From contig JAFUAH010000020.1 in the NCBI GenBank assembly GCA_017464345.1, positions 1 to 62,125 on the forward strand: a stretch of 62,125 bases of DNA. The letters run 5' to 3'. This document shows positions 1 through 62,125 of this stretch, piece by piece. The translations under genes were made by a program, and so were the position numbers. Each line of letters opens with the position of its first letter. Position 1 is the stretch's first letter. Under the pieces are notes generated by a model. The model had not been told where the DNA came from. It saw only the letters and a list, made by a program, of their open reading frames with translations, and ran no database searches. This DNA comes from Bacteroidaceae bacterium (GTDB lineage Bacteria > Bacteroidota > Bacteroidia > Bacteroidales > Bacteroidaceae).

Positions 1-135
1 CTGTCCGATAAAATGTGTACCTTTGTTCATGTTATTGATGTTTTGTGGTAAAAACAAAGGTAACAAAAAAGGTCGAGTTCCAAGCGAGGGACTCGACCTA
101 AATTTATATAGGGTTCAAAAAGTTTTAGCGGACAC
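1..135 (-). mobile_element. IS element end with first codons of an IS4-like transposase (partial)
   Basis: The complement of 1-30 reads ATG and nine further codons, MNKGTHFIGQ. I recognise this as the usual beginning of IS4-family (DUF4372-type) transposases in Bacteroidales; the rest lies outside the window. Upstream of this ATG on the same strand comes a hairpin with a T run, then GTGTCCGCTAAAAC near 122-135, which I take as the terminal inverted repeat. Only ten residues are visible, so the family call is tentative and the exact IS boundary was not confirmed by a target duplication. Confidence 0.5.
70..99 (-). terminator. Hairpin with T run inside the IS end
   Basis: AGGTCGAGT (70-78) pairs with ACTCGACCT (91-99) around a 12-base loop. 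On the minus strand the hairpin is followed by TTTTTT, as in an intrinsic terminator. It sits between the IS end and the transposase start, so it would stop outside transcription reading leftward into the transposase. That is a known strategy of insertion sequences. Confidence 0.6.
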
Positions 136-205
136 CACTATTATATTATAGTAGTTCGCTCGGGCAGAAATTTGGACGAACTATGTAAAAAAGTAGTACT
201 ATGTA

Positions 206-236
206 TTGCAAGGTATTATATTTTTGTTTAACTTTG
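206..236 (+). promoter_or_regulatory. Bacteroidota-type promoter of the pspC gene
   Basis: TTG at 206-208 and TAACTTTG at 229-236 are separated by 20 bases, the usual -33/-7 arrangement. A dyad TAGTTCG (152-158) / CGAACTA (177-183) lies just upstream and could be an operator, perhaps for the PadR protein encoded next. The operator idea is inference. Confidence 0.7.
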
Positions 237-269
237 CACTGTGAAACCAACTTTTAAACATTATAAACT

Positions 270-467
270 ATGAACAACAAGCGTTTCTATCTCTCTGAGC
301 GAGACAAGAAGATTGGTGGCGTATGCGGTGGCATCGCCGAGTATTTCGATGTGGATCCTCTGTTGGTGCGCGTACTTTTCCTCGTGGCCATACTGGAGAT
401 AGGTGTGGGCCTTTTTGCCTACATCGCTCTTTGGCTCTTGGCTCCGAAGAATCCCAACCAGTATTGA
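270..467 (+). CDS. PspC-domain small membrane protein
   Basis: This 65-residue protein is essentially one PspC domain. The N-terminal part FYLSERDKKIGGVCGGIAEY is the hallmark of the family, followed by one hydrophobic segment (about residues 33-57) and a short tail. PspC proteins act at the inner membrane in envelope-stress responses, or as small membrane regulators. It starts 33 bases after a good promoter and is followed by padR and a second, much larger PspC protein at 1101, so the three probably form one stress-related group. The domain call is secure; the specific role is not known. Confidence 0.9.
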   Translation: MNNKRFYLSERDKKIGGVCGGIAEYFDVDPLLVRVLFLVAILEIGVGLFAYIALWLLAPKNPNQY

Positions 468-496
468 AATAAAGAAAGACATGACTTATGAGCAAG

Positions 497-612
497 TAAA
501 CGGAAGGAAAGAAATTAGAAAGAATTAGTATAATTTTATTCAGAAATTAGAATAAATATTTCTTATAATTTCTGGGATTAATTATTCTAATTATGATAAT
601 TTCTTTCGCCTC
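497..612. repeat. AT-rich imperfect palindrome, copy 1 (flanks padR)
   Basis: AAAGAAATTAG near the left end and CTAATTATGATAATTTC near the right end form a long imperfect inverted repeat centred on AAATATTT. A second copy, about 85-90% similar by eye, follows padR at 970-1084. No gene is visible here. Confidence 0.75.
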
Positions 613-636
613 CATTCGTGATAAATGTAAAAATAT

Positions 637-981
637 ATGGACATCAACAACGCCAAATCCCAGATGCGGAAGGGGATGCTGGAGTACTGCATCCTGCTCC
701 TCCTGAAGCGCGCACCGGCCTACGCCAGCGACATCATCCGTCAGTTGCAGGAGGCCGAACTGCTGGTGGTGGAGGGCACGCTCTATCCGCTGCTCACCCG
801 CCTGAAGAAGGACGGCCTGCTCTCCTACGAATGGCAGGAGAGCACGCAGGGACCGCCCCGTAAGTACTACGCCCTGACCCCGGAGGGCGAGGAGTTCCTC
901 ACCGGTCTCGACCAGGCCTGGAACGAACTCGCTACGACCGTGAATTACCTGAAAAATGAATATGACAAGGAAAGAATTTAG
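637..981 (+). CDS. PadR-family transcriptional regulator
   Basis: The 114-residue protein has the complete PadR winged helix. MRKGMLEYCILLLLKRAPAY begins helix 1, VVEGTLYPLLTRLKKDGLL is the recognition helix and wing approach, and GPPRKYYALTPEGEEFL is the wing. PadR proteins of this short class are dimeric repressors whose ligands are often hydrophobic or phenolic compounds. The gene lies between two PspC proteins, an arrangement common in Bacteroidales, so it probably controls this group. It is bracketed by two copies of an AT-rich palindrome, which separate it from its neighbours by about 100 bases each side. Confidence 0.93.
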   Translation: MDINNAKSQMRKGMLEYCILLLLKRAPAYASDIIRQLQEAELLVVEGTLYPLLTRLKKDGLLSYEWQESTQGPPRKYYALTPEGEEFLTGLDQAWNELATTVNYLKNEYDKERI

Positions 982-1084
982 AAAGAAATTGGAAAGAATT
1001 AGCATAATTTTATTCAGAAATTAGGATAAAAATGTTTTTTTACAATTTCTGGACTTAATTATTCTAATTATACTAATTTCTTTC
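970..1084. repeat. AT-rich imperfect palindrome, copy 2
   Basis: This copy starts inside the last codons of padR (GAATTTAGAAAGAAATTGG) and runs to the codons before the large PspC gene, ending CTAATTATACTAATTTC. It matches the element at 497-612, with the same inverted-repeat structure, in direct orientation. Confidence 0.75.
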
Positions 1085-1100
1085 ATAAGAAAGCAAGACT

Positions 1101-2870
1101 ATGAAAAAGAATATTACCATCAATCTGTTGGGCCGCCTCTATGCCATCGACGAGGACGCCTACGAACTGTTGAAACAATACACCGACTCGCTGCACAGTT
1201 ACTTCAGCCGTCGCGAGGGTGGGGAAGAGATTGCCGACGACATCGAGGCGCGCATCGCCGAACTCTTCGAGGACCTGAAGGCGCAGGGCGTGCTGGCCAT
1301 CACCATCGAGCACGTCCAGGACATCATCCACCGCGTGGGCCGTCCCGAGGAAATGGATGAAAGCCCCCTCCTGACCTCCCCCATAGGGGAGGAGAACACT
1401 AATGGCCCAGAGGGCAACACCAATGAGCCGGAGGAAAGCCCTTCCCCCTCCATGGGGGAAGCGGGGAAGGGGGCTAAGCGCCTCTACCGCAACATGTCCG
1501 ACCGCAAACTCATGGGCGTGCTCAGCGGCCTGGCTGCCTACTTCGGCGGCGACGTGCTGTGGTGGCGACTGGGCTTCGTGGCCCTGTTCTTCCTGCCGGG
1601 CGGATTCGTCTCCCGCATGTTCTACTGGTCGCCTTGGCACTGGGGCATCAGCATCAACGCCACGCTCATCATCCTCTACATCGCCCTGGGCATCCTCATG
1701 CCCGTGGCCGAGACGCCCGAGGACCGACTGCGCATGAAGGGCAAGGAGGTGAACCCGCAGAACCTGGCCGACGAGGTCAGTCAGCCGCAGCCCACGCGGC
1801 GGCCCGACGAAGGGCACATGGGCTGCCTGGGCGGTTTCTTCTTCATCATGGGCACGCTCATTCGATGGTTCATCTACTTCGTGGGCATCGTCCTGGCCTT
1901 CACGCTGTTGGCAGGCATCGTGGGCCTGATAGCCGTCATGACCATGCCCCACTCGATGATTCACGAGAGCGACCCCACGTTCTGGCAGTTCTTCGATGCC
2001 CATCAGTCGCACCTGCTCATAGCCTCCGTGCTCTCGCTGGGCGTACTGCTCATCCCGACGTACTGCATCATCCACAGTTTCTTCAGCGAAATCAAGATGC
2101 TCCAGCCCATGGGCTTCCGTCAGCGCCTCTCGTTCCTCATCGTCTGGATTGGTCTGTTCATCGCAGCCGCCGTCTATTGCACGGGCCTCGTGGGCAAGAT
2201 AAAGGAGGCCGAGGACAAGAGCCACGAAATCCGCGACGAGCAGTACCGCAAGGGCAACACCCACGACGGCATCTTCTACAAGCCCGACGAGTGGGACTTC
2301 CTCTCGGAGCGCGGCTGGCGCGTCGTCCGTGCCGACCATTGCAACGACCGCTACACCTCGCGCGGACAGTACTACACGGGTCGCGATGCCCGATACATTG
2401 ACACCTACGACGCGCGCCATCGCCAACTCTTCACCATCGAGCGCACGGAGGACTTGCAGCCCGGTCGCTACCAACTCTCGGCCTGCGTGCGAGCCAGCGG
2501 ACAGGGGGCATACATCTATGCCTTTGTCGATACGCTCGCCGAGAATGGCGCGGTCTATCTGGCCGAAATCCCTGCCGACGGCAACACGGGCGGCGGCCTG
2601 TGGCGCGAGGCGAAGCAGTGGCTGGAGAACGAGCGCAGGGAGCACGGCGACACCATCCGCAACATGGAACTCCACGACCGCATGTGGAACATCGCCCACG
2701 CCAACGGCGAACAGGGCTACGGCTGGAACCGCATCACCCTGCCCGACATCCTCGTCAAGCAGCCCTCCCTGTTGCACTACGGCGTCTCCACCGTCCCGTC
2801 CCTCACGGGCCACACATGGCTCGGCCAGTGGTTCTCCGCCTGCGACTTCGAGTTGAAGCGCATGGAGTAG
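1101..2870 (+). CDS. Large PspC-domain membrane protein
   Basis: The 589-residue protein has four parts. Residues 1-85 are a charged helical domain (MKKNITINLLGRLYAIDEDAY...). A low-complexity stretch at about 87-126 is encoded by an inserted GC-rich palindromic element. A PspC domain follows (LYRNMSDRKLMGVLSGLAAY, about 128-200), then four or so membrane segments to about residue 375. The C-terminal 190 residues look like an extracytoplasmic beta-sandwich rich in aromatic residues, which I could not name. It follows padR and is probably the main effector of that group. Function beyond an envelope role is unknown. Confidence 0.85.
   Translation: MKKNITINLLGRLYAIDEDAYELLKQYTDSLHSYFSRREGGEEIADDIEARIAELFEDLKAQGVLAITIEHVQDIIHRVGRPEEMDESPLLTSPIGEENTNGPEGNTNEPEESPSPSMGEAGKGAKRLYRNMSDRKLMGVLSGLAAYFGGDVLWWRLGFVALFFLPGGFVSRMFYWSPWHWGISINATLIILYIALGILMPVAETPEDRLRMKGKEVNPQNLADEVSQPQPTRRPDEGHMGCLGGFFFIMGTLIRWFIYFVGIVLAFTLLAGIVGLIAVMTMPHSMIHESDPTFWQFFDAHQSHLLIASVLSLGVLLIPTYCIIHSFFSEIKMLQPMGFRQRLSFLIVWIGLFIAAAVYCTGLVGKIKEAEDKSHEIRDEQYRKGNTHDGIFYKPDEWDFLSERGWRVVRADHCNDRYTSRGQYYTGRDARYIDTYDARHRQLFTIERTEDLQPGRYQLSACVRASGQGAYIYAFVDTLAENGAVYLAEIPADGNTGGGLWREAKQWLENERREHGDTIRNMELHDRMWNIAHANGEQGYGWNRITLPDILVKQPSLLHYGVSTVPSLTGHTWLGQWFSACDFELKRME
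1359..1480. repeat. GC-rich palindromic element inside the large PspC gene, in frame
   Basis: GAAAGCCCCCTCCTGACCTC begins the left part and GGGGAAGGGGGCT closes the right part. Two inner hairpins, CTCCCCCATAGGGGAG and CCCCCTCCATGGGGG, sit within. It encodes the low-complexity peptide around SPLLTSPIGEEN...SPSPSMGEAGKGA and keeps the frame. It belongs to the family also seen at 4396, 4943, 7485, 11744 and 28179. Confidence 0.75.
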
Positions 2871-2877
2871 CCTGGGC

Positions 2878-3072
2878 GACTATCGGGGACATCATGAATG
2901 ACCATCGGGGACATCTTGCCCCGTCATCTTGGACATCATGACTGGTGTCCTCGATAGTCTTGCCCGCTTACCATAGACATCATGCTTGAAAGTTGTACAA
3001 CTTTCTATATGCAAGTTGTACAACTTACCACCCGATAGTTGTACAACTTACTACCAATTACTTGTACAACTT
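2878..3072. repeat. Phased palindrome array: 5 degenerate 22-bp units, then 4 TTGTACAA units at 23 bp
   Basis: Units starting at 2878, 2900, 2922, 2944 and 2966 share GACATCATG or GACATCTTG-type cores at exactly 22 bp spacing. They are followed by four palindromes with core TTGTACAA at 2993, 3016, 3039 and 3062, exactly 23 bp apart. The first two are AAGTTGTACAACTT in full. The array fills most of the gap between the PspC gene and the barrel gene. No ORF of note is present. Confidence 0.85.
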
Positions 3073-3156
3073 ACCACCATTGTCTCCCCGAACACCAGTC
3101 ATCATCTTCGGGGTGAGCCCTCATTGTGTCCCTAATCTTCATCCTTATTGACCACT

Positions 3157-3199
3157 ATGAAACAAACATTACCTACTATGAAACAAACATCATTTACTA
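3157..3199 (+). repeat. 21-bp tandem repeat carrying three in-frame start codons
   Basis: ACTATGAAACAAACAT-type units at 21 bp spacing place ATG codons at 3157, 3178 and 3199, all in the frame of the barrel gene. The third leads directly into a normal signal peptide (MKKTFFLLVALL). Confidence 0.8.
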
Positions 3200-6018
3200 T
3201 GAAAAAGACATTCTTCCTCCTCGTCGCCCTCCTCGCCACCGCCGCCGCGCGGGCCGACATCCTGCAAGGGCGCGTCGTGGACGCCGAGACGGGCGAACCG
3301 CTGGACGGTGCCCGTGTGGAGGCCACGATGGCCTCGGGCGAGGGCACGTCCAACTGGACGCTCCAGACCGACACGCTCGGGCGGTTCCAGATGGAGAGCA
3401 TCGGCACGATGCGGCGCATCACGCTGCGCGCCGAGTTCTTCGGCTACCAGACAGAGACGGTGCGACTGCTGGCCAGTGCCGGCACCGACACCGTCCGCCT
3501 GGCCGACATCCGCCTGCGGCCCAGCGAGGTGCTCATGCGCGAACTCGCCGTCGAGGGCCGTGCACGGCGCTTCTACATGCGTGGCGACACGGTGGTCTTC
3601 AACCCACGAGGCTTCCCCGTGGAGGACAGCGACCGCCTCCAGGACCTCGTGCTCCGCCTGCCCGGCGTCTCGCTCCGCGACGGCCAACTCTTCTGGAACG
3701 GCAAGCCCGTGCGCCTGATGATGAACGGCCACGAGGCCCTGAGCGAGGACATGCTCTTGCGGCAGTTGCCCGTCGAGGCCGTGGAGAACATCAAGGCCTA
3801 CGAGCGCCGCAGCGAACTGGAGGAGCGCACGGGCATCGACGACGGGCGGCGCGAGCAGGTGCTCGACGTGACCATCCGTCCGCGCTTCATGGACCGCTGG
3901 AGCGGCGAGGTGAAGGCCACGGCCTACTCGCGACCGAACTACGCCGCGACGGCGGATGCCATGCGACTGAGCGACACCGACCCCGTGATGATGAACCTGC
4001 GCCTGGCCGACGACCCGCGCGCCGTCGTGAAGAACACCTTCGACAACCTTTGGGACTACGGCACCAGCGAAGCCACCCGCCAGCAGATGGGCAACGTGGG
4101 CTACAAACATGCCTGGAAGGGCTTCGAGGGAGCCACGCGCGACAGTTACTGGGCGCTCGTGGCCGGAGCCAATCACCGCGACACGCCCCACAGCCGGTGG
4201 GAGCACGCCCAGACCTATTTGCCCGGCACGCAACCCACCGAGACGGACACCGAGGAGCGCACCGATGAGCACCACCTGTCCACGCCCCTCGACTTCGCCT
4301 CGCGCATCGACCTCTCGCCCAACACCCGTATGCAGTGGAACGCCACGCTGGCCTACGAGCAGGACGAGCAGACCGCCGACCGACAGCAGCGGACGTTCTC
4401 CCTCCCTTTAAGGGAGGGTCGGGGTGGGACTGCTGCCTCCTACCAATCCGCCTCCCACTCCGACGGCCTCTCCGTCAAGGTGCAGAACAAGTTCCTGCAC
4501 ATGCTCGATAAGGGTATGCTCGGTGCCGGACTCGATGTCGACTACCGCCACCGGAAGGAGCGCGGCTCGTCGCTCGGCACGTACCACTACCTGCAAGACG
4601 GCACCACCACGCTCGACGCTCAGCGCTTCCGTGCGCCCGCCGACAACCTCAGCCTCGACCTCCATCTCGCCGCCATGCAGACCGTTGGCAAGAAGGCGAC
4701 CCTCGCTGCTCAGTGGACCACGGCCTACGGCTACACCTTCCGCGACGAACAGCGCTGGCGTGCCGACACGCTCGACCTCGCCAACAGCCTCCACCGTCGC
4801 GATAACCTCTGGCGGAACGAACTGGAACTGATGGCCCAACTCACGCTCGGCAAGTTCTCCCTCCAGCCCTCCCTCATGCTCACGCACCGCCACGAGCAGA
4901 GCGACTATAAAAGAGGTATGGGCTATCCTGCGGTGCCCCTTGCCTCCCCTCCCTCGCAGGGAGGGGCCGGGGGTGGGTCTGCCGGTGTCGACACCCTCGC
5001 CCGTCGCAACCTCCTGCTCACCACCCCCATGTTCGAGGTGGACTACCGCCTCGCCCAGCAGCAAGGCCTCAAGGCCCTTGTCTCGTATGTCGCGACTCCG
5101 TCGCAACTCATCGACGGCATCGCCTACACCGACGACACCAACCCCCTCTACATCACGGAGGGCAACCCCGGCCTCCGCACCTCGCACACCCTCAGCGCCA
5201 GCCTCACCTATAACCTGATGCGCACGCGGGGCAGCCAGTCGCTGGGCATCGAACTCCGCTACGCCCGCGACTACGACCCCATCGCCACCGTCCTGCACTA
5301 CAACTCCCAGACGGGCGGCTACCGCTCCTGGAAAAGCAACGTGCGCGGCGGCAGCCGTTGGGAGGGCAGCATCGACTACGACCGCTCGCTCGCCAAGAAC
5401 CTCCAGATGAAGAACCTGCTCTCTGGGCAGTGGGGCACCAGTTACGGCCTGCTGACCCTCGTCGACGAGGCCACCGGCCTGACCTACAACCGTCAGGCCC
5501 GCTCCAACCTGCGCGACCGCCTCGCGCTCACCTACGACGCCTCGCCCTGGCGTGCCGAGCTGATGCAGGAGTTCACTTGGAACAACTACACCTACAGCGA
5601 TGCCGCCCAGCCCGTGCAGAACATCTTCCGCTATGAGGCCGCCCTGCGCCTGCGCTATACGCTGAGGAACTGGAAGTTCACGCTCGACCCTCAACTCTAC
5701 GTCAATCGCGGTTACCTCGCCCCGGCGATGAACGACACCCCCTTCCTCCTCAATGCCGGAGTCTCTTATAAATTCTCGCACAGCGAGCGTAGTTCCTCTG
5801 GAACGTCCGGTTCCTCTGGCGGCAAGGGCAGTCTGCTCCGCCACCTCAGCAACCGCGCCGAGGTCAGCCTCTATGCCCGCGACCTTCTGAATCGGAACCG
5901 CCGGCACTCGTCCACCATCACCGCCACCAGCCACACCGAGGGCGGCGAGAGTTCCCTCCACAGTTACGTCACTCTCACCCTCCGCTACCGCTGGGACCCG
6001 CCGAAGAAGGAAAAATAA
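3199..6018 (+). CDS. Outer-membrane beta-barrel protein with carboxypeptidase-regulatory-like domain
   Basis: From the ATG at 3199 the protein begins with a signal peptide, MKKTFFLLVALLATAAARA. Starts at 3157 and 3178 would only add repeated MKQT peptides. Next comes a carboxypeptidase-regulatory-like domain (ILQGRVVDAETGEPLDGARV). A plug-like region follows (GDTVVFNPRGFPVEDSDRLQ...LRLPGVSL), then a long barrel of alternating aromatic strands ending in YRWDPPKKEK. This is the OMP_b-brl type, not a classical SusC. Two GC-rich elements are inserted in frame in barrel loops, encoding SLPLREGRGG and SPPSQGGAGGG. No TonB box or SusD partner is seen, so the transported substrate is unknown. Confidence 0.82.
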   Translation: MKKTFFLLVALLATAAARADILQGRVVDAETGEPLDGARVEATMASGEGTSNWTLQTDTLGRFQMESIGTMRRITLRAEFFGYQTETVRLLASAGTDTVRLADIRLRPSEVLMRELAVEGRARRFYMRGDTVVFNPRGFPVEDSDRLQDLVLRLPGVSLRDGQLFWNGKPVRLMMNGHEALSEDMLLRQLPVEAVENIKAYERRSELEERTGIDDGRREQVLDVTIRPRFMDRWSGEVKATAYSRPNYAATADAMRLSDTDPVMMNLRLADDPRAVVKNTFDNLWDYGTSEATRQQMGNVGYKHAWKGFEGATRDSYWALVAGANHRDTPHSRWEHAQTYLPGTQPTETDTEERTDEHHLSTPLDFASRIDLSPNTRMQWNATLAYEQDEQTADRQQRTFSLPLREGRGGTAASYQSASHSDGLSVKVQNKFLHMLDKGMLGAGLDVDYRHRKERGSSLGTYHYLQDGTTTLDAQRFRAPADNLSLDLHLAAMQTVGKKATLAAQWTTAYGYTFRDEQRWRADTLDLANSLHRRDNLWRNELELMAQLTLGKFSLQPSLMLTHRHEQSDYKRGMGYPAVPLASPPSQGGAGGGSAGVDTLARRNLLLTTPMFEVDYRLAQQQGLKALVSYVATPSQLIDGIAYTDDTNPLYITEGNPGLRTSHTLSASLTYNLMRTRGSQSLGIELRYARDYDPIATVLHYNSQTGGYRSWKSNVRGGSRWEGSIDYDRSLAKNLQMKNLLSGQWGTSYGLLTLVDEATGLTYNRQARSNLRDRLALTYDASPWRAELMQEFTWNNYTYSDAAQPVQNIFRYEAALRLRYTLRNWKFTLDPQLYVNRGYLAPAMNDTPFLLNAGVSYKFSHSERSSSGTSGSSGGKGSLLRHLSNRAEVSLYARDLLNRNRRHSSTITATSHTEGGESSLHSYVTLTLRYRWDPPKKEK
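4396..4436. repeat. GC-rich palindromic element in barrel gene (in frame)
   Basis: CTCCCTTTAAGGGAG is a perfect hairpin followed by GGTCGGGGTGGGA. It encodes SLPLREGRGG in a probable extracellular loop and is the same family as the element at 4943. Confidence 0.75.
4943..4981. repeat. GC-rich palindromic element in barrel gene, second copy
   Basis: CCCCTCCCTCGCAGGGAGGG followed by GCCGGGGGTGGGT. It encodes SPPSQGGAGGG and the reading frame is kept. Confidence 0.75.
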
Positions 6019-6030
6019 CGTCAAAGGTGA

Positions 6031-6127
6031 TTCAACGATAAATTTCGTTAAATAATACACGAAATGTTTGGAGGGTATTAGGGAAATGCTTACCTTTGCA
6101 CCATTGAACGATAAATTTAGTTGAATA
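6031..6127 (+). promoter_or_regulatory. blaI promoter with two operator copies
   Basis: A near-identical 24-base dyad occurs at 6031-6054 (core AACGATAAATTTCGTT) and 6104-6127 (core AACGATAAATTTAGTT). Between them lies a promoter with TTTG at 6067-6070 and TACCTTTG at 6091-6098, spaced 20 bases. The second copy would cover the transcript start and reach the start codon. BlaI/MecI repressors bind such dyads as dimers, so this is most likely the autoregulated operator of the following operon. Confidence 0.8.
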
Positions 6128-6129
6128 AT

Positions 6130-6501
6130 ATGAAGACCATAGCAAAACTTACGAGCAAGGAAGAGGAAGTGATGGAGATGATTTGGCAGTTGGGCGCGTG
6201 TGCCCCCAAAGACGTATTGGCAGTATATCCAGAGCCGAAGCCGCACATCAATACCGTAGCCACGATGTTCCAGTCGTTGGAGAAGAAAGGCTACCTGAAG
6301 CATGAGGCCCAAGGACGTGGGTATGTATATATCCCGGTCGTAAAGCAGCGGGAGTATGGCAAGAGCAAACTCCATTCGTTCGTTGGACGGTATTTCGGGA
6401 ATTCGTACCTGAACGTTGTGTCGGCCTTGGTGCAGGAAGAGAAGGTCACGGAGCAGGAACTGCTGGACTTCTTGAGTGAACTGAAGAAGAACAGGGAGTA
6501 A
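6130..6501 (+). CDS. BlaI/MecI/CopY-family repressor
   Basis: The protein has the family's winged helix at residues 1-75 (LTSKEEEVMEMIWQLGACAP...HINTVATMFQSLEKKGYLKH) and a helical C-terminal dimer region with the site where BlaR-type proteases normally cut. I chose the ATG at 6130 because the homologous region begins at MKTIAKLT; a TTG at 6121 is also in frame. The gene is followed after 16 bases by an M56 metallopeptidase, the standard sensor partner. Two matching operators flank its promoter. No beta-lactamase is nearby, so the regulated output is unknown. Confidence 0.93.
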   Translation: MKTIAKLTSKEEEVMEMIWQLGACAPKDVLAVYPEPKPHINTVATMFQSLEKKGYLKHEAQGRGYVYIPVVKQREYGKSKLHSFVGRYFGNSYLNVVSALVQEEKVTEQELLDFLSELKKNRE

Positions 6502-6517
6502 AGACAGGGATTTATAT

Positions 6518-8353
6518 ATGGCTACATTCCTTATATATATAATGAAGTGGGCATTAACGCTTACGCTCCTCTATTCGCTGTATGGACTGCTGTTGCGGCG
6601 CGAGACGTTCCATGCCCTGAACCGTATCGTATTGCTGAGTGTACTGGTGGGGAGCATGCTGCTTCTGCTTTGTCCGTTCGAGACGACGAAGCGCACTGCC
6701 CTGCAAGAAGGGGTACAGTGGTTGGAGACGCGCGTGACGGAGGCAACTGAGGTTGAAGGCGAAACGGTGATGGCAGAGATGCATACGACGCAAGACACCA
6801 GTGGCGAGGAACGCTGGAGCATTGTACGCTTGGTGGCTTGGGGATATGTGATAGGGCTTGTGGTGGCCTGGGGCATGTATCTGCTGGCCGTCGGACTTGT
6901 GGCGCGGGTGATACGGCAGGGACGAAGACTGGAACTGGCGGACGTGCCCAAGGGGGTGACGGTGGTGGTGAACGAACGGACGAGAACACCCTTCAGTTGG
7001 ATGCACTGGGTGGTGCTGAAGACAGCGGAGATGGACCGCTACAATCGGGCCATACTGGCGCATGAATTGCAGCACGTGCGTTGCCGACATTCGTGGGATA
7101 TGTTGCTGTGCGACTTCACGGCGCGTATGCTGTGGTGGTTACCGTTTGCCTGGATGCTGCGTCGCGACCTGTCGGACATCCATGAATACCAGGCCGACCG
7201 CTACGTGATAACGCACGGCTATGAGAATGACGAATATCAGCTGTTATTAATAAAGAAGGCCGCGAATGCAGGACTGCAGTCTGTGGTGAACGGCTTCAAC
7301 CGAAGTTCAATTAAAAAAAGACTGAAAATGATGTACAAAAGGAAATCGAACCGAGCGGCGATGCTGAAGGTGTTCTACCTCCTGCCGCTGGTAGCCTTCG
7401 CAGCAGCAGCCTTTGCACGGCCCACGCTGATGGAGGAACTGCAGAACACACTGAGAGCAGAAGAGGAGCGGGCACCGCTCTTGTCGAGTCCCCTCCCAGC
7501 CTCTCCCACAATGGGGAGGAACTATGACCAGCCGTTGCTTCCTCCTGAGGAAGAGGGGCTACTCCTTAATGGCGAGGAGGCACATGGCGAAAATACCCTC
7601 CCTGCCCCGGATGACTACGGCGTAGATACCTGTCTTTGGGTGCCGGAACCCGATCCTGTGGCCATTCTGGACAGCACGATGGAGGCCGTGGGTGCACGGA
7701 AGATAGGCGAGGGTGTCTATGTCGGCGCTTTCCGTCCCAACTACACAGACGACACCATTCGCGTGAAGCATGTGCGTCTGGACGGTGGCATGCACTGGGA
7801 GATTGACGGCCATGAGGACGGCTACACCATCTACCTGCAACAAGAAGACCGCGAGGAACTGGGGCACGGCTACCACATTCGCATGATGCAACCCGCACGA
7901 CAAGCCACCTCGCCGCACGTAAACAACGCCCCGATAGACCCATGTTGGCGACCGGCCGACGTGACGGCACAGGAGGCAGACATGCAACCCTTCCGTCTCG
8001 AGCGCGGGGAGGAAGAGACGCGCCTGAACATCTATATGAGTACGGAAATGCCCAATCCGGCTGACGGTACGCTCGACATGCTGGGTGTGGATTTTGCAGA
8101 ACTGGCCCTTGTTGACCCGAAGACGGGCGACCGCTACATGTGCCGCCGTGTGGAGAACTACGAGGACAAATTCGTAGCGCTGTCGATAGGCGACAAGGCC
8201 GGCGTGGTAGTAAAGATAACGGGCATCTATCCGCCCATACCCGAGAAGGTGCGCCGTATGGAACTGGTAATCCACACCCCCGACGGCTGGGAGCGGACGG
8301 GCACCGTCTTCGACCTGAAGAAGGAGGGGAAGCCAGTACGTGTAATCAACTAA
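6518..8353 (+). CDS. BlaR1-like M56 family metallopeptidase sensor
   Basis: The 611-residue protein has membrane segments near residues 5-22, 36-53 and 104-131. The zinc motif HELQH is at 182-186, with the third ligand in EYQAD (Glu223), and a further hydrophobic segment lies near 283-300 before an extracytoplasmic C-terminal half. In this family a signal activates the protease, which then inactivates the BlaI repressor encoded just upstream. There is no penicillin-binding sensor domain; the C-terminal part instead ends in a beta-rich domain (about 500-611, LVDPKTGDRYMCRRVENYED...GTVFDLKKEG) that is recognisably shared with the next gene. A GC-rich repeat adds about 40 residues near 322-365. 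Confidence 0.88.
   Translation: MATFLIYIMKWALTLTLLYSLYGLLLRRETFHALNRIVLLSVLVGSMLLLLCPFETTKRTALQEGVQWLETRVTEATEVEGETVMAEMHTTQDTSGEERWSIVRLVAWGYVIGLVVAWGMYLLAVGLVARVIRQGRRLELADVPKGVTVVVNERTRTPFSWMHWVVLKTAEMDRYNRAILAHELQHVRCRHSWDMLLCDFTARMLWWLPFAWMLRRDLSDIHEYQADRYVITHGYENDEYQLLLIKKAANAGLQSVVNGFNRSSIKKRLKMMYKRKSNRAAMLKVFYLLPLVAFAAAAFARPTLMEELQNTLRAEEERAPLLSSPLPASPTMGRNYDQPLLPPEEEGLLLNGEEAHGENTLPAPDDYGVDTCLWVPEPDPVAILDSTMEAVGARKIGEGVYVGAFRPNYTDDTIRVKHVRLDGGMHWEIDGHEDGYTIYLQQEDREELGHGYHIRMMQPARQATSPHVNNAPIDPCWRPADVTAQEADMQPFRLERGEEETRLNIYMSTEMPNPADGTLDMLGVDFAELALVDPKTGDRYMCRRVENYEDKFVALSIGDKAGVVVKITGIYPPIPEKVRRMELVIHTPDGWERTGTVFDLKKEGKPVRVIN
7485..7565. repeat. GC-rich palindromic element in the M56 gene
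   Basis: The element runs from CCCCTCCCAGCCTCTCCCAC through ATGGGGAGG to CCTCCTGAGGAAGAGGGG. It encodes SPLPASPTMG and the following Pro/Glu-rich peptide in frame, in the linker after the last membrane segment. Confidence 0.65.
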
Positions 8354-8368
8354 AAAGAGGAGGAACGA

Positions 8369-8980
8369 ATGATGAAAAAGACACTTATTACCTTGCTGCT
8401 GGGCATGGTGCTCAGCGGCAACGCAAAGGATAAACTGCCCCTGTACGACCAGCGTCCCCTGAACAAGGCCCCTATGCTGGAACGCCCCGCGTGGCCGAAC
8501 TACGACCACCAGAACGAGAACTCCTTTGCCGTGTTCAACACCATCCTCACCGCTCCGAAGCAGGATAATCGGGAGAATGTGTTTAATGGGGGCTACTGGA
8601 CGCTCTATCGCTGCGAGGAGGCCACCTACGCCACCTACGACTGGACGGTGCCCACGCACCAGGACTGGTGGTTCTTCCGCTTCACCACGGGCACGGCCAT
8701 CATCGACGCCGACACGGGCGACCAGTACCTGCTGCGCGAACTGGAGTACTTCCCCATGGATCAATGCTTTTGGGTGCACGGCCAGTCGGGCCAGACCATT
8801 CGCTTCGTGCTCGTCTTCGCGCCCCTGCCCCAGACGGTGAAGCACGTGCAAATCTTCGAAGCCTCGGCGCCCACGCGCCGATGGATGAGCGGTGATGCCG
8901 AACGGAGCCGAGTCTTCGACCTCAACGACCTGCGCCCGCAGGCAAAGCGCGTGGAGAAAGAGGGAAGGGTGATATATTAA
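8369..8980 (+). CDS. Secreted protein sharing the C-terminal domain of the M56 sensor
   Basis: A short signal peptide (MMKKTLITLLLGMVLSGNA) precedes about 185 residues. The region IIDADTGDQYLLRELEYFPM...RVFDLNDLRPQAK aligns by eye with the end of the preceding M56 protein: D-x-x-TGD-x-Y-x-x-R-x-x-E, then a PLP/PIP turn, then VFDL. The gene starts 15 bases after the M56 stop and clearly belongs to the same operon. The shared domain suggests it works with, or competes with, the sensor part of the M56 protein in the periplasm. I do not recognise the domain by name. Confidence 0.75.
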   Translation: MMKKTLITLLLGMVLSGNAKDKLPLYDQRPLNKAPMLERPAWPNYDHQNENSFAVFNTILTAPKQDNRENVFNGGYWTLYRCEEATYATYDWTVPTHQDWWFFRFTTGTAIIDADTGDQYLLRELEYFPMDQCFWVHGQSGQTIRFVLVFAPLPQTVKHVQIFEASAPTRRWMSGDAERSRVFDLNDLRPQAKRVEKEGRVIY

Positions 8981-9052
8981 AAAAGTTTAATAATGGCCGC
9001 TTCGGTGTAATATTCTCGCCCTTTGGTGTATATATAATAATAGGAACAAAGA

Positions 9053-9148
9053 TATACTGTTTTTCATTAACAGATTTAGTTAGTAATTGGGTACCCTAAA
9101 AGGTATCTCCAGGCTCCGCCCGTCGTGATGACGCGCGGGGCTTTCTAT
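9053..9148. repeat. Shared intergenic block with hairpin and terminator
   Basis: TATACTGTTTTTCATTAACAG (hairpin CTGTT/AACAG) and TTTAGTTAGTA occur here and, in variant form, at 15107-15140 and 19564-19590, each time after an operon end. A weak hairpin CCCG...CGGGGCTTT near 9119-9143 closes the block and could terminate the BlaI operon. Confidence 0.6.
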
Positions 9149-9151
9149 AAA

Positions 9152-9208
9152 ATGTCGTATAGAAAACGAAGAAAAACTTTGTTTTCTGTACGACATTTAT
9201 TATATTTG
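9152..9208 (+). promoter_or_regulatory. abiE promoter with inverted-repeat operator
   Basis: ATGTCGTATAGAAAAC (9152-9167) and GTTTTCTGTACGACAT (9181-9196) form a 16-base inverted repeat with one mismatch. The promoter has TTTG near 9178-9181 and TATATTTG at 9201-9208. The right arm lies inside the promoter. AbiEi antitoxins are known to bind inverted repeats at their own promoter, which fits exactly. Confidence 0.8.
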
Positions 9209-9226
9209 CGCCCAAATAGCAATGAT

Positions 9227-9868
9227 ATGTTTAGATGGGAAGAGCAAATGCAATTAAAGCAATTGGGAAATGTACCTATAGGCGTTGAGGTTCTTAAAGG
9301 TATATTTAAGGACTATCATTCACCTTTGAAGAAAGTCCGCTCATTGGAACAGCAGGGGGTACTCATTGGACTGAAACGGGGATTGTATGTAGTGTCGTCT
9401 GAGATTAGTGGCAAGAAACTTTCTTACGGGCTTATAGCCAACCATATCTATGGGCCGTCGTATGTGTCGCTCCATTATGCACTCCGACATTATGGTTTGA
9501 TTCCAGAGCGGGTTTATATGATAACCTCAGTGACCACACGGCATACCCGTTCGTTTGAAAACTCGCTTGCCTGCTTTTCTTATCGTGGTGTATCGAAAGA
9601 CTATTTTCCCATTGGCATTAGGAGTGAAGAAGAAGATGGCATTGCTTACCTGATAGCCACCCCGGAGAAAGCACTCTGTGACATGATTATGCAGGAGCGA
9701 TACGTTCCCAGCCAATCCAGGGCGAGTCTTGAAGTCTTCTTTGAGGAGGATATGCGGATAGAACTGGATGATATCAGGCAGATGGATAGTCGGATTATTC
9801 GTGCTTGTATGGAAGCGGGTAACAAGAAGAACATATTGGTGAACTTATTAAAACTGATAGAAAGATGA
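9227..9868 (+). CDS. abiEi: AbiEi-type antitoxin of a type IV toxin-antitoxin system
   Basis: From the ATG at 9227 the protein has about 213 residues. It has an N-terminal winged helix (LKKVRSLEQQGVLIGLKRGLYVV) and a C-terminal antitoxin domain with YGPSYVSLHYALRHYGLIPE and TPEKALCDMI, both typical of AbiEi. An in-frame ATG at 9125 would place the promoter and operator inside the coding region, so I prefer 9227. The stop overlaps the toxin start by four bases. It represses its own promoter and neutralises the toxin without direct binding in studied members. Base composition is lower in G+C than all neighbours, which suggests recent transfer as a pair. Confidence 0.9.
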   Translation: MFRWEEQMQLKQLGNVPIGVEVLKGIFKDYHSPLKKVRSLEQQGVLIGLKRGLYVVSSEISGKKLSYGLIANHIYGPSYVSLHYALRHYGLIPERVYMITSVTTRHTRSFENSLACFSYRGVSKDYFPIGIRSEEEDGIAYLIATPEKALCDMIMQERYVPSQSRASLEVFFEEDMRIELDDIRQMDSRIIRACMEAGNKKNILVNLLKLIER

Positions 9869-10689
9869 CAATCTTTGATGAAATGGTAGAGGCTTTGCAT
9901 CCTCAAACTCCTGATGAAAGGATAAATGCGAAGCACGAAGTGATGCAGCAGATAGCACTGGCAGGATTATGGCGAGGTGGCTTTTTCGAACATGCTGCTT
10001 TTTATGGGGGGACGTGTTTGCGTATATTCCATGGACTTCGTCGGTTTTCGGAGGATATGGATTTTACACAGACTGAAAAGAACGACAATATTCATCTGGA
10101 AAACTATTTTCCACAGATAATAGAGTCTTTTAGACTTACTGGTAGGGAGGTGATAATTAAGAAAAAGGACAAGAAAACGTTCGGTAAAGTGGAGTCGGCC
10201 TTTCTCAAAGAGAATACTGCGGTCTATGATATCGCTTTTCAGACGGAGAAAACCACTAAGGTGAAGATAGAATTGGATACCAATCCCCCGTTGGGATTTG
10301 AGACGGAACAAAAGTTGCTGTTTAAGCCATTCTCCTTTATGGTGCGGTGTGTGGCACTGCCCGACCTCTATGCTGGCAAAATGCATGCTTTGGTCTTTCG
10401 TAACTGGAAGACCCGTGTCAAGGGGCGTGACTGGTACGACTTTGAATGGTACGTGGGACACAAAGTGCCTCTTGACTATAGCCATTTGCAGAGGCGCATT
10501 CTTGATTTCAATGGTATAGAGATGTCGAGAGATGATTTCATGGATGCACTCAAGACGCGGATAGGCACTACGGATATAGATTTGGTGAAGCAAGATGTCT
10601 TGCGTTTCCTTCGTGCAGACCCTCATGAACTCGACATTTGGTCGAACGACTATTTCCTGCAACTGGCAGATATGATAGTGTTCAAGTAG
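9865..10689 (+). CDS. abiEii: AbiEii nucleotidyltransferase toxin
   Basis: The 274-residue protein carries the nucleotidyltransferase signature GGTCLR (residues 48-53) and RFSEDMDF (60-67), with a Lys-rich region and the downstream motif DLYAGKMHAL...RVKGRDWYDFEWY typical of AbiEii. Family toxins add nucleotides to RNA such as tRNA acceptor ends and stop growth; many give phage resistance through abortive infection. It overlaps abiEi by four bases (ATGA) and is closed by a strong terminator at 10711. The RFSEDMDF triad needed for catalysis is intact, so the toxin is probably active. Confidence 0.93.
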   Translation: MTIFDEMVEALHPQTPDERINAKHEVMQQIALAGLWRGGFFEHAAFYGGTCLRIFHGLRRFSEDMDFTQTEKNDNIHLENYFPQIIESFRLTGREVIIKKKDKKTFGKVESAFLKENTAVYDIAFQTEKTTKVKIELDTNPPLGFETEQKLLFKPFSFMVRCVALPDLYAGKMHALVFRNWKTRVKGRDWYDFEWYVGHKVPLDYSHLQRRILDFNGIEMSRDDFMDALKTRIGTTDIDLVKQDVLRFLRADPHELDIWSNDYFLQLADMIVFK

Positions 10690-10710
10690 GATAGTGAGAA
10701 GTCGCAAGTA

Positions 10711-10747
10711 AGCCCCATGTGCCAATTGGTGCATGGGGCTTTTGTAT
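10711..10747 (+). terminator. Intrinsic terminator of the abiE operon
   Basis: AGCCCCATGTGCCAA (10711-10725) pairs with TTGGTGCATGGGGCT (10726-10740) with one mismatched pair, followed by TTTTGTATTTTT. Confidence 0.85.
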
Positions 10748-10812
10748 TTTTCTGCTTTGCTGTTACGTCTTTTTCTCGTTTTCTGCGTTATATAGATAAA
10801 GGCATACGAGAA

Positions 10813-11322
10813 ATGAAACTACTGGGCATCGGACACGGACACAGGCAGACGGCGCGGCTGACGGAGGCTGAGCGGCCTCGGATGCTGCAATATGCCTTGT
10901 ATCGACTGGGTAACAGGGCCGATGCGGAGGATGCCGTGCAGGATGCTTTTGTCCGCATGTACCAGCGCATGGCAGGGGAGGGCCTCGAGGACAGGAACCT
11001 GACGGGCTACCTCTATCGCACACTGGCGAATGTCTGCGTCAGTCGGCTGCGCGAGGCGGGACGCTTGCAGACGGTACCCTTGGACGGACAGGCCGACGCT
11101 GCGGAGCCTGAAACGGAGGATATGGAAGCAGAGTTTCGACGCATCAGTCAGTTGCTCGACGGCATTCCCGACGAACAGGTGGAGGTCATCCGTCTGCACT
11201 ACTACGGCGACAAGACCTTCCGCGAGATAGCCGACATCCTCGGTGTGCCCGTCACCACGGCGAAGTCGCGCTTCGTCTATGGGCTGGAAAAGATAAGAAG
11301 GAAGTTGAGAGTTGAAAGTTGA
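10813..11322 (+). CDS. ECF RNA polymerase sigma factor (cassette 1)
   Basis: The ATG at 10813 begins MKLLGIGHGH; the reading frame stays open upstream through the abiE terminator, so a start there is unlikely. Region sigma2 is seen in LQYALYRLGNRADAEDAVQDAFVRMYQRM. Sigma4 is seen in LDGIPDEQVEVIRLHYYGDKTFREIADILGVPVTTAKSRFVYGLEKIRRKL. About 169 residues is a normal ECF length. Its last codons and stop (RVES) come from a GTTGAAAGTTGA-type repeat. A zf-HC2 anti-sigma factor and a barrel gene follow, the first of three such cassettes. Confidence 0.92.
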   Translation: MKLLGIGHGHRQTARLTEAERPRMLQYALYRLGNRADAEDAVQDAFVRMYQRMAGEGLEDRNLTGYLYRTLANVCVSRLREAGRLQTVPLDGQADAAEPETEDMEAEFRRISQLLDGIPDEQVEVIRLHYYGDKTFREIADILGVPVTTAKSRFVYGLEKIRRKLRVES

Positions 11323-11415
11323 ACTTTTGGAGTAGTGAGAGCCATCGTGCTTGCGCGGATGGCCGAGTCGTGACAAAAGTCATAACGTAGTTATAAAGTT
11401 ATAAGTTATAGGGAT

Positions 11416-12018
11416 ATGGATTGCAACGAATTTAGGAATCGGGTGGCCGACCTCTTCGATAGGGAGGCAAGCCCACAGGTGCGGACCGAGTGCGAGCGGC
11501 ACATGGCCGAGTGCCCGTCGTGCCGTGCCTATTACGAAGACCTCAGGTCGGTAGATAAACTCCTGCGTCCCCAGTATTCGCCTGTCGAGATGCCTCACAG
11601 GGAAGTTCGCCCCGTGCGTCGGTGGATGCGCATTGCTGCCATGTTCATCGGCATCGCCCTCCTCGGTGGAGTGGCATGGGCGGTCGTAGGTTACCGTTTG
11701 AAATCGTCTCAAACACAGACTCCCCAATCCGCACAGCTAACTACTCCCCTCCCTCCCAGGGAGAGGCAGGGGGGAGGGTCTTCCATCCACTTCGACAACG
11801 TCCGCCTCGATAGTCTGCTCTCTGTCGTGGCAGGGCATTATGGCAAGGTCGTCCAGTTCCGCGACGACGAGGCGCGCGAGATGCGGCTCATCATGACGTG
11901 GAACCCTGCCGACTCGCTGGCGGACTTCGTCAGTCGCCTGAACCGATTCGAAGGGCTGACGCTGACCCTGCGAGAAGATACGCTGGTTGTTGAATCTGGC
12001 AATGGGGAGGGCGAGTGA
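11416..12018 (+). CDS. Anti-sigma factor: zf-HC2, one TM, DUF4974-like periplasmic domain
   Basis: Residues 1-45 contain the zinc anti-sigma motif with C3 and H-x-x-x-C-x-x-C (HMAECPSC). One membrane segment lies at about 72-90 (MRIAAMFIGIALLGGVAWAVV). The periplasmic part FDNVRLDSLLSVVAGHYGKVVQF...LIMTWNPADSLADFVSRLN is the DUF4974/STN-like fold found at the end of Bacteroidota FecR-type proteins. The cytoplasmic end would hold the sigma factor encoded 93 bases upstream, and the periplasmic end would receive a signal from the barrel. A GC-rich repeat inserts TTPLPPRERQGGGS in the linker after the membrane. Its stop overlaps the next start (TGATG). Confidence 0.9.
   Translation: MDCNEFRNRVADLFDREASPQVRTECERHMAECPSCRAYYEDLRSVDKLLRPQYSPVEMPHREVRPVRRWMRIAAMFIGIALLGGVAWAVVGYRLKSSQTQTPQSAQLTTPLPPRERQGGGSSIHFDNVRLDSLLSVVAGHYGKVVQFRDDEAREMRLIMTWNPADSLADFVSRLNRFEGLTLTLREDTLVVESGNGEGE
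11744..11782. repeat. GC-rich palindromic element in anti-sigma gene
   Basis: CCCCTCCCTCCCAGGGAGAG followed by GCAGGGGGGAGGG; it encodes TPLPPRERQGGGS in frame between the membrane segment and the periplasmic domain. Confidence 0.7.
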
Positions 12019-15000
12019 TGCGACGGTTCCTATTCCTTATGCTATATGTGCTGGTTGCCTGCCCCCTTTCGGCGCAGCAGGGAGGTATGTCCCTCATCGA
12101 GGCCCTGCAAGCGATAGCCCGCGAACATCCCGAATACACCATCGACATCCTGACTGACAGCCTTACGAACTTGCAGACCGCCGTGCAACCCAGGGGGAAA
12201 TCCGTGCCCGACGACGTGCGGCGAGTCTGCAAGGGACAGCCCGTAAGAGTGAGCATCGACGGGCAGCACATCACTGTGCAGGCGAAGGGGAAGAAGCGTT
12301 TCGAGGTCGTGACCATCGGGGGAAACGTGGAGGATGGCTTCCTGAAGATGCCCCTGCCCGAGGCCTGTGTGTCCATACTGAAGGCGGACAGTACAGTGGT
12401 TGTGGATTCTGCCCAGATGATACGCTTCTACGGTCGAAACATGCGTCTCGTGATGGCACACTACGCCGCCGAGGTCAGCGGAAGGGTGCGGGAATACCTC
12501 GTCCGTACCCAACTGGACGGCTACGAGGACTTGTGGCAGCGCGTCGCCGTCGATGGTACGCAGCAGGAGGTGGAAGTGCCGACGCTGCGGATGCGCAAGA
12601 TACAGGGAGCGACGATGAAGGAGGTGGTGGTAACGGCTACGAAGGTGAAGTTCTTCTGGCGCGGCGACACGCTCGTCTACGATGCCACGGCGTTCCAGAT
12701 GCCACAGGGCTCCATGCTGGGCGACCTCATCCGCCAGATGCCGGGCGTGACGCTGAACGACCAGGGCGAGATATTCGTCAACGGGCGCAAGGTGGACGAA
12801 CTCCTGCTGGGCTCTCACACGTTCTTCGGCGGCAACAAGCGCGTGCTGATGGAGAATCTGCCGTACTACACCGTGAAGACGCTGAAGGTGTATGAGAAAC
12901 AGACCGACAAGAACGAGGCCCTGGGTTACGATGTGGAGCCGAAGAAGTATGTGATGGACGTGAACCTGAAGGACGAATATAGCCGGGGCTACATCGCCAA
13001 CGTGGAGGCGGCGGGCGGAACGGACAAGCGTTACCTGGGCCGTGGCTTCCTACTGGGCTTTACCGACCGGGTGCGCACAACCTTGCTGGGCAACATCAAC
13101 AACGTGAACGAATCGCGACACATCGGACAGCAGGACCATTGGCGACCAGTCTCCATGCCGCGTTCCGAACTGACTACGCGCAGCGTGGCGGGCGAGGTGG
13201 CCTACTACGCCAAGGAGGACAAGGTGAAAGAGATATTCCGCGCCGAGTTCACCTCCACGAGCGACGAACAGACCATGCGCCAGCGTCGGGAGCAGTATCT
13301 TGACGGCCTGACGCCGACGTCGCAGACCGAAACCTTCAACCGCCGAGGCAACAATCGCCTGAACCTGCACAACGACTTCACGCTGAAGAAACCGTGGACA
13401 TACATCACCGCCGACTTCCGCTACGCCCATCTCGACGGCTCCATGCGCTCGGCCTTCGAGGAGTGGGCCGACTCGCTCACCATCCTTCAGTGCACCGCGG
13501 GCATGAACGAAGGAACAACATGGGGCCTCACCGCCGACGCGCAGGGCACCGTCAAGTTCCGCCGTCCCAAGCAGCACATTTCCTATTACGCTGCGGTGGG
13601 CCACGAAGACGACAAGACGGAGGAGGCTACGCGCTACGAGACAAGTTCCATGTCGACCCTCCGACATAATGCGAACGATGTCCGCAAGCGCACGACGTGG
13701 AGCGCGGCGTGGCTCTCCTATCACAAAGAACTGGCTCACGACCTGACATTGTCGGTAGGCGACAATGCAAACGTCACAGTGACAGACAACCACGACTGGA
13801 TCTATCATCCCGACACACTTCTGTTGCCCTCGCAATTGGATGTCCTCACGGCCATCACCGACCCGTCGAACTCCTACGACCTCCACCGCCGTCGCTGGGA
13901 GCACAAACCCGGCGTGAGCCTGTCCAAGCACGGCACCTACATGCACCCCCAAGTCCACATGACGGTGGGCTATCAGCGATGGAGCATAGGCATGGGCGTG
14001 CCCGTCGTCCACGAACGGCTCAGTTATCAGCGCGGCGTGATTGATACCATAGCCCGACAGACGACCGTCATCCTGGACCCCAGCGCCTCGTTTCGTCACG
14101 TATGGAAGGACGGCAAGCGTGACATCAACCTCCACGCCAGTTACAAGAACGCCCCTGCCGAACTGCTCGACCGCATCGACTGGCGCGACGACAGCCATCC
14201 GCTCATCGTCAAAATGGGAAACAGCCACCTGAAGGGCACGGCAATGACATCGCTCAGTGCCAGTTACTACGACCATACGGCACCGCGCCAAGGCATGTAC
14301 TACCTGGATGCCAAGTTCGACTACTACCATCGCGCCGTCTCGCAGTCGGTCACCTACAACCCCGCGACCGGTGTCTATACCTACAAACCCATGAACATCA
14401 GCGGCACCTATACGGCCAAAGCCAACTTCAGCACCGACCGCAGCGTCGGCCAGAAGCGCTACTGGACATGGCACGTCAATGCCGGTGCCGACTGGAACCA
14501 CGCGAAGGACCACGCCATGATAGTGGGCGAGACCGCCAGTCACATCAACACCGTCAACACCCTCTTCCTGAAAACCGCCGCCCACATCCAGTACGACCAC
14601 AAGGGACTGAACGTCCGTGCCCTGGGCGAGATACGTTGGCGGCACTCCGAGGGACAGATGCGCGACTTCGCCGTCCTCAACGCCTACGAATACGAGTACG
14701 GCCTCACCGCCCGCTACACCACCCCCGAACTCGGCAAAAAGGTCGGTGCCCTGACCCTCGCGGCCGATGGAATGATGTACAGCCGCCGAGGCTACGGCAG
14801 CCGCCTCCTCAACACCGACGACTTCGTCCTCAACGCCTCCGTCAGCCAGCCATTCCTTAAGGGTAAACTCATCCTACGCCTCGAAGCCTTCGACCTCCTT
14901 GGTCAACTCTCCTGCACGCAGTACGAAGTGAACGCCCTGGGGCGCACCGAGACGTGGTACCGCTCCCTGCCCCGCTACCTTATGCTCCACGTCGTCTATC

Positions 15001-15044
15001 ACTGGAACCGACCGAACAGCAAGCGCAAAGCCAATCTTGATTGA
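12018..15044 (+). CDS. Outer-membrane beta-barrel protein with STN and plug domains (cassette 1)
   Basis: The ATG at 12018 overlaps the anti-sigma stop. A signal peptide (MRRFLFLMLYVLVACPLSAQ) is followed by an STN-like domain (SLIEALQAIAREHPEYTIDI...GQPVRVSIDGQHITVQAK). A carboxypeptidase-like sandwich comes next, then a TonB-plug-like region (GDTLVYDATAFQMPQGSMLG...MPGVTLNDQGEIFVNGRKVD), then a barrel. The gene is a close paralogue of 16413-19565. Together with the sigma and anti-sigma genes it forms a cell-surface signalling set: ligand at the barrel, signal through STN to the anti-sigma, release of sigma. The substrate is unknown. Its 3' end looks displaced by an insertion (see findings). 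Confidence 0.85.
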   Translation: MRRFLFLMLYVLVACPLSAQQGGMSLIEALQAIAREHPEYTIDILTDSLTNLQTAVQPRGKSVPDDVRRVCKGQPVRVSIDGQHITVQAKGKKRFEVVTIGGNVEDGFLKMPLPEACVSILKADSTVVVDSAQMIRFYGRNMRLVMAHYAAEVSGRVREYLVRTQLDGYEDLWQRVAVDGTQQEVEVPTLRMRKIQGATMKEVVVTATKVKFFWRGDTLVYDATAFQMPQGSMLGDLIRQMPGVTLNDQGEIFVNGRKVDELLLGSHTFFGGNKRVLMENLPYYTVKTLKVYEKQTDKNEALGYDVEPKKYVMDVNLKDEYSRGYIANVEAAGGTDKRYLGRGFLLGFTDRVRTTLLGNINNVNESRHIGQQDHWRPVSMPRSELTTRSVAGEVAYYAKEDKVKEIFRAEFTSTSDEQTMRQRREQYLDGLTPTSQTETFNRRGNNRLNLHNDFTLKKPWTYITADFRYAHLDGSMRSAFEEWADSLTILQCTAGMNEGTTWGLTADAQGTVKFRRPKQHISYYAAVGHEDDKTEEATRYETSSMSTLRHNANDVRKRTTWSAAWLSYHKELAHDLTLSVGDNANVTVTDNHDWIYHPDTLLLPSQLDVLTAITDPSNSYDLHRRRWEHKPGVSLSKHGTYMHPQVHMTVGYQRWSIGMGVPVVHERLSYQRGVIDTIARQTTVILDPSASFRHVWKDGKRDINLHASYKNAPAELLDRIDWRDDSHPLIVKMGNSHLKGTAMTSLSASYYDHTAPRQGMYYLDAKFDYYHRAVSQSVTYNPATGVYTYKPMNISGTYTAKANFSTDRSVGQKRYWTWHVNAGADWNHAKDHAMIVGETASHINTVNTLFLKTAAHIQYDHKGLNVRALGEIRWRHSEGQMRDFAVLNAYEYEYGLTARYTTPELGKKVGALTLAADGMMYSRRGYGSRLLNTDDFVLNASVSQPFLKGKLILRLEAFDLLGQLSCTQYEVNALGRTETWYRSLPRYLMLHVVYHWNRPNSKRKANLD

Positions 15045-15106
15045 GGTTCGCCGAGTCGAGAGGGAGGAAGAACGAAGTTCAATCGCAACCCCAAGCGCGA
15101 CCAATA

Positions 15107-15188
15107 ATATACTGTTTTTCAAAAAAGCATTTAGTTAGTAAAGGGCCCAATGTCCCCTGTTGCCTGTGAAGGTAGCAGGGGTTTCTGT
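15107..15188 (+). terminator. Shared intergenic block and terminator after cassette 1
   Basis: TATACTGTTTTTCA and TTTAGTTAGTA match the block at 9053. The hairpin CCCCTG (15154-15159) / CAGGGG (15176-15181), with further inner pairs, is followed by TTTCTGTT and should end transcription of cassette 1. Confidence 0.65.
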
Positions 15189-15256
15189 TACGATAAATCG
15201 CAACATACGGGGTGCTTTGTGTAATGTTTCGTAACTTTGTGGCAATATAATAGTGT

Positions 15257-15823
15257 ATGGGAAAGATGTTGCCGATAGACGAGACGATTATCCAGCGCGT
15301 ACTTGAGGGGCGGACGGAGGAGTTCCGCTTCCTGATTCGCCGTCACAGGGCCGAGGTGGTGGCCTTCGTCGGGCGGATGATTCCACGGGCGGAGGACGTG
15401 GAGGAGGTGGTGCAGGATGCCTTCGTCGCGGCTTATCGAAGTCTGGCTTCATACGACGCACGGAGGGCTTCGTTCTCGACGTGGCTCAGTCGCATAGCCT
15501 ACTACACGGTGGTGCACTGGTTCAGGGACAGGCGCGAGACGACGGTTTATCTGGAGGACAACGAAGCCTTGCTGGCAAGAATCAGCGACGAGGAGGCCGA
15601 CCGCCTGTGGGAGGAAGCGCCGGAGAGCGAGGCCGAGCGGCTGGACACGGCGCTCATGCAACTGAAGGCCGAGGAGCGGATGCTGGTGCATCTGTTTTAC
15701 TACGAGGGGAAGTCGTTGGCCGAGATTGGGTACATCTTAGGTGTAGAGCCTGGGACGCTGGCGACACGCCTGTGCCGGATAAGGAAGAAATTGTACATTA
15801 TTATAAAGGAAAATAGAAAATGA
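15257..15823 (+). CDS. ECF RNA polymerase sigma factor (cassette 2)
   Basis: 188 residues. Sigma2 is seen in FRFLIRRHRAEVVAFVGRMI...DVEEVVQDAFVAAYRSLASYDARRASFSTWLSRIAYYTVVHWFRD and sigma4 in LKAEERMLVHLFYYEGKSLAEIGYILGVEPGTLATRLCRIRKKLY. A -7 element TAACTTTG at 15232-15239 lies 18 bases before the start. It overlaps the anti-sigma gene by four bases. It is closer to the cassette 3 sigma factor than to that of cassette 1. Confidence 0.93.
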   Translation: MGKMLPIDETIIQRVLEGRTEEFRFLIRRHRAEVVAFVGRMIPRAEDVEEVVQDAFVAAYRSLASYDARRASFSTWLSRIAYYTVVHWFRDRRETTVYLEDNEALLARISDEEADRLWEEAPESEAERLDTALMQLKAEERMLVHLFYYEGKSLAEIGYILGVEPGTLATRLCRIRKKLYIIIKENRK

Positions 15824-16416
15824 AAAGCGCGGAACGACAGATAGGCCCCGGCGCATGGGAGGCCCTGCGGCGGCAACGGGAGCGGACAGAGAGGCTGTCC
15901 GTGAGTGAGGAACTGGAGGAACGGGTGATGGGGAGGGTTGCGATGGCATCGCAACATACAGAACCGGCAGAACATACGCAACCGGCAGAACAGGCAGAAC
16001 GCGCACGACGGGGGGCGGCACGGATGTGGCGCGTGGCGGCCTCGACGGTGTTCGTGGCGCTGATAGGTGGGCTGGCGGTGGCAGCCGTGGTGATGGGGCA
16101 GGACCGAGCAAACCAGAGAGGGGAGGGCGGCGACACCGTCGCCGCATACCGAACGATGGAGGAAGCGAGAGGGACAGATGGGGGCATCGTGGCCTTCGAG
16201 GGGGCACGGTTGGACAGCATCATGGGCGTGATTGGGGGCTACTACGGGCGGAGCGTGTGCTTCCGCGAGGAGAGGATGAAGGGCTTGCGCCTGCATACGA
16301 AGTGGAACAGGCGGGAGCCGTTGGCGGTGTTTGTCGAAAGCATGAACGAACTGGATGGGCTGCGGATTAGCGACGAACGCGATACGCTGTTCGTCTGGAA
16401 AGGAGGTGAGGAATGA
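15820..16416 (+). CDS. Anti-sigma factor with one TM and DUF4974-like domain (cassette 2)
   Basis: 198 residues. The cytoplasmic N-terminal part (1-65) lacks the zinc motif of the cassette 1 protein but has a helical ELEERVMGRV segment, as do other short Bacteroidota anti-sigmas. The membrane segment is at about 70-92 (VAASTVFVALIGGLAVAAVV). The periplasmic end FEGARLDSIMGVIGGYYGRSVCF...LHTKWNRREPLAVFVESMN matches the DUF4974 part of the cassette 1 protein. A GCGATGGCATCGC palindrome encodes RVAMASQHTE within the N-terminal region, followed by degenerate repeats (PAEHTQPAEQAE). It overlaps both neighbours by four bases, so the three genes are translationally coupled. Confidence 0.85.
   Translation: MKSAERQIGPGAWEALRRQRERTERLSVSEELEERVMGRVAMASQHTEPAEHTQPAEQAERARRGAARMWRVAASTVFVALIGGLAVAAVVMGQDRANQRGEGGDTVAAYRTMEEARGTDGGIVAFEGARLDSIMGVIGGYYGRSVCFREERMKGLRLHTKWNRREPLAVFVESMNELDGLRISDERDTLFVWKGGEE
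15937..15964. repeat. Intragenic palindrome GTTGCGATGGCATCGCAAC + ATACAGAAC, copy 1
   Basis: The palindrome occupies 15937-15955 with tail ATACAGAAC. It encodes VAMASQHTE in the anti-sigma gene. Other copies lie at 16569 and 17470. Confidence 0.8.
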
Positions 16417-19400
16417 GACGGGCGATGATGCTTCTGGCCCTCGTGTGGGCCTTGGTGGCGAAGGCCGAGGAAATGCCGCTCTCGCAAGTGCTGGCACGAC
16501 TGAATGCGGTGCAGGAGGGGTGGACGATAACCTTCGTGGAAGAGGAACTGGAGGGGATGATGGTGGAGGTTGCGATGGCATCGCAACATACGGAACGCGA
16601 GCAGGGCACGCTGATGAAGGAGGAGAGCGTGCCTGAGGCTGTGGCAAGGCTGACGAAGGGCCTGCCCGTCAGGGTGAAGGCGAAGGGACGGCAGATATAC
16701 GTGCAGCGTGACAGGAAGAAGGGCCGGGAACTCTTCATGCTCTATGGCTATGTCTATGACAACCGTACGCACAACGAGGTGCCGGGAGCCGTGGTGGAGG
16801 TGATGGCGAAGGACAGCACCGTGGTGGCACGTCGGACGGCGAAGTCGTACTGGCAAAGCGGCGAGCGGAGTGGGTATTCATCTTATTTCAGCATCGATGT
16901 GCCCCGGGAAGTGAGTCGCTACATCCTGCGCCTCTCCTGTGAAGGCTACGATACGACGTACGTCGACTATACCCTCAGCAACCTCGGGAAGCGTGAGTTT
17001 TCGCGCCAGTTGCCGCCGCTCTATATCTGTCAGCCCATCCGGCACACGATGAAGGAGGTGACGGTGACGGCCTCGAAGGTGATGTTCTACCACCGCGGCG
17101 ACACGGTGGTGTACAACGCCGATGCCTTCCAGTTAGCTGAGGGCTCGATGCTGGATGCGCTGGTCAGGCAGTTGCCGGGCGTGGAGTTGGAGGCGGGCGG
17201 CGTCATAAAGGTCAACGGGAAGCGCGTGGATGCCCTGCTGCTGAACGGCAAGAACTTCTTCCGGGGCGACAAGCGCGTGATGCTGGAGAACTTACCAGCC
17301 TACACGGTGAAGCAGGTGGAAGTGTACGACAAGTACGGCGAGAAGAGTGAGTTCCTGGGGCAGAAACTGGAGGATGACAAGGAGTACGTGATGGACGTCA
17401 AGTTGAAGAAGGAGTACAGCATCGGGTGGCTCGTGAATGCTGAGGTCGGGGGCGGCCCGACGGTGGCTGGGCGCGATGGAATCGCGCCATACGGAACAGA
17501 CGGGACAATGACGGACAGGACGGCCGGCCACTACCTGGCACGTCTCTTTGCCATGCGCTTCACCGACCACTCGCGGTTGGCGGTGTTTGGCAACGCCAAC
17601 AACCTGAACGATGGGGAGCGGCCGGGTGAGCGGAACCAGTGGAAGGCCTCGAACGGGCTGACGGGACAGCAGACGCAACAGCAGGGCGGCATGGACTACT
17701 ACGTGGAGGACCGAAGCAAGAAGTGGAAGGTGCAGGGCAATCTTGTCGTCAACCACGAGCAGGAAGACCGCGAGACGGTGACCGACCGCACGAACTTCCT
17801 CCCAGGCGGTGATACACGCGAGCGCAGCCGTTCGCTGGCGGACAACCGAAGGCTCGCCTTCTCGACGTGGGACAACTTCAGTTACAACTTCAAACGCGTG
17901 CGTCAGACGGTCACGACGCGCATGGGGTACGTCCGCAACGACAACCGCTCCACGTTCGCCTCCTCGGCATGGCGGCTCCCCGTCGACACGACGCTCACGG
18001 CCACCGACTCGCTCATCTACACCAACGGGCAGCAGGGCAGGCAGCAAGGCAACAACCTGTGGGTGAACCTCTCGACCAACACCCTCTTCAAGTTCCGCCA
18101 CAGCAGCGACTACGTGACCCTGGAGACCGACAGCCGCTTCGAGACGGGCGACGGTGAACGCTTCAACCGCCAGCGCGTCACGGGCACGTCGCCCCTCTTC
18201 GCCGACCAATACTTCAAGACCCGTCCCGACCGCCACGGCAAGTTCTGGGGACAGGGCACGTATGCCTGGAAGATAAGGACCAACCTGACACTGGAGTCGA
18301 GCCTCAGTTACGAGCACCGCGAGACACGGAAGGAGCAATCCCTCTATCTGCTCGACCGCCTCGACCGTCGCGATACGCTGGGCTTCGGCGTCTTGCCCTC
18401 CGTCGCCGACTGCGAGCGCACGATGGACCGCTCCAATAGTTACGACAGCCGCCTCTCCGAGAACTACTACACGCTGACGCCCCTGCTCTGGTGGTTCCCG
18501 AAGATGGCCGGCGGCCAGTGGAGCATCGGTCAGTGGATGCCTGTGCGCCTGCTCGACCGCCGCCTGCATTACCGCCGAGGCGACACGGACACCACCCTCG
18601 TCCACCGCACCGTGCTCTTCGACACGGGCAACAGTTACGCCGTGTGGAGGAGCAACCATCACGAAGGGAAGGCCACCACGCAGGTGTTCCTTGCCTACCG
18701 ACTGAGTTCCGAGGCCCCGTCGCTCCTGAACAGGGTCGACATCCGCGACACCAGCAATCCGCTGGTCGTCCACGAGGGCAACGGCGACCTGCGCAACACC
18801 TACACCCACTTCGGCAATGTGGGCTGGCAGAGGGACAACCCCAACCAGTCGTGGCACTACCTGTCTCTGGAGTATCGCTACACCCACAACGCCGTAGCCA
18901 TGAGCCAATTGTACGACACCCGGACGGGCGTACAGACGTACAAGCCTTATAGCGTCAGCGGCAACTGGGACACCGATGCGGAATACTGCTTCGGCAACAT
19001 CCCCCTGGACAAGAACAGGCACCTGCGCCTCACCCTCGCGCCGCACTTCCAGTACATCCATAGCGTCGACCTCACGGGCACCACCCGACTGGAGCGGAGC
19101 ACCGTCATGACGGCCCGCCTCTATCCGCGTGTCCGGCTCGACTACCGCATCGGACAGCACAGCCTCCGCCTGGAGACGCGCCCCGAGGTCCGCTGGCTCC
19201 ATAGCCCCAGAGCCGACTTCCGGGACTTCCACGTCGGCGACTACCAGACGACGCTCGAGGTGGTACTCGCCCTGCCGTGGAAACTGCAATTCTCCAGCGA
19301 CCTGACGCTTTGGAACCGCCGTGGCTACACCGACGCATCGATGAACGACGACCAGTGGATATGGAAGGTGCGCCTCGCCCGCCCGTTCTGCAAGGGGCGG

Positions 19401-19565
19401 CTCGTGGCGATGATAGACGGTTTCGACCTCCTCGGCCAACTGAAGAGCATCAACCGCACGCTGAACGCCCAGGGACGCACCGAGACGTGGCAGAGCACGC
19501 CGCCGCGTTACGTCATATTCCATGTTGCCTATCGTTGGAATCGCAATCCTAAGCGCGACCGATAA
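16413..19565 (+). CDS. Outer-membrane beta-barrel protein with STN and plug domains (cassette 2)
   Basis: 1050 residues with a signal peptide (MRRAMMLLALVWALVAKAEE) and an STN-like domain (MPLSQVLARLNAVQEGWTITF...GLPVRVKAKGRQIYVQRD) interrupted by a palindrome-encoded VEVAMASQHTERE. A carboxypeptidase-like domain follows (ELFMLYGYVYDNRTHNEVPG), then a plug-like domain (GDTVVYNADAFQLAEGSMLD...LPGVELEAGGVIKVNGKRVD) and the barrel. The end YRWNRNPKRDR gives the true C-terminus of this paralogue family. A second palindrome encodes GRDGIAPYGTDG near residue 353. The gene is coupled to its anti-sigma by a four-base overlap. Ligand unknown. Confidence 0.85.
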   Translation: MRRAMMLLALVWALVAKAEEMPLSQVLARLNAVQEGWTITFVEEELEGMMVEVAMASQHTEREQGTLMKEESVPEAVARLTKGLPVRVKAKGRQIYVQRDRKKGRELFMLYGYVYDNRTHNEVPGAVVEVMAKDSTVVARRTAKSYWQSGERSGYSSYFSIDVPREVSRYILRLSCEGYDTTYVDYTLSNLGKREFSRQLPPLYICQPIRHTMKEVTVTASKVMFYHRGDTVVYNADAFQLAEGSMLDALVRQLPGVELEAGGVIKVNGKRVDALLLNGKNFFRGDKRVMLENLPAYTVKQVEVYDKYGEKSEFLGQKLEDDKEYVMDVKLKKEYSIGWLVNAEVGGGPTVAGRDGIAPYGTDGTMTDRTAGHYLARLFAMRFTDHSRLAVFGNANNLNDGERPGERNQWKASNGLTGQQTQQQGGMDYYVEDRSKKWKVQGNLVVNHEQEDRETVTDRTNFLPGGDTRERSRSLADNRRLAFSTWDNFSYNFKRVRQTVTTRMGYVRNDNRSTFASSAWRLPVDTTLTATDSLIYTNGQQGRQQGNNLWVNLSTNTLFKFRHSSDYVTLETDSRFETGDGERFNRQRVTGTSPLFADQYFKTRPDRHGKFWGQGTYAWKIRTNLTLESSLSYEHRETRKEQSLYLLDRLDRRDTLGFGVLPSVADCERTMDRSNSYDSRLSENYYTLTPLLWWFPKMAGGQWSIGQWMPVRLLDRRLHYRRGDTDTTLVHRTVLFDTGNSYAVWRSNHHEGKATTQVFLAYRLSSEAPSLLNRVDIRDTSNPLVVHEGNGDLRNTYTHFGNVGWQRDNPNQSWHYLSLEYRYTHNAVAMSQLYDTRTGVQTYKPYSVSGNWDTDAEYCFGNIPLDKNRHLRLTLAPHFQYIHSVDLTGTTRLERSTVMTARLYPRVRLDYRIGQHSLRLETRPEVRWLHSPRADFRDFHVGDYQTTLEVVLALPWKLQFSSDLTLWNRRGYTDASMNDDQWIWKVRLARPFCKGRLVAMIDGFDLLGQLKSINRTLNAQGRTETWQSTPPRYVIFHVAYRWNRNPKRDR
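16569..16596. repeat. Intragenic palindrome GTTGCGATGGCATCGCAAC, copy 2
   Basis: Palindrome 16569-16587 with tail ATACGGAAC, inside the STN domain coding region, in frame. Confidence 0.8.
17470..17497. repeat. Intragenic palindrome GGCGCGATGGAATCGCGCC, copy 3
   Basis: Palindrome 17470-17488 with tail ATACGGAAC. Compensating changes on both arms keep the palindrome while the sequence differs from copies 1 and 2. It encodes GRDGIAPYGT. Confidence 0.8.
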
Positions 19566-19738
19566 CATACTGTTTTCATTAACAGGATATAGTTCTTGCT
19601 CCATTTCATTACGCAAGCGCAGGGCGGTTACTTGCTCTGCAATGCTACGCAAGCGTCTGCGGTGCAGCCGAGCGAGTAATCGGTACTCACAAGGTACTCC
19701 TTGTCCCCATTCGTCGTGAGATGCGTGGGGCTTTTTTC
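19564..19738 (+). terminator. Intergenic block after cassette 2 with repeat and terminator
   Basis: CATACTGTTTTCATTAACAG matches the block at 9053. A low-order inverted repeat with TTACTTGCTCTGC and GAGCGAGTAA lies at about 19630-19680. CCCCA (19705-19709) and TGGGG (19726-19730) form a hairpin followed by CTTTTTT, the likely terminator. Confidence 0.6.
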
Positions 19739-19796
19739 GTAATTTTTCCCGACTTTTTGTTATATTTGTGGCGCGAGGCGGGTATATAAGGATAGA

Positions 19797-20288
19797 ATGA
19801 AGCCAACGGAACGATACATAGTGGAGCGATATGCACGGGACCTGCACGAGTTCGTCAGCAGGACGGTTGTGTGCCGCGAGGATGCCGAGGAGGTGGTGCA
19901 GGACACGCTGCTTAGGGCCTTGCGCTCTTTGGGGACGTTCGACGAGCGACGGGCTACACTGCGCACGTGGCTGTGGCGAATCGCTTGGCACGAGGTGGTG
20001 CGCTATATGGAAAGAAAGAACAGACGGCCACGGCTGGTGGAGGTGGACGAAGGGATGATGGTGGCCGAAGCGGAGGAGGGCGAGGACGAGCGACTGACGT
20101 TGCTGGAGCGGGCCATCCTGCGGCTCGGCGAAGAGGAGCAGATGCTCCTGCAATTGCGCTACACCGACGGGCTGTCGCTAAAGGAAATCGCCTACGTCAC
20201 GGACGCGAAGGCTACGACTCTGGCCGTCCGACTTCAGCGCATCCGGGAACGACTGCGCGACATTATGAATAAGATGAAAGCAGAATGA
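19797..20288 (+). CDS. ECF RNA polymerase sigma factor (cassette 3)
   Basis: 163 residues. Sigma2 is seen in VERYARDLHEFVSRTVVCREDAEEVVQDTLLRALRSLGTFDERRATLRTWLWRIAWHEVV and sigma4 in LRLGEEEQMLLQLRYTDGLSLKEIAYVTDAKATTLAVRLQRIRERL. A -7 like element TATATTTG lies at 19761-19768. Unlike cassettes 1 and 2 it is separated from its presumed anti-sigma gene by 256 bases filled with an inverted-repeat element. Confidence 0.92.
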   Translation: MKPTERYIVERYARDLHEFVSRTVVCREDAEEVVQDTLLRALRSLGTFDERRATLRTWLWRIAWHEVVRYMERKNRRPRLVEVDEGMMVAEAEEGEDERLTLLERAILRLGEEEQMLLQLRYTDGLSLKEIAYVTDAKATTLAVRLQRIRERLRDIMNKMKAE

Positions 20289-20314
20289 TTTAGTAACGAA
20301 TCAAGATTGACTGA

Positions 20315-20512
20315 TATGATTTTTAACACAGAGCTTTTATTTTTTTTAACACAGAGATTAATCTTTACAGGAGAGAACGCAAGAGAGACCAAAGGTCTTA
20401 CACAGAGGCCTACGGCGAGGCGCAGCCCTCTGTGCAGCATCTTCGATGCCTCTTGCACAGCTCCTCAAATAAAATATTTCTCTGTGTTGAAAAGATGATT
20501 AACTCTGTGTTG
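20315..20512. repeat. About 200-bp inverted-repeat element with AACACAGAG arms
   Basis: The left side has TTTTTAACACAGAG and TTTTAACACAGAGATTAATC; the right side has TTTCTCTGTGTTGAAAAG and TTAACTCTGTGTTGAG. The middle holds AGAGAACGCAAGAGAGACC and a GC-rich part. No ORF with a believable product is present. It looks like a non-autonomous (MITE-like) element lying between a sigma gene and its partner gene. Confidence 0.7.
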
Positions 20513-20544
20513 AGATAATATAAACTAATGGTGAGCACTTACTT

Positions 20545-20916
20545 ATGAATAACAACATTGACTTTACTGACCAAGAACTGCGAGAGGCCCTGCATAGGCT
20601 CGCTGAGCGCCGGGCACCCCGACCGTTGCCCGAGGACTTTGCCGACCGCGTCCTTGCCCGCCTCCATGCAAATGAAGGGCAGCCGGTCTCGGTGCGCCAG
20701 TTTCCCCTTCAGCGAAATGCTGAGGCTCCGACGGCTCCGCCCCCACGTCGGCTATGGCCATGGGCCGTGGCGGCAAGCATCGCCATTGCCATCGCCGTCG
20801 GCACCACCCTGTGGCCACGCGACCACGGCACGATTTACCAAGATACCTTTGCCTCCGCCGAGGAAGCCTGTATGGTGCTCGGCAATGGGGCGGACAATAA
20901 CACAATAATATTATAA
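20545..20916 (+). CDS. Small single-TM protein, probable anti-sigma factor (cassette 3)
   Basis: 123 residues. The N-terminal 70 residues are helical and charged (FTDQELREALHRLAERRAPRPLPEDFADRVLARL), resembling the sigma-binding part of short Bacteroidota anti-sigma proteins. One membrane segment follows at about 74-92 (PWAVAASIAIAIAVGTTLW), then a 30-residue periplasmic tail with no DUF4974 domain. Position after a sigma gene and before a secreted protein supports the call. The lack of a periplasmic sensor part separates it from cassettes 1 and 2. Confidence 0.65.
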   Translation: MNNNIDFTDQELREALHRLAERRAPRPLPEDFADRVLARLHANEGQPVSVRQFPLQRNAEAPTAPPPRRLWPWAVAASIAIAIAVGTTLWPRDHGTIYQDTFASAEEACMVLGNGADNNTIIL

Positions 20917-20920
20917 TCCT

Positions 20921-21736
20921 ATGAAACAAACACTAATAACTCTGCTGGCCCTGTTGCTCACCGTCGTGGGCACGAAGGCCGAAGTAAGTGAGATTGATGA
21001 TTCTTTACTTATAAAAAGGCGGCAGGAACATGTGCGCAGACTTGCTGAGCACTCACGTAAGTTGCTGGAACACGCCCGTGAACTACAGAAAAAGTCTCAG
21101 TACTGGGGGGATAGTATCCGTGAACGTTTCAATCAGATGCCGTCCGACACTGCCCGATGGCGACAGGACGATTACTTCGTATTTCCTTCGGATAGTAGCC
21201 TATGGGGCTATACTCCGCACAATAAGCCTTATCAGGAGTTCGGTGCCTGGCCGTGGGAGGGATTCGATGTCGAAGCACCTGTAGCGCAGCCCCCCCTCAT
21301 CGACCTGAGTAACATCAAGGGCCATTGGGGATTCGAGGACTACTACTTCTCGGGCGACATCCTCCACGCCCAGGCCCGTCGCGGCGACTTCTACATCAAC
21401 GGCTGGAACATCCGCCCCCTGCTTAAGCGCCTCAGCGGCCTCCTCGTCTTGAAGTCAAAGAAGAAGGCGGCAGAGAAAATCATCTTCTCCCGAGAGACAC
21501 AACTGCGTAACGATAAACGCTTCCAGCCCATCGTCCGCGACAGAGGCATCACCATCTATGGTCACCACACCAAGGACAATCTGCTCGACGAAGTCATCAT
21601 CCTCCTGCCCAAGGACCAATCGCCCCAGAGCGAACACGTCTGCATCATACAGATGATGGGTCTCCTGCGCTCCGAAGACCTCACCACCTACCGGCAACTC
21701 CGCGAGCCTTCCCCCAAGCCGAAGGTGAAGCAATAG
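20921..21736 (+). CDS. Secreted protein, possibly DUF4252-like (cassette 3)
   Basis: A signal peptide (MKQTLITLLALLLTVVGTKAE) is followed by a coiled-coil-prone stretch (KRRQEHVRRLAEHSRKLLEHARELQKK). After it comes a domain with DFYINGWNIRPLLKRLSGLLVLKS...ITIYGHHTKDNLLDEVIILLP...HVCIIQMMGLLRSEDLTTY. The pattern of a leucine-rich first part, a charged strand and a closing I-Q-x-x-G-x-L-x-x-E-D-L resembles DUF4252 proteins, which often sit next to ECF sigma/anti-sigma pairs in Bacteroidales. It starts four bases after the preceding stop. Confidence in the secretion call is high, in the DUF4252 call moderate. Confidence 0.7.
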   Translation: MKQTLITLLALLLTVVGTKAEVSEIDDSLLIKRRQEHVRRLAEHSRKLLEHARELQKKSQYWGDSIRERFNQMPSDTARWRQDDYFVFPSDSSLWGYTPHNKPYQEFGAWPWEGFDVEAPVAQPPLIDLSNIKGHWGFEDYYFSGDILHAQARRGDFYINGWNIRPLLKRLSGLLVLKSKKKAAEKIIFSRETQLRNDKRFQPIVRDRGITIYGHHTKDNLLDEVIILLPKDQSPQSEHVCIIQMMGLLRSEDLTTYRQLREPSPKPKVKQ

Positions 21737-21772
21737 GGTGTGTGCGACGCAAGACTATGAACTTTCACGCTC

Positions 21773-21879
21773 TGCCATAGTATGGCAAACATCTCTGCCA
21801 TAGTATGGCAAACATCTCTGCCATAGTATGGCAAACATCTCTGCCATAGTATGGCAAACATCTCTGCCATAGTATGGCA
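21773..21879. repeat. Phased palindrome array: 5 x TGCCATAGTATGGCA at 23 bp
   Basis: Five identical 15-base palindromes start at 21773, 21796, 21819, 21842 and 21865, separated by eight-base spacers AACATCTC. The array lies 37 bases after the cassette 3 secreted protein and before rpsO. No coding potential is plausible. Confidence 0.95.
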
Positions 21880-21997
21880 CTCTTAAAAGCTTCATATTGT
21901 CTTGAGTCGTGCTTCGTAGGGAAAAGGCAGGGGCAATAGGCAGTAATGGTCAGAGGCAATAGGCGAAAGTAATCGCAAATTTAGATACTTCCGCTCG

Positions 21998-22130
21998 AAA
22001 ATCCCAAATAAATTTGGTATTCTGCTCGCTTATTCGTATCTCTGACCTTCTTTGTAGGTCGAAGTTAGGCTGCATCTCGGAAAAACTCCAATAAATATTT
22101 GGTTATTCGCTCGATTTGCACTAACTTTGC
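21998..22130 (+). promoter_or_regulatory. rpsO promoter preceded by a degenerate second copy
   Basis: The active-looking promoter has TTTG at 22098-22101 and TAACTTTG at 22122-22129 (20-base spacer). A related stretch at 21998-22047 (AAATAAATTTGG, TGCTCGCTTATTCG, TATCTCTG) resembles both this promoter and the one at 28600, but its -7 is poor. Between 21880 and 21997 I see nothing else. Confidence 0.75.
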
Positions 22131-22207
22131 ACCCGCATTTGCGAAACAGTGCCGACGAGTGGTTGCTGTTCGACAAACAAGTTTAACACAAAAAATACTA
22201 AAGTACT

Positions 22208-22477
22208 ATGTATTTAGATTCAGCCAAGAAGACAGAGCTCTTCGAGCAGTTCGGCGGTGGCGCAACCAACACGGGTAGCGCAGAGAGCCAGATTGCATTG
22301 TTCACCTATCGCATCAAGCACCTGACGGAGCACATGAAGCAGAACCGTAAGGACCACAGCACCGAGCGTGCCTTGACGGGTCTCGTCGGTAAGCGTCGTT
22401 CCCTGCTCAACTACCTGAAGGCTCGCGACATCAACCGCTATCGTGCCATCGTGAAGGCTCTGGGTCTGCGTAAGTAA
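22208..22477 (+). CDS. rpsO: 30S ribosomal protein S15
   Basis: 89 residues, the normal length. The family core is complete: GGGATNTGSAESQIALFTYRI, HLTEHMKQNRKDHSTERALTGLVGKRRSLLNYL and RYRAIVKALGLRK. S15 is an early binder of the central domain of 16S rRNA. The gene is monocistronic, with its own promoter upstream and a perfect terminator 30 bases after the stop. The long leader (about 70 bases) leaves room for autogenous control, but I see no conserved structure that proves it. Confidence 0.98.
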   Translation: MYLDSAKKTELFEQFGGGATNTGSAESQIALFTYRIKHLTEHMKQNRKDHSTERALTGLVGKRRSLLNYLKARDINRYRAIVKALGLRK

Positions 22478-22506
22478 AAGACGCAGCCACTTCAATGGAG
22501 AAATAA

Positions 22507-22537
22507 AGCTGCAACTTCATCAGTTGCAGCTTTTTTC
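22507..22537 (+). terminator. Terminator of rpsO
   Basis: AGCTGCAACT (22507-22516) pairs perfectly with AGTTGCAGCT (22522-22531), followed by TTTTT. Confidence 0.93.
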
Positions 22538-22555
22538 GTTAAAGACCAGTAATGT

Positions 22556-22688
22556 TTTATAAACTACGAATTTTACGAATTAAACGAATTTTTGCATAGC
22601 AAGCGGCAGAGCCAAGGCCACTAATTGCTTCGCGATACGGACACATTGTTTTAATAATTCGTAAAATTCGTGTAATTCGTAGTCGTAA
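22556..22688. repeat. Inverted repeat of CGAATTACACGAATT family
   Basis: ACTACGAATTTTACGAATTA on the left and TAATTCGTAAAATTCGTGTA then ATTCGTAGT on the right flank a GC-richer middle. Related copies occur at 34008 and 59703. It fills the gap before the YfhO gene. Confidence 0.7.
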
Positions 22689-22699
22689 AAGAAAAAGAT

Positions 22700-25353
22700 A
22701 TGAGTTATAAGAAGTTTCTCCCCGACGTGCTGATGGTGGCCCTGTTTGCTGTCATCAGTCTGGCTTATTTCTGGAACCCCATCATGGACGGGCTGGTGCT
22801 GACGGGCACCGATCACAATGCCGCTGTGGGCTCGAATGTGGAACTGAACGAGTACCGCAAGGCGCACAACGGCGAGCGTACCCGCTGGACGAACTCGCTG
22901 TTCTCGGGTATGCCCACCTACCAGATGGCGCCCTCGTACGACAGTACCGATACGCTGGCCAAAGTTGAAAAGGTGTATCAGCTGGGTCTCCCCGAGGTAG
23001 CCGGCTACGTGTTCATGATGCTCCTGGGCTTCTACATCCTGCTGCGTGCCTTCGACTTCCGCCAGTGGATGGCCGCCTTGGGTGCCATCCTGTGGGCCTT
23101 CTCGAGCTATTATTTCATCATCATTGCTGCTGGACATATTTGGAAGTTGCTGACCCTCTGCTTCATCCCCCCCACCATAGCAGGCATGGTGCTCTGCTAT
23201 CGGGGCAAGTACCTCTGGGGCATACTGGTGACGGGCATCTTCACGGCCCTGCAGGTCTTCTCGAACCACATCCAGATGTCGTACTACTTCCTCTTGGTCA
23301 TGCTACTGATGGCAGGGGCATATTTAGTTGAAAGTTTAAAGTTGAAAATTGAAAGTTCACCCTATAGTGAAGCAAATAGCAGCGCGAAGCAACTTTCAAC
23401 TTTCAACTTTCAACCTGGTTTAAAGGCTCCCTTGCTGCCCTCGTGGGTGGTCTGCTGGGTGTGAGCATCAATATCTCGAACCTCTACCACACCTACGAGT
23501 ACAGCAAGGAGACGATGCGCGGCAAGAGCGAACTGACGCAGAAGACGAAGGATGCCGCCGACCAGACGGACAGCGGATTGGAACGCTCGTACATCACGCA
23601 CTACAGTTATGGCGTGAGTGAAACCTGGACACTGCTTGTTCCTAACATTAAGGGGGGCGGTTCAGGCAACTTGCTGACCAACCCTGACGCTCAGGATGCC
23701 ATGCGCCCAGAGTACAGGGACATCTATCGGCAATTTGGCGGGCTCAATCAGTACTGGGGTGGCGAAGAGGGTACCGTCGGACCTGTCTATGTGGGGGCTT
23801 TCGTATTGATGCTATTTGTTCTAGGCTTGTTTGTCGTCAGAGGTCCCATGAAGTGGGCACTGCTGGTGGCTACGGTATTGTCCATCACACTCGCTTGGGG
23901 ACGTAACTGGCAGTGGCTGACCGACCTGGCTATAGACTATCTTCCGATGTACAGCAAGTTTCGGGCCGTGGAGAGCATATTGGTGATAGCGGAGTTTACC
24001 ATACCTCTGCTGGCCATGTTTACGCTCAAACGTTTCTATGACGAACCCGATTTGCTCACCCGGAGCACGCGTTTGTTGGGGCTGGTGGAAGTAAAGAACA
24101 CGTGGCTCGTGGCTCTCAGTTTTGTGCTTACAGGTGGAGTAGCCCTGCTGTTCTACATATACCCATCGTTGGCCGGTTCGGCCTTCATCGAGGGGGGACA
24201 GGAATATGCCGTGCTCAATGGCTATGTAGAGCAGGGTATGCCCCGTGGAGTATTGGACAACATTGCTGAGATGCGCTATGCTCTGGTTCGGCCCGATGCC
24301 ATGCGCAGTTTCCTCCTCGTCGTTGTGGGTACAGCATTGTTGCTTTGTTACTGTTATCGCAAGATTAGCGGAAATCTGATGGTGGCCCTGATGGCTGTGC
24401 TGTGTCTCTTTGATCTCTGGAGCGTGGACAAGCGCTACCTTGCTGACGGCATGTTCCAGAAACCCGTGCCGGCAGAGCAGCAGTTCCAGAAGTCCCCGAT
24501 AGACGAGATGATATTGTCCGACACAAATGCCTACTATCGCGTGCTCAACTTAGCTACGGATACCTACAATGACAATAGCACCAGCTACTATCATAAGTCG
24601 ATAGGTGGTTATCATGCTGCCAAATTGCGCCGCTATCAAGAACTCATCGATGCCTATTTGGCCACAAGACCCACTCCACGGTCGGAAATAGTGGTGTTGC
24701 AGACTTATGTAGATGGTGTAGAACTGGAATCTTTAGCCTCGGGGAGGATGCCATCGCTCGACAGCATACCAGGAGATAGTTTGCTGCCCGTACTGAACAT
24801 GCTGAACATGCGCTATAGCATGGTGCCTTATCGGCAACAATATGTCTTGCCCGTATTTAATCCCCATGCCAACGGGAATGCATGGTTCGTCCGTGAGGTG
24901 CGCTATGTCGATGATGCCGATGCCGAACTGGCAGGGCTGAAGCAGTTGGATACGAAGCACGTGGCCGTGGCCGACAAACGGTTTAAGACTGTTCTCGGCG
25001 AAACCGAGAACCACCTGGTGCAGAGCGACTCGACGGGGACTGCTGTGCTCACCAACTACGAGGCCAACGAACTACAATACGACGTGGAGAGCCGCGACGG
25101 CGGCGTGCTCGTGTTCAGTGAGATATACTATCCCGGCTGGACGTGCACCGTCGATGGGCAGCCCGTGGAGATAGGGCGTGTCAATTACGTCCTGCGTGCT
25201 ATCCGCATCGACGGCGGCAAGCACAAGGTAGTGCTTACCTTCAAGCCACGCTCGGAGCGCATCACTGAGACCATTGCCTACTCGGCCCTTGCCCTGTTGG
25301 CTCTGCTTCTTGTAAGCCTGCTCGTGCGCTCGGTTGTTCGTGCAAGGAAGTAA
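22700..25353 (+). pseudogene. YfhO-family membrane protein, frame broken by an inserted repeat
   Basis: The first part (22700 to about 23330) has the YfhO start: SYKKFLPDVLMVALFAVISLAYF, HNGERTRWTNSLFSGMPTYQ and several membrane helices. The second part (in frame from about 23413 to 25353) continues WFKGSLAALVGGLLGVSINISNLYHTYEYSKETMRGKSEL and ends with the periplasmic domain and a last helix (ALALLALLLVSLLVRSVV). The two reading frames differ by two positions, and the switch coincides with a repeat of about 85 bases. Intact YfhO proteins are about 830-860 residues and are linked to glycosylation of surface polymers. Unless the frame is restored in expression, this copy is inactive. A downstream GTG at 23443 could start a truncated protein. 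Confidence 0.8.
23325..23413. repeat. TTGAAAGTT palindromic element inserted in the YfhO gene
   Basis: The left arm is TTGAAAGTTTAAAGTTGAAA plus ATTGAAAGTT; the right arm is AACTTTCAACTTTCAACTTT plus CAAC. About 35 bases of unrelated core lie between. Same family as 29655, 35555 and 60670. Confidence 0.85.
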
Positions 25354-25372
25354 GGAGAACCTCCATAGCGAT

Positions 25373-25416
25373 AATAATAAAGCGGTAAACACTTAGGTGC
25401 TTACCGCTTTATTATT
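25373..25416. terminator. Bidirectional terminator between convergent genes
   Basis: AATAATAAAGCGGTAA (25373-25388) pairs perfectly with TTACCGCTTTATTATT (25401-25416). The minus-strand glycosyltransferase stop codon lies inside the right arm. It can serve the YfhO gene and the glycan genes. Confidence 0.9.
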
Positions 25417-26231
25417 GCCCGGGCGACAAACCAGAGGTGATAGGCGATGGCCTGGGGCCAACCATAGTGGTGAGCCATGATGCGAAGGCGTTCGAAGAGT
25501 GACTTCCGGTGGTTCTTGGTGGTGAGGCCCTCGTTGAGGTAGTCGGTGAGGATGAGGCCCGTGTTGAGGAAGCGGAGACGGCGGTGCTCGGCTCGGCGCA
25601 TAATGCGGATGCACCAGTCGTAGTCGGCCGAGTAGCGATAACGGAGGTTGTAAGGCTCGGTGCGGGCGATGTCGGTGCGGACGTAGAAACTCTGGTGGCA
25701 GACCAACATGCCTTGGAGGAAACTGCGGCTGGTCAGTTTCTCTGGTGCTTGCAGGCGGCGGTGACGCAGAAAATGGCCCATTTCATCGACAATATTGGTC
25801 TCGCCGTAGAGCACAGCATAGTTCTTGGACGAACCCAGCGACCCTCCGAAGGGGTTCGAACGTGCGCGGTCGCCCTGCCAGTCCGTCTTACTGACGATTT
25901 GTTCGATGGTCGTGGGCTCGTGCAAGCAGTCGCCGGCGTTGAGGAAGACCAGATAGTCGCCCGAGGCCAGTGAGATGCCTTTGTTCATGGCATCGTAGAG
26001 GCCATTGTCTGGCTCGCGGACGACGCGAATCGAATGTCGGTCGGGTTCGGCGTTGCGCTCCACGTAGCGTTGCACATGGCTCATGGTGTGGTCGGTGGAG
26101 CAACCGTCGATGATTAGGTGCTCAATATGCGGGTATGTCTGGGCCTCCACGCTCTCAAGCGTTCGCTCGATGGTCGGCTCAGCGTTGTAGGTGACGGTGA
26201 TGATGCTTATCAGCGGCTTGTCATTTCTCAT
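25401..26231 (-). CDS. Family 2 glycosyltransferase
   Basis: 276 residues. The GT-A fold begins PLISIITVTYNAEPTIERTLESV, with the nucleotide-binding acidic pair in IIDGCSTDHTM and the donor-site motif EPDNGLYDAMNKGISLASGDYLVFLNAGD. Such enzymes add one sugar to a lipid-linked surface glycan at the inner membrane. It is the last gene of a leftward group of three glycosyltransferases, 36 bases after the previous gene. Its start codon lies in a tandem ATGAGA-rich repeat, so the natural start may have been replaced. Confidence 0.92.
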   Translation of the reverse strand: MRNDKPLISIITVTYNAEPTIERTLESVEAQTYPHIEHLIIDGCSTDHTMSHVQRYVERNAEPDRHSIRVVREPDNGLYDAMNKGISLASGDYLVFLNAGDCLHEPTTIEQIVSKTDWQGDRARSNPFGGSLGSSKNYAVLYGETNIVDEMGHFLRHRRLQAPEKLTSRSFLQGMLVCHQSFYVRTDIARTEPYNLRYRYSADYDWCIRIMRRAEHRRLRFLNTGLILTDYLNEGLTTKNHRKSLFERLRIMAHHYGWPQAIAYHLWFVARAIIKR

Positions 26232-26275
26232 TTTCTCATTCTCTCATTCTTTGATTCTCTCATTTTCTCATTTTC
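26226..26275. repeat. Tandem CTCATTTTCTCATT repeat at a start codon
   Basis: CTCATTTTCTCATTCTCTCA followed by TTCTTTGATTCTCTCATTTT. On the minus strand it reads ATGAGAAAATGAGAGAATC and provides the ATG of the GT2 gene. Confidence 0.7.
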
Positions 26276-27464
26276 CCCAATATTCTGCCATGTATAGTTG
26301 GGCCACACGATGCTCGTCATAGGTTTCGCGGGCATACTGGGCAGCAGTTTCGGCCAGTTCGGGGTGGGCGAGGACGTAGCGGATGCCCTGTGCCAGGTCG
26401 TCTGCATCGCGGTATCGGGCCACGTAACCATCCACCAAGTGGTGAATCATCTCAGGAATGCCGCCTACATGGAATCCGACGCACGGCGTTCCGCACGACA
26501 TGGCCTCAACGATGGTGTTCGGTAAGTTATCCTGTAAGGAGGGCGTGACGAAGACATCGGCTGCGGCATAGAGGAGTGCCATGCGCCGCTCGTCCCGGAT
26601 TTCGTAGTCGCCCCCTTGGCCCACGCGGATGACACGCACGTCGGGCAGTTGCTTTATGGCCTCCTCCAGGTAGCGGACGCCCTTGCGCTCGTCGGTCACC
26701 TTCTGGCAGATGAAGAGCACGATGGGCTTGTCGTCGGGTAGCCCATCATCGGTTTTGCCGCTTCGCTTGCCGAAGAACTGGCGGCGGGCCTCCCGTTTCG
26801 GTATGGGGTGGAACGTCGTATGGTCGATGGCATTGGGGATGGAGACGATGCGGTGTCCCTCGGTCAGGGGGCTCTTGCGGGCCTCGTCGGCTATCCACTG
26901 GCTGCAGCCAACGAAGGTGATGTTGCCTTCCCGATAGACGCGCAGCTTCTGCTCAAACACCTGGTAGGAAAGGTCGCGGTCAGCAGGGGGGGAGAGCAGC
27001 GGACAGTGATGGCAGTGCGTCTGATAGTGGTCGCACTCCTCCGTGTAGTGGCAGATGCCCGTGTAGGGCCATTGATCGTGGAGCGTCCAGACGATGCGCT
27101 TGCCGCTCTGGAGTATCTTTTTCAGCGATTTCATCGATAGAAATCCCTGATTTATCCAGTGTAGGTGGATGACATCGGCCTGCTGGAATTCAGGCCTTCG
27201 GGTGATGTCCTCGCCGCAGTAGGCAAGGTCTATCTGCCACAGGTTGTGCTTCGACAGTCGATTGGCAATGAAGATGCGAAGCCGTTCCCCGTAAAAAGCT
27301 AAAGGCTTTAGTGAAAAGTGAAAAGTCAAAAGTGAAAGATGGAAGATGTTGCGCGTGGCCATCGCAACCTCTGCGCCCTCCTGCCGCAGAGCCTTCGCCA
27401 GTCGGTTGGCCGCGATGGCAGCTCCGCCTGTCCGCTCTGTAGTATTGACTATTAGTACGCGCAT
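26268..27464 (-). CDS. Family 4 glycosyltransferase
   Basis: 398 residues. The N-terminal Rossmann domain begins MRVLIVNTTERTGGAAIAANRLAKAL, with ADVIHLHWINQGFLSMKSL and CHYTEECDHYQTHCHHCPLL, both typical of Bacteroidales capsule GT4 enzymes. The donor domain has KPIVLFICQKVTDERKGVRYLEEAI and ALLYAAADVFVTPSLQDNLPNTIVEAMSCGTPCVGF, including the E-x7-E motif. A repeat inserts FHLSLLTFHFSLKPLAF in frame at about residues 41-57. It overlaps the upstream gene by 13 bases, so they are cotranscribed. Confidence 0.93.
   Translation of the reverse strand: MRVLIVNTTERTGGAAIAANRLAKALRQEGAEVAMATRNIFHLSLLTFHFSLKPLAFYGERLRIFIANRLSKHNLWQIDLAYCGEDITRRPEFQQADVIHLHWINQGFLSMKSLKKILQSGKRIVWTLHDQWPYTGICHYTEECDHYQTHCHHCPLLSPPADRDLSYQVFEQKLRVYREGNITFVGCSQWIADEARKSPLTEGHRIVSIPNAIDHTTFHPIPKREARRQFFGKRSGKTDDGLPDDKPIVLFICQKVTDERKGVRYLEEAIKQLPDVRVIRVGQGGDYEIRDERRMALLYAAADVFVTPSLQDNLPNTIVEAMSCGTPCVGFHVGGIPEMIHHLVDGYVARYRDADDLAQGIRYVLAHPELAETAAQYARETYDEHRVAQLYMAEYWGK
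27298..27347. repeat. GTGAAAAGTGAAAAGT repeat inside GT4 gene
   Basis: AGTGAAAAGTGAAAAGTCAA followed by AAGTGAAAG, preceded by the small inverted pair AGCTAAAGGCTTTAG. It is in frame and encodes the extra peptide SLLTFHFSLKPL. Confidence 0.7.
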
Positions 27465-28444
27465 AGCTTCTGAAATTTCTTATAAATATACCGTATAATT
27501 TGCCCTGTCAGAGTGTAGCGGATGCCCCAGTTTCGGATGGTCTGGGCGAACTGAATTTCGATGGCGGGGTCCTTTGTGGGGTGCTCGACGCGGACGAGGG
27601 GTAAAGGAGTCTGTTGGGGCTCGCGGTCGAACTCGTACCATTGTAGGAGACTCCACGAGCGGAAGTGTGTGCCCTGCCGTAGCCCGATGTTGCGGACCAT
27701 CGTCTGTCCGGGTGTCAGGCAAAGACCATGGGCGCGATAGATGGCAATTTCCCAGCAGATGTCCCAGGGTATAGGTCGCTTATCGAGGCTCTGGAGGCAA
27801 CGGAACACACCACCATACTGAAGGGCATCGAGGTCCTCCGGGGTCAGCCCTTGGAGGGCATCCTCACGAGTCTTGTAATGCAAAAAGTGCCCATCCCATC
27901 GGTCGCGCCACGTGCCCCAGCCCCATCCGCTCATGTGTGGCGTGAAGTAGAAAGGCGTCTCCGCGAGGTTGAGGTTCGTGAACCCGGCGACGTGCATCAC
28001 GCGTGGCTCGTCGCGGTAGAGTTCGAAGGCCTCGTTCATGTATTGGAGGTAATAGGGCGAGGTCAGGATGTCGTCCTCCAAGACGATGATGCGGTCGTGC
28101 TCGTGGAAAACCTCGGCGATGCCCTCCGTGATGTTCCGTTCCAGGTAGTAGTTCTCTGGGCGTTCCACAAGCGTTAGGGAGCGAAAGCCCCCCTCCGGCT
28201 CCCCCTTAATGGGGAGAGGTTTACCTTCCTGTCCCTCCCGTTCCATTTTGGGAGAGGGGAGAAACTCCCTTACGACCTTCCGGACCTCGCGAACCAAGGC
28301 CCAGGACTGCTCGTCGCGGCCTCCGTCGGAGAAGACGAAGACCTCTGTCTCGCGGGCCAGCGTGTTGGCGGCCAGCGCCTCCAGCGTCCGGCGGGTGTTG
28401 TCCGCCCGGTTATAGACAAATAGGGCTACGGGTGCAAGTTTCAT
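27452..28444 (-). CDS. GT-A fold glycosyltransferase (HlpA-like sugar transferase)
   Basis: From the ATG at 28444 the protein has 330 residues and begins KLAPVALFVYNRADNTRRTLEALAANTLA...VFVFSDGGRDE, the start of the HlpA-like family. The acidic metal site appears in HDRIIVLEDDILTSPYYLQYMNEAFELY. HMSGWGWGTWRDRW is a strongly conserved family motif. The open frame continues upstream to 28714, but a -7 element (TATCTTTG) lies just before 28444. A GC-rich element inserts about 25 residues (SPKMEREGQEGKPLPIKGEP) before LVERPENYYLERN. It is the first gene of the leftward glycosyltransferase group. Confidence 0.87.
   Translation of the reverse strand: MKLAPVALFVYNRADNTRRTLEALAANTLARETEVFVFSDGGRDEQSWALVREVRKVVREFLPSPKMEREGQEGKPLPIKGEPEGGFRSLTLVERPENYYLERNITEGIAEVFHEHDRIIVLEDDILTSPYYLQYMNEAFELYRDEPRVMHVAGFTNLNLAETPFYFTPHMSGWGWGTWRDRWDGHFLHYKTREDALQGLTPEDLDALQYGGVFRCLQSLDKRPIPWDICWEIAIYRAHGLCLTPGQTMVRNIGLRQGTHFRSWSLLQWYEFDREPQQTPLPLVRVEHPTKDPAIEIQFAQTIRNWGIRYTLTGQIIRYIYKKFQKLCAY
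28179..28274. repeat. GC-rich palindromic element in a glycosyltransferase gene
   Basis: GCGAAAGCCCCCCTCCGGCT starts the element, with inner hairpin CTCCCCCTTAATGGGGAG; it ends CATTTTGGGAGAGGGGAG. In frame. Same family as the element at 1359 and others. Confidence 0.7.
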
Positions 28445-28596
28445 GTTGCAAAGATAGGGAAAAAATGGGTAACCTCCGTAAGTTTTCCCTGTTTTTTGCC
28501 GGCACAGACCCCAAAGCACTCGCGCGGCAGGCACGCGGCCCTTGGTACTGAAGTCTGAATACCCCCAACCGAAGTTGCTTATGCTCGGAAAACTGT

Positions 28597-28636
28597 CAAT
28601 AAATTTGCGTTTTCGCTCGCTTAACCGTAACTTTGC
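28597..28636 (+). promoter_or_regulatory. Promoter of the first acyltransferase gene
   Basis: TTTG at 28604-28607 and TAACTTTG at 28628-28635, spacer 20. The spacer TTTTCGCTCGCTTAACCG resembles that of the rpsO promoter region. Confidence 0.8.
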
Positions 28637-28643
28637 ATCTGTA

Positions 28644-29666
28644 ATGACTAGTGCAAGACTACGAAACCATGCCTTCGATTTGCTGTGCGGGCTGTGTATA
28701 GTCCGTATGGTCATGTTGCACGTAGTGGGGATGTGCCACCTACGGGGCGAATTCTGGTTTCAGAAGTTGATGGCGTGGACGTTCTTCCTCCTCTGTTTCT
28801 TCTTCTTCAAGGCCGGGTACTTCAATAAGACGGTGGCTGGCTCGACGGGCGCATTCGTTCGCGATAAGGCTCTCCGCCTGCTGATTCCCTACTTGGCGTG
28901 GGGACTGATAGGGAATGCCGTCTACTTCAGTTTCCTCTATGGCTGGCCGCAACTGTTTGGCCGGACGCTGCGTCAGGTGCAGTGGATCCACTTGTGGCAG
29001 ACGAGCCAGTTCTACGGCAATCCCCCCACGTGGTTTCTCTTCTCCTTCTTCCTGATGTACGTCATTGTCCATCTGTGGCGGCGTTGGATGCCGAGGGTGA
29101 ACTGGCTCTGGCCACTGCTTCCGGCTCTCAGTTACTGGCTATGGACGCAGGGCAACCCGCTGTGGATGAGCCTTGGCAACGTGCCGATGGCTGTCTTCTG
29201 CTTCGAACTCGGCCACTGGTGGCACGAAGCAGAGCGGCACCTGCCCCGAGGGTGGTTCGTTGTGTTGTCGGTGCTGCTGGTCGTCCTCTTCCTTTACGGC
29301 AACCGCCACTGGCACGGCGAGTGCGACATGGCGCTGAACAAGTGGGTACAGCGGCCTTGGGGGGCGGTCGTGAACACCGTGTGCGCCGTGTGCGGCCTGT
29401 CGGGCCTCCTGCTCTCCCTGCCTCTGCGTCGTGTGCCCGTGTTCGGATTCATAGGGGAGCATTCGATGGTGTTCTTTGTCATGCACTATCCGATCATCTA
29501 TCTTTATTACATGGGGCTCGCCGTTTGCCACGTCGGCGTTCGCGGCCATTGGAGCCATGCCGTCGGGATGCTTGCGATAATCTTCGTGGTGTGTGCCCTC
29601 CTGGTGCCTCGCATCGAGCGCGTGCCGTGGCTGAGCGGCAGATTCCCGAAAAAAGTTGAAAGTTGA
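28644..29666 (+). CDS. Acyltransferase family 3 membrane protein
   Basis: From the ATG at 28644, which follows the promoter, the protein has 340 residues and about ten membrane segments. It begins RLRNHAFDLLCGLCIVRMVMLHV, the place of the family histidine, followed by FFFFKAGYFNKTVAGSTGAFVRDKALRLLIPYLAW. The closing motif FGFIGEHSMVFFVMHYPIIYLYY is also typical. Such enzymes O-acetylate surface polysaccharides. The next gene is a clear paralogue. The last codons and stop (KVES, stop) are made by a GTTGAAAGTTGA repeat, so the original C-terminus was probably different. Confidence 0.88.
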   Translation: MTSARLRNHAFDLLCGLCIVRMVMLHVVGMCHLRGEFWFQKLMAWTFFLLCFFFFKAGYFNKTVAGSTGAFVRDKALRLLIPYLAWGLIGNAVYFSFLYGWPQLFGRTLRQVQWIHLWQTSQFYGNPPTWFLFSFFLMYVIVHLWRRWMPRVNWLWPLLPALSYWLWTQGNPLWMSLGNVPMAVFCFELGHWWHEAERHLPRGWFVVLSVLLVVLFLYGNRHWHGECDMALNKWVQRPWGAVVNTVCAVCGLSGLLLSLPLRRVPVFGFIGEHSMVFFVMHYPIIYLYYMGLAVCHVGVRGHWSHAVGMLAIIFVVCALLVPRIERVPWLSGRFPKKVES

Positions 29667-29699
29667 AAGTTGAAAGTTGAAAGTTATTTAGTACCTTTG
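29653..29699 (+). promoter_or_regulatory. TTGAAAG repeat supplying a promoter element
   Basis: Four tandem GTTGAAA units (29655-29685) end the preceding gene. They also put a TTG at 29670-29672, 19 bases before TACCTTTG (29692-29699), which lies five bases before the next ATG. Confidence 0.65.
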
Positions 29700-29703
29700 C
29701 AGC

Positions 29704-30771
29704 ATGAACGTAGCAAAACCGCGTAATCACACCTTTGACTTCCTCTGTGGCATCTGCATCATCCGCATGGTGAGCCTGCACGTCATGGCCATGTGCGGCC
29801 ATGCCGATGATGAATGGTGGAAAGAAGTCATGCAGTGGACCTACTACTTCATGTCGTTCTTCTTCTTCAAGGCGGGCTACTTTAATAAGACGGTGTCGGG
29901 GCCGAGCCGTCCCTACTGTGAGGACAAGGTTAAGCGTCTGCTCATCCCCTACCTGACAACAGGAATGATAGGTGGTGCCATCTATTTCTCATTCCTGCCC
30001 GTTATGCTCAATAAGTATCACAATCCCATAGAACCCTTGGAGTGGTCACATATCTGGAAGTGCGGTGCCTTCTATGGGAACAATCCCACTTGGTTCCTTA
30101 TTAGTTTTTTTTCGGCATATATTGCCATTCATTTTCTGGAGAAAGGGCGTCACTGGCTGTTTCGGCATAGTGGCGCCATGTTGCAATATTACAGTTCTTC
30201 TGTTTATTTCGTTTTCCCTTTCATCGGTTATTGGCTCTACACGTTGGACAATCCGGTGTGGCTGGGACTGAGCAATGTCTTTATGGGGATATTCTTTTTC
30301 GAGTTGGGACGTGCGTGGCGACGTATCTTGGGCGCAAGGAATCGTAATACCATGGTGTGGATATCTCTGTTTCTTATATTCTTTTTTGTGGTGAGCAATG
30401 CTGTATTTCACGATTGCTCGTACACGATGTCCACCAATAAGTTTACGGGCAATCCTCTTATCACGGTGCTCAATATCACTGCCATCCTGTGTGGTCTGTC
30501 AGGGTTGTTCATTTCGGTCAGTTTGCCTCGGGTGCCTATCATAAACTTCATAGGCCAGCACTCGATGGTATTCTTCGTCAGCCATTACCCCATGTTATAT
30601 TACTACAAGTTTGTGCATTTGTGTTTCGCCCGTAGTATTTTTGGACGATACGACGATGTACTGATACTTCTGCCTGCTGTATTCATGATAAGTGCTTGGT
30701 TGGTGCCCTATGTAGAGCATACGCCTTGGCTAAGTGGGCGATGGCCGAAGGATGTGAAAAATGAAAAGTGA
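29704..30771 (+). CDS. Acyltransferase family 3 membrane protein, paralogue
   Basis: 355 residues, about ten membrane segments, similar to the previous gene throughout: RNHTFDFLCGICIIRMVSLHVMAMCGH, FFFFKAGYFNKTVSGPSRPYCEDKVKRLLIPYL, NPTWFLISFF and INFIGQHSMVFFVSHYPMLYYYK. A tandem duplication with divergence is the simple explanation. It likely acylates a second position or a second sugar of the same surface glycan. The stop (NEK, stop) is again supplied by a repeat, here AATGAAAAGTGAGAAGTGAA. Confidence 0.88.
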   Translation: MNVAKPRNHTFDFLCGICIIRMVSLHVMAMCGHADDEWWKEVMQWTYYFMSFFFFKAGYFNKTVSGPSRPYCEDKVKRLLIPYLTTGMIGGAIYFSFLPVMLNKYHNPIEPLEWSHIWKCGAFYGNNPTWFLISFFSAYIAIHFLEKGRHWLFRHSGAMLQYYSSSVYFVFPFIGYWLYTLDNPVWLGLSNVFMGIFFFELGRAWRRILGARNRNTMVWISLFLIFFFVVSNAVFHDCSYTMSTNKFTGNPLITVLNITAILCGLSGLFISVSLPRVPIINFIGQHSMVFFVSHYPMLYYYKFVHLCFARSIFGRYDDVLILLPAVFMISAWLVPYVEHTPWLSGRWPKDVKNEK

Positions 30772-30781
30772 GAAGTGAAAG

Positions 30782-31588
30782 GTGAATCAGGCAGAATTAC
30801 GACAACGATATAACCCTGACGGGTCGCTCTTGCGACAGATGCAAGAACGTATGTTGCATATATATGAGGTCATAGACCGCATATGCCAGCGGCATGAGAT
30901 TCCGTACTGGCTGTCAGGTGGTTCGATGCTCGGTGCTGTACGCCATCAGGGCTTCATCCCCTGGGACGACGATTTAGACATTGAGATGCTACGGCCCGAC
31001 TTTGAGCGGCTGATGGTCTTACTGCCCCAGGAATTACCTCAGGATTTGGTTTTACAGTGGCACACGACCGACCCCAACTACTTCTTCCTCTATGCGAAAG
31101 TCCGCGACCGGAACAGTTTTCTTGCCGAGCGCAACGGCTACGATCGCGTGTGGCAGGAACATGGCATATACGTCGATATCTTCCCCCTCGAGCGCGTCCC
31201 TCTGTGGATTCACAAGACATCGCTCCTGACTTTCGGCCATACCTACAAGATGCTTCGTACGGCCCGTGAACCGATGCTGGCGATGCGTCGTGTGCGTCTT
31301 TTGGCTGCTGCAAACCGTAATTTCATATTCCCTTTGTTGCGATTGTTAGCCAAAGTTTTCCGCACGCAGTACTACGACTTTGCCCTTGGTATTCCTTACT
31401 TCCAGAAAAGCCTGAAGGAGGACTTCCTACCAGTGCGCCGTGTGAGGTTTGAGGTGACGACGGCCCCCATTATGCGCGAGGCCGAGAAATGTCTCACTTA
31501 CCGCTACGGTGACTACATGCGTCTGCCTGACAATCCAGGCGCACAATACCATGCGGATGATGTAAAAATTGAAGGATTGAAGGATTGA
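30782..31588 (+). CDS. LicD-family phosphotransferase
   Basis: 268 residues. ELRQRYNPDGSLLRQMQERMLHIYEVIDRICQRHEIPYWLSGGSMLGAVRHQGFIPWDDDLDIEM is the full LicD start, with GGSMLG (46-51) and DDDLD (62-66). The family transfers phosphocholine, phosphoglycerol or ribitol-phosphate type groups from CDP-activated donors to glycans. A GTG at 30782 is the only start that keeps the conserved YNPDGSLLR part; it lies in a GTGAGAAGTGAAAGGTGAA repeat. The CDP-donor enzyme is probably the cytidylyltransferase encoded at 32363 on the other strand. Confidence 0.9.
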   Translation: MNQAELRQRYNPDGSLLRQMQERMLHIYEVIDRICQRHEIPYWLSGGSMLGAVRHQGFIPWDDDLDIEMLRPDFERLMVLLPQELPQDLVLQWHTTDPNYFFLYAKVRDRNSFLAERNGYDRVWQEHGIYVDIFPLERVPLWIHKTSLLTFGHTYKMLRTAREPMLAMRRVRLLAAANRNFIFPLLRLLAKVFRTQYYDFALGIPYFQKSLKEDFLPVRRVRFEVTTAPIMREAEKCLTYRYGDYMRLPDNPGAQYHADDVKIEGLKD

Positions 31589-31609
31589 AGTTTTTAATTC
31601 TCTATTGCT

Positions 31610-32332
31610 TTATTGGTAGGAGTACCCACCATCCACATTGATAATGGCTCCGTTGACAAATCCGTTGTCAAGACAGAAGGCGTAGGCTCCCACTACCTCG
31701 TCGATGGAGCAGAAACGGTGTATGGCAGTCTTGCGACAGATGCTTTGCCGAATGTTCTCAGGTTTCTCTTTCTGCCATTCCGTCTCTACGAATCCAGGAG
31801 CCACGGCATTCACGGTTACTTCTTTTTCTGCAAATACTTTAGTCAGATTTTTGACCATGGCATGTATGCCGGCCTTATTCACACCATAGCCCAGGACTGA
31901 GGCATGAGGATACGAGCCCATGGCCGAACCCGTGAATATGATGCGCGACTGTGGCTGAATGAGGGAATATAGTTCTCGGAGTACGATGAAATGGGCATTT
32001 ATAGCAACTTCCATCATGTTATCCCAGTCCCTGTCAGAGGTCTCTGTGAAGGATTTTCGAACCGTTATCCCTGCATTACAGACGATGCAATGTATGGAGT
32101 CGGAGTGTTTGCGGATAAAGTCAATGAAAGCGTAGGTAGCCTCACGTTGGCTGTGGTCGGCCTTAAAAAATAGCGCCTGTCCGTCAGTCGCTCTTTCCGC
32201 CGCTTGGGCAGCCGTGTCGTTGTGGGCATAGGAGGCTATCACCCGATATCCCCTGCCTGTGAGCATCTTCACCACTCCCAGGCCGATGCCTCGGCTTCCC
32301 CCCGTTACGATGGCTGTCTTTTTGTTCTCCAT
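31610..32332 (-). CDS. Short-chain dehydrogenase/reductase, FabG-like
   Basis: 240 residues. NAD(P) site TGGSRGIG (10-17), NAG motif at 86-88, catalytic Ser136, Tyr149 and Lys153 (YGVNK), and the ending NGAIINVDGGYSY. By family it could be a 3-oxoacyl-ACP reductase. Its position 30 bases after a cytidylyltransferase gene and opposite licD suggests instead a reductase making the alcohol or polyol that is then activated with CTP. That role is inference. Confidence 0.88.
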   Translation of the reverse strand: MENKKTAIVTGGSRGIGLGVVKMLTGRGYRVIASYAHNDTAAQAAERATDGQALFFKADHSQREATYAFIDFIRKHSDSIHCIVCNAGITVRKSFTETSDRDWDNMMEVAINAHFIVLRELYSLIQPQSRIIFTGSAMGSYPHASVLGYGVNKAGIHAMVKNLTKVFAEKEVTVNAVAPGFVETEWQKEKPENIRQSICRKTAIHRFCSIDEVVGAYAFCLDNGFVNGAIINVDGGYSYQ

Positions 32333-32362
32333 ACTTGTCTCTAAATTCAGATTCCGTTTTTG

Positions 32363-32821
32363 CTAATCCTTCTTTACGTCAGGATTCGGCTGATGGTCAA
32401 TCTTGCTCTTGATTTCGTCGTAGCGGTCCACGATTTCCTTCTTGATGCTTGTCGAGGACGTCCCCGAACCGTAAGGGAAGTAGAATACGGTGACACCCAG
32501 TTCCTTCAGATAGTCATATTTGCCAGTCCAGTCGTCGCCTACTACAAAGACATCGATATTCAGTTTCTTGACGATGTCCGTGTGGTCAAGCGAGCGCTGC
32601 GGAATGACGATGTCGGGGTACTTCAGAGCTTTGATGATGGCGATGCGTTCTTCAAAGGGGATGATGGGGGGGCGCTTGTAGGAGCACACCAGTTCGTCGG
32701 TGCTTACGCCTACTATCAGGGTGTCACCCAGTCCATGGGCATACTCAATCATCTTGAGGTGATTGGAATGGAACATATCGAACGTTCCCGAGGTGTAGAC
32801 CACAATCTTGTTGTTGTACAT
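32363..32821 (-). CDS. TagD-like cytidylyltransferase
   Basis: 152 residues. The CTP-binding motifs GTFDMFHSNHLKMIEYA and GSGTSSTSIKKEI are intact, with VVGDDWTGKYDYL between them. The closest functional groups are glycerol-3-phosphate and related alditol- or amino-alcohol-phosphate cytidylyltransferases. It would make the CDP donor used by a LicD-type transferase. It has its own promoter (TATCTTTG at 32844-32851 on the minus strand) and is followed by the SDR gene. Confidence 0.9.
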   Translation of the reverse strand: MYNNKIVVYTSGTFDMFHSNHLKMIEYAHGLGDTLIVGVSTDELVCSYKRPPIIPFEERIAIIKALKYPDIVIPQRSLDHTDIVKKLNIDVFVVGDDWTGKYDYLKELGVTVFYFPYGSGTSSTSIKKEIVDRYDEIKSKIDHQPNPDVKKD

Positions 32822-32843
32822 ACGATGCTAAGGTTTCCGGTTG

Positions 32844-32875
32844 CAAAGATAATACAAAATTTTCCGAAATCCAAA
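32844..32875 (-). promoter_or_regulatory. Promoter of the cytidylyltransferase gene
   Basis: On the minus strand TTTGG (complement of 32871-32875) and TATCTTTG (complement of 32844-32851) are spaced about 20 bases apart, 23 bases before the ATG at 32821. Confidence 0.75.
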
Positions 32876-32927
32876 TACTATGTTTTGCAGCATAGTTATG
32901 CCAGACAGCAAATCGTCATGCGGGGGG

Positions 32928-34001
32928 CTATTTCCGGCCAAAAAGATATTGGCGAAAGACAGGGCTAATGCGCAGGAGATGGCTGGCGAGCAGGCAGAAG
33001 GCGATGACCAATAGGGCCAGGGAAACGGATGCCGTGATTTCAAGGATGAAGTTGGGGCGGTTCTGATTAAACCAGACACCGACGGCTGGTAACTGGGGTA
33101 ACAGGATGAAGTGTAACAGATAGATGTCGAGCGTACGGACTCCGATGTATTGCAGCCCTCGCCCTACAGGGTGTTCTTGCGTGAACCACGACTGATAGTG
33201 ACGGAAGAATATGACCACCATCATGAGCAACGAGTATATGGCTACCGTGCGCGGCAAGTTGGTCCATTGGAATTGTAGGGTGTGCCAACGGAAAATGTCG
33301 GCGCAAGAAACGAAGGCAACAATCGTCAGTAGAGGGAAGAACCACGATGAATCCGCCACTTTTTGCACTTTGTCCCAGTAACGATGTGCCAGATTGCCAA
33401 AAAGGAAGAAGGGCAGAAAATTCATGGTCTTGATGAGACTGGAGTAGCGGAAGAAAAGATCTTGGGTGTAGGTGAACTGCTTGGGCAAGTAGAGCGTTTC
33501 ATAGACGAACAAACTCAGGAGCCATAGTAGCCAGATGACGGCGTGGTGGAACTGGCAATGAGCCTTTAGCCATTTGCCATTTACCCACTGTTGCAGCAGA
33601 CAGGCCATGTAGTAGATGACAAACATGTGGAGGAGTACCCATGTGAACCAGTAGCCACACTTGGTGGGGCTCTTCATTGCATACAGGAAGGTGTTGCAGA
33701 ATTGCGTCTTGCGCAGAACAATGAAAACACACAGAAACACCAGGGCTGGCAGCACCTGTATCTTCACCTTCTTCCAGGTCAGTCGGAGGGCGTTCGGCCA
33801 GTTCCACAGGAAGTCGGCCTTGTAGGCCAGGAAACCGCTGACGAAGAAGAACAATGGCATGCGGAACAGTACGAGGAAAGGCAGCGAAGAGCTGCTTTTT
33901 TCGTTTATACCGAACGTCATCTGCGCTACATGGTACGCCACGACAAGTATCATCGTGAAACCGCGCATCGCGTCTAACCACTGGAGTCTTTCTTTCACCA
34001 C
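32928..34001 (-). CDS. Acyltransferase family 3 membrane protein
   Basis: 357 residues with about ten membrane segments. It begins RLQWLDAMRGFTMILVVAYHVAQ, the classical W-L-D-x-x-R-G...H start, and ends with GLQYIGVRTLDIYLLHFILLPQLP, the closing family motif. It is not a close paralogue of the two acyltransferases at 28644 and 29704. The start is a GTG (34001, a second GTG follows) inside a CACGAATT repeat; no ATG precedes the conserved region. Likely O-acylation of the surface glycan. Confidence 0.88.
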   Translation of the reverse strand: MVKERLQWLDAMRGFTMILVVAYHVAQMTFGINEKSSSSLPFLVLFRMPLFFFVSGFLAYKADFLWNWPNALRLTWKKVKIQVLPALVFLCVFIVLRKTQFCNTFLYAMKSPTKCGYWFTWVLLHMFVIYYMACLLQQWVNGKWLKAHCQFHHAVIWLLWLLSLFVYETLYLPKQFTYTQDLFFRYSSLIKTMNFLPFFLFGNLAHRYWDKVQKVADSSWFFPLLTIVAFVSCADIFRWHTLQFQWTNLPRTVAIYSLLMMVVIFFRHYQSWFTQEHPVGRGLQYIGVRTLDIYLLHFILLPQLPAVGVWFNQNRPNFILEITASVSLALLVIAFCLLASHLLRISPVFRQYLFGRK

Positions 34002-34007
34002 GAATCT

Positions 34008-34105
34008 TTCTTTTTAACCACGAATTACACGAATCAGTTTTTTTATGATAACTACGAATTACACGAATTAGTTTTTTATGATAATCATGGATTTCACGGA
34101 TTACT
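34008..34105. repeat. AACCACGAATTACACGAATT repeats
   Basis: TTTTAACCACGAATTACACG and CTACGAATTACACGAATTAG occur in tandem with a degraded third unit (ATGGATTTCACGGATTAC). They lie between two leftward genes, and the first unit overlaps the start of the acyltransferase. Confidence 0.75.
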
Positions 34106-34118
34106 TTCTTTCTACCTC

Positions 34119-35564
34119 TTACTTCCTACTTCCCAATACGTACTCGATGCTTTCGCGCATAATCTTGGCGCCACTCAGCCACATGATGCCGGCATAGAGC
34201 GCAGTGGCAATCAGTATCTTTGCAATGAGCCGTAGCCAGAGGTCCTGAATGCCACACGTGAGCCACCACGTGAAGCCCATGACCAGCACGGTGAACAGGA
34301 GAAAAGGTACCACGTCGCGTACGACATCCCATAGGCGCAGCCCGATAAGGCGATGAGCGAACCACTGCCACACACCGAGCCAGAGGATGTTCAGCACAAT
34401 GAAGAAGACCACCATTGTGCGTAGGCCCATGGGGCGCAGTGCGATGAGCCCGACCCAGACCAGGACACACAGTACCACGGTGCACCAGAGATTGATGTCG
34501 GAGCGGCCCTGACTGATGGTCATGTTGGAGTAGAGGGTTGTGATGGGCACAAAGGCACCGTAGATGGTGAGCATACTCAGCAGAGTGGCACTCTCCAGCC
34601 ACTTCTCGCCACCGACGATGAGCAGGAACTCGTGGGCTATGAGGCCTATGCCCAGCATGGCAGGGAAGGAAATGAAGGAGATGAAGCGCAACATCTTGCG
34701 GAAGACGTGACGATAACGGTTCTGATTGTCGCGGACACGGGAGAGTACGGGCTGTGCCACGCCCGTGACCATGCCGTTGATGGTGTTGATGCCCTTGTCG
34801 TCCCACTGGCGTGCGTTGGAATAGACTCCGGCATCGTGACCACCGTAGAAGCGCCCCAGCAGAACGCCGAAAGCATGAGCATTGAGGTTGTTGAAGAGGT
34901 TCTGAATCAGTAGTTTGCTGCTGAATCCGAACATCTGCCATGCCGGGCGCAGGTCTATCTGGAGGCTGGGGCGCCAAGGGGAGTAGAGCCAGTTCATTAT
35001 GGCCACAATGAGGATGAACAGCACGTTCTGTGTGGCCAGTCCCCAGTAGGCCATTCCTCCATAGACCATTGCCACGCCCACTATGCCCGAGACGAGCAGT
35101 GAGACGATGCTGATGATGGCCGTCTGTTTGTTCATGAGGTGGATGAAGAGGTAGGCCCGTTGTACGGTTCCCCAACTGCTGATGAAAAAACCGAGGAACA
35201 GGTAGCGTGACAGCCACAGTAGGTCGGGGTCGTTGTAAAACCACACGATGAGGGGAGCTGCCAGAAACAAAATGACATAGAGCAAGCCACTGACCCCGAC
35301 GTTGAACCAGAAGACAGCGTTGTAGTCGCGGTGGCTGGGGTGGCGCAGGTTGCACAGGGCTGCCGTGAAACCGCTCTCTTGCAGTGTGCTGGCAATGTTG
35401 GCAAAGACCATAAGCATGGCTATCTTGCCGTAGTCCTCAGGCAAGAGACGACGCAGCAGCAGTATGCCGAATACTGCATTCAGTATCTGCATCGTGCCGT
35501 TGTTCACCATGCCCCATAGGAGACCCTTGGCCGTGCGTTCCTTCAGTGAGTTCTCAACTTTCAA
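34119..35564 (-). CDS. Oligosaccharide flippase (Wzx-type, polysaccharide biosynthesis family)
   Basis: 481 residues with twelve to fourteen membrane segments. KERTAKGLLWGMVNNGTMQILNAVFGILLLRRLLPEDYGKIAM is the usual start of this group, and GRFYGGHDAGVYSNARQWDDKGINTINGMVTGVAQPVLSRV is a strongly conserved inner part. The protein should move lipid-linked oligosaccharide units across the inner membrane, as expected in this glycan locus. The start codon is a TTG at 35564 created by a TTGAAAGTTGAG repeat; the upstream frame is closed by TGA in the same repeat. Confidence 0.9.
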   Translation of the reverse strand: MKVENSLKERTAKGLLWGMVNNGTMQILNAVFGILLLRRLLPEDYGKIAMLMVFANIASTLQESGFTAALCNLRHPSHRDYNAVFWFNVGVSGLLYVILFLAAPLIVWFYNDPDLLWLSRYLFLGFFISSWGTVQRAYLFIHLMNKQTAIISIVSLLVSGIVGVAMVYGGMAYWGLATQNVLFILIVAIMNWLYSPWRPSLQIDLRPAWQMFGFSSKLLIQNLFNNLNAHAFGVLLGRFYGGHDAGVYSNARQWDDKGINTINGMVTGVAQPVLSRVRDNQNRYRHVFRKMLRFISFISFPAMLGIGLIAHEFLLIVGGEKWLESATLLSMLTIYGAFVPITTLYSNMTISQGRSDINLWCTVVLCVLVWVGLIALRPMGLRTMVVFFIVLNILWLGVWQWFAHRLIGLRLWDVVRDVVPFLLFTVLVMGFTWWLTCGIQDLWLRLIAKILIATALYAGIMWLSGAKIMRESIEYVLGSRK

Positions 35565-35581
35565 CTTTCAATTTTCAACAT
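35552..35581. repeat. TTGAAAGTT repeat at the flippase start
   Basis: TCAACTTTCAACTTTCAATT on the plus strand; read on the minus strand it is TTGAAAATTGAAAGTTGAAA plus GTTGAG and supplies the TTG start. Confidence 0.75.
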
Positions 35582-35582
35582 A

Positions 35583-36827
35583 TCAGTCTCTGCGGAAAAT
35601 ATCCCTTGTGTACACTTTTTCCTGCACGTCGTCGAGGCACGGGTCATAGCGGTTGGCGATGATGGCCTGCGACTGGCGCTTAAACTCCGTGAGGTCGTTC
35701 ACCACACGACTGCCGAAGAACGTGGTGCCGTCCTGCAGTGTGGGTTCGTAGATAATCACTTCGGCCCCCTTGGCCTTGACGCGCTTCATCACGCCCTGAA
35801 TCGACGACTGGCGGAAGTTGTCGGAGTTCGACTTCATGGTCAGGCGGAAGACACCGATGACGCAGCGTCGTTCGTGGCTGGGGTCGTAGTCGCCACGATT
35901 GTAGTAGTCGTAGTATCCGGCCATGCGCAGGACGCGATCGGCAATGAAGTCCTTGCGTGTGCGGTTCGACTCTACGATGGCCGACATCATGTTCTGTGGC
36001 ACGTCGGCATAGTTGGCCAGCAGTTGCTTTGTGTCCTTCGGCAGACAGTAACCTCCGTAGCCGAACGAGGGGTTGTTGTAGTGTTCGCCGATGCGCGGGT
36101 CGAGGCTCACGCCACGGATGATGTCCCGGGTGTCCAGTCCCTTCGTCTCGGCATACGTGTCCAGCTCGTTGAAATACGAGACACGCAGGGCCAGGTAGGT
36201 GTTGGCGAAGAGCTTCACGGCCTCTGCCTCGGTCAGCCCCATGAACAGGGTGGGGATGTCCTGTTTCAGCGCCCCCTCCTGCAAGAGGGAGGCAAAGTCC
36301 TGTGCGGCCTGTTCCATGCGTTCGTCGCCCTCTGGCCGTCCCACGATGATGCGTGAGGGGTAGAGATTGTCGTAGAGAGCCTTCGACTCGCGCAGGAACT
36401 CGGGTGAAAAGAGCAGGTTCTGCGTATGGAACTTCTGTCGTATGCTCTCTGTGTAGCCCACGGGAATGGTCGATTTGATAATCATGACGGCCGTGGGGTT
36501 CACCTCCATCACCATTTCTATGACTTCCTCCACGTGCGAGGTGTCGAAGTAGTTCTTCACCGGGTCGTAGTTCGTGGGTGCTGCAATAATCACGAACTCG
36601 GCATCGCTGTAGGCCTTGCGCCCGTCCAGCGTAGCCACCAGGTTGAGGTCTTTCTCAGCCAGATACTTCTCTATGTATTCGTCCTGGATGGGCGACTGGC
36701 GCCGGTTGATGAGATCTACCTTCTCGGGTATCACGTCCACGGCCGTCACGCGGTTGTGCTGGGCCAGCAGTGTGGCGATGGAGAGTCCCACGTAGCCTGT
36801 CCCGGCTACAGCAATGTTCTTGTTCAT
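35583..36827 (-). CDS. ugd: UDP-glucose/UDP-hexose 6-dehydrogenase
   Basis: 414 residues. NAD site [11 protein letters not shown] (6-16), then the family blocks [36 protein letters not shown] and [16 protein letters not shown] with the catalytic Cys261, and IYEPTL in the C-terminal domain. It makes UDP-glucuronate (or another UDP-hexuronate) for the surface glycan. It is the first gene of the leftward flippase part, 18 bases before the flippase, and starts 64 bases from the tRNA-Pro end. Confidence 0.94.
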
Positions 36828-36890
36828 CTGTGCGTGTAGTGTTTGAAGTAAGAATTAAGGGTCAGTTCTCGTCCGAAACTGACCCGTTGA

Positions 36891-36966
36891 TGGTCGGATA
36901 GAGGCGACTCGAACGCCCGACCCCCACGTCCCGAACGTGGTGCGCTACCAACTGCGCTACTATCCG
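36891..36966 (-). tRNA. tRNA-Pro (anticodon CGG)
   Basis: On the minus strand CGGATAG (acceptor) pairs with CTATCCG; the D arm contains GCGCAGTTGGTAGCGC. The anticodon stem-loop is CCACG TTCGGGA CGTGG, giving anticodon CGG, and the T arm contains GTTCGAGTC. The discriminator A is followed by an encoded CCA (complement of 36891-36893). Confidence 0.97.
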
Positions 36967-37066
36967 AATCCGACTTGCCACGAATGGCAAGAAGGCCTGA
37001 AAGGCGGATGCAAAGTTACGAATAATACGGCAAGATACAAAATATTTTCACTTTTTTCTTAATTTA

Positions 37067-37098
37067 TTTGGTCAATTCAAATATTGTCCTTACCTTTG
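37067..37098 (+). promoter_or_regulatory. Promoter of tRNA-Phe
   Basis: TTTGG at 37067-37071 and TACCTTTG at 37091-37098, spacer about 20, 18 bases before the tRNA. Confidence 0.8.
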
Positions 37099-37116
37099 CA
37101 CTCGCAAAACAACGAT

Positions 37117-37189
37117 GGTGTCATAGCTCAGTTGGTAGAGCAAAGGACTGAAAATCCTTGTGTCCCCGGTTCGATTCCTGGTGACACCA
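37117..37189 (+). tRNA. tRNA-Phe (anticodon GAA)
   Basis: Acceptor GGTGTCA pairs with TGACACC (37182-37188). The D arm is GCTCAGTTGGTAGAGC. The anticodon arm AGGA CTGAAAA TCCT gives GAA. The T arm is CCCCGGTTCGATTCCTGG. CCA is not encoded, unlike the neighbouring tRNA-Pro. Confidence 0.97.
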
Positions 37190-37234
37190 CAGCAGAGAGG
37201 AGAGTGCAAGCGCATTCTCCTCTCTGCTGTTTCT
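37190..37234. terminator. Terminator after tRNA-Phe
   Basis: CAGCAGAGAGGAGA (37190-37203) pairs perfectly with TCTCCTCTCTGCTG (37216-37229), then TTTCT. It starts directly at the end of the tRNA and also lies after the recombinase gene reading leftward. Confidence 0.88.
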
Positions 37235-37253
37235 ATCCCTCCCTTTCGTGGTG

Positions 37254-38216
37254 CTACGGGCGAAAGACATCTCTCAATAACCGGTGGTTGGCTTGGTCTA
37301 TCATGTTGCATTCCAGTGATTTCAGATAGATTTCGGTGGTCTGTTCCGAGTCGTGCCCCATGGCTTGGCTGATGATGGAGAGCGGCACGTGTTGCTGGTG
37401 GGCGGTGCTGGCCCACGAGTGGCGACTGACGTAGGAGGTGAGAGGCAGTCCGCCCAGCAGTTTCCCCAGCAATTTCAGATGCTTGTTGTAGAGTTGTATG
37501 CCGTTGTGGTACTGCCGGTATATGCGTTCCGCGTTGCAGGTTTCGGTGATGATGGGGAAGAGGTAGGGCGAGTCTGTGGCCCAGCGGTCGATGATGTGCT
37601 GCATGGGCTGTTCGATGCGGACCTCCAGTCGCCGGCCCGTCTTGCGCCGGGCGTAGCGGATGCTGCCGTGGCAGATGTTGCTCTTTTGCAGATAGGCCAA
37701 ATCCACGAAACTGAGCCCACGGGCACAGAAACTGAAGATGAAGATGTCGCGTGCCAGCTCCAACCTTTTCAGCAGCGAGTGGAAGCGCAGTGTGCCGTCC
37801 TGCCTGCCTTGGGCCAGCAGGCGCCGGCGTATGTCCAGTTGCCCAATCCGCCTGATATCCATAGCCGGGATGGCCCGTTTGGCCGTTTTTGCCACGCCGC
37901 GATAGGTGCCAAGGAAGGGGTCGCCACAGGCCAGCTCCAGCTGTACGGCTTTCTTGAAAACGGCGTGGAGGCAACGCAGGTAGGCCGACGAGGTGTTCCG
38001 GCAGATACCCTGGTCGTGCAGCCAGCGCTCGAAGTTGGCCATCGTTGCGGGTTTCATCTGGTCGAAGGTGATGTCGTGCTTGCCCATCGTGTGCAGGAAG
38101 CGTTGCAGGCTCCGGGCCGAGCAAGCATAGTTGGCGGCCACTCCCGGGTGGCCCAGTTGTCTCATGCGTTCAGCCTCGGCGAAGGCAAAGGCCAGGAAGT
38201 GATTCTCTTTTTTCAT
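37254..38216 (-). CDS. Tyrosine recombinase / site-specific integrase
   Basis: 320 residues. The N-terminal SAM-like core-binding domain (about 5-105) contains YACSARSLQRFLHTMGK and RNTSSAYLRCLHAVFKKAV. The catalytic residues are Arg166 (FCARGLSFVDLAYL), Lys192, Arg265 (YVSRHSW), His288 (MGHDS) and Tyr297 (IYL). The usual His of the H-x-x-R box is Tyr262, as in several Bacteroidales recombinases. Such enzymes either integrate elements or invert promoters of surface genes. It lies next to tRNA genes and a glycan locus, so both roles are possible. I found no clear invertible repeat pair nearby. Confidence 0.9.
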   Translation of the reverse strand: MKKENHFLAFAFAEAERMRQLGHPGVAANYACSARSLQRFLHTMGKHDITFDQMKPATMANFERWLHDQGICRNTSSAYLRCLHAVFKKAVQLELACGDPFLGTYRGVAKTAKRAIPAMDIRRIGQLDIRRRLLAQGRQDGTLRFHSLLKRLELARDIFIFSFCARGLSFVDLAYLQKSNICHGSIRYARRKTGRRLEVRIEQPMQHIIDRWATDSPYLFPIITETCNAERIYRQYHNGIQLYNKHLKLLGKLLGGLPLTSYVSRHSWASTAHQQHVPLSIISQAMGHDSEQTTEIYLKSLECNMIDQANHRLLRDVFRP

Positions 38217-38357
38217 TTTGTTAGTTGTTTGTGGGTTAATAAGTGAGTGCCATAAGTTGATAGGACATGAGAATTTATGAAAAATCGTGGTCTTTGCATG
38301 GCAATTCCTGTTTTATTTCATCGCGCAAGCAGTAAGCCACTTACGTGTCCCACAGCA

Positions 38358-38437
38358 ATCCCGTACAGGATTCCCCGTCGTCCTGCATAGGATTTGCCTC
38401 TGTCCAGCATAGCTTTCGCCGCCGTCCCGTACGGGGC
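38358..38437. repeat. Phased palindrome array: 4 units of GTCCCGTACAGGAT family at 22 bp
   Basis: ATCCCGTACAGGAT (38358), GTCCTGCATAGGAT (38380), GTCCAGCATAGCTT (38402) and GTCCCGTACGGGGC (38424) are exactly 22 bases apart with eight-base spacers. The same family occurs at 61851. The array lies in the 406-base gap between the recombinase start and argR. GC-rich CGCGTG sequence follows to about 38480. Confidence 0.85.
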
Positions 38438-38564
38438 TGTGCCCCGACCTGTCTACGTACGCGCGTGATACACGCGTGCGCGTCCTTATCTATATATTAT
38501 AGTTCCTCTGCTGCTCGCTCCGCAGTCTTGTTGTAGGCTTTTGTTCATTTATATTCAAAAATAC

Positions 38565-38619
38565 TTGCATGTATGCAGAATATTATGTAATTTTGTCGCC
38601 ATAAATGAATAAATATTGA
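38565..38619 (+). promoter_or_regulatory. argR promoter with possible ArgR sites
   Basis: TTG at 38565-38567 and TAATTTTG at 38588-38595, spacer 20. AT-rich stretches TTTATATTCAAAAATAC upstream and AAATGAATAAATATTGAATA downstream of the promoter resemble ArgR-box half sites (AATGAATA...TATTCA-like), suggesting autoregulation of the arginine operon. The site assignment is by resemblance only. Confidence 0.6.
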
Positions 38620-38622
38620 ATA

Positions 38623-39102
38623 ATGAGTAAAAAAGAAAGCCGTTTGGAGGTCATAAAGATGCTCATCTCGAGCCAGCAACTCTCGAAGCAGGAGGAGCTG
38701 ATGGCCGAACTGGAGAAGGCGGGATTCCCCACCGCACAAGCCACGCTGAGCCGCGACCTGAAACTGCTGCGGGTGGTGAAGGCGCTGAACGCCGATGGGC
38801 GCTACATCTACGTCCTGCCCACGGACAAGGGGTACCGCAGCGTCAGCGACCGGCACGTCACACTCTCGGGGATGAACCGCCTGGGGGCGCTTGGGGTGAA
38901 GTTTTCGGGCAACATGGCCGTCGTGCGCACCCTGCCGGGTCACGCCTCTCATGTGGCCTACGACATCGACCAGGCCAGTCTGCCCGGTATCCTGGGTTCC
39001 GTGGCTGGGGACGACACTGTTTTCCTCGTCCTGGAAGAGCAGACCGACCGCGCTGAGATGCTGGATGCCCTGTCCCAGGTGGTGCCCATGGCGCACCCAT
39101 AG
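38623..39102 (+). CDS. argR: Arginine repressor
   Basis: 159 residues. The N-terminal winged helix has SRLEVIKMLISSQQLSKQEELMAELEKAGFPTAQATLSRDLKLLRVVK, with the family SRDL motif. The C-terminal hexamer and arginine-binding domain has AYDIDQASLPGILGSVAGDDTVFLVLE, where the Asp pair binds arginine. With arginine bound it would repress the whole downstream operon, which begins 78 bases after its stop. Length and motifs are normal. Confidence 0.96.
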   Translation: MSKKESRLEVIKMLISSQQLSKQEELMAELEKAGFPTAQATLSRDLKLLRVVKALNADGRYIYVLPTDKGYRSVSDRHVTLSGMNRLGALGVKFSGNMAVVRTLPGHASHVAYDIDQASLPGILGSVAGDDTVFLVLEEQTDRAEMLDALSQVVPMAHP

Positions 39103-39180
39103 GGCGCCGTAGGAGCGTAGCCCCCCGCGTACGTCCGCCCAGAGATGCAACGTATTTAATTTTGAACAAAGAAAAACAAC

Positions 39181-39807
39181 ATGGAATATAACGACGGAAT
39201 AGAGATTATGGTGGCCGATGCCAGTCATGAAAGGTATGTCGATGTCATCCTGGCCACCATCGCCGACAGTGCCGCCAAGCGCGGCAGCGGCATCGTGAAC
39301 CGCACACACGAGTATCTGGCCACCAAGATGCGGGAAATGAAGGCGGTCATCGCCTTGGCTGGACCCGAAAAAGAGTTTGCCGGATTCTGCTACATCGAGA
39401 CGTGGGGCCACAAGCAGTATGTGGCCAATTCGGGACTTATCGTGGTGGAAAAGTTCCGCAAGCACCATCTGGCCACGCGCATCAAGCAGATGGCCTTCAC
39501 ACTGAGCCGCGTTCGCTGGCCCGAGGCCAAGCTGTTCGGACTGACCAGCCAGACGGCCGTCATGCGCATCAACCATTCCCTGGGTTATCGTCCCGTGGCC
39601 TTTTCGGAACTGACCGACGACGATGCCTTCTGGCGTGGTTGTGGTACGACGGGGCACCCCTGCTGTGTCAATTTCGACGTTCTGGAACGCTCCAATCGCA
39701 AGTACTGCGTCTGCACAGGTATGCTCTACGATCCTGCCGAGCATGTGGGGGAGCCTCTACCGGTGGAATTGCCCGATGAAATGGTCAAAAAATTGCAATC
39801 CCTGTAA
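39181..39807 (+). CDS. GNAT acyltransferase, probable N-acyl-glutamate synthase of the arginine pathway
   Basis: 208 residues with a GNAT core: GLIVVEKFRKHHLATRIKQMAFTLSR carries the acyl-CoA pyrophosphate loop, followed by KLFGLTSQTAVMRINHSLGYRPVAF. It occupies the place of argA in this operon, as in other Bacteroidales, where the first step makes N-acetyl- or more likely N-succinylglutamate. The succinyl route is supported by the ArgF' protein at 48182. It has no amino-acid kinase domain. The exact acyl group is inference. Confidence 0.85.
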   Translation: MEYNDGIEIMVADASHERYVDVILATIADSAAKRGSGIVNRTHEYLATKMREMKAVIALAGPEKEFAGFCYIETWGHKQYVANSGLIVVEKFRKHHLATRIKQMAFTLSRVRWPEAKLFGLTSQTAVMRINHSLGYRPVAFSELTDDDAFWRGCGTTGHPCCVNFDVLERSNRKYCVCTGMLYDPAEHVGEPLPVELPDEMVKKLQSL

Positions 39808-39874
39808 TTTCGTAGGGACGTACCCCCGTGTACGTCCGTCTCATTTAAGAAACAAATAAAAATAAAAAAAGCAT

Positions 39875-41080
39875 ATGGAACAGAAGAAAAAAGTAGTCGT
39901 CGCCTTCAGTGGCGGACTGGATACCAGCTACACGGTGATGTATCTGGCCAAGGAGAAGGGGTACGAGGTACATGCCGCGTGTGCCAATACGGGCGGTTTC
40001 AGTCCCGAGCAACTGAAGCAGAACGAGGAGAATGCCTACAAACTGGGTGCAACGAAGTACGTTACCCTCGATGTCACCCAGGAGTACTACGACAAGTCGC
40101 TCAAGTACATGGTCTTCGGTAACGTGTTGCGCAACAATTGTTACCCCATTTCTGTCAGTTCGGAACGCATCTTCCAGGCACTGGCTATCGCCCGTTACGC
40201 CAACGAAATCGGGGCATCGGCCATCGCACATGGCTCCACCGGGGCCGGAAACGACCAGATCCGCTTCGACATGACCTTCCTCGTCATGGCTCCTGGGGTG
40301 GAGATTATCACCCTCACCCGCGACGGTAACCTCAGTCGGCAGGAGGAAGTCGATTACCTGAACCAGAACGGGTTCCATGCCGACTTCACCAAGCTGAAAT
40401 ACTCCTACAACGTGGGCATCTGGGGCACCAGCATCTGTGGCGGCGAGATACTCGACTCCCGTCAGGGGCTGCCTGAGTCGGCCTACCTGAAGCATCCCAC
40501 AAAGTCGGGTTCGGAATTGCTGAAACTTGGTTTCGAGAAGGGCGAACTCTGTTCGGTGAACGGAGTGCACTACGACGATAAAATCAAGGCCATCCAGGCC
40601 GTTGAGGAGATTGGCGCACAGTACGCCATCGGCCGCGACTGCCATGTAGGCGACACCATCATCGGCATCAAGGGACGTGTCGGATTCGAGGCTGCCGCTC
40701 CGATGCTCATCATCGGTGCCCACCGTTTCTTGGAGAAATATACCCTCTCCAAGTGGCAACAGTACTGGAAGGAACAGGTGGCCAACTGGTACGGCATGTT
40801 CCTGCACGAGAGTCAGTATCTGGAGCCCGTCATGCCAGACATAGAAGCCATGCTTACGAGCAGTCAGCGACACGTGAACGGTGAGGTTACGCTGGAATTG
40901 CGCCCCTATTCGTTCCAGACTGTCGGCTGCGATACGCCTGACGACCTCGTGAAGAACAAACTGGGTGAGTACGGCGAGGGTGCCAAAGGTTGGACCAGCG
41001 ACGAGGCCAAGGGCTTCATCAAGGTCACCAGCACACCGCTTCGTGCCTATTATCTGGCTCACCCCGACGAAGAGCGTTAA
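39875..41080 (+). CDS. argG: Argininosuccinate synthase
   Basis: 401 residues. The ATP site AFSGGLDTSYTVMYL (10-24) and the family motifs AIAHGSTGAGNDQIRFD and WGTSICGGEILDSRQGLPE are present, as is RHVNGEVTLELRPYSF near the end. It joins citrulline and aspartate with ATP use; in the Bacteroidales route the acyl group is removed from N-acylcitrulline before this step. It starts 67 bases after the GNAT gene and ends seven bases before argC. The gap before it carries a small hairpin GGACGTAC/GTACGTCC. Confidence 0.97.
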   Translation: MEQKKKVVVAFSGGLDTSYTVMYLAKEKGYEVHAACANTGGFSPEQLKQNEENAYKLGATKYVTLDVTQEYYDKSLKYMVFGNVLRNNCYPISVSSERIFQALAIARYANEIGASAIAHGSTGAGNDQIRFDMTFLVMAPGVEIITLTRDGNLSRQEEVDYLNQNGFHADFTKLKYSYNVGIWGTSICGGEILDSRQGLPESAYLKHPTKSGSELLKLGFEKGELCSVNGVHYDDKIKAIQAVEEIGAQYAIGRDCHVGDTIIGIKGRVGFEAAAPMLIIGAHRFLEKYTLSKWQQYWKEQVANWYGMFLHESQYLEPVMPDIEAMLTSSQRHVNGEVTLELRPYSFQTVGCDTPDDLVKNKLGEYGEGAKGWTSDEAKGFIKVTSTPLRAYYLAHPDEER

Positions 41081-41087
41081 AAGCGAT

Positions 41088-42071
41088 ATGATACACGTAG
41101 GAATCTTAGGCGCAGCAGGATATACCGGAGGCGAACTCATACGTCTGTTGCTCAATCATCCCGAGGCAGAGATCGTCTTTGCCAATAGTGAGTCGAACGC
41201 CGGAAGACCCGTGGCCGATGTCCACGAGGGACTTTGTGGCGACACGGACTTGTGTTTCACCTCCGAAATGCCTTTCAATCAGGTGGATGTCGTTTTCTTC
41301 TGCTTCGGACATGGCAAGAGCGAGCAGTTCCTGAAGGAGCACGACATTCCAGCTTCTGTGAAGATAATCGACCTGGCGCAGGACTTTAGAGTTAAGCGTG
41401 AAGAGTTAAGCGTGAAGAATTATGATTTTATTTATGGTCTTCCAGAGATTCATCGCTCAGACATAAAAGATTGTAAACACCTGGCTAACCCAGGGTGTTT
41501 TGCCACCTGTATACAACTGGCCTTGCTGCCTGCACTGGAGGCGGGCATCATCAGGGGCGACATCCATGTGAATGGCATCACAGGCAGTACGGGCGCTGGG
41601 CAGAAGCCAGGCGCCACAACGCACTTTTCCTGGCGTAACGACAACATTTCCGTCTACAAGACCTTCACCCATCAGCACCTGTTGGAAATCAACCAGACGG
41701 TGCAGGAACTCCATCCTGGATACACTGGCCGGGTGCTCTTCATCCCCCAGCGAGGCTGCTTTGCCCGTGGTATCTTCGTGACGGCCTACGCCCATTGCGA
41801 CCTGCCCATCGAGGAGGTGCAACGTATCTATGCCAACTACTACTGCGATGCCGCCTTCACACACTTCGTCACGAAGAGTCCTGATATGAAGCAGGTGGTG
41901 AACACCAACAAGGCACTTGTCTATGTGGAAAAATACGAAGACCAGCTCCTGATGATTAGTTGTATCGACAATTTGCTGAAGGGGGCCGTCGGCCAGGCGG
42001 TACAGAACATGAACCTGATGTTTGGTCTCGATGAGAAGATGGGACTCCGCCTCAAGGCTTCCGCCTTCTAA
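41088..42071 (+). CDS. argC: N-acyl-gamma-glutamyl-phosphate reductase
   Basis: The ATG at 41088 gives 327 residues with the NADP site GILGAAGYTGGELIRLLLNHP and the catalytic Cys137 in ANPGCFATCIQLALLPALEAG. GSTGAGQKPGATTHFSWRNDN and the C-terminal block SPDMKQVVNTNKALVYVE are also present. An open frame reaches 40965, inside argG, and is not used. A 14-base direct duplication GAGTTAAGCGTGAA encodes VKREELSVKN just before YDFIYGLPE; relatives are shorter here. Third gene of the arginine operon. Confidence 0.96.
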   Translation: MIHVGILGAAGYTGGELIRLLLNHPEAEIVFANSESNAGRPVADVHEGLCGDTDLCFTSEMPFNQVDVVFFCFGHGKSEQFLKEHDIPASVKIIDLAQDFRVKREELSVKNYDFIYGLPEIHRSDIKDCKHLANPGCFATCIQLALLPALEAGIIRGDIHVNGITGSTGAGQKPGATTHFSWRNDNISVYKTFTHQHLLEINQTVQELHPGYTGRVLFIPQRGCFARGIFVTAYAHCDLPIEEVQRIYANYYCDAAFTHFVTKSPDMKQVVNTNKALVYVEKYEDQLLMISCIDNLLKGAVGQAVQNMNLMFGLDEKMGLRLKASAF

Positions 42072-42125
42072 GTGAAATGGAATGTAAGGAACTTTTAATT
42101 CTTAACTCTTAATTCCAACTAGAAA

Positions 42126-43262
42126 ATGAATTTATTTGACGTATATCCCCTGTTCGACGTGAACATTGTGAAGGGACTGGGCTGTAAGGTTTGGGACGAT
42201 AAAGGGCAGGAATATCTCGACCTCTATGGTGGTCATGCTGTCATCTCCGTCGGCCATGCCCATCCCCACTACGTGGAGGCTGTCAGTCGGCAGGTGGCTC
42301 AACTGGGTTTCTACTCCAATTCTGTGAAAAACGAATTACAGCAGCAGTTAGCCGAACGGCTGGGCCGCATCTGTGGTTATCCCGACTATCAGCTGTTCCT
42401 TATCAACAGCGGTGCCGAGGCCAATGAGAATGCCCTGAAACTGGCTTCATTCCATACGGGACGGACACGCATATTAGCAGCCCAGAAGGCCTTTCATGGT
42501 CGAACCTCACTGGCAGTGGAGGCCACGGACAATCCGAAAATCATAGCTCCGGTGAACGCCAATGGCCATGTTACTTACTTGCCGCTGAACGAACTACCTG
42601 CATGGGAAGAGGAACTGGCAAAGGGCGATGTGGCGGCTGTCATTTTAGAGTGTATTCAGGGCGTGGGGGGAATTCGCATGGCTACGGACGAGTTTGCCCA
42701 GGGGCTTTCTGCTGCGTGCAAGAAGTATGGCACGGTGCTCATTTGCGACGAGATACAGTGCGGCTATGGCCGTAGTGGCAAGTTCTTCGCCCACCAGTGG
42801 CTCGGCATTCGCCCCGACCTCATCACCGTGGCCAAAGGCATTGCCAATGGTTTCCCCATGGGTGGTGTGCTCATCTCTCCCGATTTCCAGCCTGTCTATG
42901 GTCAGCTGGGCACGACCTTCGGAGGCAACCACCTAGGGTGTGCTGCAGCCTTGGCCGTGCTTGATATCATGGAGCAGGAGCAGTTGGTACAAAATGCCGA
43001 TGAAATGGGCCATTATCTTATCTCAGAATTGCGTAAAATGCAACTGCCCCACGTGACGGACGTCCGTGGTCGCGGTCTGATGATAGGCATCGAGCTGGAC
43101 ATCCCTCAAGCAGATGTACGCCGCCGCCTGATTTACGACGAACACATCTTCACAGGCTGCTCGGGCACCAATCTGCTGCGCCTTTTGCCACCGCTCTGCC
43201 TGACGAAGGCGGATGCCGACGAGTTTTTGTTGAAACTGAGAATTGTGCTAAATCATGTATAA
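42126..43262 (+). CDS. argD: Acetylornithine/succinylornithine aminotransferase
   Basis: 378 residues, class III PLP aminotransferase. DLYGGHAVISVGHAHPHYVEAV is at the start, NSGAEANENALKLASFHTGR forms the phosphate site, CDEIQCGYGRSGKFFAHQW is the cofactor Asp region, and Lys237 in VAKGIANGFPMGG binds PLP. It makes N-acylornithine for ArgF'. It overlaps proC by eight bases. The short gap before it holds a TTAATTCTTAACTCTTAATT repeat. Confidence 0.95.
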   Translation: MNLFDVYPLFDVNIVKGLGCKVWDDKGQEYLDLYGGHAVISVGHAHPHYVEAVSRQVAQLGFYSNSVKNELQQQLAERLGRICGYPDYQLFLINSGAEANENALKLASFHTGRTRILAAQKAFHGRTSLAVEATDNPKIIAPVNANGHVTYLPLNELPAWEEELAKGDVAAVILECIQGVGGIRMATDEFAQGLSAACKKYGTVLICDEIQCGYGRSGKFFAHQWLGIRPDLITVAKGIANGFPMGGVLISPDFQPVYGQLGTTFGGNHLGCAAALAVLDIMEQEQLVQNADEMGHYLISELRKMQLPHVTDVRGRGLMIGIELDIPQADVRRRLIYDEHIFTGCSGTNLLRLLPPLCLTKADADEFLLKLRIVLNHV

Positions 43263-44037
43263 GTCGAAAATAGCTATCATTGGGGCCGGAGCCATGGGGG
43301 GGAGCATTGCTGACGGCCTTCTGGCCCAGGCTGCTGTCCCTGCCGCCAACCTCATTGTCAGTAACCACACACCGGGCCGGTTGGAACGCTTCGTCCGGTC
43401 GGGGGCCGTCCTGACAACTGACAACCGCAAGGCTGTGGCCCAGGCCGACGTCGTTATCCTGGCAGTAAAGCCCTGGTTGGTGGAGTCGGTGTTGGAAGAC
43501 ATTCGCGACCTTCTGACGGAGGAGAAGATACTCGTATCCGTGGCCGCCGGAGTCAGTGGCGTACAACTCGTGCAATGGTGCGGCGGGCAGTGTGATGTTC
43601 TTATAGCCATCCCCAATATCGCCATTGCGCAAGGGGCGTCGATGACCTTCCTGACGCCGGTGAATGCCAGTCGGGAACATACGGACTTCGTGGCCCGGAT
43701 GTTCGATGAAATGGGCAAAACTTGCGTTTGTGACGAGAATCATCTGCAGGCGGGCATGGCCCTTGCCTCTTGTGGCATAGCCTATGCACTCCGCTATGTC
43801 CGTGCGGCCAGTGAAGGAGGTGTAGAAATGGGCTTCAAGGCCAATCAGGCAAAAGAAATTGTTATGCAAACCCTTCTTGGTGCTGTGAAACTGCTTGAGG
43901 CCAGCGGTATGCACCCTGAGGAGGCTATCGACCAGGTGACAACGCCCGGTGGTATCACTATCCGTGGACTGAATGTTATGGAAGAGGCCGGGTTCACCAA
44001 TGCTGTAATCAAAGGCCTAAAGGCAAGCGTGAAATAA
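43255..44037 (+). CDS. proC: Pyrroline-5-carboxylate reductase
   Basis: 260 residues. NAD(P) site KIAIIGAGAMGGSIADGLL, the central block VVILAVKPWLVESVLEDI, and IPNIAIAQGASMTFLTP. The C-terminal motif TPGGITIRGLNVMEEAGFTNAVIKGLKA, which forms the dimer and substrate site, is intact. It is the last step of proline synthesis. Overlap with argD links proline and arginine synthesis in one transcript. Confidence 0.96.
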   Translation: MYKSKIAIIGAGAMGGSIADGLLAQAAVPAANLIVSNHTPGRLERFVRSGAVLTTDNRKAVAQADVVILAVKPWLVESVLEDIRDLLTEEKILVSVAAGVSGVQLVQWCGGQCDVLIAIPNIAIAQGASMTFLTPVNASREHTDFVARMFDEMGKTCVCDENHLQAGMALASCGIAYALRYVRAASEGGVEMGFKANQAKEIVMQTLLGAVKLLEASGMHPEEAIDQVTTPGGITIRGLNVMEEAGFTNAVIKGLKASVK

Positions 44038-44076
44038 GAGTTGAAAGTTAAATGTTTAAAGTAAAACCATACAACC

Positions 44077-46116
44077 ATGAAACGATTCTTGTTATTTGCC
44101 CTCAGCGCGTTTTGCTTCGTCCTCAGCGGTTCGGCACAAACACCCAATAAAAGCGACCGTAAGACACTGGCGACCACGTATTTCTACTTCGACGATGTCG
44201 ATGGGACCATCGAGGCTTATCCCGAATATGTATTTAAGGGGCTCGAACAGCGCATGATGCAGGTGTCGTCGAGCAACTATGTACTGGGCGACACTAACAT
44301 CAAGGGTCTGACACCCCAGATGCAATACTACACCAACCTCTTCTTTGCAAGGAGGACACGTACCACGGTGTTCGTTTTCGACGGGCAGGAGTCGGCACAG
44401 GGGGCACTGATGACCGGTGCCATCTATGCTGGTTCGCAGATAGGTCTCTGGGCAGCTATGTGGGAGGGACTGCGCGACAAGGTGGGCGATGCCCTCACCG
44501 AGGCCAATATCGCTCACTCCAAGCATGGCAGCTATAAGGACTACATCAAGCAGTCGAAGCCCGAAGAACTAATATTCAACGGACACGAGGGAGGGCACAT
44601 CACATGGAGGATGGACATGAGCAATTCGTTGCTGACCATGATGTGCGGTGTCAATATCGAAGAGGTGTACGACCTCTATAGTTACTACGACGAAGAGTAT
44701 GATAAGATTGTGGTGGTGGTGTTCAACTATTCGGAGACCAAAGAACCAGCCGGCTTAGACGTGGCAGCAGTGGGCAAGGTGCTGGGTGTGCTGACAGAGA
44801 TACAGAACTTCGGTTCATCCAACGACAAGTTGGCTAATGCCACAGATTATCAGAAGACGGCAGCCGAGCGCTTCAAACGTGTTGACATGATAGACTATTT
44901 CAAGAAGCACTTCCACCTGAAGAATACACCTAAGGGCTGTATTGCCACCGTAAAAGATAACAAACTGCAACTCTGCGACACCACCATCCAGATTGTAGAA
45001 ATAATAAGGGATACGTTGCCCCCAGACCCTCCAGAGGAGCCAAAGGACTCTACAAAGAATAAGAAAAATCATGGTCTTGTTGGGGTTAAGAACCTTGCCA
45101 GCTTTGCCATTATAGAGCATGGTGCCTACTTCGACCAGCCTTTCGTCGAGGATGCCGAGAACATCTATATGATACAAGACCCTTACAGTGAGAATGCCGT
45201 CATCGCTGTAAACAAACAGTCGGGTGATATTCGTGCCGCAATAAAGGGCAAGAGCGGCGGCGACCGTCCCAACATCAAGGCATTCAATGTGCATAACGAT
45301 ACGCTCTACCTCGATGTCGAGGGGCGTGGCATTGTGCGGTACGACGGAAAGAGTGTGGAATCGTCGCCGCTCATCGGCGAGGTGAAGCACGGATGGCTGT
45401 CGACAGGCATTGTCAAACCGTTTGTGCTCTCGCCCGATGGTCGCTATCTGGCCTACGGCGACGAAAACATTACTGTCTACGACCTGAAGGACGACAACAA
45501 GGTGATAAAGACATGCGGCAACGACCTGCTGCGCTATGTCGTAACAGACAAGGGCGACCTCTATGGCGTGAATGCCTACCAGGCAACTCTGAGACAAAAC
45601 AATGGTGACGACGACGGCTACGAAACGCAGGGCGAGACGCAACTCTCCGACCTTGTCAAGGGAAAGGCGTTGTGGATGGAGCAGATAGGCGACAGCATCT
45701 TCCTTATAGGGGAGAACAAGATAGCAAAGACGGCTGCCGACGAGTTCAAGTGGTCTCCGGCCTCTGCCCTTGAGAATATCACGATGAACGCTGCTGGACT
45801 GTCTCAGGCTAAGGGCGGATTTGCATGGATAACTACCGATGATGCCGACAACAGGTTTGCCTTGTTCACCGCTAACAACGATAAGGCGACACCGATGAAA
45901 CAACTGTATACGGGCATTAAGATACCGCGCTACATGGGCGGATACATCGTTCAGAAGGCCGACAATATCCACATCGACAGCATGGGCAATGTGTGGATGC
46001 GAAGCGAAGAGGCCGGTCGCTGTCTCGTCGTAGTGTATAATCCGAATGGTATCGTCGGTCTGCCATCGCTTGCCGGCAAATATACTGAGTTTAAGCCAGA
46101 AACTAAAACTAAATGA
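44077..46116 (+). CDS. Secreted orphan protein inside the arginine/proline operon
   Basis: 679 residues. A signal peptide (MKRFLLFALSAFCFVLSGSAQ) precedes an N-terminal domain of about 280 residues with no motif I can name (TTVFVFDGQESAQGALMTGA is one striking stretch). A Pro/Lys-rich linker (PPDPPEEPKDSTKNKKNHG) follows. The C-terminal 350 residues have repeated short beta units (SPDGRYLAYGDENITVYDL; DSMGNVWMRSEE) suggesting a beta-propeller. It starts 39 bases after proC and overlaps proB by four bases (ATGA), so it is translated with the proline genes. Why an exported protein sits here is not clear. No transmembrane or lipobox signal is seen. Confidence 0.75.
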   Translation: MKRFLLFALSAFCFVLSGSAQTPNKSDRKTLATTYFYFDDVDGTIEAYPEYVFKGLEQRMMQVSSSNYVLGDTNIKGLTPQMQYYTNLFFARRTRTTVFVFDGQESAQGALMTGAIYAGSQIGLWAAMWEGLRDKVGDALTEANIAHSKHGSYKDYIKQSKPEELIFNGHEGGHITWRMDMSNSLLTMMCGVNIEEVYDLYSYYDEEYDKIVVVVFNYSETKEPAGLDVAAVGKVLGVLTEIQNFGSSNDKLANATDYQKTAAERFKRVDMIDYFKKHFHLKNTPKGCIATVKDNKLQLCDTTIQIVEIIRDTLPPDPPEEPKDSTKNKKNHGLVGVKNLASFAIIEHGAYFDQPFVEDAENIYMIQDPYSENAVIAVNKQSGDIRAAIKGKSGGDRPNIKAFNVHNDTLYLDVEGRGIVRYDGKSVESSPLIGEVKHGWLSTGIVKPFVLSPDGRYLAYGDENITVYDLKDDNKVIKTCGNDLLRYVVTDKGDLYGVNAYQATLRQNNGDDDGYETQGETQLSDLVKGKALWMEQIGDSIFLIGENKIAKTAADEFKWSPASALENITMNAAGLSQAKGGFAWITTDDADNRFALFTANNDKATPMKQLYTGIKIPRYMGGYIVQKADNIHIDSMGNVWMRSEEAGRCLVVVYNPNGIVGLPSLAGKYTEFKPETKTK

Positions 46117-46883
46117 AACGAATCGTTGTCAAGATAGGTTCTAATGCTCTGACACGCCATGATGGGAAACTCGATGTCACACGCATGTCGGCGCTGGTGG
46201 ATCAGATTGCCTGGTTGCGGCAGCATGGCTGTGAGGTGATACTGGTCTCTTCGGGTGCTGTGGCTTGCGGCCGTCGGGAACTGAAGGTGGAGCATAGTCT
46301 GGATTCCGTGGAGCAGCGTCAGCTCTTTTCTGCCCTTGGGCAAGTGAAACTTGTGGGTCTCTACTACGACCTCTTCCGCGAATATCACATACACGTTGGC
46401 CAGGTGCTGACGATGAAGGAGAATTTCCGTCCGGGTGAGCCATACGACAATCAACGTGCCTGCATGACGGTGATGCTGGAGAACGGCGTGCTGCCCATCG
46501 TGAACGAGAACGATACGGTCTGCGTGACGGAACTGATGTTCACCGACAACGACGAACTGAGCGGACTGATGGCCCAGATGATGGGAGCCGATACGCTGGT
46601 GCTGCTCTCTAATATTGATGGTATATTCACGGGACATCCCGATGCTGCCGATTCACGCCTGATTCGGAATGTGAAGCCCGGAGACGACCTGTCAGCCTAC
46701 ATTCAGCAAGAAAAGAGTGCCTTTGGACGGGGAGGCATGTCCTCGAAATATGCAACTGCCAGCAGTGTTTCGCAGGCAGGCATTCGTGTGATAATTGCTA
46801 ATGGCACCCGCGATAACATACTCGTTGATTTGATGGAACGGCCCGACGACGTACCCCATACTGAATTTATGCCAAACCGCTGA
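46113..46883 (+). CDS. proB: Glutamate 5-kinase, short form
   Basis: 256 residues of amino-acid kinase fold. [11 protein letters not shown] is at the start, then [26 protein letters not shown] with [18 protein letters not shown], and the ATP-site block [27 protein letters not shown]. The PUA domain that ends the E. coli enzyme (total about 367 residues) is absent, so feedback control and assembly may differ. It is coupled by four bases to the orphan upstream and by one base to proA. Confidence 0.95.
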
Positions 46884-48130
46884 TGGCCATGAACTTGCAA
46901 GAAACTTTTTGTCGTGTGAAGGCGGCCAGCCAGGGGCTGGTCTTGGTTCCTGAAGAAAAACGAAATGCTGTGCTTCGGGCGGTGGCCGATGCCATTGTGC
47001 TGCGGCAGGACGAACTGCTGACAGCCAATGCTCAGGACTTGGCCCGGATGGAAGAGTCAAGTCCGCTGTACGACCGTCTGAAACTGACTCCTGAACGAAT
47101 TGCCGCCATTGCTGCGGACATGCGAAATGTGGCTATGTTACCCTCACCATTGGGGCTGGTGACAAAGGCCCGGACGCTGCCCAACGGTTTGCGTCTCCAT
47201 CGTGTGAGCGTACCTTTTGGCGTGGTGGGCGTTGTGTATGAGGCCCGCCCCAATGTGACGTTTGATGTCTTTTCCCTTTGTCTGAAGAGTGGAAACGCCT
47301 GTGTGTTGAAAGGTGGGCGCGATGCAGTCTGTTCGAACGAAAAGGCGGTGGAGGTTATCCGTCAGGCCCTCAGGCAGGAGAATGTGGACGAGGGTATTGT
47401 GGCCCTGCTGCCTGCCACCCACGAGGCCACGGCAGAGATGCTGTCCGCTGTGGGCTATATCGACATCTGCATCCCCCGAGGCGGTCGGCGACTGATAGAC
47501 TTTGTTCGCGACTATGCCCATGTGCCCGTCATCGAGACAGGAGCAGGTGTGGTGAACACATACTTCGATGAAATGGGCGATTTTTGCATCGGACAACGCG
47601 TCATAGTGAATGCCAAGACGCGACGAGTGAGTGTGTGCAATGCGCTGGATTGCCTGATTGTTCATGAAGCTCGGCTGAAGGATTTAGCTGCTCTATTGGC
47701 CCCCTTGGCCGATAGTCGTGTCACACTTTATGCCGACACTGCCGCCTATCACGCATTGGAGGGACGATATCCATTGCTGGAACCTGCCATGGAGGCACAT
47801 TTTGGTATGGAGTTCATGGATTACAAAATGGCTGTGAAAACGGTGGCAAGTCTGGAGGAGGCCTTACGGCACATCGCGCAGTATGGCAGTGGACACAGCG
47901 AAGCCATCATTACGCAGGACGAGGCTCGGGCCCGTGAGTTCCAGATGCGTGTAGATGCAGCCTGTGTCTATTGGAATGCACCGACATCATTCACCGATGG
48001 GGCGCAGTTCGGGCTGGGGGCTGAAATCGGAATCTCGACTCAGAAGTTGGGACCGCGTGGTCCCATGGGGCTGGAAGAACTGACTACCTACAAATGGATA
48101 GTCGAGGGCGATGGACAAGTGAGGGAATGA
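46883..48130 (+). CDS. proA: Gamma-glutamyl phosphate reductase
   Basis: 415 residues of the aldehyde dehydrogenase-like family. [41 protein letters not shown] forms the NADP and substrate region. The catalytic Cys lies in [15 protein letters not shown]. The C-terminal region has [11 protein letters not shown] and [43 protein letters not shown]. The start ATGGCCATG gives two options six bases apart. It forms, with proB, the first two steps of proline synthesis. Confidence 0.96.
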
Positions 48131-48144
48131 TATTCATTGAGATA

Positions 48145-48178
48145 ATTAAGAGTTAAGAATTTAAGAATTAAAAATAAA
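48145..48178. repeat. AGTTAAGAATTTAAGAATTA repeat before argF'
   Basis: A short tandem of GTTAAGAATT / TTAAGAATTA, related to TTAATTCTTAACTCTTAATT before argD (42096-42115, opposite orientation) and to the duplication in argC. Confidence 0.6.
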
Positions 48179-48181
48179 GCG

Positions 48182-49234
48182 ATGAAAACCTTTATCAATG
48201 TAACCGACATCGGCGACCTGCGTCAGGCCTTGGCTGAGGCACAGGAGATTAAGCAAGACCGTTTCAAATATCAGCATCTGGGCCGGAACAAGACCCTGTT
48301 GATGATTTTCTTCAACAACTCGTTGCGTACCCGGCTTTCGACCCAGAAGGCTGCCATGAATCTGGGCATGAACGTGATTGTCCTGGACGTGAATGCTGGT
48401 GCCTGGAAACTGGAGACGGAGCGTGGCGTCATCATGAACGGCGACAAGTCGGAACATCTGTTGGAGGCCATACCCGTGATGGGGTGTTACTGCGACATCA
48501 TTGGTGTGCGCTCCTTTGCCGGGCTTACAGACCGGGAATATGATTACGCCGAGACAGTGCTGAACCAGTTCATCAAATACAGCGGAAAGCCCGTCTTTGC
48601 AATGGAGACGGCCACGGTGCATCCTCTTCAGGCGTTTGCCGACCTGATAACCATCGAAGAGTACTGGCATTCACAATTCACAATTCACAATTCACAATTG
48701 GCTGCGCATAAGGAGGTGGCAGCAAATAATTGTGAATTGTCAATTGTAAATTGTCAATTAAACCGTCCCAAGGTAGTCCTCACCTGGGCCCCCCACTGTC
48801 GTGCCCTTCCGCAGGCTGTGCCCAACTCGTTCGCCCAGTGGATGCAGGCGGCAGAGGATGTGGATCTTGTCATCACCCATCCCCAGGGGTACGAACTGGA
48901 TCCGCAGTTCACTCAGGGTGCCCGTGTCGAGTATGACCAGATGAAGGCGCTGGAGGGTGCCGATTTCGTGTATGCCAAGAACTGGTCGTGCCCGGGTGTG
49001 ACGCGCCCCGAGGACTACGGAAAGATTCTCTGCGAAGATATGTCGTGGACGATAGACGAGGCCCACATGGCCGTGACCAACAATGGAAAGTTCATGCACT
49101 GCCTGCCCGTGCGTCGCGGGCTCATCGTGACGGACGAGGTCATCGAGGGCCCGAACAGCATCGTCATTCCCGAGGCTGCCAACCGCGAAATCTCCTGCTC
49201 CGTTGTCCTGAAACGAATGCTGGAGGCACTGTAG
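48182..49234 (+). CDS. argF': N-succinylornithine-type carbamoyltransferase (ArgF')
   Basis: 350 residues. FFNNSLRTRLSTQKAAMNLGMNV is the carbamoyl-phosphate site, and GVIMNGDKSEHLLEAIPVMGCYCDIIGVRSFAG, FMHCLPVRRGLIVTDEVI and PEAANREISCSVVLKRMLEAL match the Bacteroides fragilis N-succinylornithine transcarbamylase as I remember it (318 residues). Residue 90 is Ser where that enzyme has Pro; reported mutagenesis found that Ser, Pro or Val here favour succinyl and Glu favours acetyl substrates. The extra length is a palindromic repeat encoding about 30 residues (HSQFTIHNSQLAAHKEVAAN...) between IEEY and RPKVVLTW. The active site is intact, so the enzyme is probably functional. Confidence 0.93.
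   Translation: MKTFINVTDIGDLRQALAEAQEIKQDRFKYQHLGRNKTLLMIFFNNSLRTRLSTQKAAMNLGMNVIVLDVNAGAWKLETERGVIMNGDKSEHLLEAIPVMGCYCDIIGVRSFAGLTDREYDYAETVLNQFIKYSGKPVFAMETATVHPLQAFADLITIEEYWHSQFTIHNSQLAAHKEVAANNCELSIVNCQLNRPKVVLTWAPHCRALPQAVPNSFAQWMQAAEDVDLVITHPQGYELDPQFTQGARVEYDQMKALEGADFVYAKNWSCPGVTRPEDYGKILCEDMSWTIDEAHMAVTNNGKFMHCLPVRRGLIVTDEVIEGPNSIVIPEAANREISCSVVLKRMLEAL
48669..48761. repeat. TTCACAA palindromic element inserted in frame in argF'
   Basis: The left arm has four tandem TTCACAA units (48669-48700). The right arm has AATAATTGTGAATTGTCAAT followed by TGTAAATTGTCAATT (48725-48761). A short core encodes AAHKEVAA. The whole is translated. Confidence 0.88.
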
Positions 49235-49253
49235 GCAGGGATTTATCTTAGTC

Positions 49254-50996
49254 TTATTCCTTATTGAGGAATTCCCTTGCTTTTTCCAATGCCACGTCGA
49301 TATGCGGGCAGATATGGGCTGGATTCATTTTCGAATAGAATCCAGCCTTTTCTAATTGGCTGTGCACCTTCGGTGTGACACCGGAGAGGATGACGTGCAC
49401 GCCGTCGTCGTGGTTCATCTGTATAAGGTTCGACAGGTTGTGGATGCCCGTCGAGTCGATGAAGGGCACCTTGCGCATACGGATAATCTGCACACGAGGC
49501 TTCTGCCCGTGGTCGAGGGCGCCCATGAGGTCGTCGAACTTGTTGGCTATGCCGAAGAAGTAGGGGCCGTTGATTTCATACACTGCACAGCCCTCGGGAA
49601 TCTGCAAGTGCTCGTCCTGGAGGTACATGTCAGCCTCGTCGCTCGGGTCAATCTCGTCCCTGATGACAGAGATTTCCGTCGTCTCCATGACGCGCTTAAT
49701 GAAGAGGGCACAGGCGATGATAAGTCCCATCTCGATGGCGATGGTGAGGTCGAAAATCACGGTCAGCAGGAAGGTAACGAGCAGCACCGTGACGTCGCTC
49801 TTCGGGTTCTTCAGCAATCCCCGGAACGTGCGCCAGCCGCTCATGTTGTAGCTGACGATGACCAACACGGCAGCTAGCGAGGCCATGGGAATATACTCCG
49901 CATACGGCATCAACAGCAGGAGGATGAGCAGCAGGACGACGGCATGGATGAGACCCGCCACGGGGGTGCGCCCGCCATTGTTGATGTTTGTCATAGTACG
50001 GGCGATGGCACCTGTGGCCGGAATGCCGCCGAAGATGGGGGTGACCATGTTGGCCACGCCCTGGGCTATGAGTTCCATGTTCGAGTCGTGGCGGTCGGAG
50101 ATGGCACCGTCGGCCACGGTGGCCGAGAGCAGGCTCTCGATGGCCCCCAGGATGGCGATGGTGAAAGCCACAGGCATCAGTTGCTGGACGGTCTCAAAGG
50201 TAATCGATGGCACCTGCATCGGAGGCAGTTGCGACTGGATGTGAAAACGGTCGCCGATGGTGTCGATACCCGTGATGCCGTACTGCTTCAGCAGGAGCAC
50301 GATGCCCGTGCCCAGCAGGATGCACCACAGCGACCCCGGAATTTTGTTCAGTACGGGCACGCTGCGTAACAGCCTGGGAGATAGAATGATGGTCAGTATG
50401 CCGAAGATGGCCACGATGAAGTTCCAAAGGTTGAAGGTGCTGATATGCTGCCCGTAGCACACCCACTTGCCGATGAAGTCGCCAGGTGTCCGGAGCGGTA
50501 CGCGCACCACCTCGCCGGCCTCCGTCACGGCCTCCTGGGTCAGTCCCAGCACGTCGCCCATCTGTGTGGTGAAGATGGTGACTGCGATGCCCGCCGTGAA
50601 GCCGATAATGATGGGGTAGGGGATGAACTTGATGACGGCTCCCATCCGGAACGCCCCCAGGGCTATCAGTATCACACCAGCCAGCATGGTGGCGACGAGC
50701 AGGCCCTGCATCCCATACTCGGGATTGTTCACAATGCCGTAGATAATGACGATGAAAGCGCCCGTAGGACCGCCGATTTGCACTTTCGTACCGCCCAGCA
50801 GCGAAATGAGGAACCCTGCCACGATGGCAGTCACGATGCCCTTCTCCGGTGTCACGCCCGAGGCTATGCCGAAGGCTATGGCCAGTGGCAGGGCCACGAT
50901 GCCCACGATGATGCCGGCCATCAGGTCCTTCATAAACAAGTCGCGATTGTAGTTGCGCAGTGTGTCCAGCAGTCTGGGTCTTAAAGCTATATTCAT
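49254..50996 (-). CDS. SulP-family anion transporter with STAS domain
   Basis: The ATG at 50996 gives 580 residues (a GTG at 51038 is in frame but leads only to a poor extra peptide). KDLMAGIIVGIVALPLAIAFGIASGVTPEKGIVTAIVAGFLISLLGGTKVQIGGPTGAFIVIIYGI is the typical SulP start. Ten to fourteen membrane segments and PIFGGIPATGAIARTMTNINNGGRTPVAGL follow. The STAS domain begins near residue 465, with VPFIDSTGIHNLSNLI. The family carries sulfate, bicarbonate or dicarboxylates; the substrate cannot be told here. It converges on argF' with a 19-base gap. Confidence 0.93.
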   Translation of the reverse strand: MNIALRPRLLDTLRNYNRDLFMKDLMAGIIVGIVALPLAIAFGIASGVTPEKGIVTAIVAGFLISLLGGTKVQIGGPTGAFIVIIYGIVNNPEYGMQGLLVATMLAGVILIALGAFRMGAVIKFIPYPIIIGFTAGIAVTIFTTQMGDVLGLTQEAVTEAGEVVRVPLRTPGDFIGKWVCYGQHISTFNLWNFIVAIFGILTIILSPRLLRSVPVLNKIPGSLWCILLGTGIVLLLKQYGITGIDTIGDRFHIQSQLPPMQVPSITFETVQQLMPVAFTIAILGAIESLLSATVADGAISDRHDSNMELIAQGVANMVTPIFGGIPATGAIARTMTNINNGGRTPVAGLIHAVVLLLILLLLMPYAEYIPMASLAAVLVIVSYNMSGWRTFRGLLKNPKSDVTVLLVTFLLTVIFDLTIAIEMGLIIACALFIKRVMETTEISVIRDEIDPSDEADMYLQDEHLQIPEGCAVYEINGPYFFGIANKFDDLMGALDHGQKPRVQIIRMRKVPFIDSTGIHNLSNLIQMNHDDGVHVILSGVTPKVHSQLEKAGFYSKMNPAHICPHIDVALEKAREFLNKE

Positions 50997-51147
50997 AATC
51001 CTGATGATTGTATTAGTTAAAAATAATGTCTGACGCACAGCCGTTTGATGGGTTGTGTCTTATGATTTGGCTGCAAAGGTACAACTTTTTGTGCATATAA
51101 CAGTAGGTTTGATACAGAAAACTTGCAGACCTTTACGGGCAAACTGC

Positions 51148-51232
51148 GTCCATCGACCGATGGACGAACATCCGCCGCCGACGGATGGCCGTCCGTCGGC
51201 GATGAATGTACATCCGTCGGCCGACGGCGGAA
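51148..51232. repeat. Phased palindrome array: 4 units of TCCGTCGGCCGACGGA type at 21-22 bp
   Basis: GTCCATCGACCGATGGAC (51148), ATCCGCCGCCGACGGAT (51170), GTCCGTCGGCGATGAAT (51191) and ATCCGTCGGCCGACGG (51212) are spaced 22, 21 and 21 bases. The array lies between the divergent SulP and POT genes. The remaining intergenic sequence holds a TAACTTTG element near 51342, probably the -7 of the POT promoter. Confidence 0.8.
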
Positions 51233-51390
51233 CTTTGCTCCTGCGGTCTGTCAAGATGCTCCCCCCGATTGCTGCAAATTTGGTTTACATTTCCCGAAAA
51301 ATATTTTCGTGGATTAGACCCATATTGTCAAAGAAAATCCCTAACTTTGTAGGCATGAAGCAAATCAAAAACTAATAAATACAAAAAATT

Positions 51391-52914
51391 ATGTTTGAAG
51401 GACAACCCAAGGGGCTCTATGCACTGGCCCTGGCCAACACCGGGGAGCGGTTTGGCTACTACACGATGCTTGCCGTGTTTGTATTGTTTTTGCAAGCCAA
51501 CTTCGGATTGACTGAAGCTGCAGCAGGCGGCATTTACTCCAATTTTCTCATGTTTGTCTATTTTCTGCCCTTCTTGGGTGGTATGGCCGCCGACCGCTGG
51601 GGCTACGGGCGGATGGTGACCATAGGCATCTTCATAATGCTGATAGGTTACATCCTACTGGCCATCCCGGCGGGTGCCGGTTCTGCGGCATACGCTTTTA
51701 TGTATGGTGCTTTGGCTTTGGTGAGCATTGGCACGGCTCTGTTCAAGGGTAACTTGCAGGTCATGGTTGGCAATCTCTATGACGACCCGCGCTATGCTGA
51801 CAAGCGCGATGCAGCGTTCAGCATCTTCTACATGGCCATCAACATCGGGGCCCTCTTTGCTCCTACGGCTGCAATCAAGATGATGGACTATGCCCAGCAG
51901 TCGCTGGGCTATAGCGAGGCAGACAGCTACCATTTCGCCTTTGCCGTGGCTTCGGTGTCGTTGATTGTCAGCATCGCCATCTATTTTGCCTTCCGCAAGA
52001 CGTTTGCCCACACGGAAAAGGGTATTGCCACAGCAAAGGCCAAGACTGAGCAGCAACTGGAAGAAGCCGTGGAGGCAGAAGACACCAAGTCGCGTATCGT
52101 GGCCTTGTGCCTGGTGTTTGCCGTGGTCATCTTCTTCTGGATGGCCTTTCATCAGAATGGACTGACGCTGACCTACTTCGCACGTGACTATACGGCCACC
52201 AGTTCTACGGGTGCCCAGGCTCTGCTTTTCAACGTATGGAACCTCGTAGCCGTCGTATTCATCGTGTATGCCCTGTTCTCTTTCTTCCAAAGCCAGACGG
52301 CCAAGGCTAAGGGCATTGCCGCTGCTGTGATAACAGTGGCCGTAGCTTATCTTGGTTATCAGTACACCACTTTGCCAGAAAGCGTAAAGGTGGATGCCCC
52401 CATCTTCCAGCAGTTTAATCCGTTCTTTGTCGTGGCTTTGACCCCTGTCAGTCTGGCCATATTTGGTGCATTGGCCAAGAAGGGCAAAGAACCCTCGGCT
52501 CCCGTGAAGATAGCCTTGGGCATGTTAGTGGCAGCCGTGGGTTACTTTGTCATGGTGGGTGGTTCTATGGGGCTTGATACCCCCGATGTGCAGAAGGCAG
52601 CTATTGAGGCTGGCACAGCCACTCGTGTTTCTCCTAACTGGCTGATTTCTACCTATCTTGTGCTTACCTTTGCCGAACTCCTGCTTTCCCCCATGGGCAT
52701 CTCGTTTGTGTCGAAGGTTGCCCCGACTAAGTACCGTGGCATGATGATGGGCGGTTGGTTTGTGGCAACGGCCATTGGTAATAAACTGACTGTCGTGGCA
52801 GCTGCCATTTGGGGCGTTCCTCTTGTCTACGTCTGGCTCATGCTTGCAGGGCTCTGCGTCCTCAGTTTCCTTTTCCTGATGTCGCAGATGAAGAAACTGA
52901 AAAAGGTAGCCTAG
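51391..52914 (+). CDS. POT/PTR-family oligopeptide transporter, variant
   Basis: 507 residues with about twelve to fourteen membrane segments. It begins FEGQPKGLYALALANTGERFGYYTMLAVFVLFL. GGMAADRWGYGRMVTIG is the loop after helix 2-3, and LFKGNLQVMVGNLYDD with YMAINIGALFAP is characteristic of proton:peptide symporters. The proton-coupling E-x-x-E-R motif of helix 1 reads N16-T-G-E19-R20, so the first Glu is missing. The predicted substrate is di- or tripeptides, but coupling may differ. It is followed three bases later by the EamA gene. Confidence 0.88.
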   Translation: MFEGQPKGLYALALANTGERFGYYTMLAVFVLFLQANFGLTEAAAGGIYSNFLMFVYFLPFLGGMAADRWGYGRMVTIGIFIMLIGYILLAIPAGAGSAAYAFMYGALALVSIGTALFKGNLQVMVGNLYDDPRYADKRDAAFSIFYMAINIGALFAPTAAIKMMDYAQQSLGYSEADSYHFAFAVASVSLIVSIAIYFAFRKTFAHTEKGIATAKAKTEQQLEEAVEAEDTKSRIVALCLVFAVVIFFWMAFHQNGLTLTYFARDYTATSSTGAQALLFNVWNLVAVVFIVYALFSFFQSQTAKAKGIAAAVITVAVAYLGYQYTTLPESVKVDAPIFQQFNPFFVVALTPVSLAIFGALAKKGKEPSAPVKIALGMLVAAVGYFVMVGGSMGLDTPDVQKAAIEAGTATRVSPNWLISTYLVLTFAELLLSPMGISFVSKVAPTKYRGMMMGGWFVATAIGNKLTVVAAAIWGVPLVYVWLMLAGLCVLSFLFLMSQMKKLKKVA

Positions 52915-52917
52915 GCA

Positions 52918-55656
52918 ATGACCCCCAAAATCAAAGGTTTCACCATGGGCAGCATCGCCGCTGCCTCCTACGGACTGAATCCACTCTTTGCCCTCCCCCT
53001 TTACCGGGAGGGACTGAGTGTGGATTCAGTCCTTTTCTTCCGGTACGCCTTTGCCATCCTGATGATGGCCATCTTGCTGCGTCACCAGCGTGTGGACATG
53101 CGTGTCCGGCGCCGCGAATGGCCTTTGCTCGCCCTCTACGGCCTGCTCTTTTCGGCCAGTAGCCTGTTCCTTTTCCTCAGTTACAACTACATGGATGCCG
53201 GTATCGCCTCCACCATCCTTTTCATGTATCCTGTCATGGTCGCCGTCATCATGGCTCTCTGTTTCGGCGAGCGGGCTTCGGCATTGACGTGGCTCTGCAT
53301 CCTGTTGGCTGTGGGCGGTGTATCGCTGCTGACGAAGACCAGTGACGGATCCTCGGTCTCCCTCTTGGGCATCACGTTCGTGCTACTCTCCTCCCTGTCC
53401 TACGCCATCTATATCGTCGGGGTCAATCGCTCCTCCATCGCACGGATGCCCTCGCCCAAACTCACGTTCTATGCCTTGTGCTTCGGCATCCTCATCTACA
53501 TCGTGCGCACTCGGGGGCTCACGGAACTACAGCTGCCCCATACCCTGTTGGGCTGGACGTGTGCTTTCTGTCTGGCTCTCTTTCCCACTATCATCTCCCT
53601 CATTGCCATGACTGTCAGCATCCGTAATATTGGTAGCACCTCGGCCGCCATCCTGGGGGCACTGGAGCCCATCACGGCCCTGTTGGTGGGTACGCTGGTC
53701 TTTGGCGAACGGCTGACGCCCCGCCTCTGTCTGGGCATCTTTCTGGTTCTCTTGGCCGTCACCCTGCTCATCGCTGGGAAAAAAATTTACTATACCCTGA
53801 AGGCCGTGGTGCGGAAGAACACGCTGTGCCTTCTGCCCCTGCTGTTGCTTGCCACGACGGGCATTCATGCCGCCTCCCGGGGGGCGGATGGAAAGAAGGG
53901 CGTGCCGTGTCCGATGGTACGCCTGGAGGCAGAGCGACTGCCCGACCTGAACGTGCCTCGTGGAGGGCACCAGACGCTTGTGGTGGGGGATGAAATCATG
54001 GTGGCAGGTGGCCACACCGACGGCTTTGTGCCTACGGCCACGGCAGAGTTCTTGCGCTTGGGCGACCGCGAGTGGCGCCTCCAGCCCACGATTTACATCC
54101 ACGACATGGGCACCTCCGTACAGTTGCGTTCGGGCGAGGTGCTGCTGATGGGGGGGGCTGCCGAACCCCTGGGCATTGGGCAGACTTTCTCCGTGGAGCG
54201 CTACAGGCCCGCGAGCCACACCTTCCAGGGATTCGGCTGTCTGGACACCAAACGCATGTACGCTTCGGCGGAACAACTGGCCGACGGGCAGATGCTCGTC
54301 ACGGGCAACTGGTTCCACCGCGACGCGATGGAGGTGTTCGACGGCGAGAAGTTCTTCACGAAGGCCCAGAGCGTTGGGCATGCCCGTGCCTGTCCGTATA
54401 TTTTTCCCACAGCCGACGGCGATGCTCTCATCCTGGGCACCATCGACAGCATTGGCGGTGTCCTCGACAATACCTCTGAGGTGGAGCGCCTGCACGGTGC
54501 CCCCATCGACGTACCCCTCTTGCGCGACTGGCAACCCATTCGCCTGATTTATCCCCATCCCGCCACGGCCAGTGCCCTCGGCAACGAGGGGTGGGAGGCG
54601 TACGATTACCTCACGGTCTTGGAGAACCACGCCTCTGACATGCGCATCGGCCTCATAGAAACCTCCGGCGGCGGGAACTCCTCCTCGGAACATCCGTCAG
54701 GCCAGCCTGCTGCCGGAATGCGCGTCACGCTCCTGTCCGAACTGCCCCCGTTGCCCAAGACTGGCCCCGAGGGACAGGACATCTGTTTCTTCTCCGCAGT
54801 TCTCGTCGACCGCGTGGCCCGTCGTGGCTATGTGGTGGGGCACGACAATCTGCTCAACCTCCCCCTGGCTTCTCCCAACAATGGGCGCGACTCGGTGGCC
54901 CGTCACTATGTCTTTGCCTTCGACTATGTGATTGAACACGGGAAATCGAATATTTCATTGCGTTGCCAGTCTCCTGTCTTATATTATACCGACCCGTTGC
55001 CCGGTGTGGGCATGACCACGCCCGTGCTCCTGCCCAGTGGCGACCTGGCCCTGGTGGCAGGGGTGGCCTCTGACAACTTTGCCCCCTTCTCTGCAGCCTA
55101 TCTGCTGCCTCTGGGTCGGCGCGATAGTGATGCAACCGTTGCGTCCGCATGGCATCGTTTGTTCCCGTGGGGGGCAGGAATCCTCCTTTTGCTCCTCGGC
55201 CTTGTGATGGTGGTGGCATGGAGGCGGCATCTGGTTTCTGATAATACAGAATATTCGGAGGGTGCAGATTATTTAGACAGTTCAGCGTATTCCGACCTCT
55301 CCGAAAGAACCGATACGCTCTCTGCGTCCCTTCTCCCCCGCATCCGCCAGCTTATGGAGGATAAGCAACTTTATCTGCGCGAGGACCTGAAGGTGCAGGA
55401 TCTGGCCACCTTGCTGGATGTATCGCGCCGCATGGTGTCGGAGACCATTGCCAGCAGTTCCGAATATGCTTCCTTTGCTCAGTTCGTGAATGCCTATCGG
55501 GTGGAACATGCCAAGCAACTCATGCGTCAGCATCCCGAAAAGAAAATGACTGCCATTGGTTTGGAGTCGGGCTTTGCGAACGAAACGTCCTTCTTCCGTA
55601 CCTTCAAGTCCTTCGTGGGCATGACTCCAAAGGAGTGCGTGCAGCGGACTTCGTGA
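52918..55656 (+). CDS. EamA permease read through into periplasmic beta-propeller / TM / AraC regulator
   Basis: 912 codons in one frame. Residues 1-287 are a complete EamA (DMT) permease with ten membrane segments (GSIAAASYGLNPLFALPLYR...GALEPITALLVGTLVFGERLTPRLCLGIFLV). Residues about 297-912 look like a separate protein: a signal-peptide-like KNTLCLLPLLLLATTGIHA, a kelch-like propeller (GGHQTLVVGDEIMVAGGHTDG; RSGEVLLMGGAAEPLG), a membrane helix at about 750-770 and an AraC helix-turn-helix pair at 801-912 (LYLREDLKVQDLATLLDVSR...GFANETSFFRTFKSFVGMTPKE). The junction is an A7 run at 53779-53785. With six A the permease would stop at 53800, and a GTG at 53806 could start the second protein. 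Whether one or two proteins are made is open. Confidence 0.8.
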   Translation: MTPKIKGFTMGSIAAASYGLNPLFALPLYREGLSVDSVLFFRYAFAILMMAILLRHQRVDMRVRRREWPLLALYGLLFSASSLFLFLSYNYMDAGIASTILFMYPVMVAVIMALCFGERASALTWLCILLAVGGVSLLTKTSDGSSVSLLGITFVLLSSLSYAIYIVGVNRSSIARMPSPKLTFYALCFGILIYIVRTRGLTELQLPHTLLGWTCAFCLALFPTIISLIAMTVSIRNIGSTSAAILGALEPITALLVGTLVFGERLTPRLCLGIFLVLLAVTLLIAGKKIYYTLKAVVRKNTLCLLPLLLLATTGIHAASRGADGKKGVPCPMVRLEAERLPDLNVPRGGHQTLVVGDEIMVAGGHTDGFVPTATAEFLRLGDREWRLQPTIYIHDMGTSVQLRSGEVLLMGGAAEPLGIGQTFSVERYRPASHTFQGFGCLDTKRMYASAEQLADGQMLVTGNWFHRDAMEVFDGEKFFTKAQSVGHARACPYIFPTADGDALILGTIDSIGGVLDNTSEVERLHGAPIDVPLLRDWQPIRLIYPHPATASALGNEGWEAYDYLTVLENHASDMRIGLIETSGGGNSSSEHPSGQPAAGMRVTLLSELPPLPKTGPEGQDICFFSAVLVDRVARRGYVVGHDNLLNLPLASPNNGRDSVARHYVFAFDYVIEHGKSNISLRCQSPVLYYTDPLPGVGMTTPVLLPSGDLALVAGVASDNFAPFSAAYLLPLGRRDSDATVASAWHRLFPWGAGILLLLLGLVMVVAWRRHLVSDNTEYSEGADYLDSSAYSDLSERTDTLSASLLPRIRQLMEDKQLYLREDLKVQDLATLLDVSRRMVSETIASSSEYASFAQFVNAYRVEHAKQLMRQHPEKKMTAIGLESGFANETSFFRTFKSFVGMTPKECVQRTS

Positions 55657-55681
55657 CCCGATGAAATGGGCAAAAATAGTT

Positions 55682-55726
55682 AAAACGACTAACAAAAATC
55701 GCATTGTTAGTCGTTTTTCTTTTTTT
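55682..55726 (+). terminator. Terminator after the AraC-type gene
   Basis: AAAACGACTAACAA (55682-55695) pairs perfectly with TTGTTAGTCGTTTT (55704-55717), then TCTTTTTTT. A third copy of TTTGTTAGTC follows at 55725. A possible promoter element TATTTTTG lies at 55754-55761. Confidence 0.88.
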
Positions 55727-55802
55727 GTTAGTCCTCAATTTCGGGCTTTGTGCTATTTTTGCCTGCAAACAATATATTTATTAACTTTAAAAACAGAAGA
55801 AA

Positions 55803-56780
55803 ATGAAAAAGACAAAATTCTGGAGCCTCCTGGCTCTTTGCTTCAGCCTGGCAGGGGCTGTGACACTTACTGCCTGTGGCGATGATGATGACAACAATAC
55901 ACCGACCCCCCCCAATAATCCGGACATTCCGGCAGCCACGCTGACGGGCACATGGAACTCCGTGCATCAGGGCGAGGAGGGCACAAGTTACACCGATGCC
56001 ATAACGCTGAACGGCGACGGCACATTCGAGGAGCACGTGACGGAGGTGGACCTGGAGTACTGGACCCATGAGCTGGTGAGCGGCGAGGATTTGTGGAAAG
56101 GCACGTACAGCGTGAAGGACGGTGAGTATCAGGTACAGGTGACCGAACACTGGCGCAAGGGCGCAGATGCCACGGAACTGACCCAAGAGACGGAGTTCGA
56201 GGGTGAAGCGTTCTCGCTCACCTTCGAGAAGTACGGCAACGGCTACGTGGCCATGAGTCGGCTGTCAGGTGGCGTACAGTTCTACACCCAGGATGGCGAG
56301 GCACGTCAGATGCCCAGCCTTGCAAACCACGAACTGCTGGGCCGTTGGGAGTATCGCAGTCGCGAGACAGGTACCACGACCATGGAAATGGTGGACTTCT
56401 ATGAGTTCAAGGCCAACGGCACGGTGGAGTACGGCACGTACATGCACAACTTTGTGGACGACTTCGACGCACAGGGCAGCAAGCGCAAGGGTATCTATGT
56501 GCCCATGAGCGAGACGCTGGGCCGCAGTTTCTTCGGTGGCGGTCGCGACGACCTCTCCATCCCCTCGGGGGCCAAACTTTTCTCCATCGTGGATGATGGA
56601 GATTATATGCTTGATCAGCTCGAACCGGGCAACTTCAACACCAACTACTGGAAGTTCTACGCCGTGCGCTTCGGCGGTCATCCCTTACAGTACGTCATTA
56701 AGGACGGCCAACTCCATGTGGGCATGATTGGCATGGAAGAGGAATATTTCTACGGCCAGCCCCATACCAAGGTGCAGTGA
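55803..56780 (+). CDS. Surface lipoprotein with two lipocalin-like repeats
   Basis: 325 residues. Signal peptide with lipobox LTAC and the acidic start CGDDDDNN, which in Bacteroidota serves as a surface-export signal. A Pro/Asn linker (TPTPPNNPDIPAA) leads to a first beta domain, LTGTWNSVHQGEEGTSYTDAITLNGDGTFEEHV. A second domain, LLGRWEYRSRETGTTTMEMVDFYEFKANGTVEYGTYM, repeats the LxGxW...F..dGT pattern of lipocalin-like domains. It probably works with the secreted protein encoded 26 bases downstream. It follows the AraC-type regulator, which may control both. Ligand unknown. Confidence 0.82.
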   Translation: MKKTKFWSLLALCFSLAGAVTLTACGDDDDNNTPTPPNNPDIPAATLTGTWNSVHQGEEGTSYTDAITLNGDGTFEEHVTEVDLEYWTHELVSGEDLWKGTYSVKDGEYQVQVTEHWRKGADATELTQETEFEGEAFSLTFEKYGNGYVAMSRLSGGVQFYTQDGEARQMPSLANHELLGRWEYRSRETGTTTMEMVDFYEFKANGTVEYGTYMHNFVDDFDAQGSKRKGIYVPMSETLGRSFFGGGRDDLSIPSGAKLFSIVDDGDYMLDQLEPGNFNTNYWKFYAVRFGGHPLQYVIKDGQLHVGMIGMEEEYFYGQPHTKVQ

Positions 56781-56806
56781 TGTGAATGTTAAACCATAAA
56801 TAAGGA

Positions 56807-58759
56807 ATGAGTATGAAAAAGCTACTTACACTTATCGCAGTGGCACTGCTGAGCATGTCGGCCAGTGCACAGGCTCCGGGTGCCATTCCCGTAGAGCCGG
56901 GTTCCAAGGGCCCGTTGCCCGAGACTACTCCCTTGCCGGGCTTCTCGGAGCCGGAGCGCTTCGGTGCACTCTTGGTGTCCAGTACGCTGGGCAGCGACAC
57001 GTGGGCCAGTGACCGTGGTCACTATAAAGTAGGCCTGCAGTGGTGGGCTCCCAGCGATTTCGGTGGTGAGTACTACACCCTTCAGTATCGCTATGGCAGC
57101 AACAGCGAATGGCAGACCGAGAAGGACGAGAACGGCAATGACAAACAATATGACCGCAATAGTCTGGGCACAGGCTTCGAGTCTATTCCCGGTTACACGA
57201 TTCACTTCCGCGTGATGATGCACGGCGGCCCGCTCACGGGCTATCTCTCGAACGAGGTTACGGCCACGGTGCCCTCTATCTTCACTACCTACGGCGGCTA
57301 CGGTTCGGAAAACGAACCTTGGTACAACGTCGTAGGCCAGAAGTTGGGCGGCTATTACAACCTGATAGTACGTGCCTGGGATCAAAAACTGGAGAAATAC
57401 GTAGAGTATTATAAGGACAGTAACGTCTATAAATACGCTTGGTACCGTGTTAATCCCACGACGTGCGACGAAACGCGCATCGAGGGAGCCGACCAAGACT
57501 ACTACGTTCCGACGATGGAGGATGTGGGCTACTGGCTCTACTGCGAAATCTCCGGCGACGGCGAGCATTGCGATTTCGTCTGGCGCTATCTCCCTTGTGC
57601 CGGCAATCCCATGGTATGCGTGCCCGTGAAGGCCTCGCCTGCCTATTTCGGTCCCGACGGATTCGTGCTGAACACCGACTACATTCTGCCCACGCCCGGT
57701 CAGGACCTCTACACCCAATGGTGGGACTACAATGAGGAAACGCAGACGAGCACCGAGATGCGAGGAGCCGTCGGCCCACGTATCATCGTACGCAAGCCCG
57801 GCCAGTACGGTGTGCGCATGACGGAGGACGAATACATGTATAATATGGTAGAACTTTCGCCCGAACTCGCGGCCAAGGGCTATCTGCTGACGTTTACCTA
57901 CCAGCATGGCGACGGATACTACGACGAGGACGGCAACTGGGTTGATGTACCCTGGTATCGCGAGTGCCAACTCATGGCCGACCGCTATGCGGCTCCGCTC
58001 CTTGTGAAGCCCGTGGCTAGTGGTCGCCCCGTGCCCACGACGGTTGACCTCATTGGCGAGGACATCGACGGCAACCTTGTCGTGAAGCAGTCTGCCACGT
58101 GGGTGAACTATCCCGAGGACGAGGCCATCAACTTCGACATGGTCAGCAACCTGACGGGTGTCTACGTCAAGGCCCATGCCACGGCATCCACCTTGGCTAC
58201 ATATTATCCTAACACCCTGCTCTGGAGTGACGCCACACTCGTAAAGCCTGAATACGATGAGGACTGGAATACCCCCGTGATAACCATAGACGTACAGTGG
58301 CTGCCTGCCGACTTGACGGGTGAGGGCACCATAGAAGGTACGGTCAATACGGGTGTGGCCAGTGTGAAAGCCATGGAGTCCACTGCCGATGCCGAAGAAG
58401 AGGGCTACGCCGTCTACTTGCGTCAGAAGGGTGGTGACATTGTGGCTCAGACCACGACCGATGTAGCTGGAAAATATCGTTTCGAGAAGGTTCCCTTCGG
58501 TACGTATGAGGTGTTGGTGAACATCGATGGCTGCACCTTGGAACAGCCTGCAGAGGTTGTCTTGAGTGCCGAGAATCCCTCTGTGTCGGATGTGGATTAC
58601 GATGTAGACGGCACTGAAATCGTGGCAACATCCATCTCGACCTTATTTGTAGGCGGACAGCAGTCTGCCACCACCTACGATCTTAGTGGCCGGCGCATCG
58701 ACGCTCCCCAACGCTCGGGACTCTATATCCGGAACGGGCGCAAAGTTATTCTGAAGTAA
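56807..58759 (+). CDS. Large secreted protein with Prevotella-type C-terminal tail
   Basis: 650 residues. Signal peptide MKKLLTLIAVALLSMSASAQ (from the second Met, 56813). The middle contains Ig-like and CARDB-like beta segments rich in Trp and Tyr (YNLIVRAWDQKLEKYVEYYK; YKYAWYRVNPTTCDE). A SdrD/Cna-B-like domain follows near 515-600 (GYAVYLRQKGGDIVAQTTTDVAGKYRFEKVPFGTYEVLV). The end TTYDLSGRRIDAPQRSGLYIRNGRKVILK is the conserved tail of many Prevotella secreted proteins, thought to direct sorting or export. Same operon as the lipoprotein. Role unknown; adhesion or glycan binding would fit. Confidence 0.8.
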   Translation: MSMKKLLTLIAVALLSMSASAQAPGAIPVEPGSKGPLPETTPLPGFSEPERFGALLVSSTLGSDTWASDRGHYKVGLQWWAPSDFGGEYYTLQYRYGSNSEWQTEKDENGNDKQYDRNSLGTGFESIPGYTIHFRVMMHGGPLTGYLSNEVTATVPSIFTTYGGYGSENEPWYNVVGQKLGGYYNLIVRAWDQKLEKYVEYYKDSNVYKYAWYRVNPTTCDETRIEGADQDYYVPTMEDVGYWLYCEISGDGEHCDFVWRYLPCAGNPMVCVPVKASPAYFGPDGFVLNTDYILPTPGQDLYTQWWDYNEETQTSTEMRGAVGPRIIVRKPGQYGVRMTEDEYMYNMVELSPELAAKGYLLTFTYQHGDGYYDEDGNWVDVPWYRECQLMADRYAAPLLVKPVASGRPVPTTVDLIGEDIDGNLVVKQSATWVNYPEDEAINFDMVSNLTGVYVKAHATASTLATYYPNTLLWSDATLVKPEYDEDWNTPVITIDVQWLPADLTGEGTIEGTVNTGVASVKAMESTADAEEEGYAVYLRQKGGDIVAQTTTDVAGKYRFEKVPFGTYEVLVNIDGCTLEQPAEVVLSAENPSVSDVDYDVDGTEIVATSISTLFVGGQQSATTYDLSGRRIDAPQRSGLYIRNGRKVILK

Positions 58760-58778
58760 TATTTTACTTATTTCTACG

Positions 58779-58868
58779 GCCCCGTCTCCATGTAGCAGGT
58801 CGTTCGCGAAGCACCCTTCTGGTGGTCACACCCTTCCGGACTCCGATACATGGGACGGGGCTTTCTCT
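58779..58868 (+). terminator. Terminator with long loop
   Basis: GCCCCGTCTCCATGTA and ATACATGGGACGGGGC form a near-perfect stem with about 55 bases between, followed by TTTCTCT. The long loop carries smaller GC pairs. I read it as the terminator of the secreted-protein operon. Confidence 0.75.
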
Positions 58869-58930
58869 GTCTGTTTTCGGGGCAAACCGTTTCTCATAAA
58901 TGTTAAATTTGTGTTAAAAAGGAGACATCG

Positions 58931-58963
58931 TTTGTTTTACATGCTGGAAATACGCTACCTTTG
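58931..58963 (+). promoter_or_regulatory. Promoter of the ABC transporter operon
   Basis: TTTG at 58931-58934 and TACCTTTG at 58956-58963, spacer about 21, 33 bases before the ATG. Confidence 0.8.
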
Positions 58964-58996
58964 CGGTGTAATATTAACCTATAACACTATATTGCT

Positions 58997-59701
58997 ATGA
59001 TTAGTATCAAAAACATGACGTTTGGTTACACCCCTTACAAGAAGGTGCTGAGCGATTTCTCGCTCGATATTCCCGAGGGCGGTGTGTATGGACTTTTGGG
59101 TAAGAACGGTACGGGCAAGAGCACGTTGCTCTACCTCATCATGGGGCTGTTACGTCCCCAGGCGGGTAGTGTGGAGGTCGACGGTGTCGAGAGTTACCGA
59201 CGTGAAGCTAATGTGCTGGCCGACCTCTTCATTGTGCCTGAGGAATACGACCTTCCGGCCATTCCGCTGCGGGACTATGTCCGGGCGCTGAAGCCCTTCT
59301 ACCCCCGGTTTAGTGAAGAGTTGTTGGAGAAATGCCTTACAGAGTTCGAGATGCCCCTCGATGTGAATCTGGGCAACCTCTCTATGGGACAGAAGAAAAA
59401 GGTCTATATTTGTGTGGCTCTGGCTGCCAACACGCGCTATCTGTTGCTCGACGAGCCCACCAACGGCTTGGACATTCTTTCGAAGAGTCTCTTCCGCAAG
59501 GTGGTCATTGCGGGCATGTCGGAGGATAAGACCATCATCGTTTCCACCCATCAGGTGCACGATGTGGAGCGTCTGCTGGACCACGTGGTCATCATCGACC
59601 GTAACCGCGTCTTGCTCAACCAGAAGTTGGAAGAGACCGACGAGGCTCCCATCGACATCGAAAAACTTTTCATCGAGACCTTAACAAACAAGCAGAATTA
59701 A
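58997..59701 (+). CDS. ABC transporter ATP-binding protein
   Basis: 234 residues. Walker A GLLGKNGTGKSTLLYLI, a Q-loop-like region near PEEYDLPAIPLRDYV, signature NLSMGQKKKVYICVALAA, Walker B YLLLDEPTNGLD and the H-loop STHQVHDV are all present. This small type pairs with a permease of the YtrC/NatB kind, encoded next, and with a YtrA-like GntR regulator at 60701. Export of peptides, antibiotics or ions is possible. The gene order (ATPase, permease, regulator) is reversed with respect to the usual regulator-first arrangement. Confidence 0.93.
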   Translation: MISIKNMTFGYTPYKKVLSDFSLDIPEGGVYGLLGKNGTGKSTLLYLIMGLLRPQAGSVEVDGVESYRREANVLADLFIVPEEYDLPAIPLRDYVRALKPFYPRFSEELLEKCLTEFEMPLDVNLGNLSMGQKKKVYICVALAANTRYLLLDEPTNGLDILSKSLFRKVVIAGMSEDKTIIVSTHQVHDVERLLDHVVIIDRNRVLLNQKLEETDEAPIDIEKLFIETLTNKQN

Positions 59702-59702
59702 T

Positions 59703-59812
59703 ATAACCACGAATTACACGAATTACACTAATTTTTCAGGATTGCATCGATTCATGAAATCATTAATTCGTGAAATTTGTTGTAAGTCGTGTTTGAAAAA
59801 AATAGAATTATC
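59703..59812. repeat. CCACGAATTACACGAATT inverted repeat between ABC genes
   Basis: AACCACGAATTACACGAATT and ACACTAATTT on the left; AAATCATTAATTCGTGAAAT and TTGTTGTAAGTCGTG on the right; a core of about 20 bases between. Related to the repeats at 22556 and 34008. It separates the ATPase from the permease by 115 bases. Confidence 0.75.
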
Positions 59813-59816
59813 AGTT

Positions 59817-60671
59817 ATGAATGCAAATCGTTTTATCAATGTAGCACGGTGGAATTTCGCCATCAACCGTTCCCAATACACCAAGTTGGCCTTAAGTCTC
59901 TTCCTAGTTATGTCGCTGCCCTTGCTACTCTTCATCCTGAAGACTATCTGGGTATCGGCTGCCACGGGTAATGCAGAATATGCCCTGACCAGTTTTACAG
60001 GCATCAACATGGGCTCGTGGATGTCGGCCTGCTTCCTTTTCGCCTGGCCCATTTTTGTGGGCTACACATTCCACAATCTACTCACCAAACAGTCGCGCAT
60101 CCAGGAACTTACCCTGCCCGCAACGAACGGTGAGAAGTTTCTTTTCCATGCCCTCGTGACCGTTGTCGGAAGCCTTCTCGTCTATGTCGTCAGCTATTTC
60201 TTGCTTGATGTTTTGCAGTACCTCTATGTGGGCATTATCTACGGTTTCTCCAACGCACATTGGATTTCATACGCTTCTATATTCTTTGCACGGGGATTAG
60301 GTGAGACTCCGACGAACTATTTTCTCGGAGATGCTGGAGGCTCAGTCTGGCTCCTGTTGATTATGGATCTTGGTTTGATAGCTTTTCTCTCCACCTTCGT
60401 ACTCGGTAATGCCATCAAGTACAAGCATAATGTCCTTTGGACCTATCTTTTCCACTGGGTGCTGGGCTTTGCGTCCCTCCTGGGTCTGGGCCTGATTATG
60501 CCAGTACTGCTCGAGATGGACATCGACATACAGCACATTGATCCCGACCAGCTACTCCTGGCAATCAAATGGGGTGCCCTCCTTTTCTTCGCCCTCGTTA
60601 TCGCCTTCTGTTGGTGGATGTCCTATCGCCTCTACACCCGTGCCCAGATAACTACCTTGCGGAATAAATAA
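59817..60671 (+). CDS. ABC transporter permease subunit
   Basis: The ATG at 59817 gives 284 residues, beginning MNANRFINVARWNFAINRSQYTKLALSLFLVMSLPLLLF. An in-frame ATG at 59742 lies in the repeat and would add a Cys/Lys-rich peptide, so I do not use it. Six membrane segments are visible, with GYTFHNLLTKQSRIQELTLPATNGEKFLFHALVTVVGS, a stretch typical of Bacteroidota ABC-2-like permeases paired with YtrB-type ATPases. It works with the preceding ATPase; substrate unknown. Confidence 0.85.
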   Translation: MNANRFINVARWNFAINRSQYTKLALSLFLVMSLPLLLFILKTIWVSAATGNAEYALTSFTGINMGSWMSACFLFAWPIFVGYTFHNLLTKQSRIQELTLPATNGEKFLFHALVTVVGSLLVYVVSYFLLDVLQYLYVGIIYGFSNAHWISYASIFFARGLGETPTNYFLGDAGGSVWLLLIMDLGLIAFLSTFVLGNAIKYKHNVLWTYLFHWVLGFASLLGLGLIMPVLLEMDIDIQHIDPDQLLLAIKWGALLFFALVIAFCWWMSYRLYTRAQITTLRNK

Positions 60672-60700
60672 CTTTCAACTTTCAATTTTCAACTTATTCC

Positions 60701-61069
60701 ATGGATTTCAAGAATCAAAAAGCCATATACTTGCAAATTGCCGACCACATTTGCGGCGACATTCTCTCTGGTTGTTACGCTGAGGATGCCAAGTTGCCCA
60801 GTGTACGTGAATATGCGGCTGATGTGGAGGTGAACGTGAACACTGTAGCCCGCTCCTTTGAGTGGTTACAGATGCACGACATCGTCACCGTTCGGCGCGG
60901 CTTGGGCAACTTCGTGGCCCCTGGGGCTCGGCAGGCCATTGAGAACATCCGCAAGGAAGAGTTTTTCAACATCCAGTTGCCTGACCTTTTCCGTGAAATG
61001 CAGACCCTTGGCATCACCCTGAACGAAGTAATAAACCGGTATAATATGTATCATAAAACTAAAAAATAA
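60701..61069 (+). CDS. GntR-family regulator, YtrA subfamily
   Basis: 122 residues. The winged helix is complete: FKNQKAIYLQIADHICGDILSGCYAEDAKLPSVREYAADVEVNVNTVARSFEWLQMHDIVTVRRGLGNFVA. A short helical tail follows (NIRKEEFFNIQLPDLFREMQTLG), which in the YtrA subfamily replaces the large ligand domain. These regulators usually repress the adjacent ABC transporter and respond to cell-wall-active compounds. It ends two bases before the next start. A TTTCAACTTTCAATTTTCAA repeat lies between the permease and this gene. Confidence 0.92.
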   Translation: MDFKNQKAIYLQIADHICGDILSGCYAEDAKLPSVREYAADVEVNVNTVARSFEWLQMHDIVTVRRGLGNFVAPGARQAIENIRKEEFFNIQLPDLFREMQTLGITLNEVINRYNMYHKTKK

Positions 61070-61071
61070 CT

Positions 61072-61821
61072 ATGAAATCACGTAGCATTTTTATTTTCTT
61101 CATGCTGCTGTCGGCAGCGACGTTCTTCAACAGTTGTGGCGACATGGTGAAAAAGGTGGCCATGAAGGCCCTTGAAGAAACCTCAGCATTCGAGAAAGAG
61201 GACACCGTCAAGTGGGGCCCAATCGTGGAGCAAGGCCTAGACCTTCCCGCCTTCACGACCATCGATGCCAAGGGAGCTGTGCGCGTCGTGTTCATCCAGG
61301 ACAGCGTGTCCTCTGTACGTGTTCGTGGCAATGAAAAGTGTTTGGAGGCATATAAGTTTGAGGTTAGAAAGGATGAATTGAAGGTGGTCCCAAAGAACTT
61401 TGATGGCAGCGTAAAGAAGGACTCACCGGCCGTCACGCTCTTTGTTTCGGCCCCATGTCTGTCAGAAATCGAGTTTGCCGGAGCCGGAAATTTGGATATC
61501 CCTGAGGCCGTTTCGCAACCGGGCTCGTTGGATGTGGAGATGGAAGGGGCCGGAGAAATCAATATTGCCGACCTCGCCGTGAAATCGCTGAACATCGAGG
61601 TGAACGGTGCCGGCAGATGCATCCTCTCCAAGGTTACGGCGACGGAAGACATCGAGATAGAAGTGAACGGTGCAGGTGATGTCAATGCCCATGTCTTCTG
61701 TGAGGAACTGACCGTAGAACTCAATGGGGCAGGACATGCAGTGCTGAGTGGCGAGTGTAAAAAACTTAATTGTGAAGAAAACGGTGCCAGCAAGATTGAT
61801 TTCTCTAATCTGAAGAGGTGA
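61072..61821 (+). CDS. Head-GIN domain (DUF2807) lipoprotein
   Basis: 249 residues. Signal peptide with lipobox FNSC (Cys22 or near). The C-terminal 110 residues show the beta-helix-like repeats of the head-GIN/DUF2807 fold, each turn with a GAG or NGAG step: FAGAGNLDIP, MEGAGEINIA, VNGAGRCILS, VNGAGDVNAHV, LNGAGHAVLS, ENGASKIDFS. The region before (FTTIDAKGAVRVVFIQDSVSSVRVRG) is the usual start of the domain. Such proteins are common beside Bacteroidota stress regulators but lack a proven function. It is cotranscribed with the GntR gene. Confidence 0.9.
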   Translation: MKSRSIFIFFMLLSAATFFNSCGDMVKKVAMKALEETSAFEKEDTVKWGPIVEQGLDLPAFTTIDAKGAVRVVFIQDSVSSVRVRGNEKCLEAYKFEVRKDELKVVPKNFDGSVKKDSPAVTLFVSAPCLSEIEFAGAGNLDIPEAVSQPGSLDVEMEGAGEINIADLAVKSLNIEVNGAGRCILSKVTATEDIEIEVNGAGDVNAHVFCEELTVELNGAGHAVLSGECKKLNCEENGASKIDFSNLKR

Positions 61822-61850
61822 TCTCCTCCCCCCTTATAGGTTCGTGCTTT

Positions 61851-61930
61851 GTCCCGTACAGGATTGTCCTCGGTCCTGTGCGGGATTGCGTTTCGTCCCG
61901 CACGGGATGGGCTTCCGTCCTGCGCGGGAC
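61851..61930. repeat. Phased palindrome array: 4 units of GTCCCGTACAGGAT family at 22 bp
   Basis: GTCCCGTACAGGAT (61851), GTCCTGTGCGGGAT (61873), GTCCCGCACGGGAT (61895) and GTCCTGCGCGGGAC (61917) are exactly 22 bases apart, with eight-base spacers TGTCCTCG, TGCGTTTC and GGGCTTCC. A fifth degenerate unit may begin near 61939. It shares its first unit core CCCGTACAGGAT with the array at 38358. Confidence 0.93.
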
Positions 61931-62020
61931 ATTTTCTGTTCCGGCCCTCGCGCGGGAATCCTATTATAATTACGCGCACGCGAAGCGTTGAAAAAAAGTT
62001 TGAAAAAAGTTGTGTAAAAA

Positions 62021-62125
62021 TTTGGTCAGTTTGAAAAGTCGCCGTACCTTTGCATCCGCAAACGGGAAAAGTCCCGTGTTTGCATGAGATATTTGACATG
62101 ATTCCATAGACAAGGAAGTAGTACA
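62021..62125 (+). promoter_or_regulatory. Strong promoter and leader, probably of an rRNA operon
   Basis: An A-rich stretch is followed by TTTGG (62021-62025) and TACCTTTG (62045-62052), spacer 20. The transcript would begin with a hairpin GCAAACGGG / CCCGTGTTTGC, then GAGATATTTGACATGATTCC and GACAAGGAAGTAGTACA. The last part resembles the leader found just before 16S rRNA in Bacteroidales. The rRNA itself is outside the window, so this is inference. Confidence 0.6.

Follow-up and report, generated by a model that had tools for sequence, protein, structure and literature searches.

What is a row of five identical palindromes doing between two genes of a Bacteroidaceae genome, and what holds its units at so exact a distance? 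In the window (the whole stretch of DNA that was analysed, 62,125 nucleotides), TGCCATAGTATGGCA occurs five times without change at 21773-21879, with units starting at 21773, 21796, 21819, 21842 and 21865, a pitch of exactly 23 bp and four 8-bp spacers that all read AACATCTC. The arrangement had been reported in a preliminary description made from the sequence alone, and it is confirmed here in each particular: on a three-unit score that combines palindromy and mutual similarity, the array reaches 37, against a maximum of 15 in 30 shuffles of the whole window.

The rpsO locus and the other arrays of the window

The features of the locus, followed by the other arrays of the window, are these:

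20921..21736, + strand: upstream open reading frame, 271 aa, with its stop 36 bp before the array; no match in a Pfam scan
21737..21996, no strand: 260-bp array-bearing segment, absent in the sister species G035 (species comparison)
21745..21766, no strand: left arm of an imperfect outer inverted repeat (by eye), pairing in part with the right arm in an RNA fold
21773..21787, no strand: palindrome unit 1, TGCCATAGTATGGCA, a 15-bp dyad with a central G
21796..21810, no strand: palindrome unit 2, 23 bp past unit 1
21819..21833, no strand: palindrome unit 3, read from the sequence
21842..21856, no strand: palindrome unit 4, read from the sequence
21865..21879, no strand: palindrome unit 5, read from the sequence
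21885..21909, no strand: right arm of the imperfect outer inverted repeat (by eye and RNA fold)
22208..22477, + strand: rpsO, ribosomal protein S15 (PF00312, E 2.4e-30), 328 bp downstream of the array
2988..3079, no strand: second array of the class, AGTTGTACAACT units at a pitch of about 23-25 (score 32), adjoining the stretch at 2878
38358..38446, no strand: degenerate CCYGYRCRGG-family array at 22 bp, weak on its own score, with purine-pyrimidine tracts from ~38455
51147..51232, no strand: possible array of CGTCCATCGACCGATGGACG and relatives at uneven pitch (21, ~31), not above shuffles
61851..61930, no strand: CCYGYRCRGG-family array, four 22-bp-spaced units followed closely by TACGCGCACGCG (family pattern and score)

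At the matching place, the sister species has the stop codon, then 2 bp (CA) and then homologous GAAAAT sequence; the bases just before the stop codon also differ between the two. The absence of the array there, together with its identical spacers, makes it look recently inserted or amplified, and the identity of its units, spacers included, points to growth by recent duplication. This copy shows no sign of selection. The preliminary description had named simple recent tandem duplication, missing from close relatives, as a reading that would undo the class it proposed; that reading appears to fit the window array. The segment has no match in a plasmid collection. The same palindrome recurs at three further loci of the same genome (G000). 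One (C13) is an array of four units; the other two (C21 and C25) have three units each, one exact and the rest variants. The pitch is again 23 bp, and by eye the arrays come soon after stop codons. The word is thus family-specific, and not mostly locus-specific as had been supposed. Farther along, the stretch at ~21980-22139, upstream of rpsO, recurs at 80-95% identity at a second place in 11 or more congeners, as a dispersed promoter-region repeat would; its end resembles a Bacteroidetes-type promoter.

The four other arrays that had been named alongside this one fared unequally. The stretch at 2878 scores 9, below the shuffle mean of 9.7, and is no palindrome array; its neighbour at 2988..3079 is one, with the palindrome of a 22-bp family in another genome (G001). 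The stretches at 38358 (score 12) and 51148 (15) do not rise above shuffles and that at 61851 (18) stands just above them; those at 38358 and 61851 are retained as members of the CC family described below, and the membership of the array at 51148 is uncertain.

A class defined by spacing

Intergenic palindrome arrays with a fixed pitch form a class larger than first noted, and what its members have in common, in a dominant group of gut bacteria, is the spacing and not the word. We scanned for three mutually similar palindromes with the combined score, keeping the best peak per ~150 bp. At a score of at least 22, this returned 9 arrays in 721 kb of the window's own genome, 14 in 384 kb of G035 and 18 in 1.44 Mb from 79 Bacteroidales loci, the last a convenience sample gathered with one protein query; one shuffle of each set gave 0. 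With the pitch left free from 12 to 45 bp and a score of at least 20, there were 62 arrays in 2.94 Mb (own genome 14, G035 18, others 30), 51 of them with a pitch of 21-24 bp and 11 at other pitches, against 0 in one shuffle of the 2.94 Mb. The fixed pitch is therefore far commoner in real than in shuffled DNA, as the preliminary description had expected; the counts are not independent, since units are duplicated within arrays and array copies are related by descent.

A scan at score 18 found 0 arrays in 395 kb (20 stretches from 18 genomes labelled as the same class, presumably of other orders), where the rate of the 79 loci would give about seven. Eight 10-kb stretches of other classes (80 kb) had none at 21-24 bp and one array of pitch 12; 150 kb of E. 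coli K-12 likewise had none at 21-24 bp and one of pitch 18. Rfam at gathering score matched two tRNAs only in 105,140 bases from four sources, leaving the arrays unmatched, and no description of phased palindrome arrays in Bacteroidota was found in the titles and starts of abstracts of the open-licence papers searched.

The arrays fall into sequence families, most of which occur in few species, at several to dozens of loci per genome. In G001, a MAG from horse faeces (L047), 30 arrays at 22-23 bp comprise four families told apart by eye (AACATTGCWGCAATGTT 18, AAAGTTGTACAACTTT 7, AAAACTG..CAGTTTT 4 and AACATTCTTAGAATGTT 1), shares that are biased because the 20 stretches of this genome were largely chosen around known AACATTG places; four further arrays have a pitch of 12, 18 or 44, and several arrays resemble one another in outer sequence across family lines (by eye). 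So many palindromes in one genome speak against one ordinary repressor, as had been argued. A fuzzy search for AACATTGCWGCAATGTT, the AACATTG word, found 25 arrays in G001, all but one of them (24) consisting of exactly three units with two 23-bp steps, and with at most one mismatch on the forward strand the word has 217 places there and 0 in five other genomes. The AACCAGT word, AACCAGTSACTGGTT, is comparably restricted, with 53 units in G035 (the listed ones stepping 22 bp) and 0 in the 138 other congeneric species searched, G000 (61% complete) among them; TGCCATASTATGGCA was found in 9 of 139 species of the genus.

The spacing within two further families is as follows. In B. mediterraneensis (G284, L064; type strain NZ_LT635783.1), all 19 exact units of AGTACTNNAGTACT stand in 22-bp arrays, with 0 of 19 isolated and 11 of 11 adjacent distances equal to 22 bp. 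The same word has 12 units in G285 (four distances of 22, two of 44, one unit isolated) and 55 in G286, where the 44 listed include 20 distances of 22, four of 44 and two isolated units. Its two central bases take many values, and its AGTACT half-sites step 14 and 8 bp alternately in 22 loci or pieces, in runs of 5-8 that are most often of 8. The second family, CC[CTG]G[TC][AG]C[AGC]GG, accounts for 14 arrays of the window's own genome. Its pattern exceeds chance only slightly, with 74 places in 1.12 Mb and 48 in one shuffle; yet whenever two places lie within 80 bp of each other, their distance is 22, 44 or 66 (23 of 23 pairs). Weakly conserved bases lie just outside the dyad on both sides, with no constant tag. 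In two CC-family arrays (L259 12695-12800 and L260 7840-7950) the word changes along the ladder, CCCGTACGGG, GACTCGCCCGAGTC and TTGACGGACAATTGACCCACAA standing on one 22-bp register.

Several further observations concern the words and their surroundings. By eye, flanking units with a CTTAGG/CCTAAG core at ~22-bp pitch accompany arrays of G035 (L205 18990-19400, L198 9540-9830, L191 17300-17640), so here too the word would change along one array as the pitch runs on. AAGATTACTAATCTT forms 23-bp arrays in two species (L139 600-670 in G007, L023 1916-1980 in the window's own genome), TTTCACGNCGNGAAA-like palindromes form 21-bp arrays in congeners (L184 3000-3070, L185 3020-3090), and at three places with a 44-bp pitch (L180 ~2049, L183 ~2047, L138 951) two unit types apparently alternate every 22 bp. 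In L023, an array and its whole surroundings exist in two copies 4.9 kb apart (280-480 and 5180-5400), and behind each copy stands a hairpin that resembles a terminator, GGAGCGTACC..GGTGCGCTCCTTTTT (by eye). Long alternating purine-pyrimidine tracts prone to form Z-DNA, no two alike in sequence, lie beside arrays of two species (window 38455-38490 and 61960-61975; L021 7477, L015 16602, L025 15944, L194 5394), and 6 of the 9 AACCAGT arrays shown for G035 have an alternating tract, on the same side (by eye).

The class is intergenic, as had been stated: 69 of 70 arrays in the stretches from the window's own genome, G035 and G001 lie outside predicted genes, in DNA that is 84-88% coding. Both neighbours are known for 60 arrays of pitch 21-24 (9 of the 70 stand at a stretch edge and the 1 inside a predicted gene was left unplaced), of which 30 lie between co-directional, 11 between convergent and 19 between divergent genes. 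Within co-directional gaps, 23 of 30 arrays are nearer the upstream stop (one-sided binomial ~0.003, by hand), with approximate distances that come from a simple gene caller and are measured from the best three units. The idea that arrays strictly follow stop codons is weakened by the 19 arrays between divergent genes, and a role solely at gene 3' ends does not fit all arrays for the same reason. The neighbours are themselves varied. Seven of 10 window proteins matched Pfam, with PspC-like, rpsO, DUF2807, SulP and POT genes adjoining arrays; 17 of 20 other flanking proteins scanned (28 listed) matched at E 0.001, one of them below curated cut-offs, and these are of unrelated kinds. A regulon was considered and set aside, since the genes that flank arrays code for enzymes, transporters and other products with no common theme. 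No cognate DNA-binding protein emerged, and we nominate no reader.

Constraint, turnover and competing explanations

The units are constrained unevenly. In 181 adjacent pairs at pitch 21-24, the range that the profile required and to which it is confined, neighbouring units are identical at 0.81-0.97 at offsets 1-7 from the dyad and at 0.37-0.43 at offsets 10-11; detection used the inner 15 bp, so that identity there is inflated and spacer identity is not. In G001, identity at 9-11 bp from the dyad is 0.10-0.42. Spacer length shows no drift within the families counted. The innermost dyad pair is complementary in 68-69% of units and the next six in 80-98%, pairs that were also used for detection. 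At an orthologous locus beside luxS, compared among four Bacteroides genomes (L064, L067, L057 and L338) that are few and related, variation touches 1 of the 42 columns in half-sites and 9 of the 30 in centres and spacers (Fisher p 0.0012), with no gaps; the flanks vary at 16 of 110 and 4 of 29 columns. A drifting duplicate would lose half-sites and spacers alike, and the retention of half-sites at this locus is the main evidence that selection for binding may keep copies. Half-sites and pitch kept, with spacers and centres free, is also the pattern that cooperative binding, the expectation of the preliminary description, would produce, and the free centre dinucleotides of AGTACTNNAGTACT would fit a protein dimer better than a hairpin.

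Arrays also turn over between species. A AAGACGCGC array of G035 is absent from the matching place of the window, one TGCCATA array is common to G000 and G035 at the same place, and a gap that holds a AAGATAGTTATCTT array in G035 (L205) holds an array of CCCGTACGGG and other words in the window's own genome (L260), one case between sister species of conserved architecture with varying sequence, for which a test at orthologous loci had been proposed. Between one species and the next, then, modules appear, disappear and change their word. No clear target-site duplication was seen in the G000/G035 comparisons, where the replaced stretches are untidy. The young AACCAGT family of G035 has spacers largely common to its copies; copies in old families (AGTACT and the CC family) share half-sites and pitch only. 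Among the 25 AACATTG arrays of G001, both outer inverted-repeat arms were found in 10, one in 12 and none in 3, where arms were sought within 30 bp at up to 3 mismatches and 0.9% of random 30-bp stretches have one; inverted ends are not evident by eye in the AACCAGT modules of G035 or in those of B. mediterraneensis, and are imperfect in the window. A locus of G001 was compared with its orthologues across the genus, where 59 of 60 genomes gave a match; the matches listed outside G001 covered the downstream gene only, and the array region matched only within G001. Of 20 loci at this place, G001's own included, three others carry arrays (pitch 22, 22 and 16), none with the same word; relatives also have pitches of 44, 29 and 16. 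One G001 array had no match in a phage collection.

Much of this would be expected of selfish REP-like or MITE-like repeats, modules without host function that are copied by a transposase, with the phased palindromes or the outer inverted repeats as its recognition signal. The species-specific burst of AACCAGTSACTGGTT, the presence and absence of arrays between sister species, the outer inverted repeats of G001 and the intergenic position all favour this account, which we regard as possible while leaning against it. It lacks an evident mover: no PF01797 (Y1_Tnp) gene was found in six array-bearing genomes (G000, 61% complete; G004, G006, G284, G285 and G286), and Pfam found no transposase among 20 array-flanking proteins of other genomes. 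Weak PF01797 matches were seen in G003 (one, below cut-off; L032 belongs to this genome, which is apparently identical with G035), in G001 (one, 28 bits, with one internal stop) and in G007 (two), and G005 has four Y1 genes with no array of its palindrome in the flanks examined. A RAYT transposase as general mover is accordingly rejected on the six genomes, and G002 may differ. In that genome (L133, L138), two Y1 genes have phased arrays within ~0.6 kb, along with other repeats that contain GTAGCCG (by eye). The luxS-side copy, moreover, keeps its half-sites as its spacers change, unlike a dead selfish copy. Replication slippage, as neutral tandem duplication of palindromes, would explain the identical units and spacers of the window, and as an account of the class we find it scarcely credible, because the pitch clusters at 21-24 bp across unrelated sequences, because spacers within families have almost fully diverged at unchanged length with half-sites selectively conserved, and because the control DNA (same class, other classes and E. 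coli) has no array at that pitch.

Two further readings place the function in the nucleic acid itself. Rows of hairpins in 3' untranslated RNA, protecting or terminating transcripts, would account for the position of co-directional arrays nearer the upstream stop, and when four strands were folded the arrays beat shuffles (z -6.8 to -11.2), as any palindrome row must. We consider such a role unlikely: dyad mismatches include 26 G-T against 35 A-C on the transcribed strand (39 against 59 in other contexts), arrays between divergent genes and the lack of an Rfam match do not suit it, loops in the commonest families are of 0-2 bases, the exact 22/23 bp pitch has no obvious RNA reason, and some arrays have separate terminator-like hairpins downstream (by eye). 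The absence of a G-T excess, with innermost-pair complementarity beyond what a hairpin loop needs, favours binding of duplex DNA. Very unlikely, in our judgement, is storage of supercoiling between genes by cruciform-prone or Z-DNA-prone sequence. An alternating purine-pyrimidine run of at least 12 lies within 70 bp of 10 of the 14 CC-family arrays (each run of a different sequence), against 3% of random positions, which are mostly coding and so an unmatched background; runs of at least 22 number 9 in the own-genome sample and 0-2 in three shuffles, whereas at a threshold of 14 one shuffle has more of them (77, against 49 in the sample; in G035, 35 against 12). Topology needs no exact pitch, seven-base arms are short for cruciforms, and free centres with a strict 8/14 alternation of half-sites look like a protein lattice.

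Our leading account, to which we give an even chance, is that the copied modules are multi-dimer platforms for a putative DNA-binding protein, with a structural use as the likeliest. The window array would then be one copy of a dispersed Bacteroidaceae intergenic module that works through its lattice of symmetric half-sites. A dimer of some sequence-specific protein would occupy each palindrome of 14-18 bp and make contact with the next dimer at a fixed dyad-to-dyad distance, 22 or 23 bp according to the family, so that 3-5 dimers would make one continuous protein patch of ~65-110 bp. The module would spread as a segment of 80-250 bp copied into intergenic sites, after which spacers would drift as half-sites and pitch were kept; that retention suggests that the cell benefits from some copies at least. 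Such a patch would more likely act between genes as a boundary, a roadblock or an anchor for the nucleoid, in many cases right behind a stop codon, than regulate the promoter next to it. Weighing against this account are the failure to find a reader, the untidy replaced segments between G000 and G035, which show no clean insertion, the 11 of 62 arrays at other pitches and, for a role at 3' ends, the arrays between divergent genes. Extended to the class, the account is tentative, and we would sooner bet against it than for it in this full form: modules with lattices of 6-8 half-sites would serve as chromosomal protein-patch sites, read by fast-diverging, lattice-forming proteins with several specificities per genome, and would mark gene boundaries or organise the nucleoid, the sites spreading by copying and the word and its reader changing together between species.

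Comparison with known repeat systems

Among known systems, the arrays resemble REP/BIME repeats in being short intergenic palindromes of high copy number and species-specific sequence, often clustered and amplified in bursts within one genome. RAYT transposases are the known movers of REPs, whose tag is GTAG. The arrays differ in having no constant GTAG/CGTC foot, their spacers being nearly free, and in their fixed 22/23 bp pitch; judged against REP/BIME membership, they have the intergenic position, the copy number and the species-specific sequence, and lack the tag and, in the six genomes named above, the RAYT. Where REPs have a known tag and mover, the present class is defined by geometry, and its arrays may serve as fast-evolving, species-specific markers.

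Tandem operators such as the met boxes of MetJ, and plasmid iterons and centromeres, consist of several sites at fixed spacing that are bound side by side, and they sit at one promoter or origin. By analogy with these, the arrays might act as cooperative operators set in a row or as a centromere in miniature; they differ in occurring as many copies between unrelated genes, with several palindrome families per genome. Nor are they CRISPR arrays, their spacers being of 6-8 bp in place of long and unique ones.

A nearer neighbour in phylogeny is the BrickBuilt MITE of Porphyromonas gingivalis, an intergenic element with 23-nt tandem repeats and inverted ends, present in 19 copies in one genome (PMC4596501), and the statement that no described Bacteroidota element has this form was in that respect too strong. 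The likeness lies in the Bacteroidales host, the intergenic position and a 23-nt repeat to set beside the 23-bp pitch; the difference is that BrickBuilt is, as described in the part of the account available, a direct-repeat minisatellite without spacers, where phased palindromes with free spacers do not figure (PMC4596501). The best dyad in its printed consensus has 6 of 8 pairs by hand count, which we estimate would arise by chance about one time in five. On either side of the subclass 2.6 TnpA-REP of Bacteroidetes lie 'atypical secondary structures' that recur at other places of the genome (PMC6006769); by that partial description, the likeness may lie in the phylum and in the dispersed structures, and the difference is that several array-bearing genomes here yielded no Y1 gene. 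The genomic object thus resembles REP/BIME repeats and the BrickBuilt MITE and fails the REP tests of tag and RAYT, and we rate the arrays as a variant of dispersed intergenic palindromic repeats.
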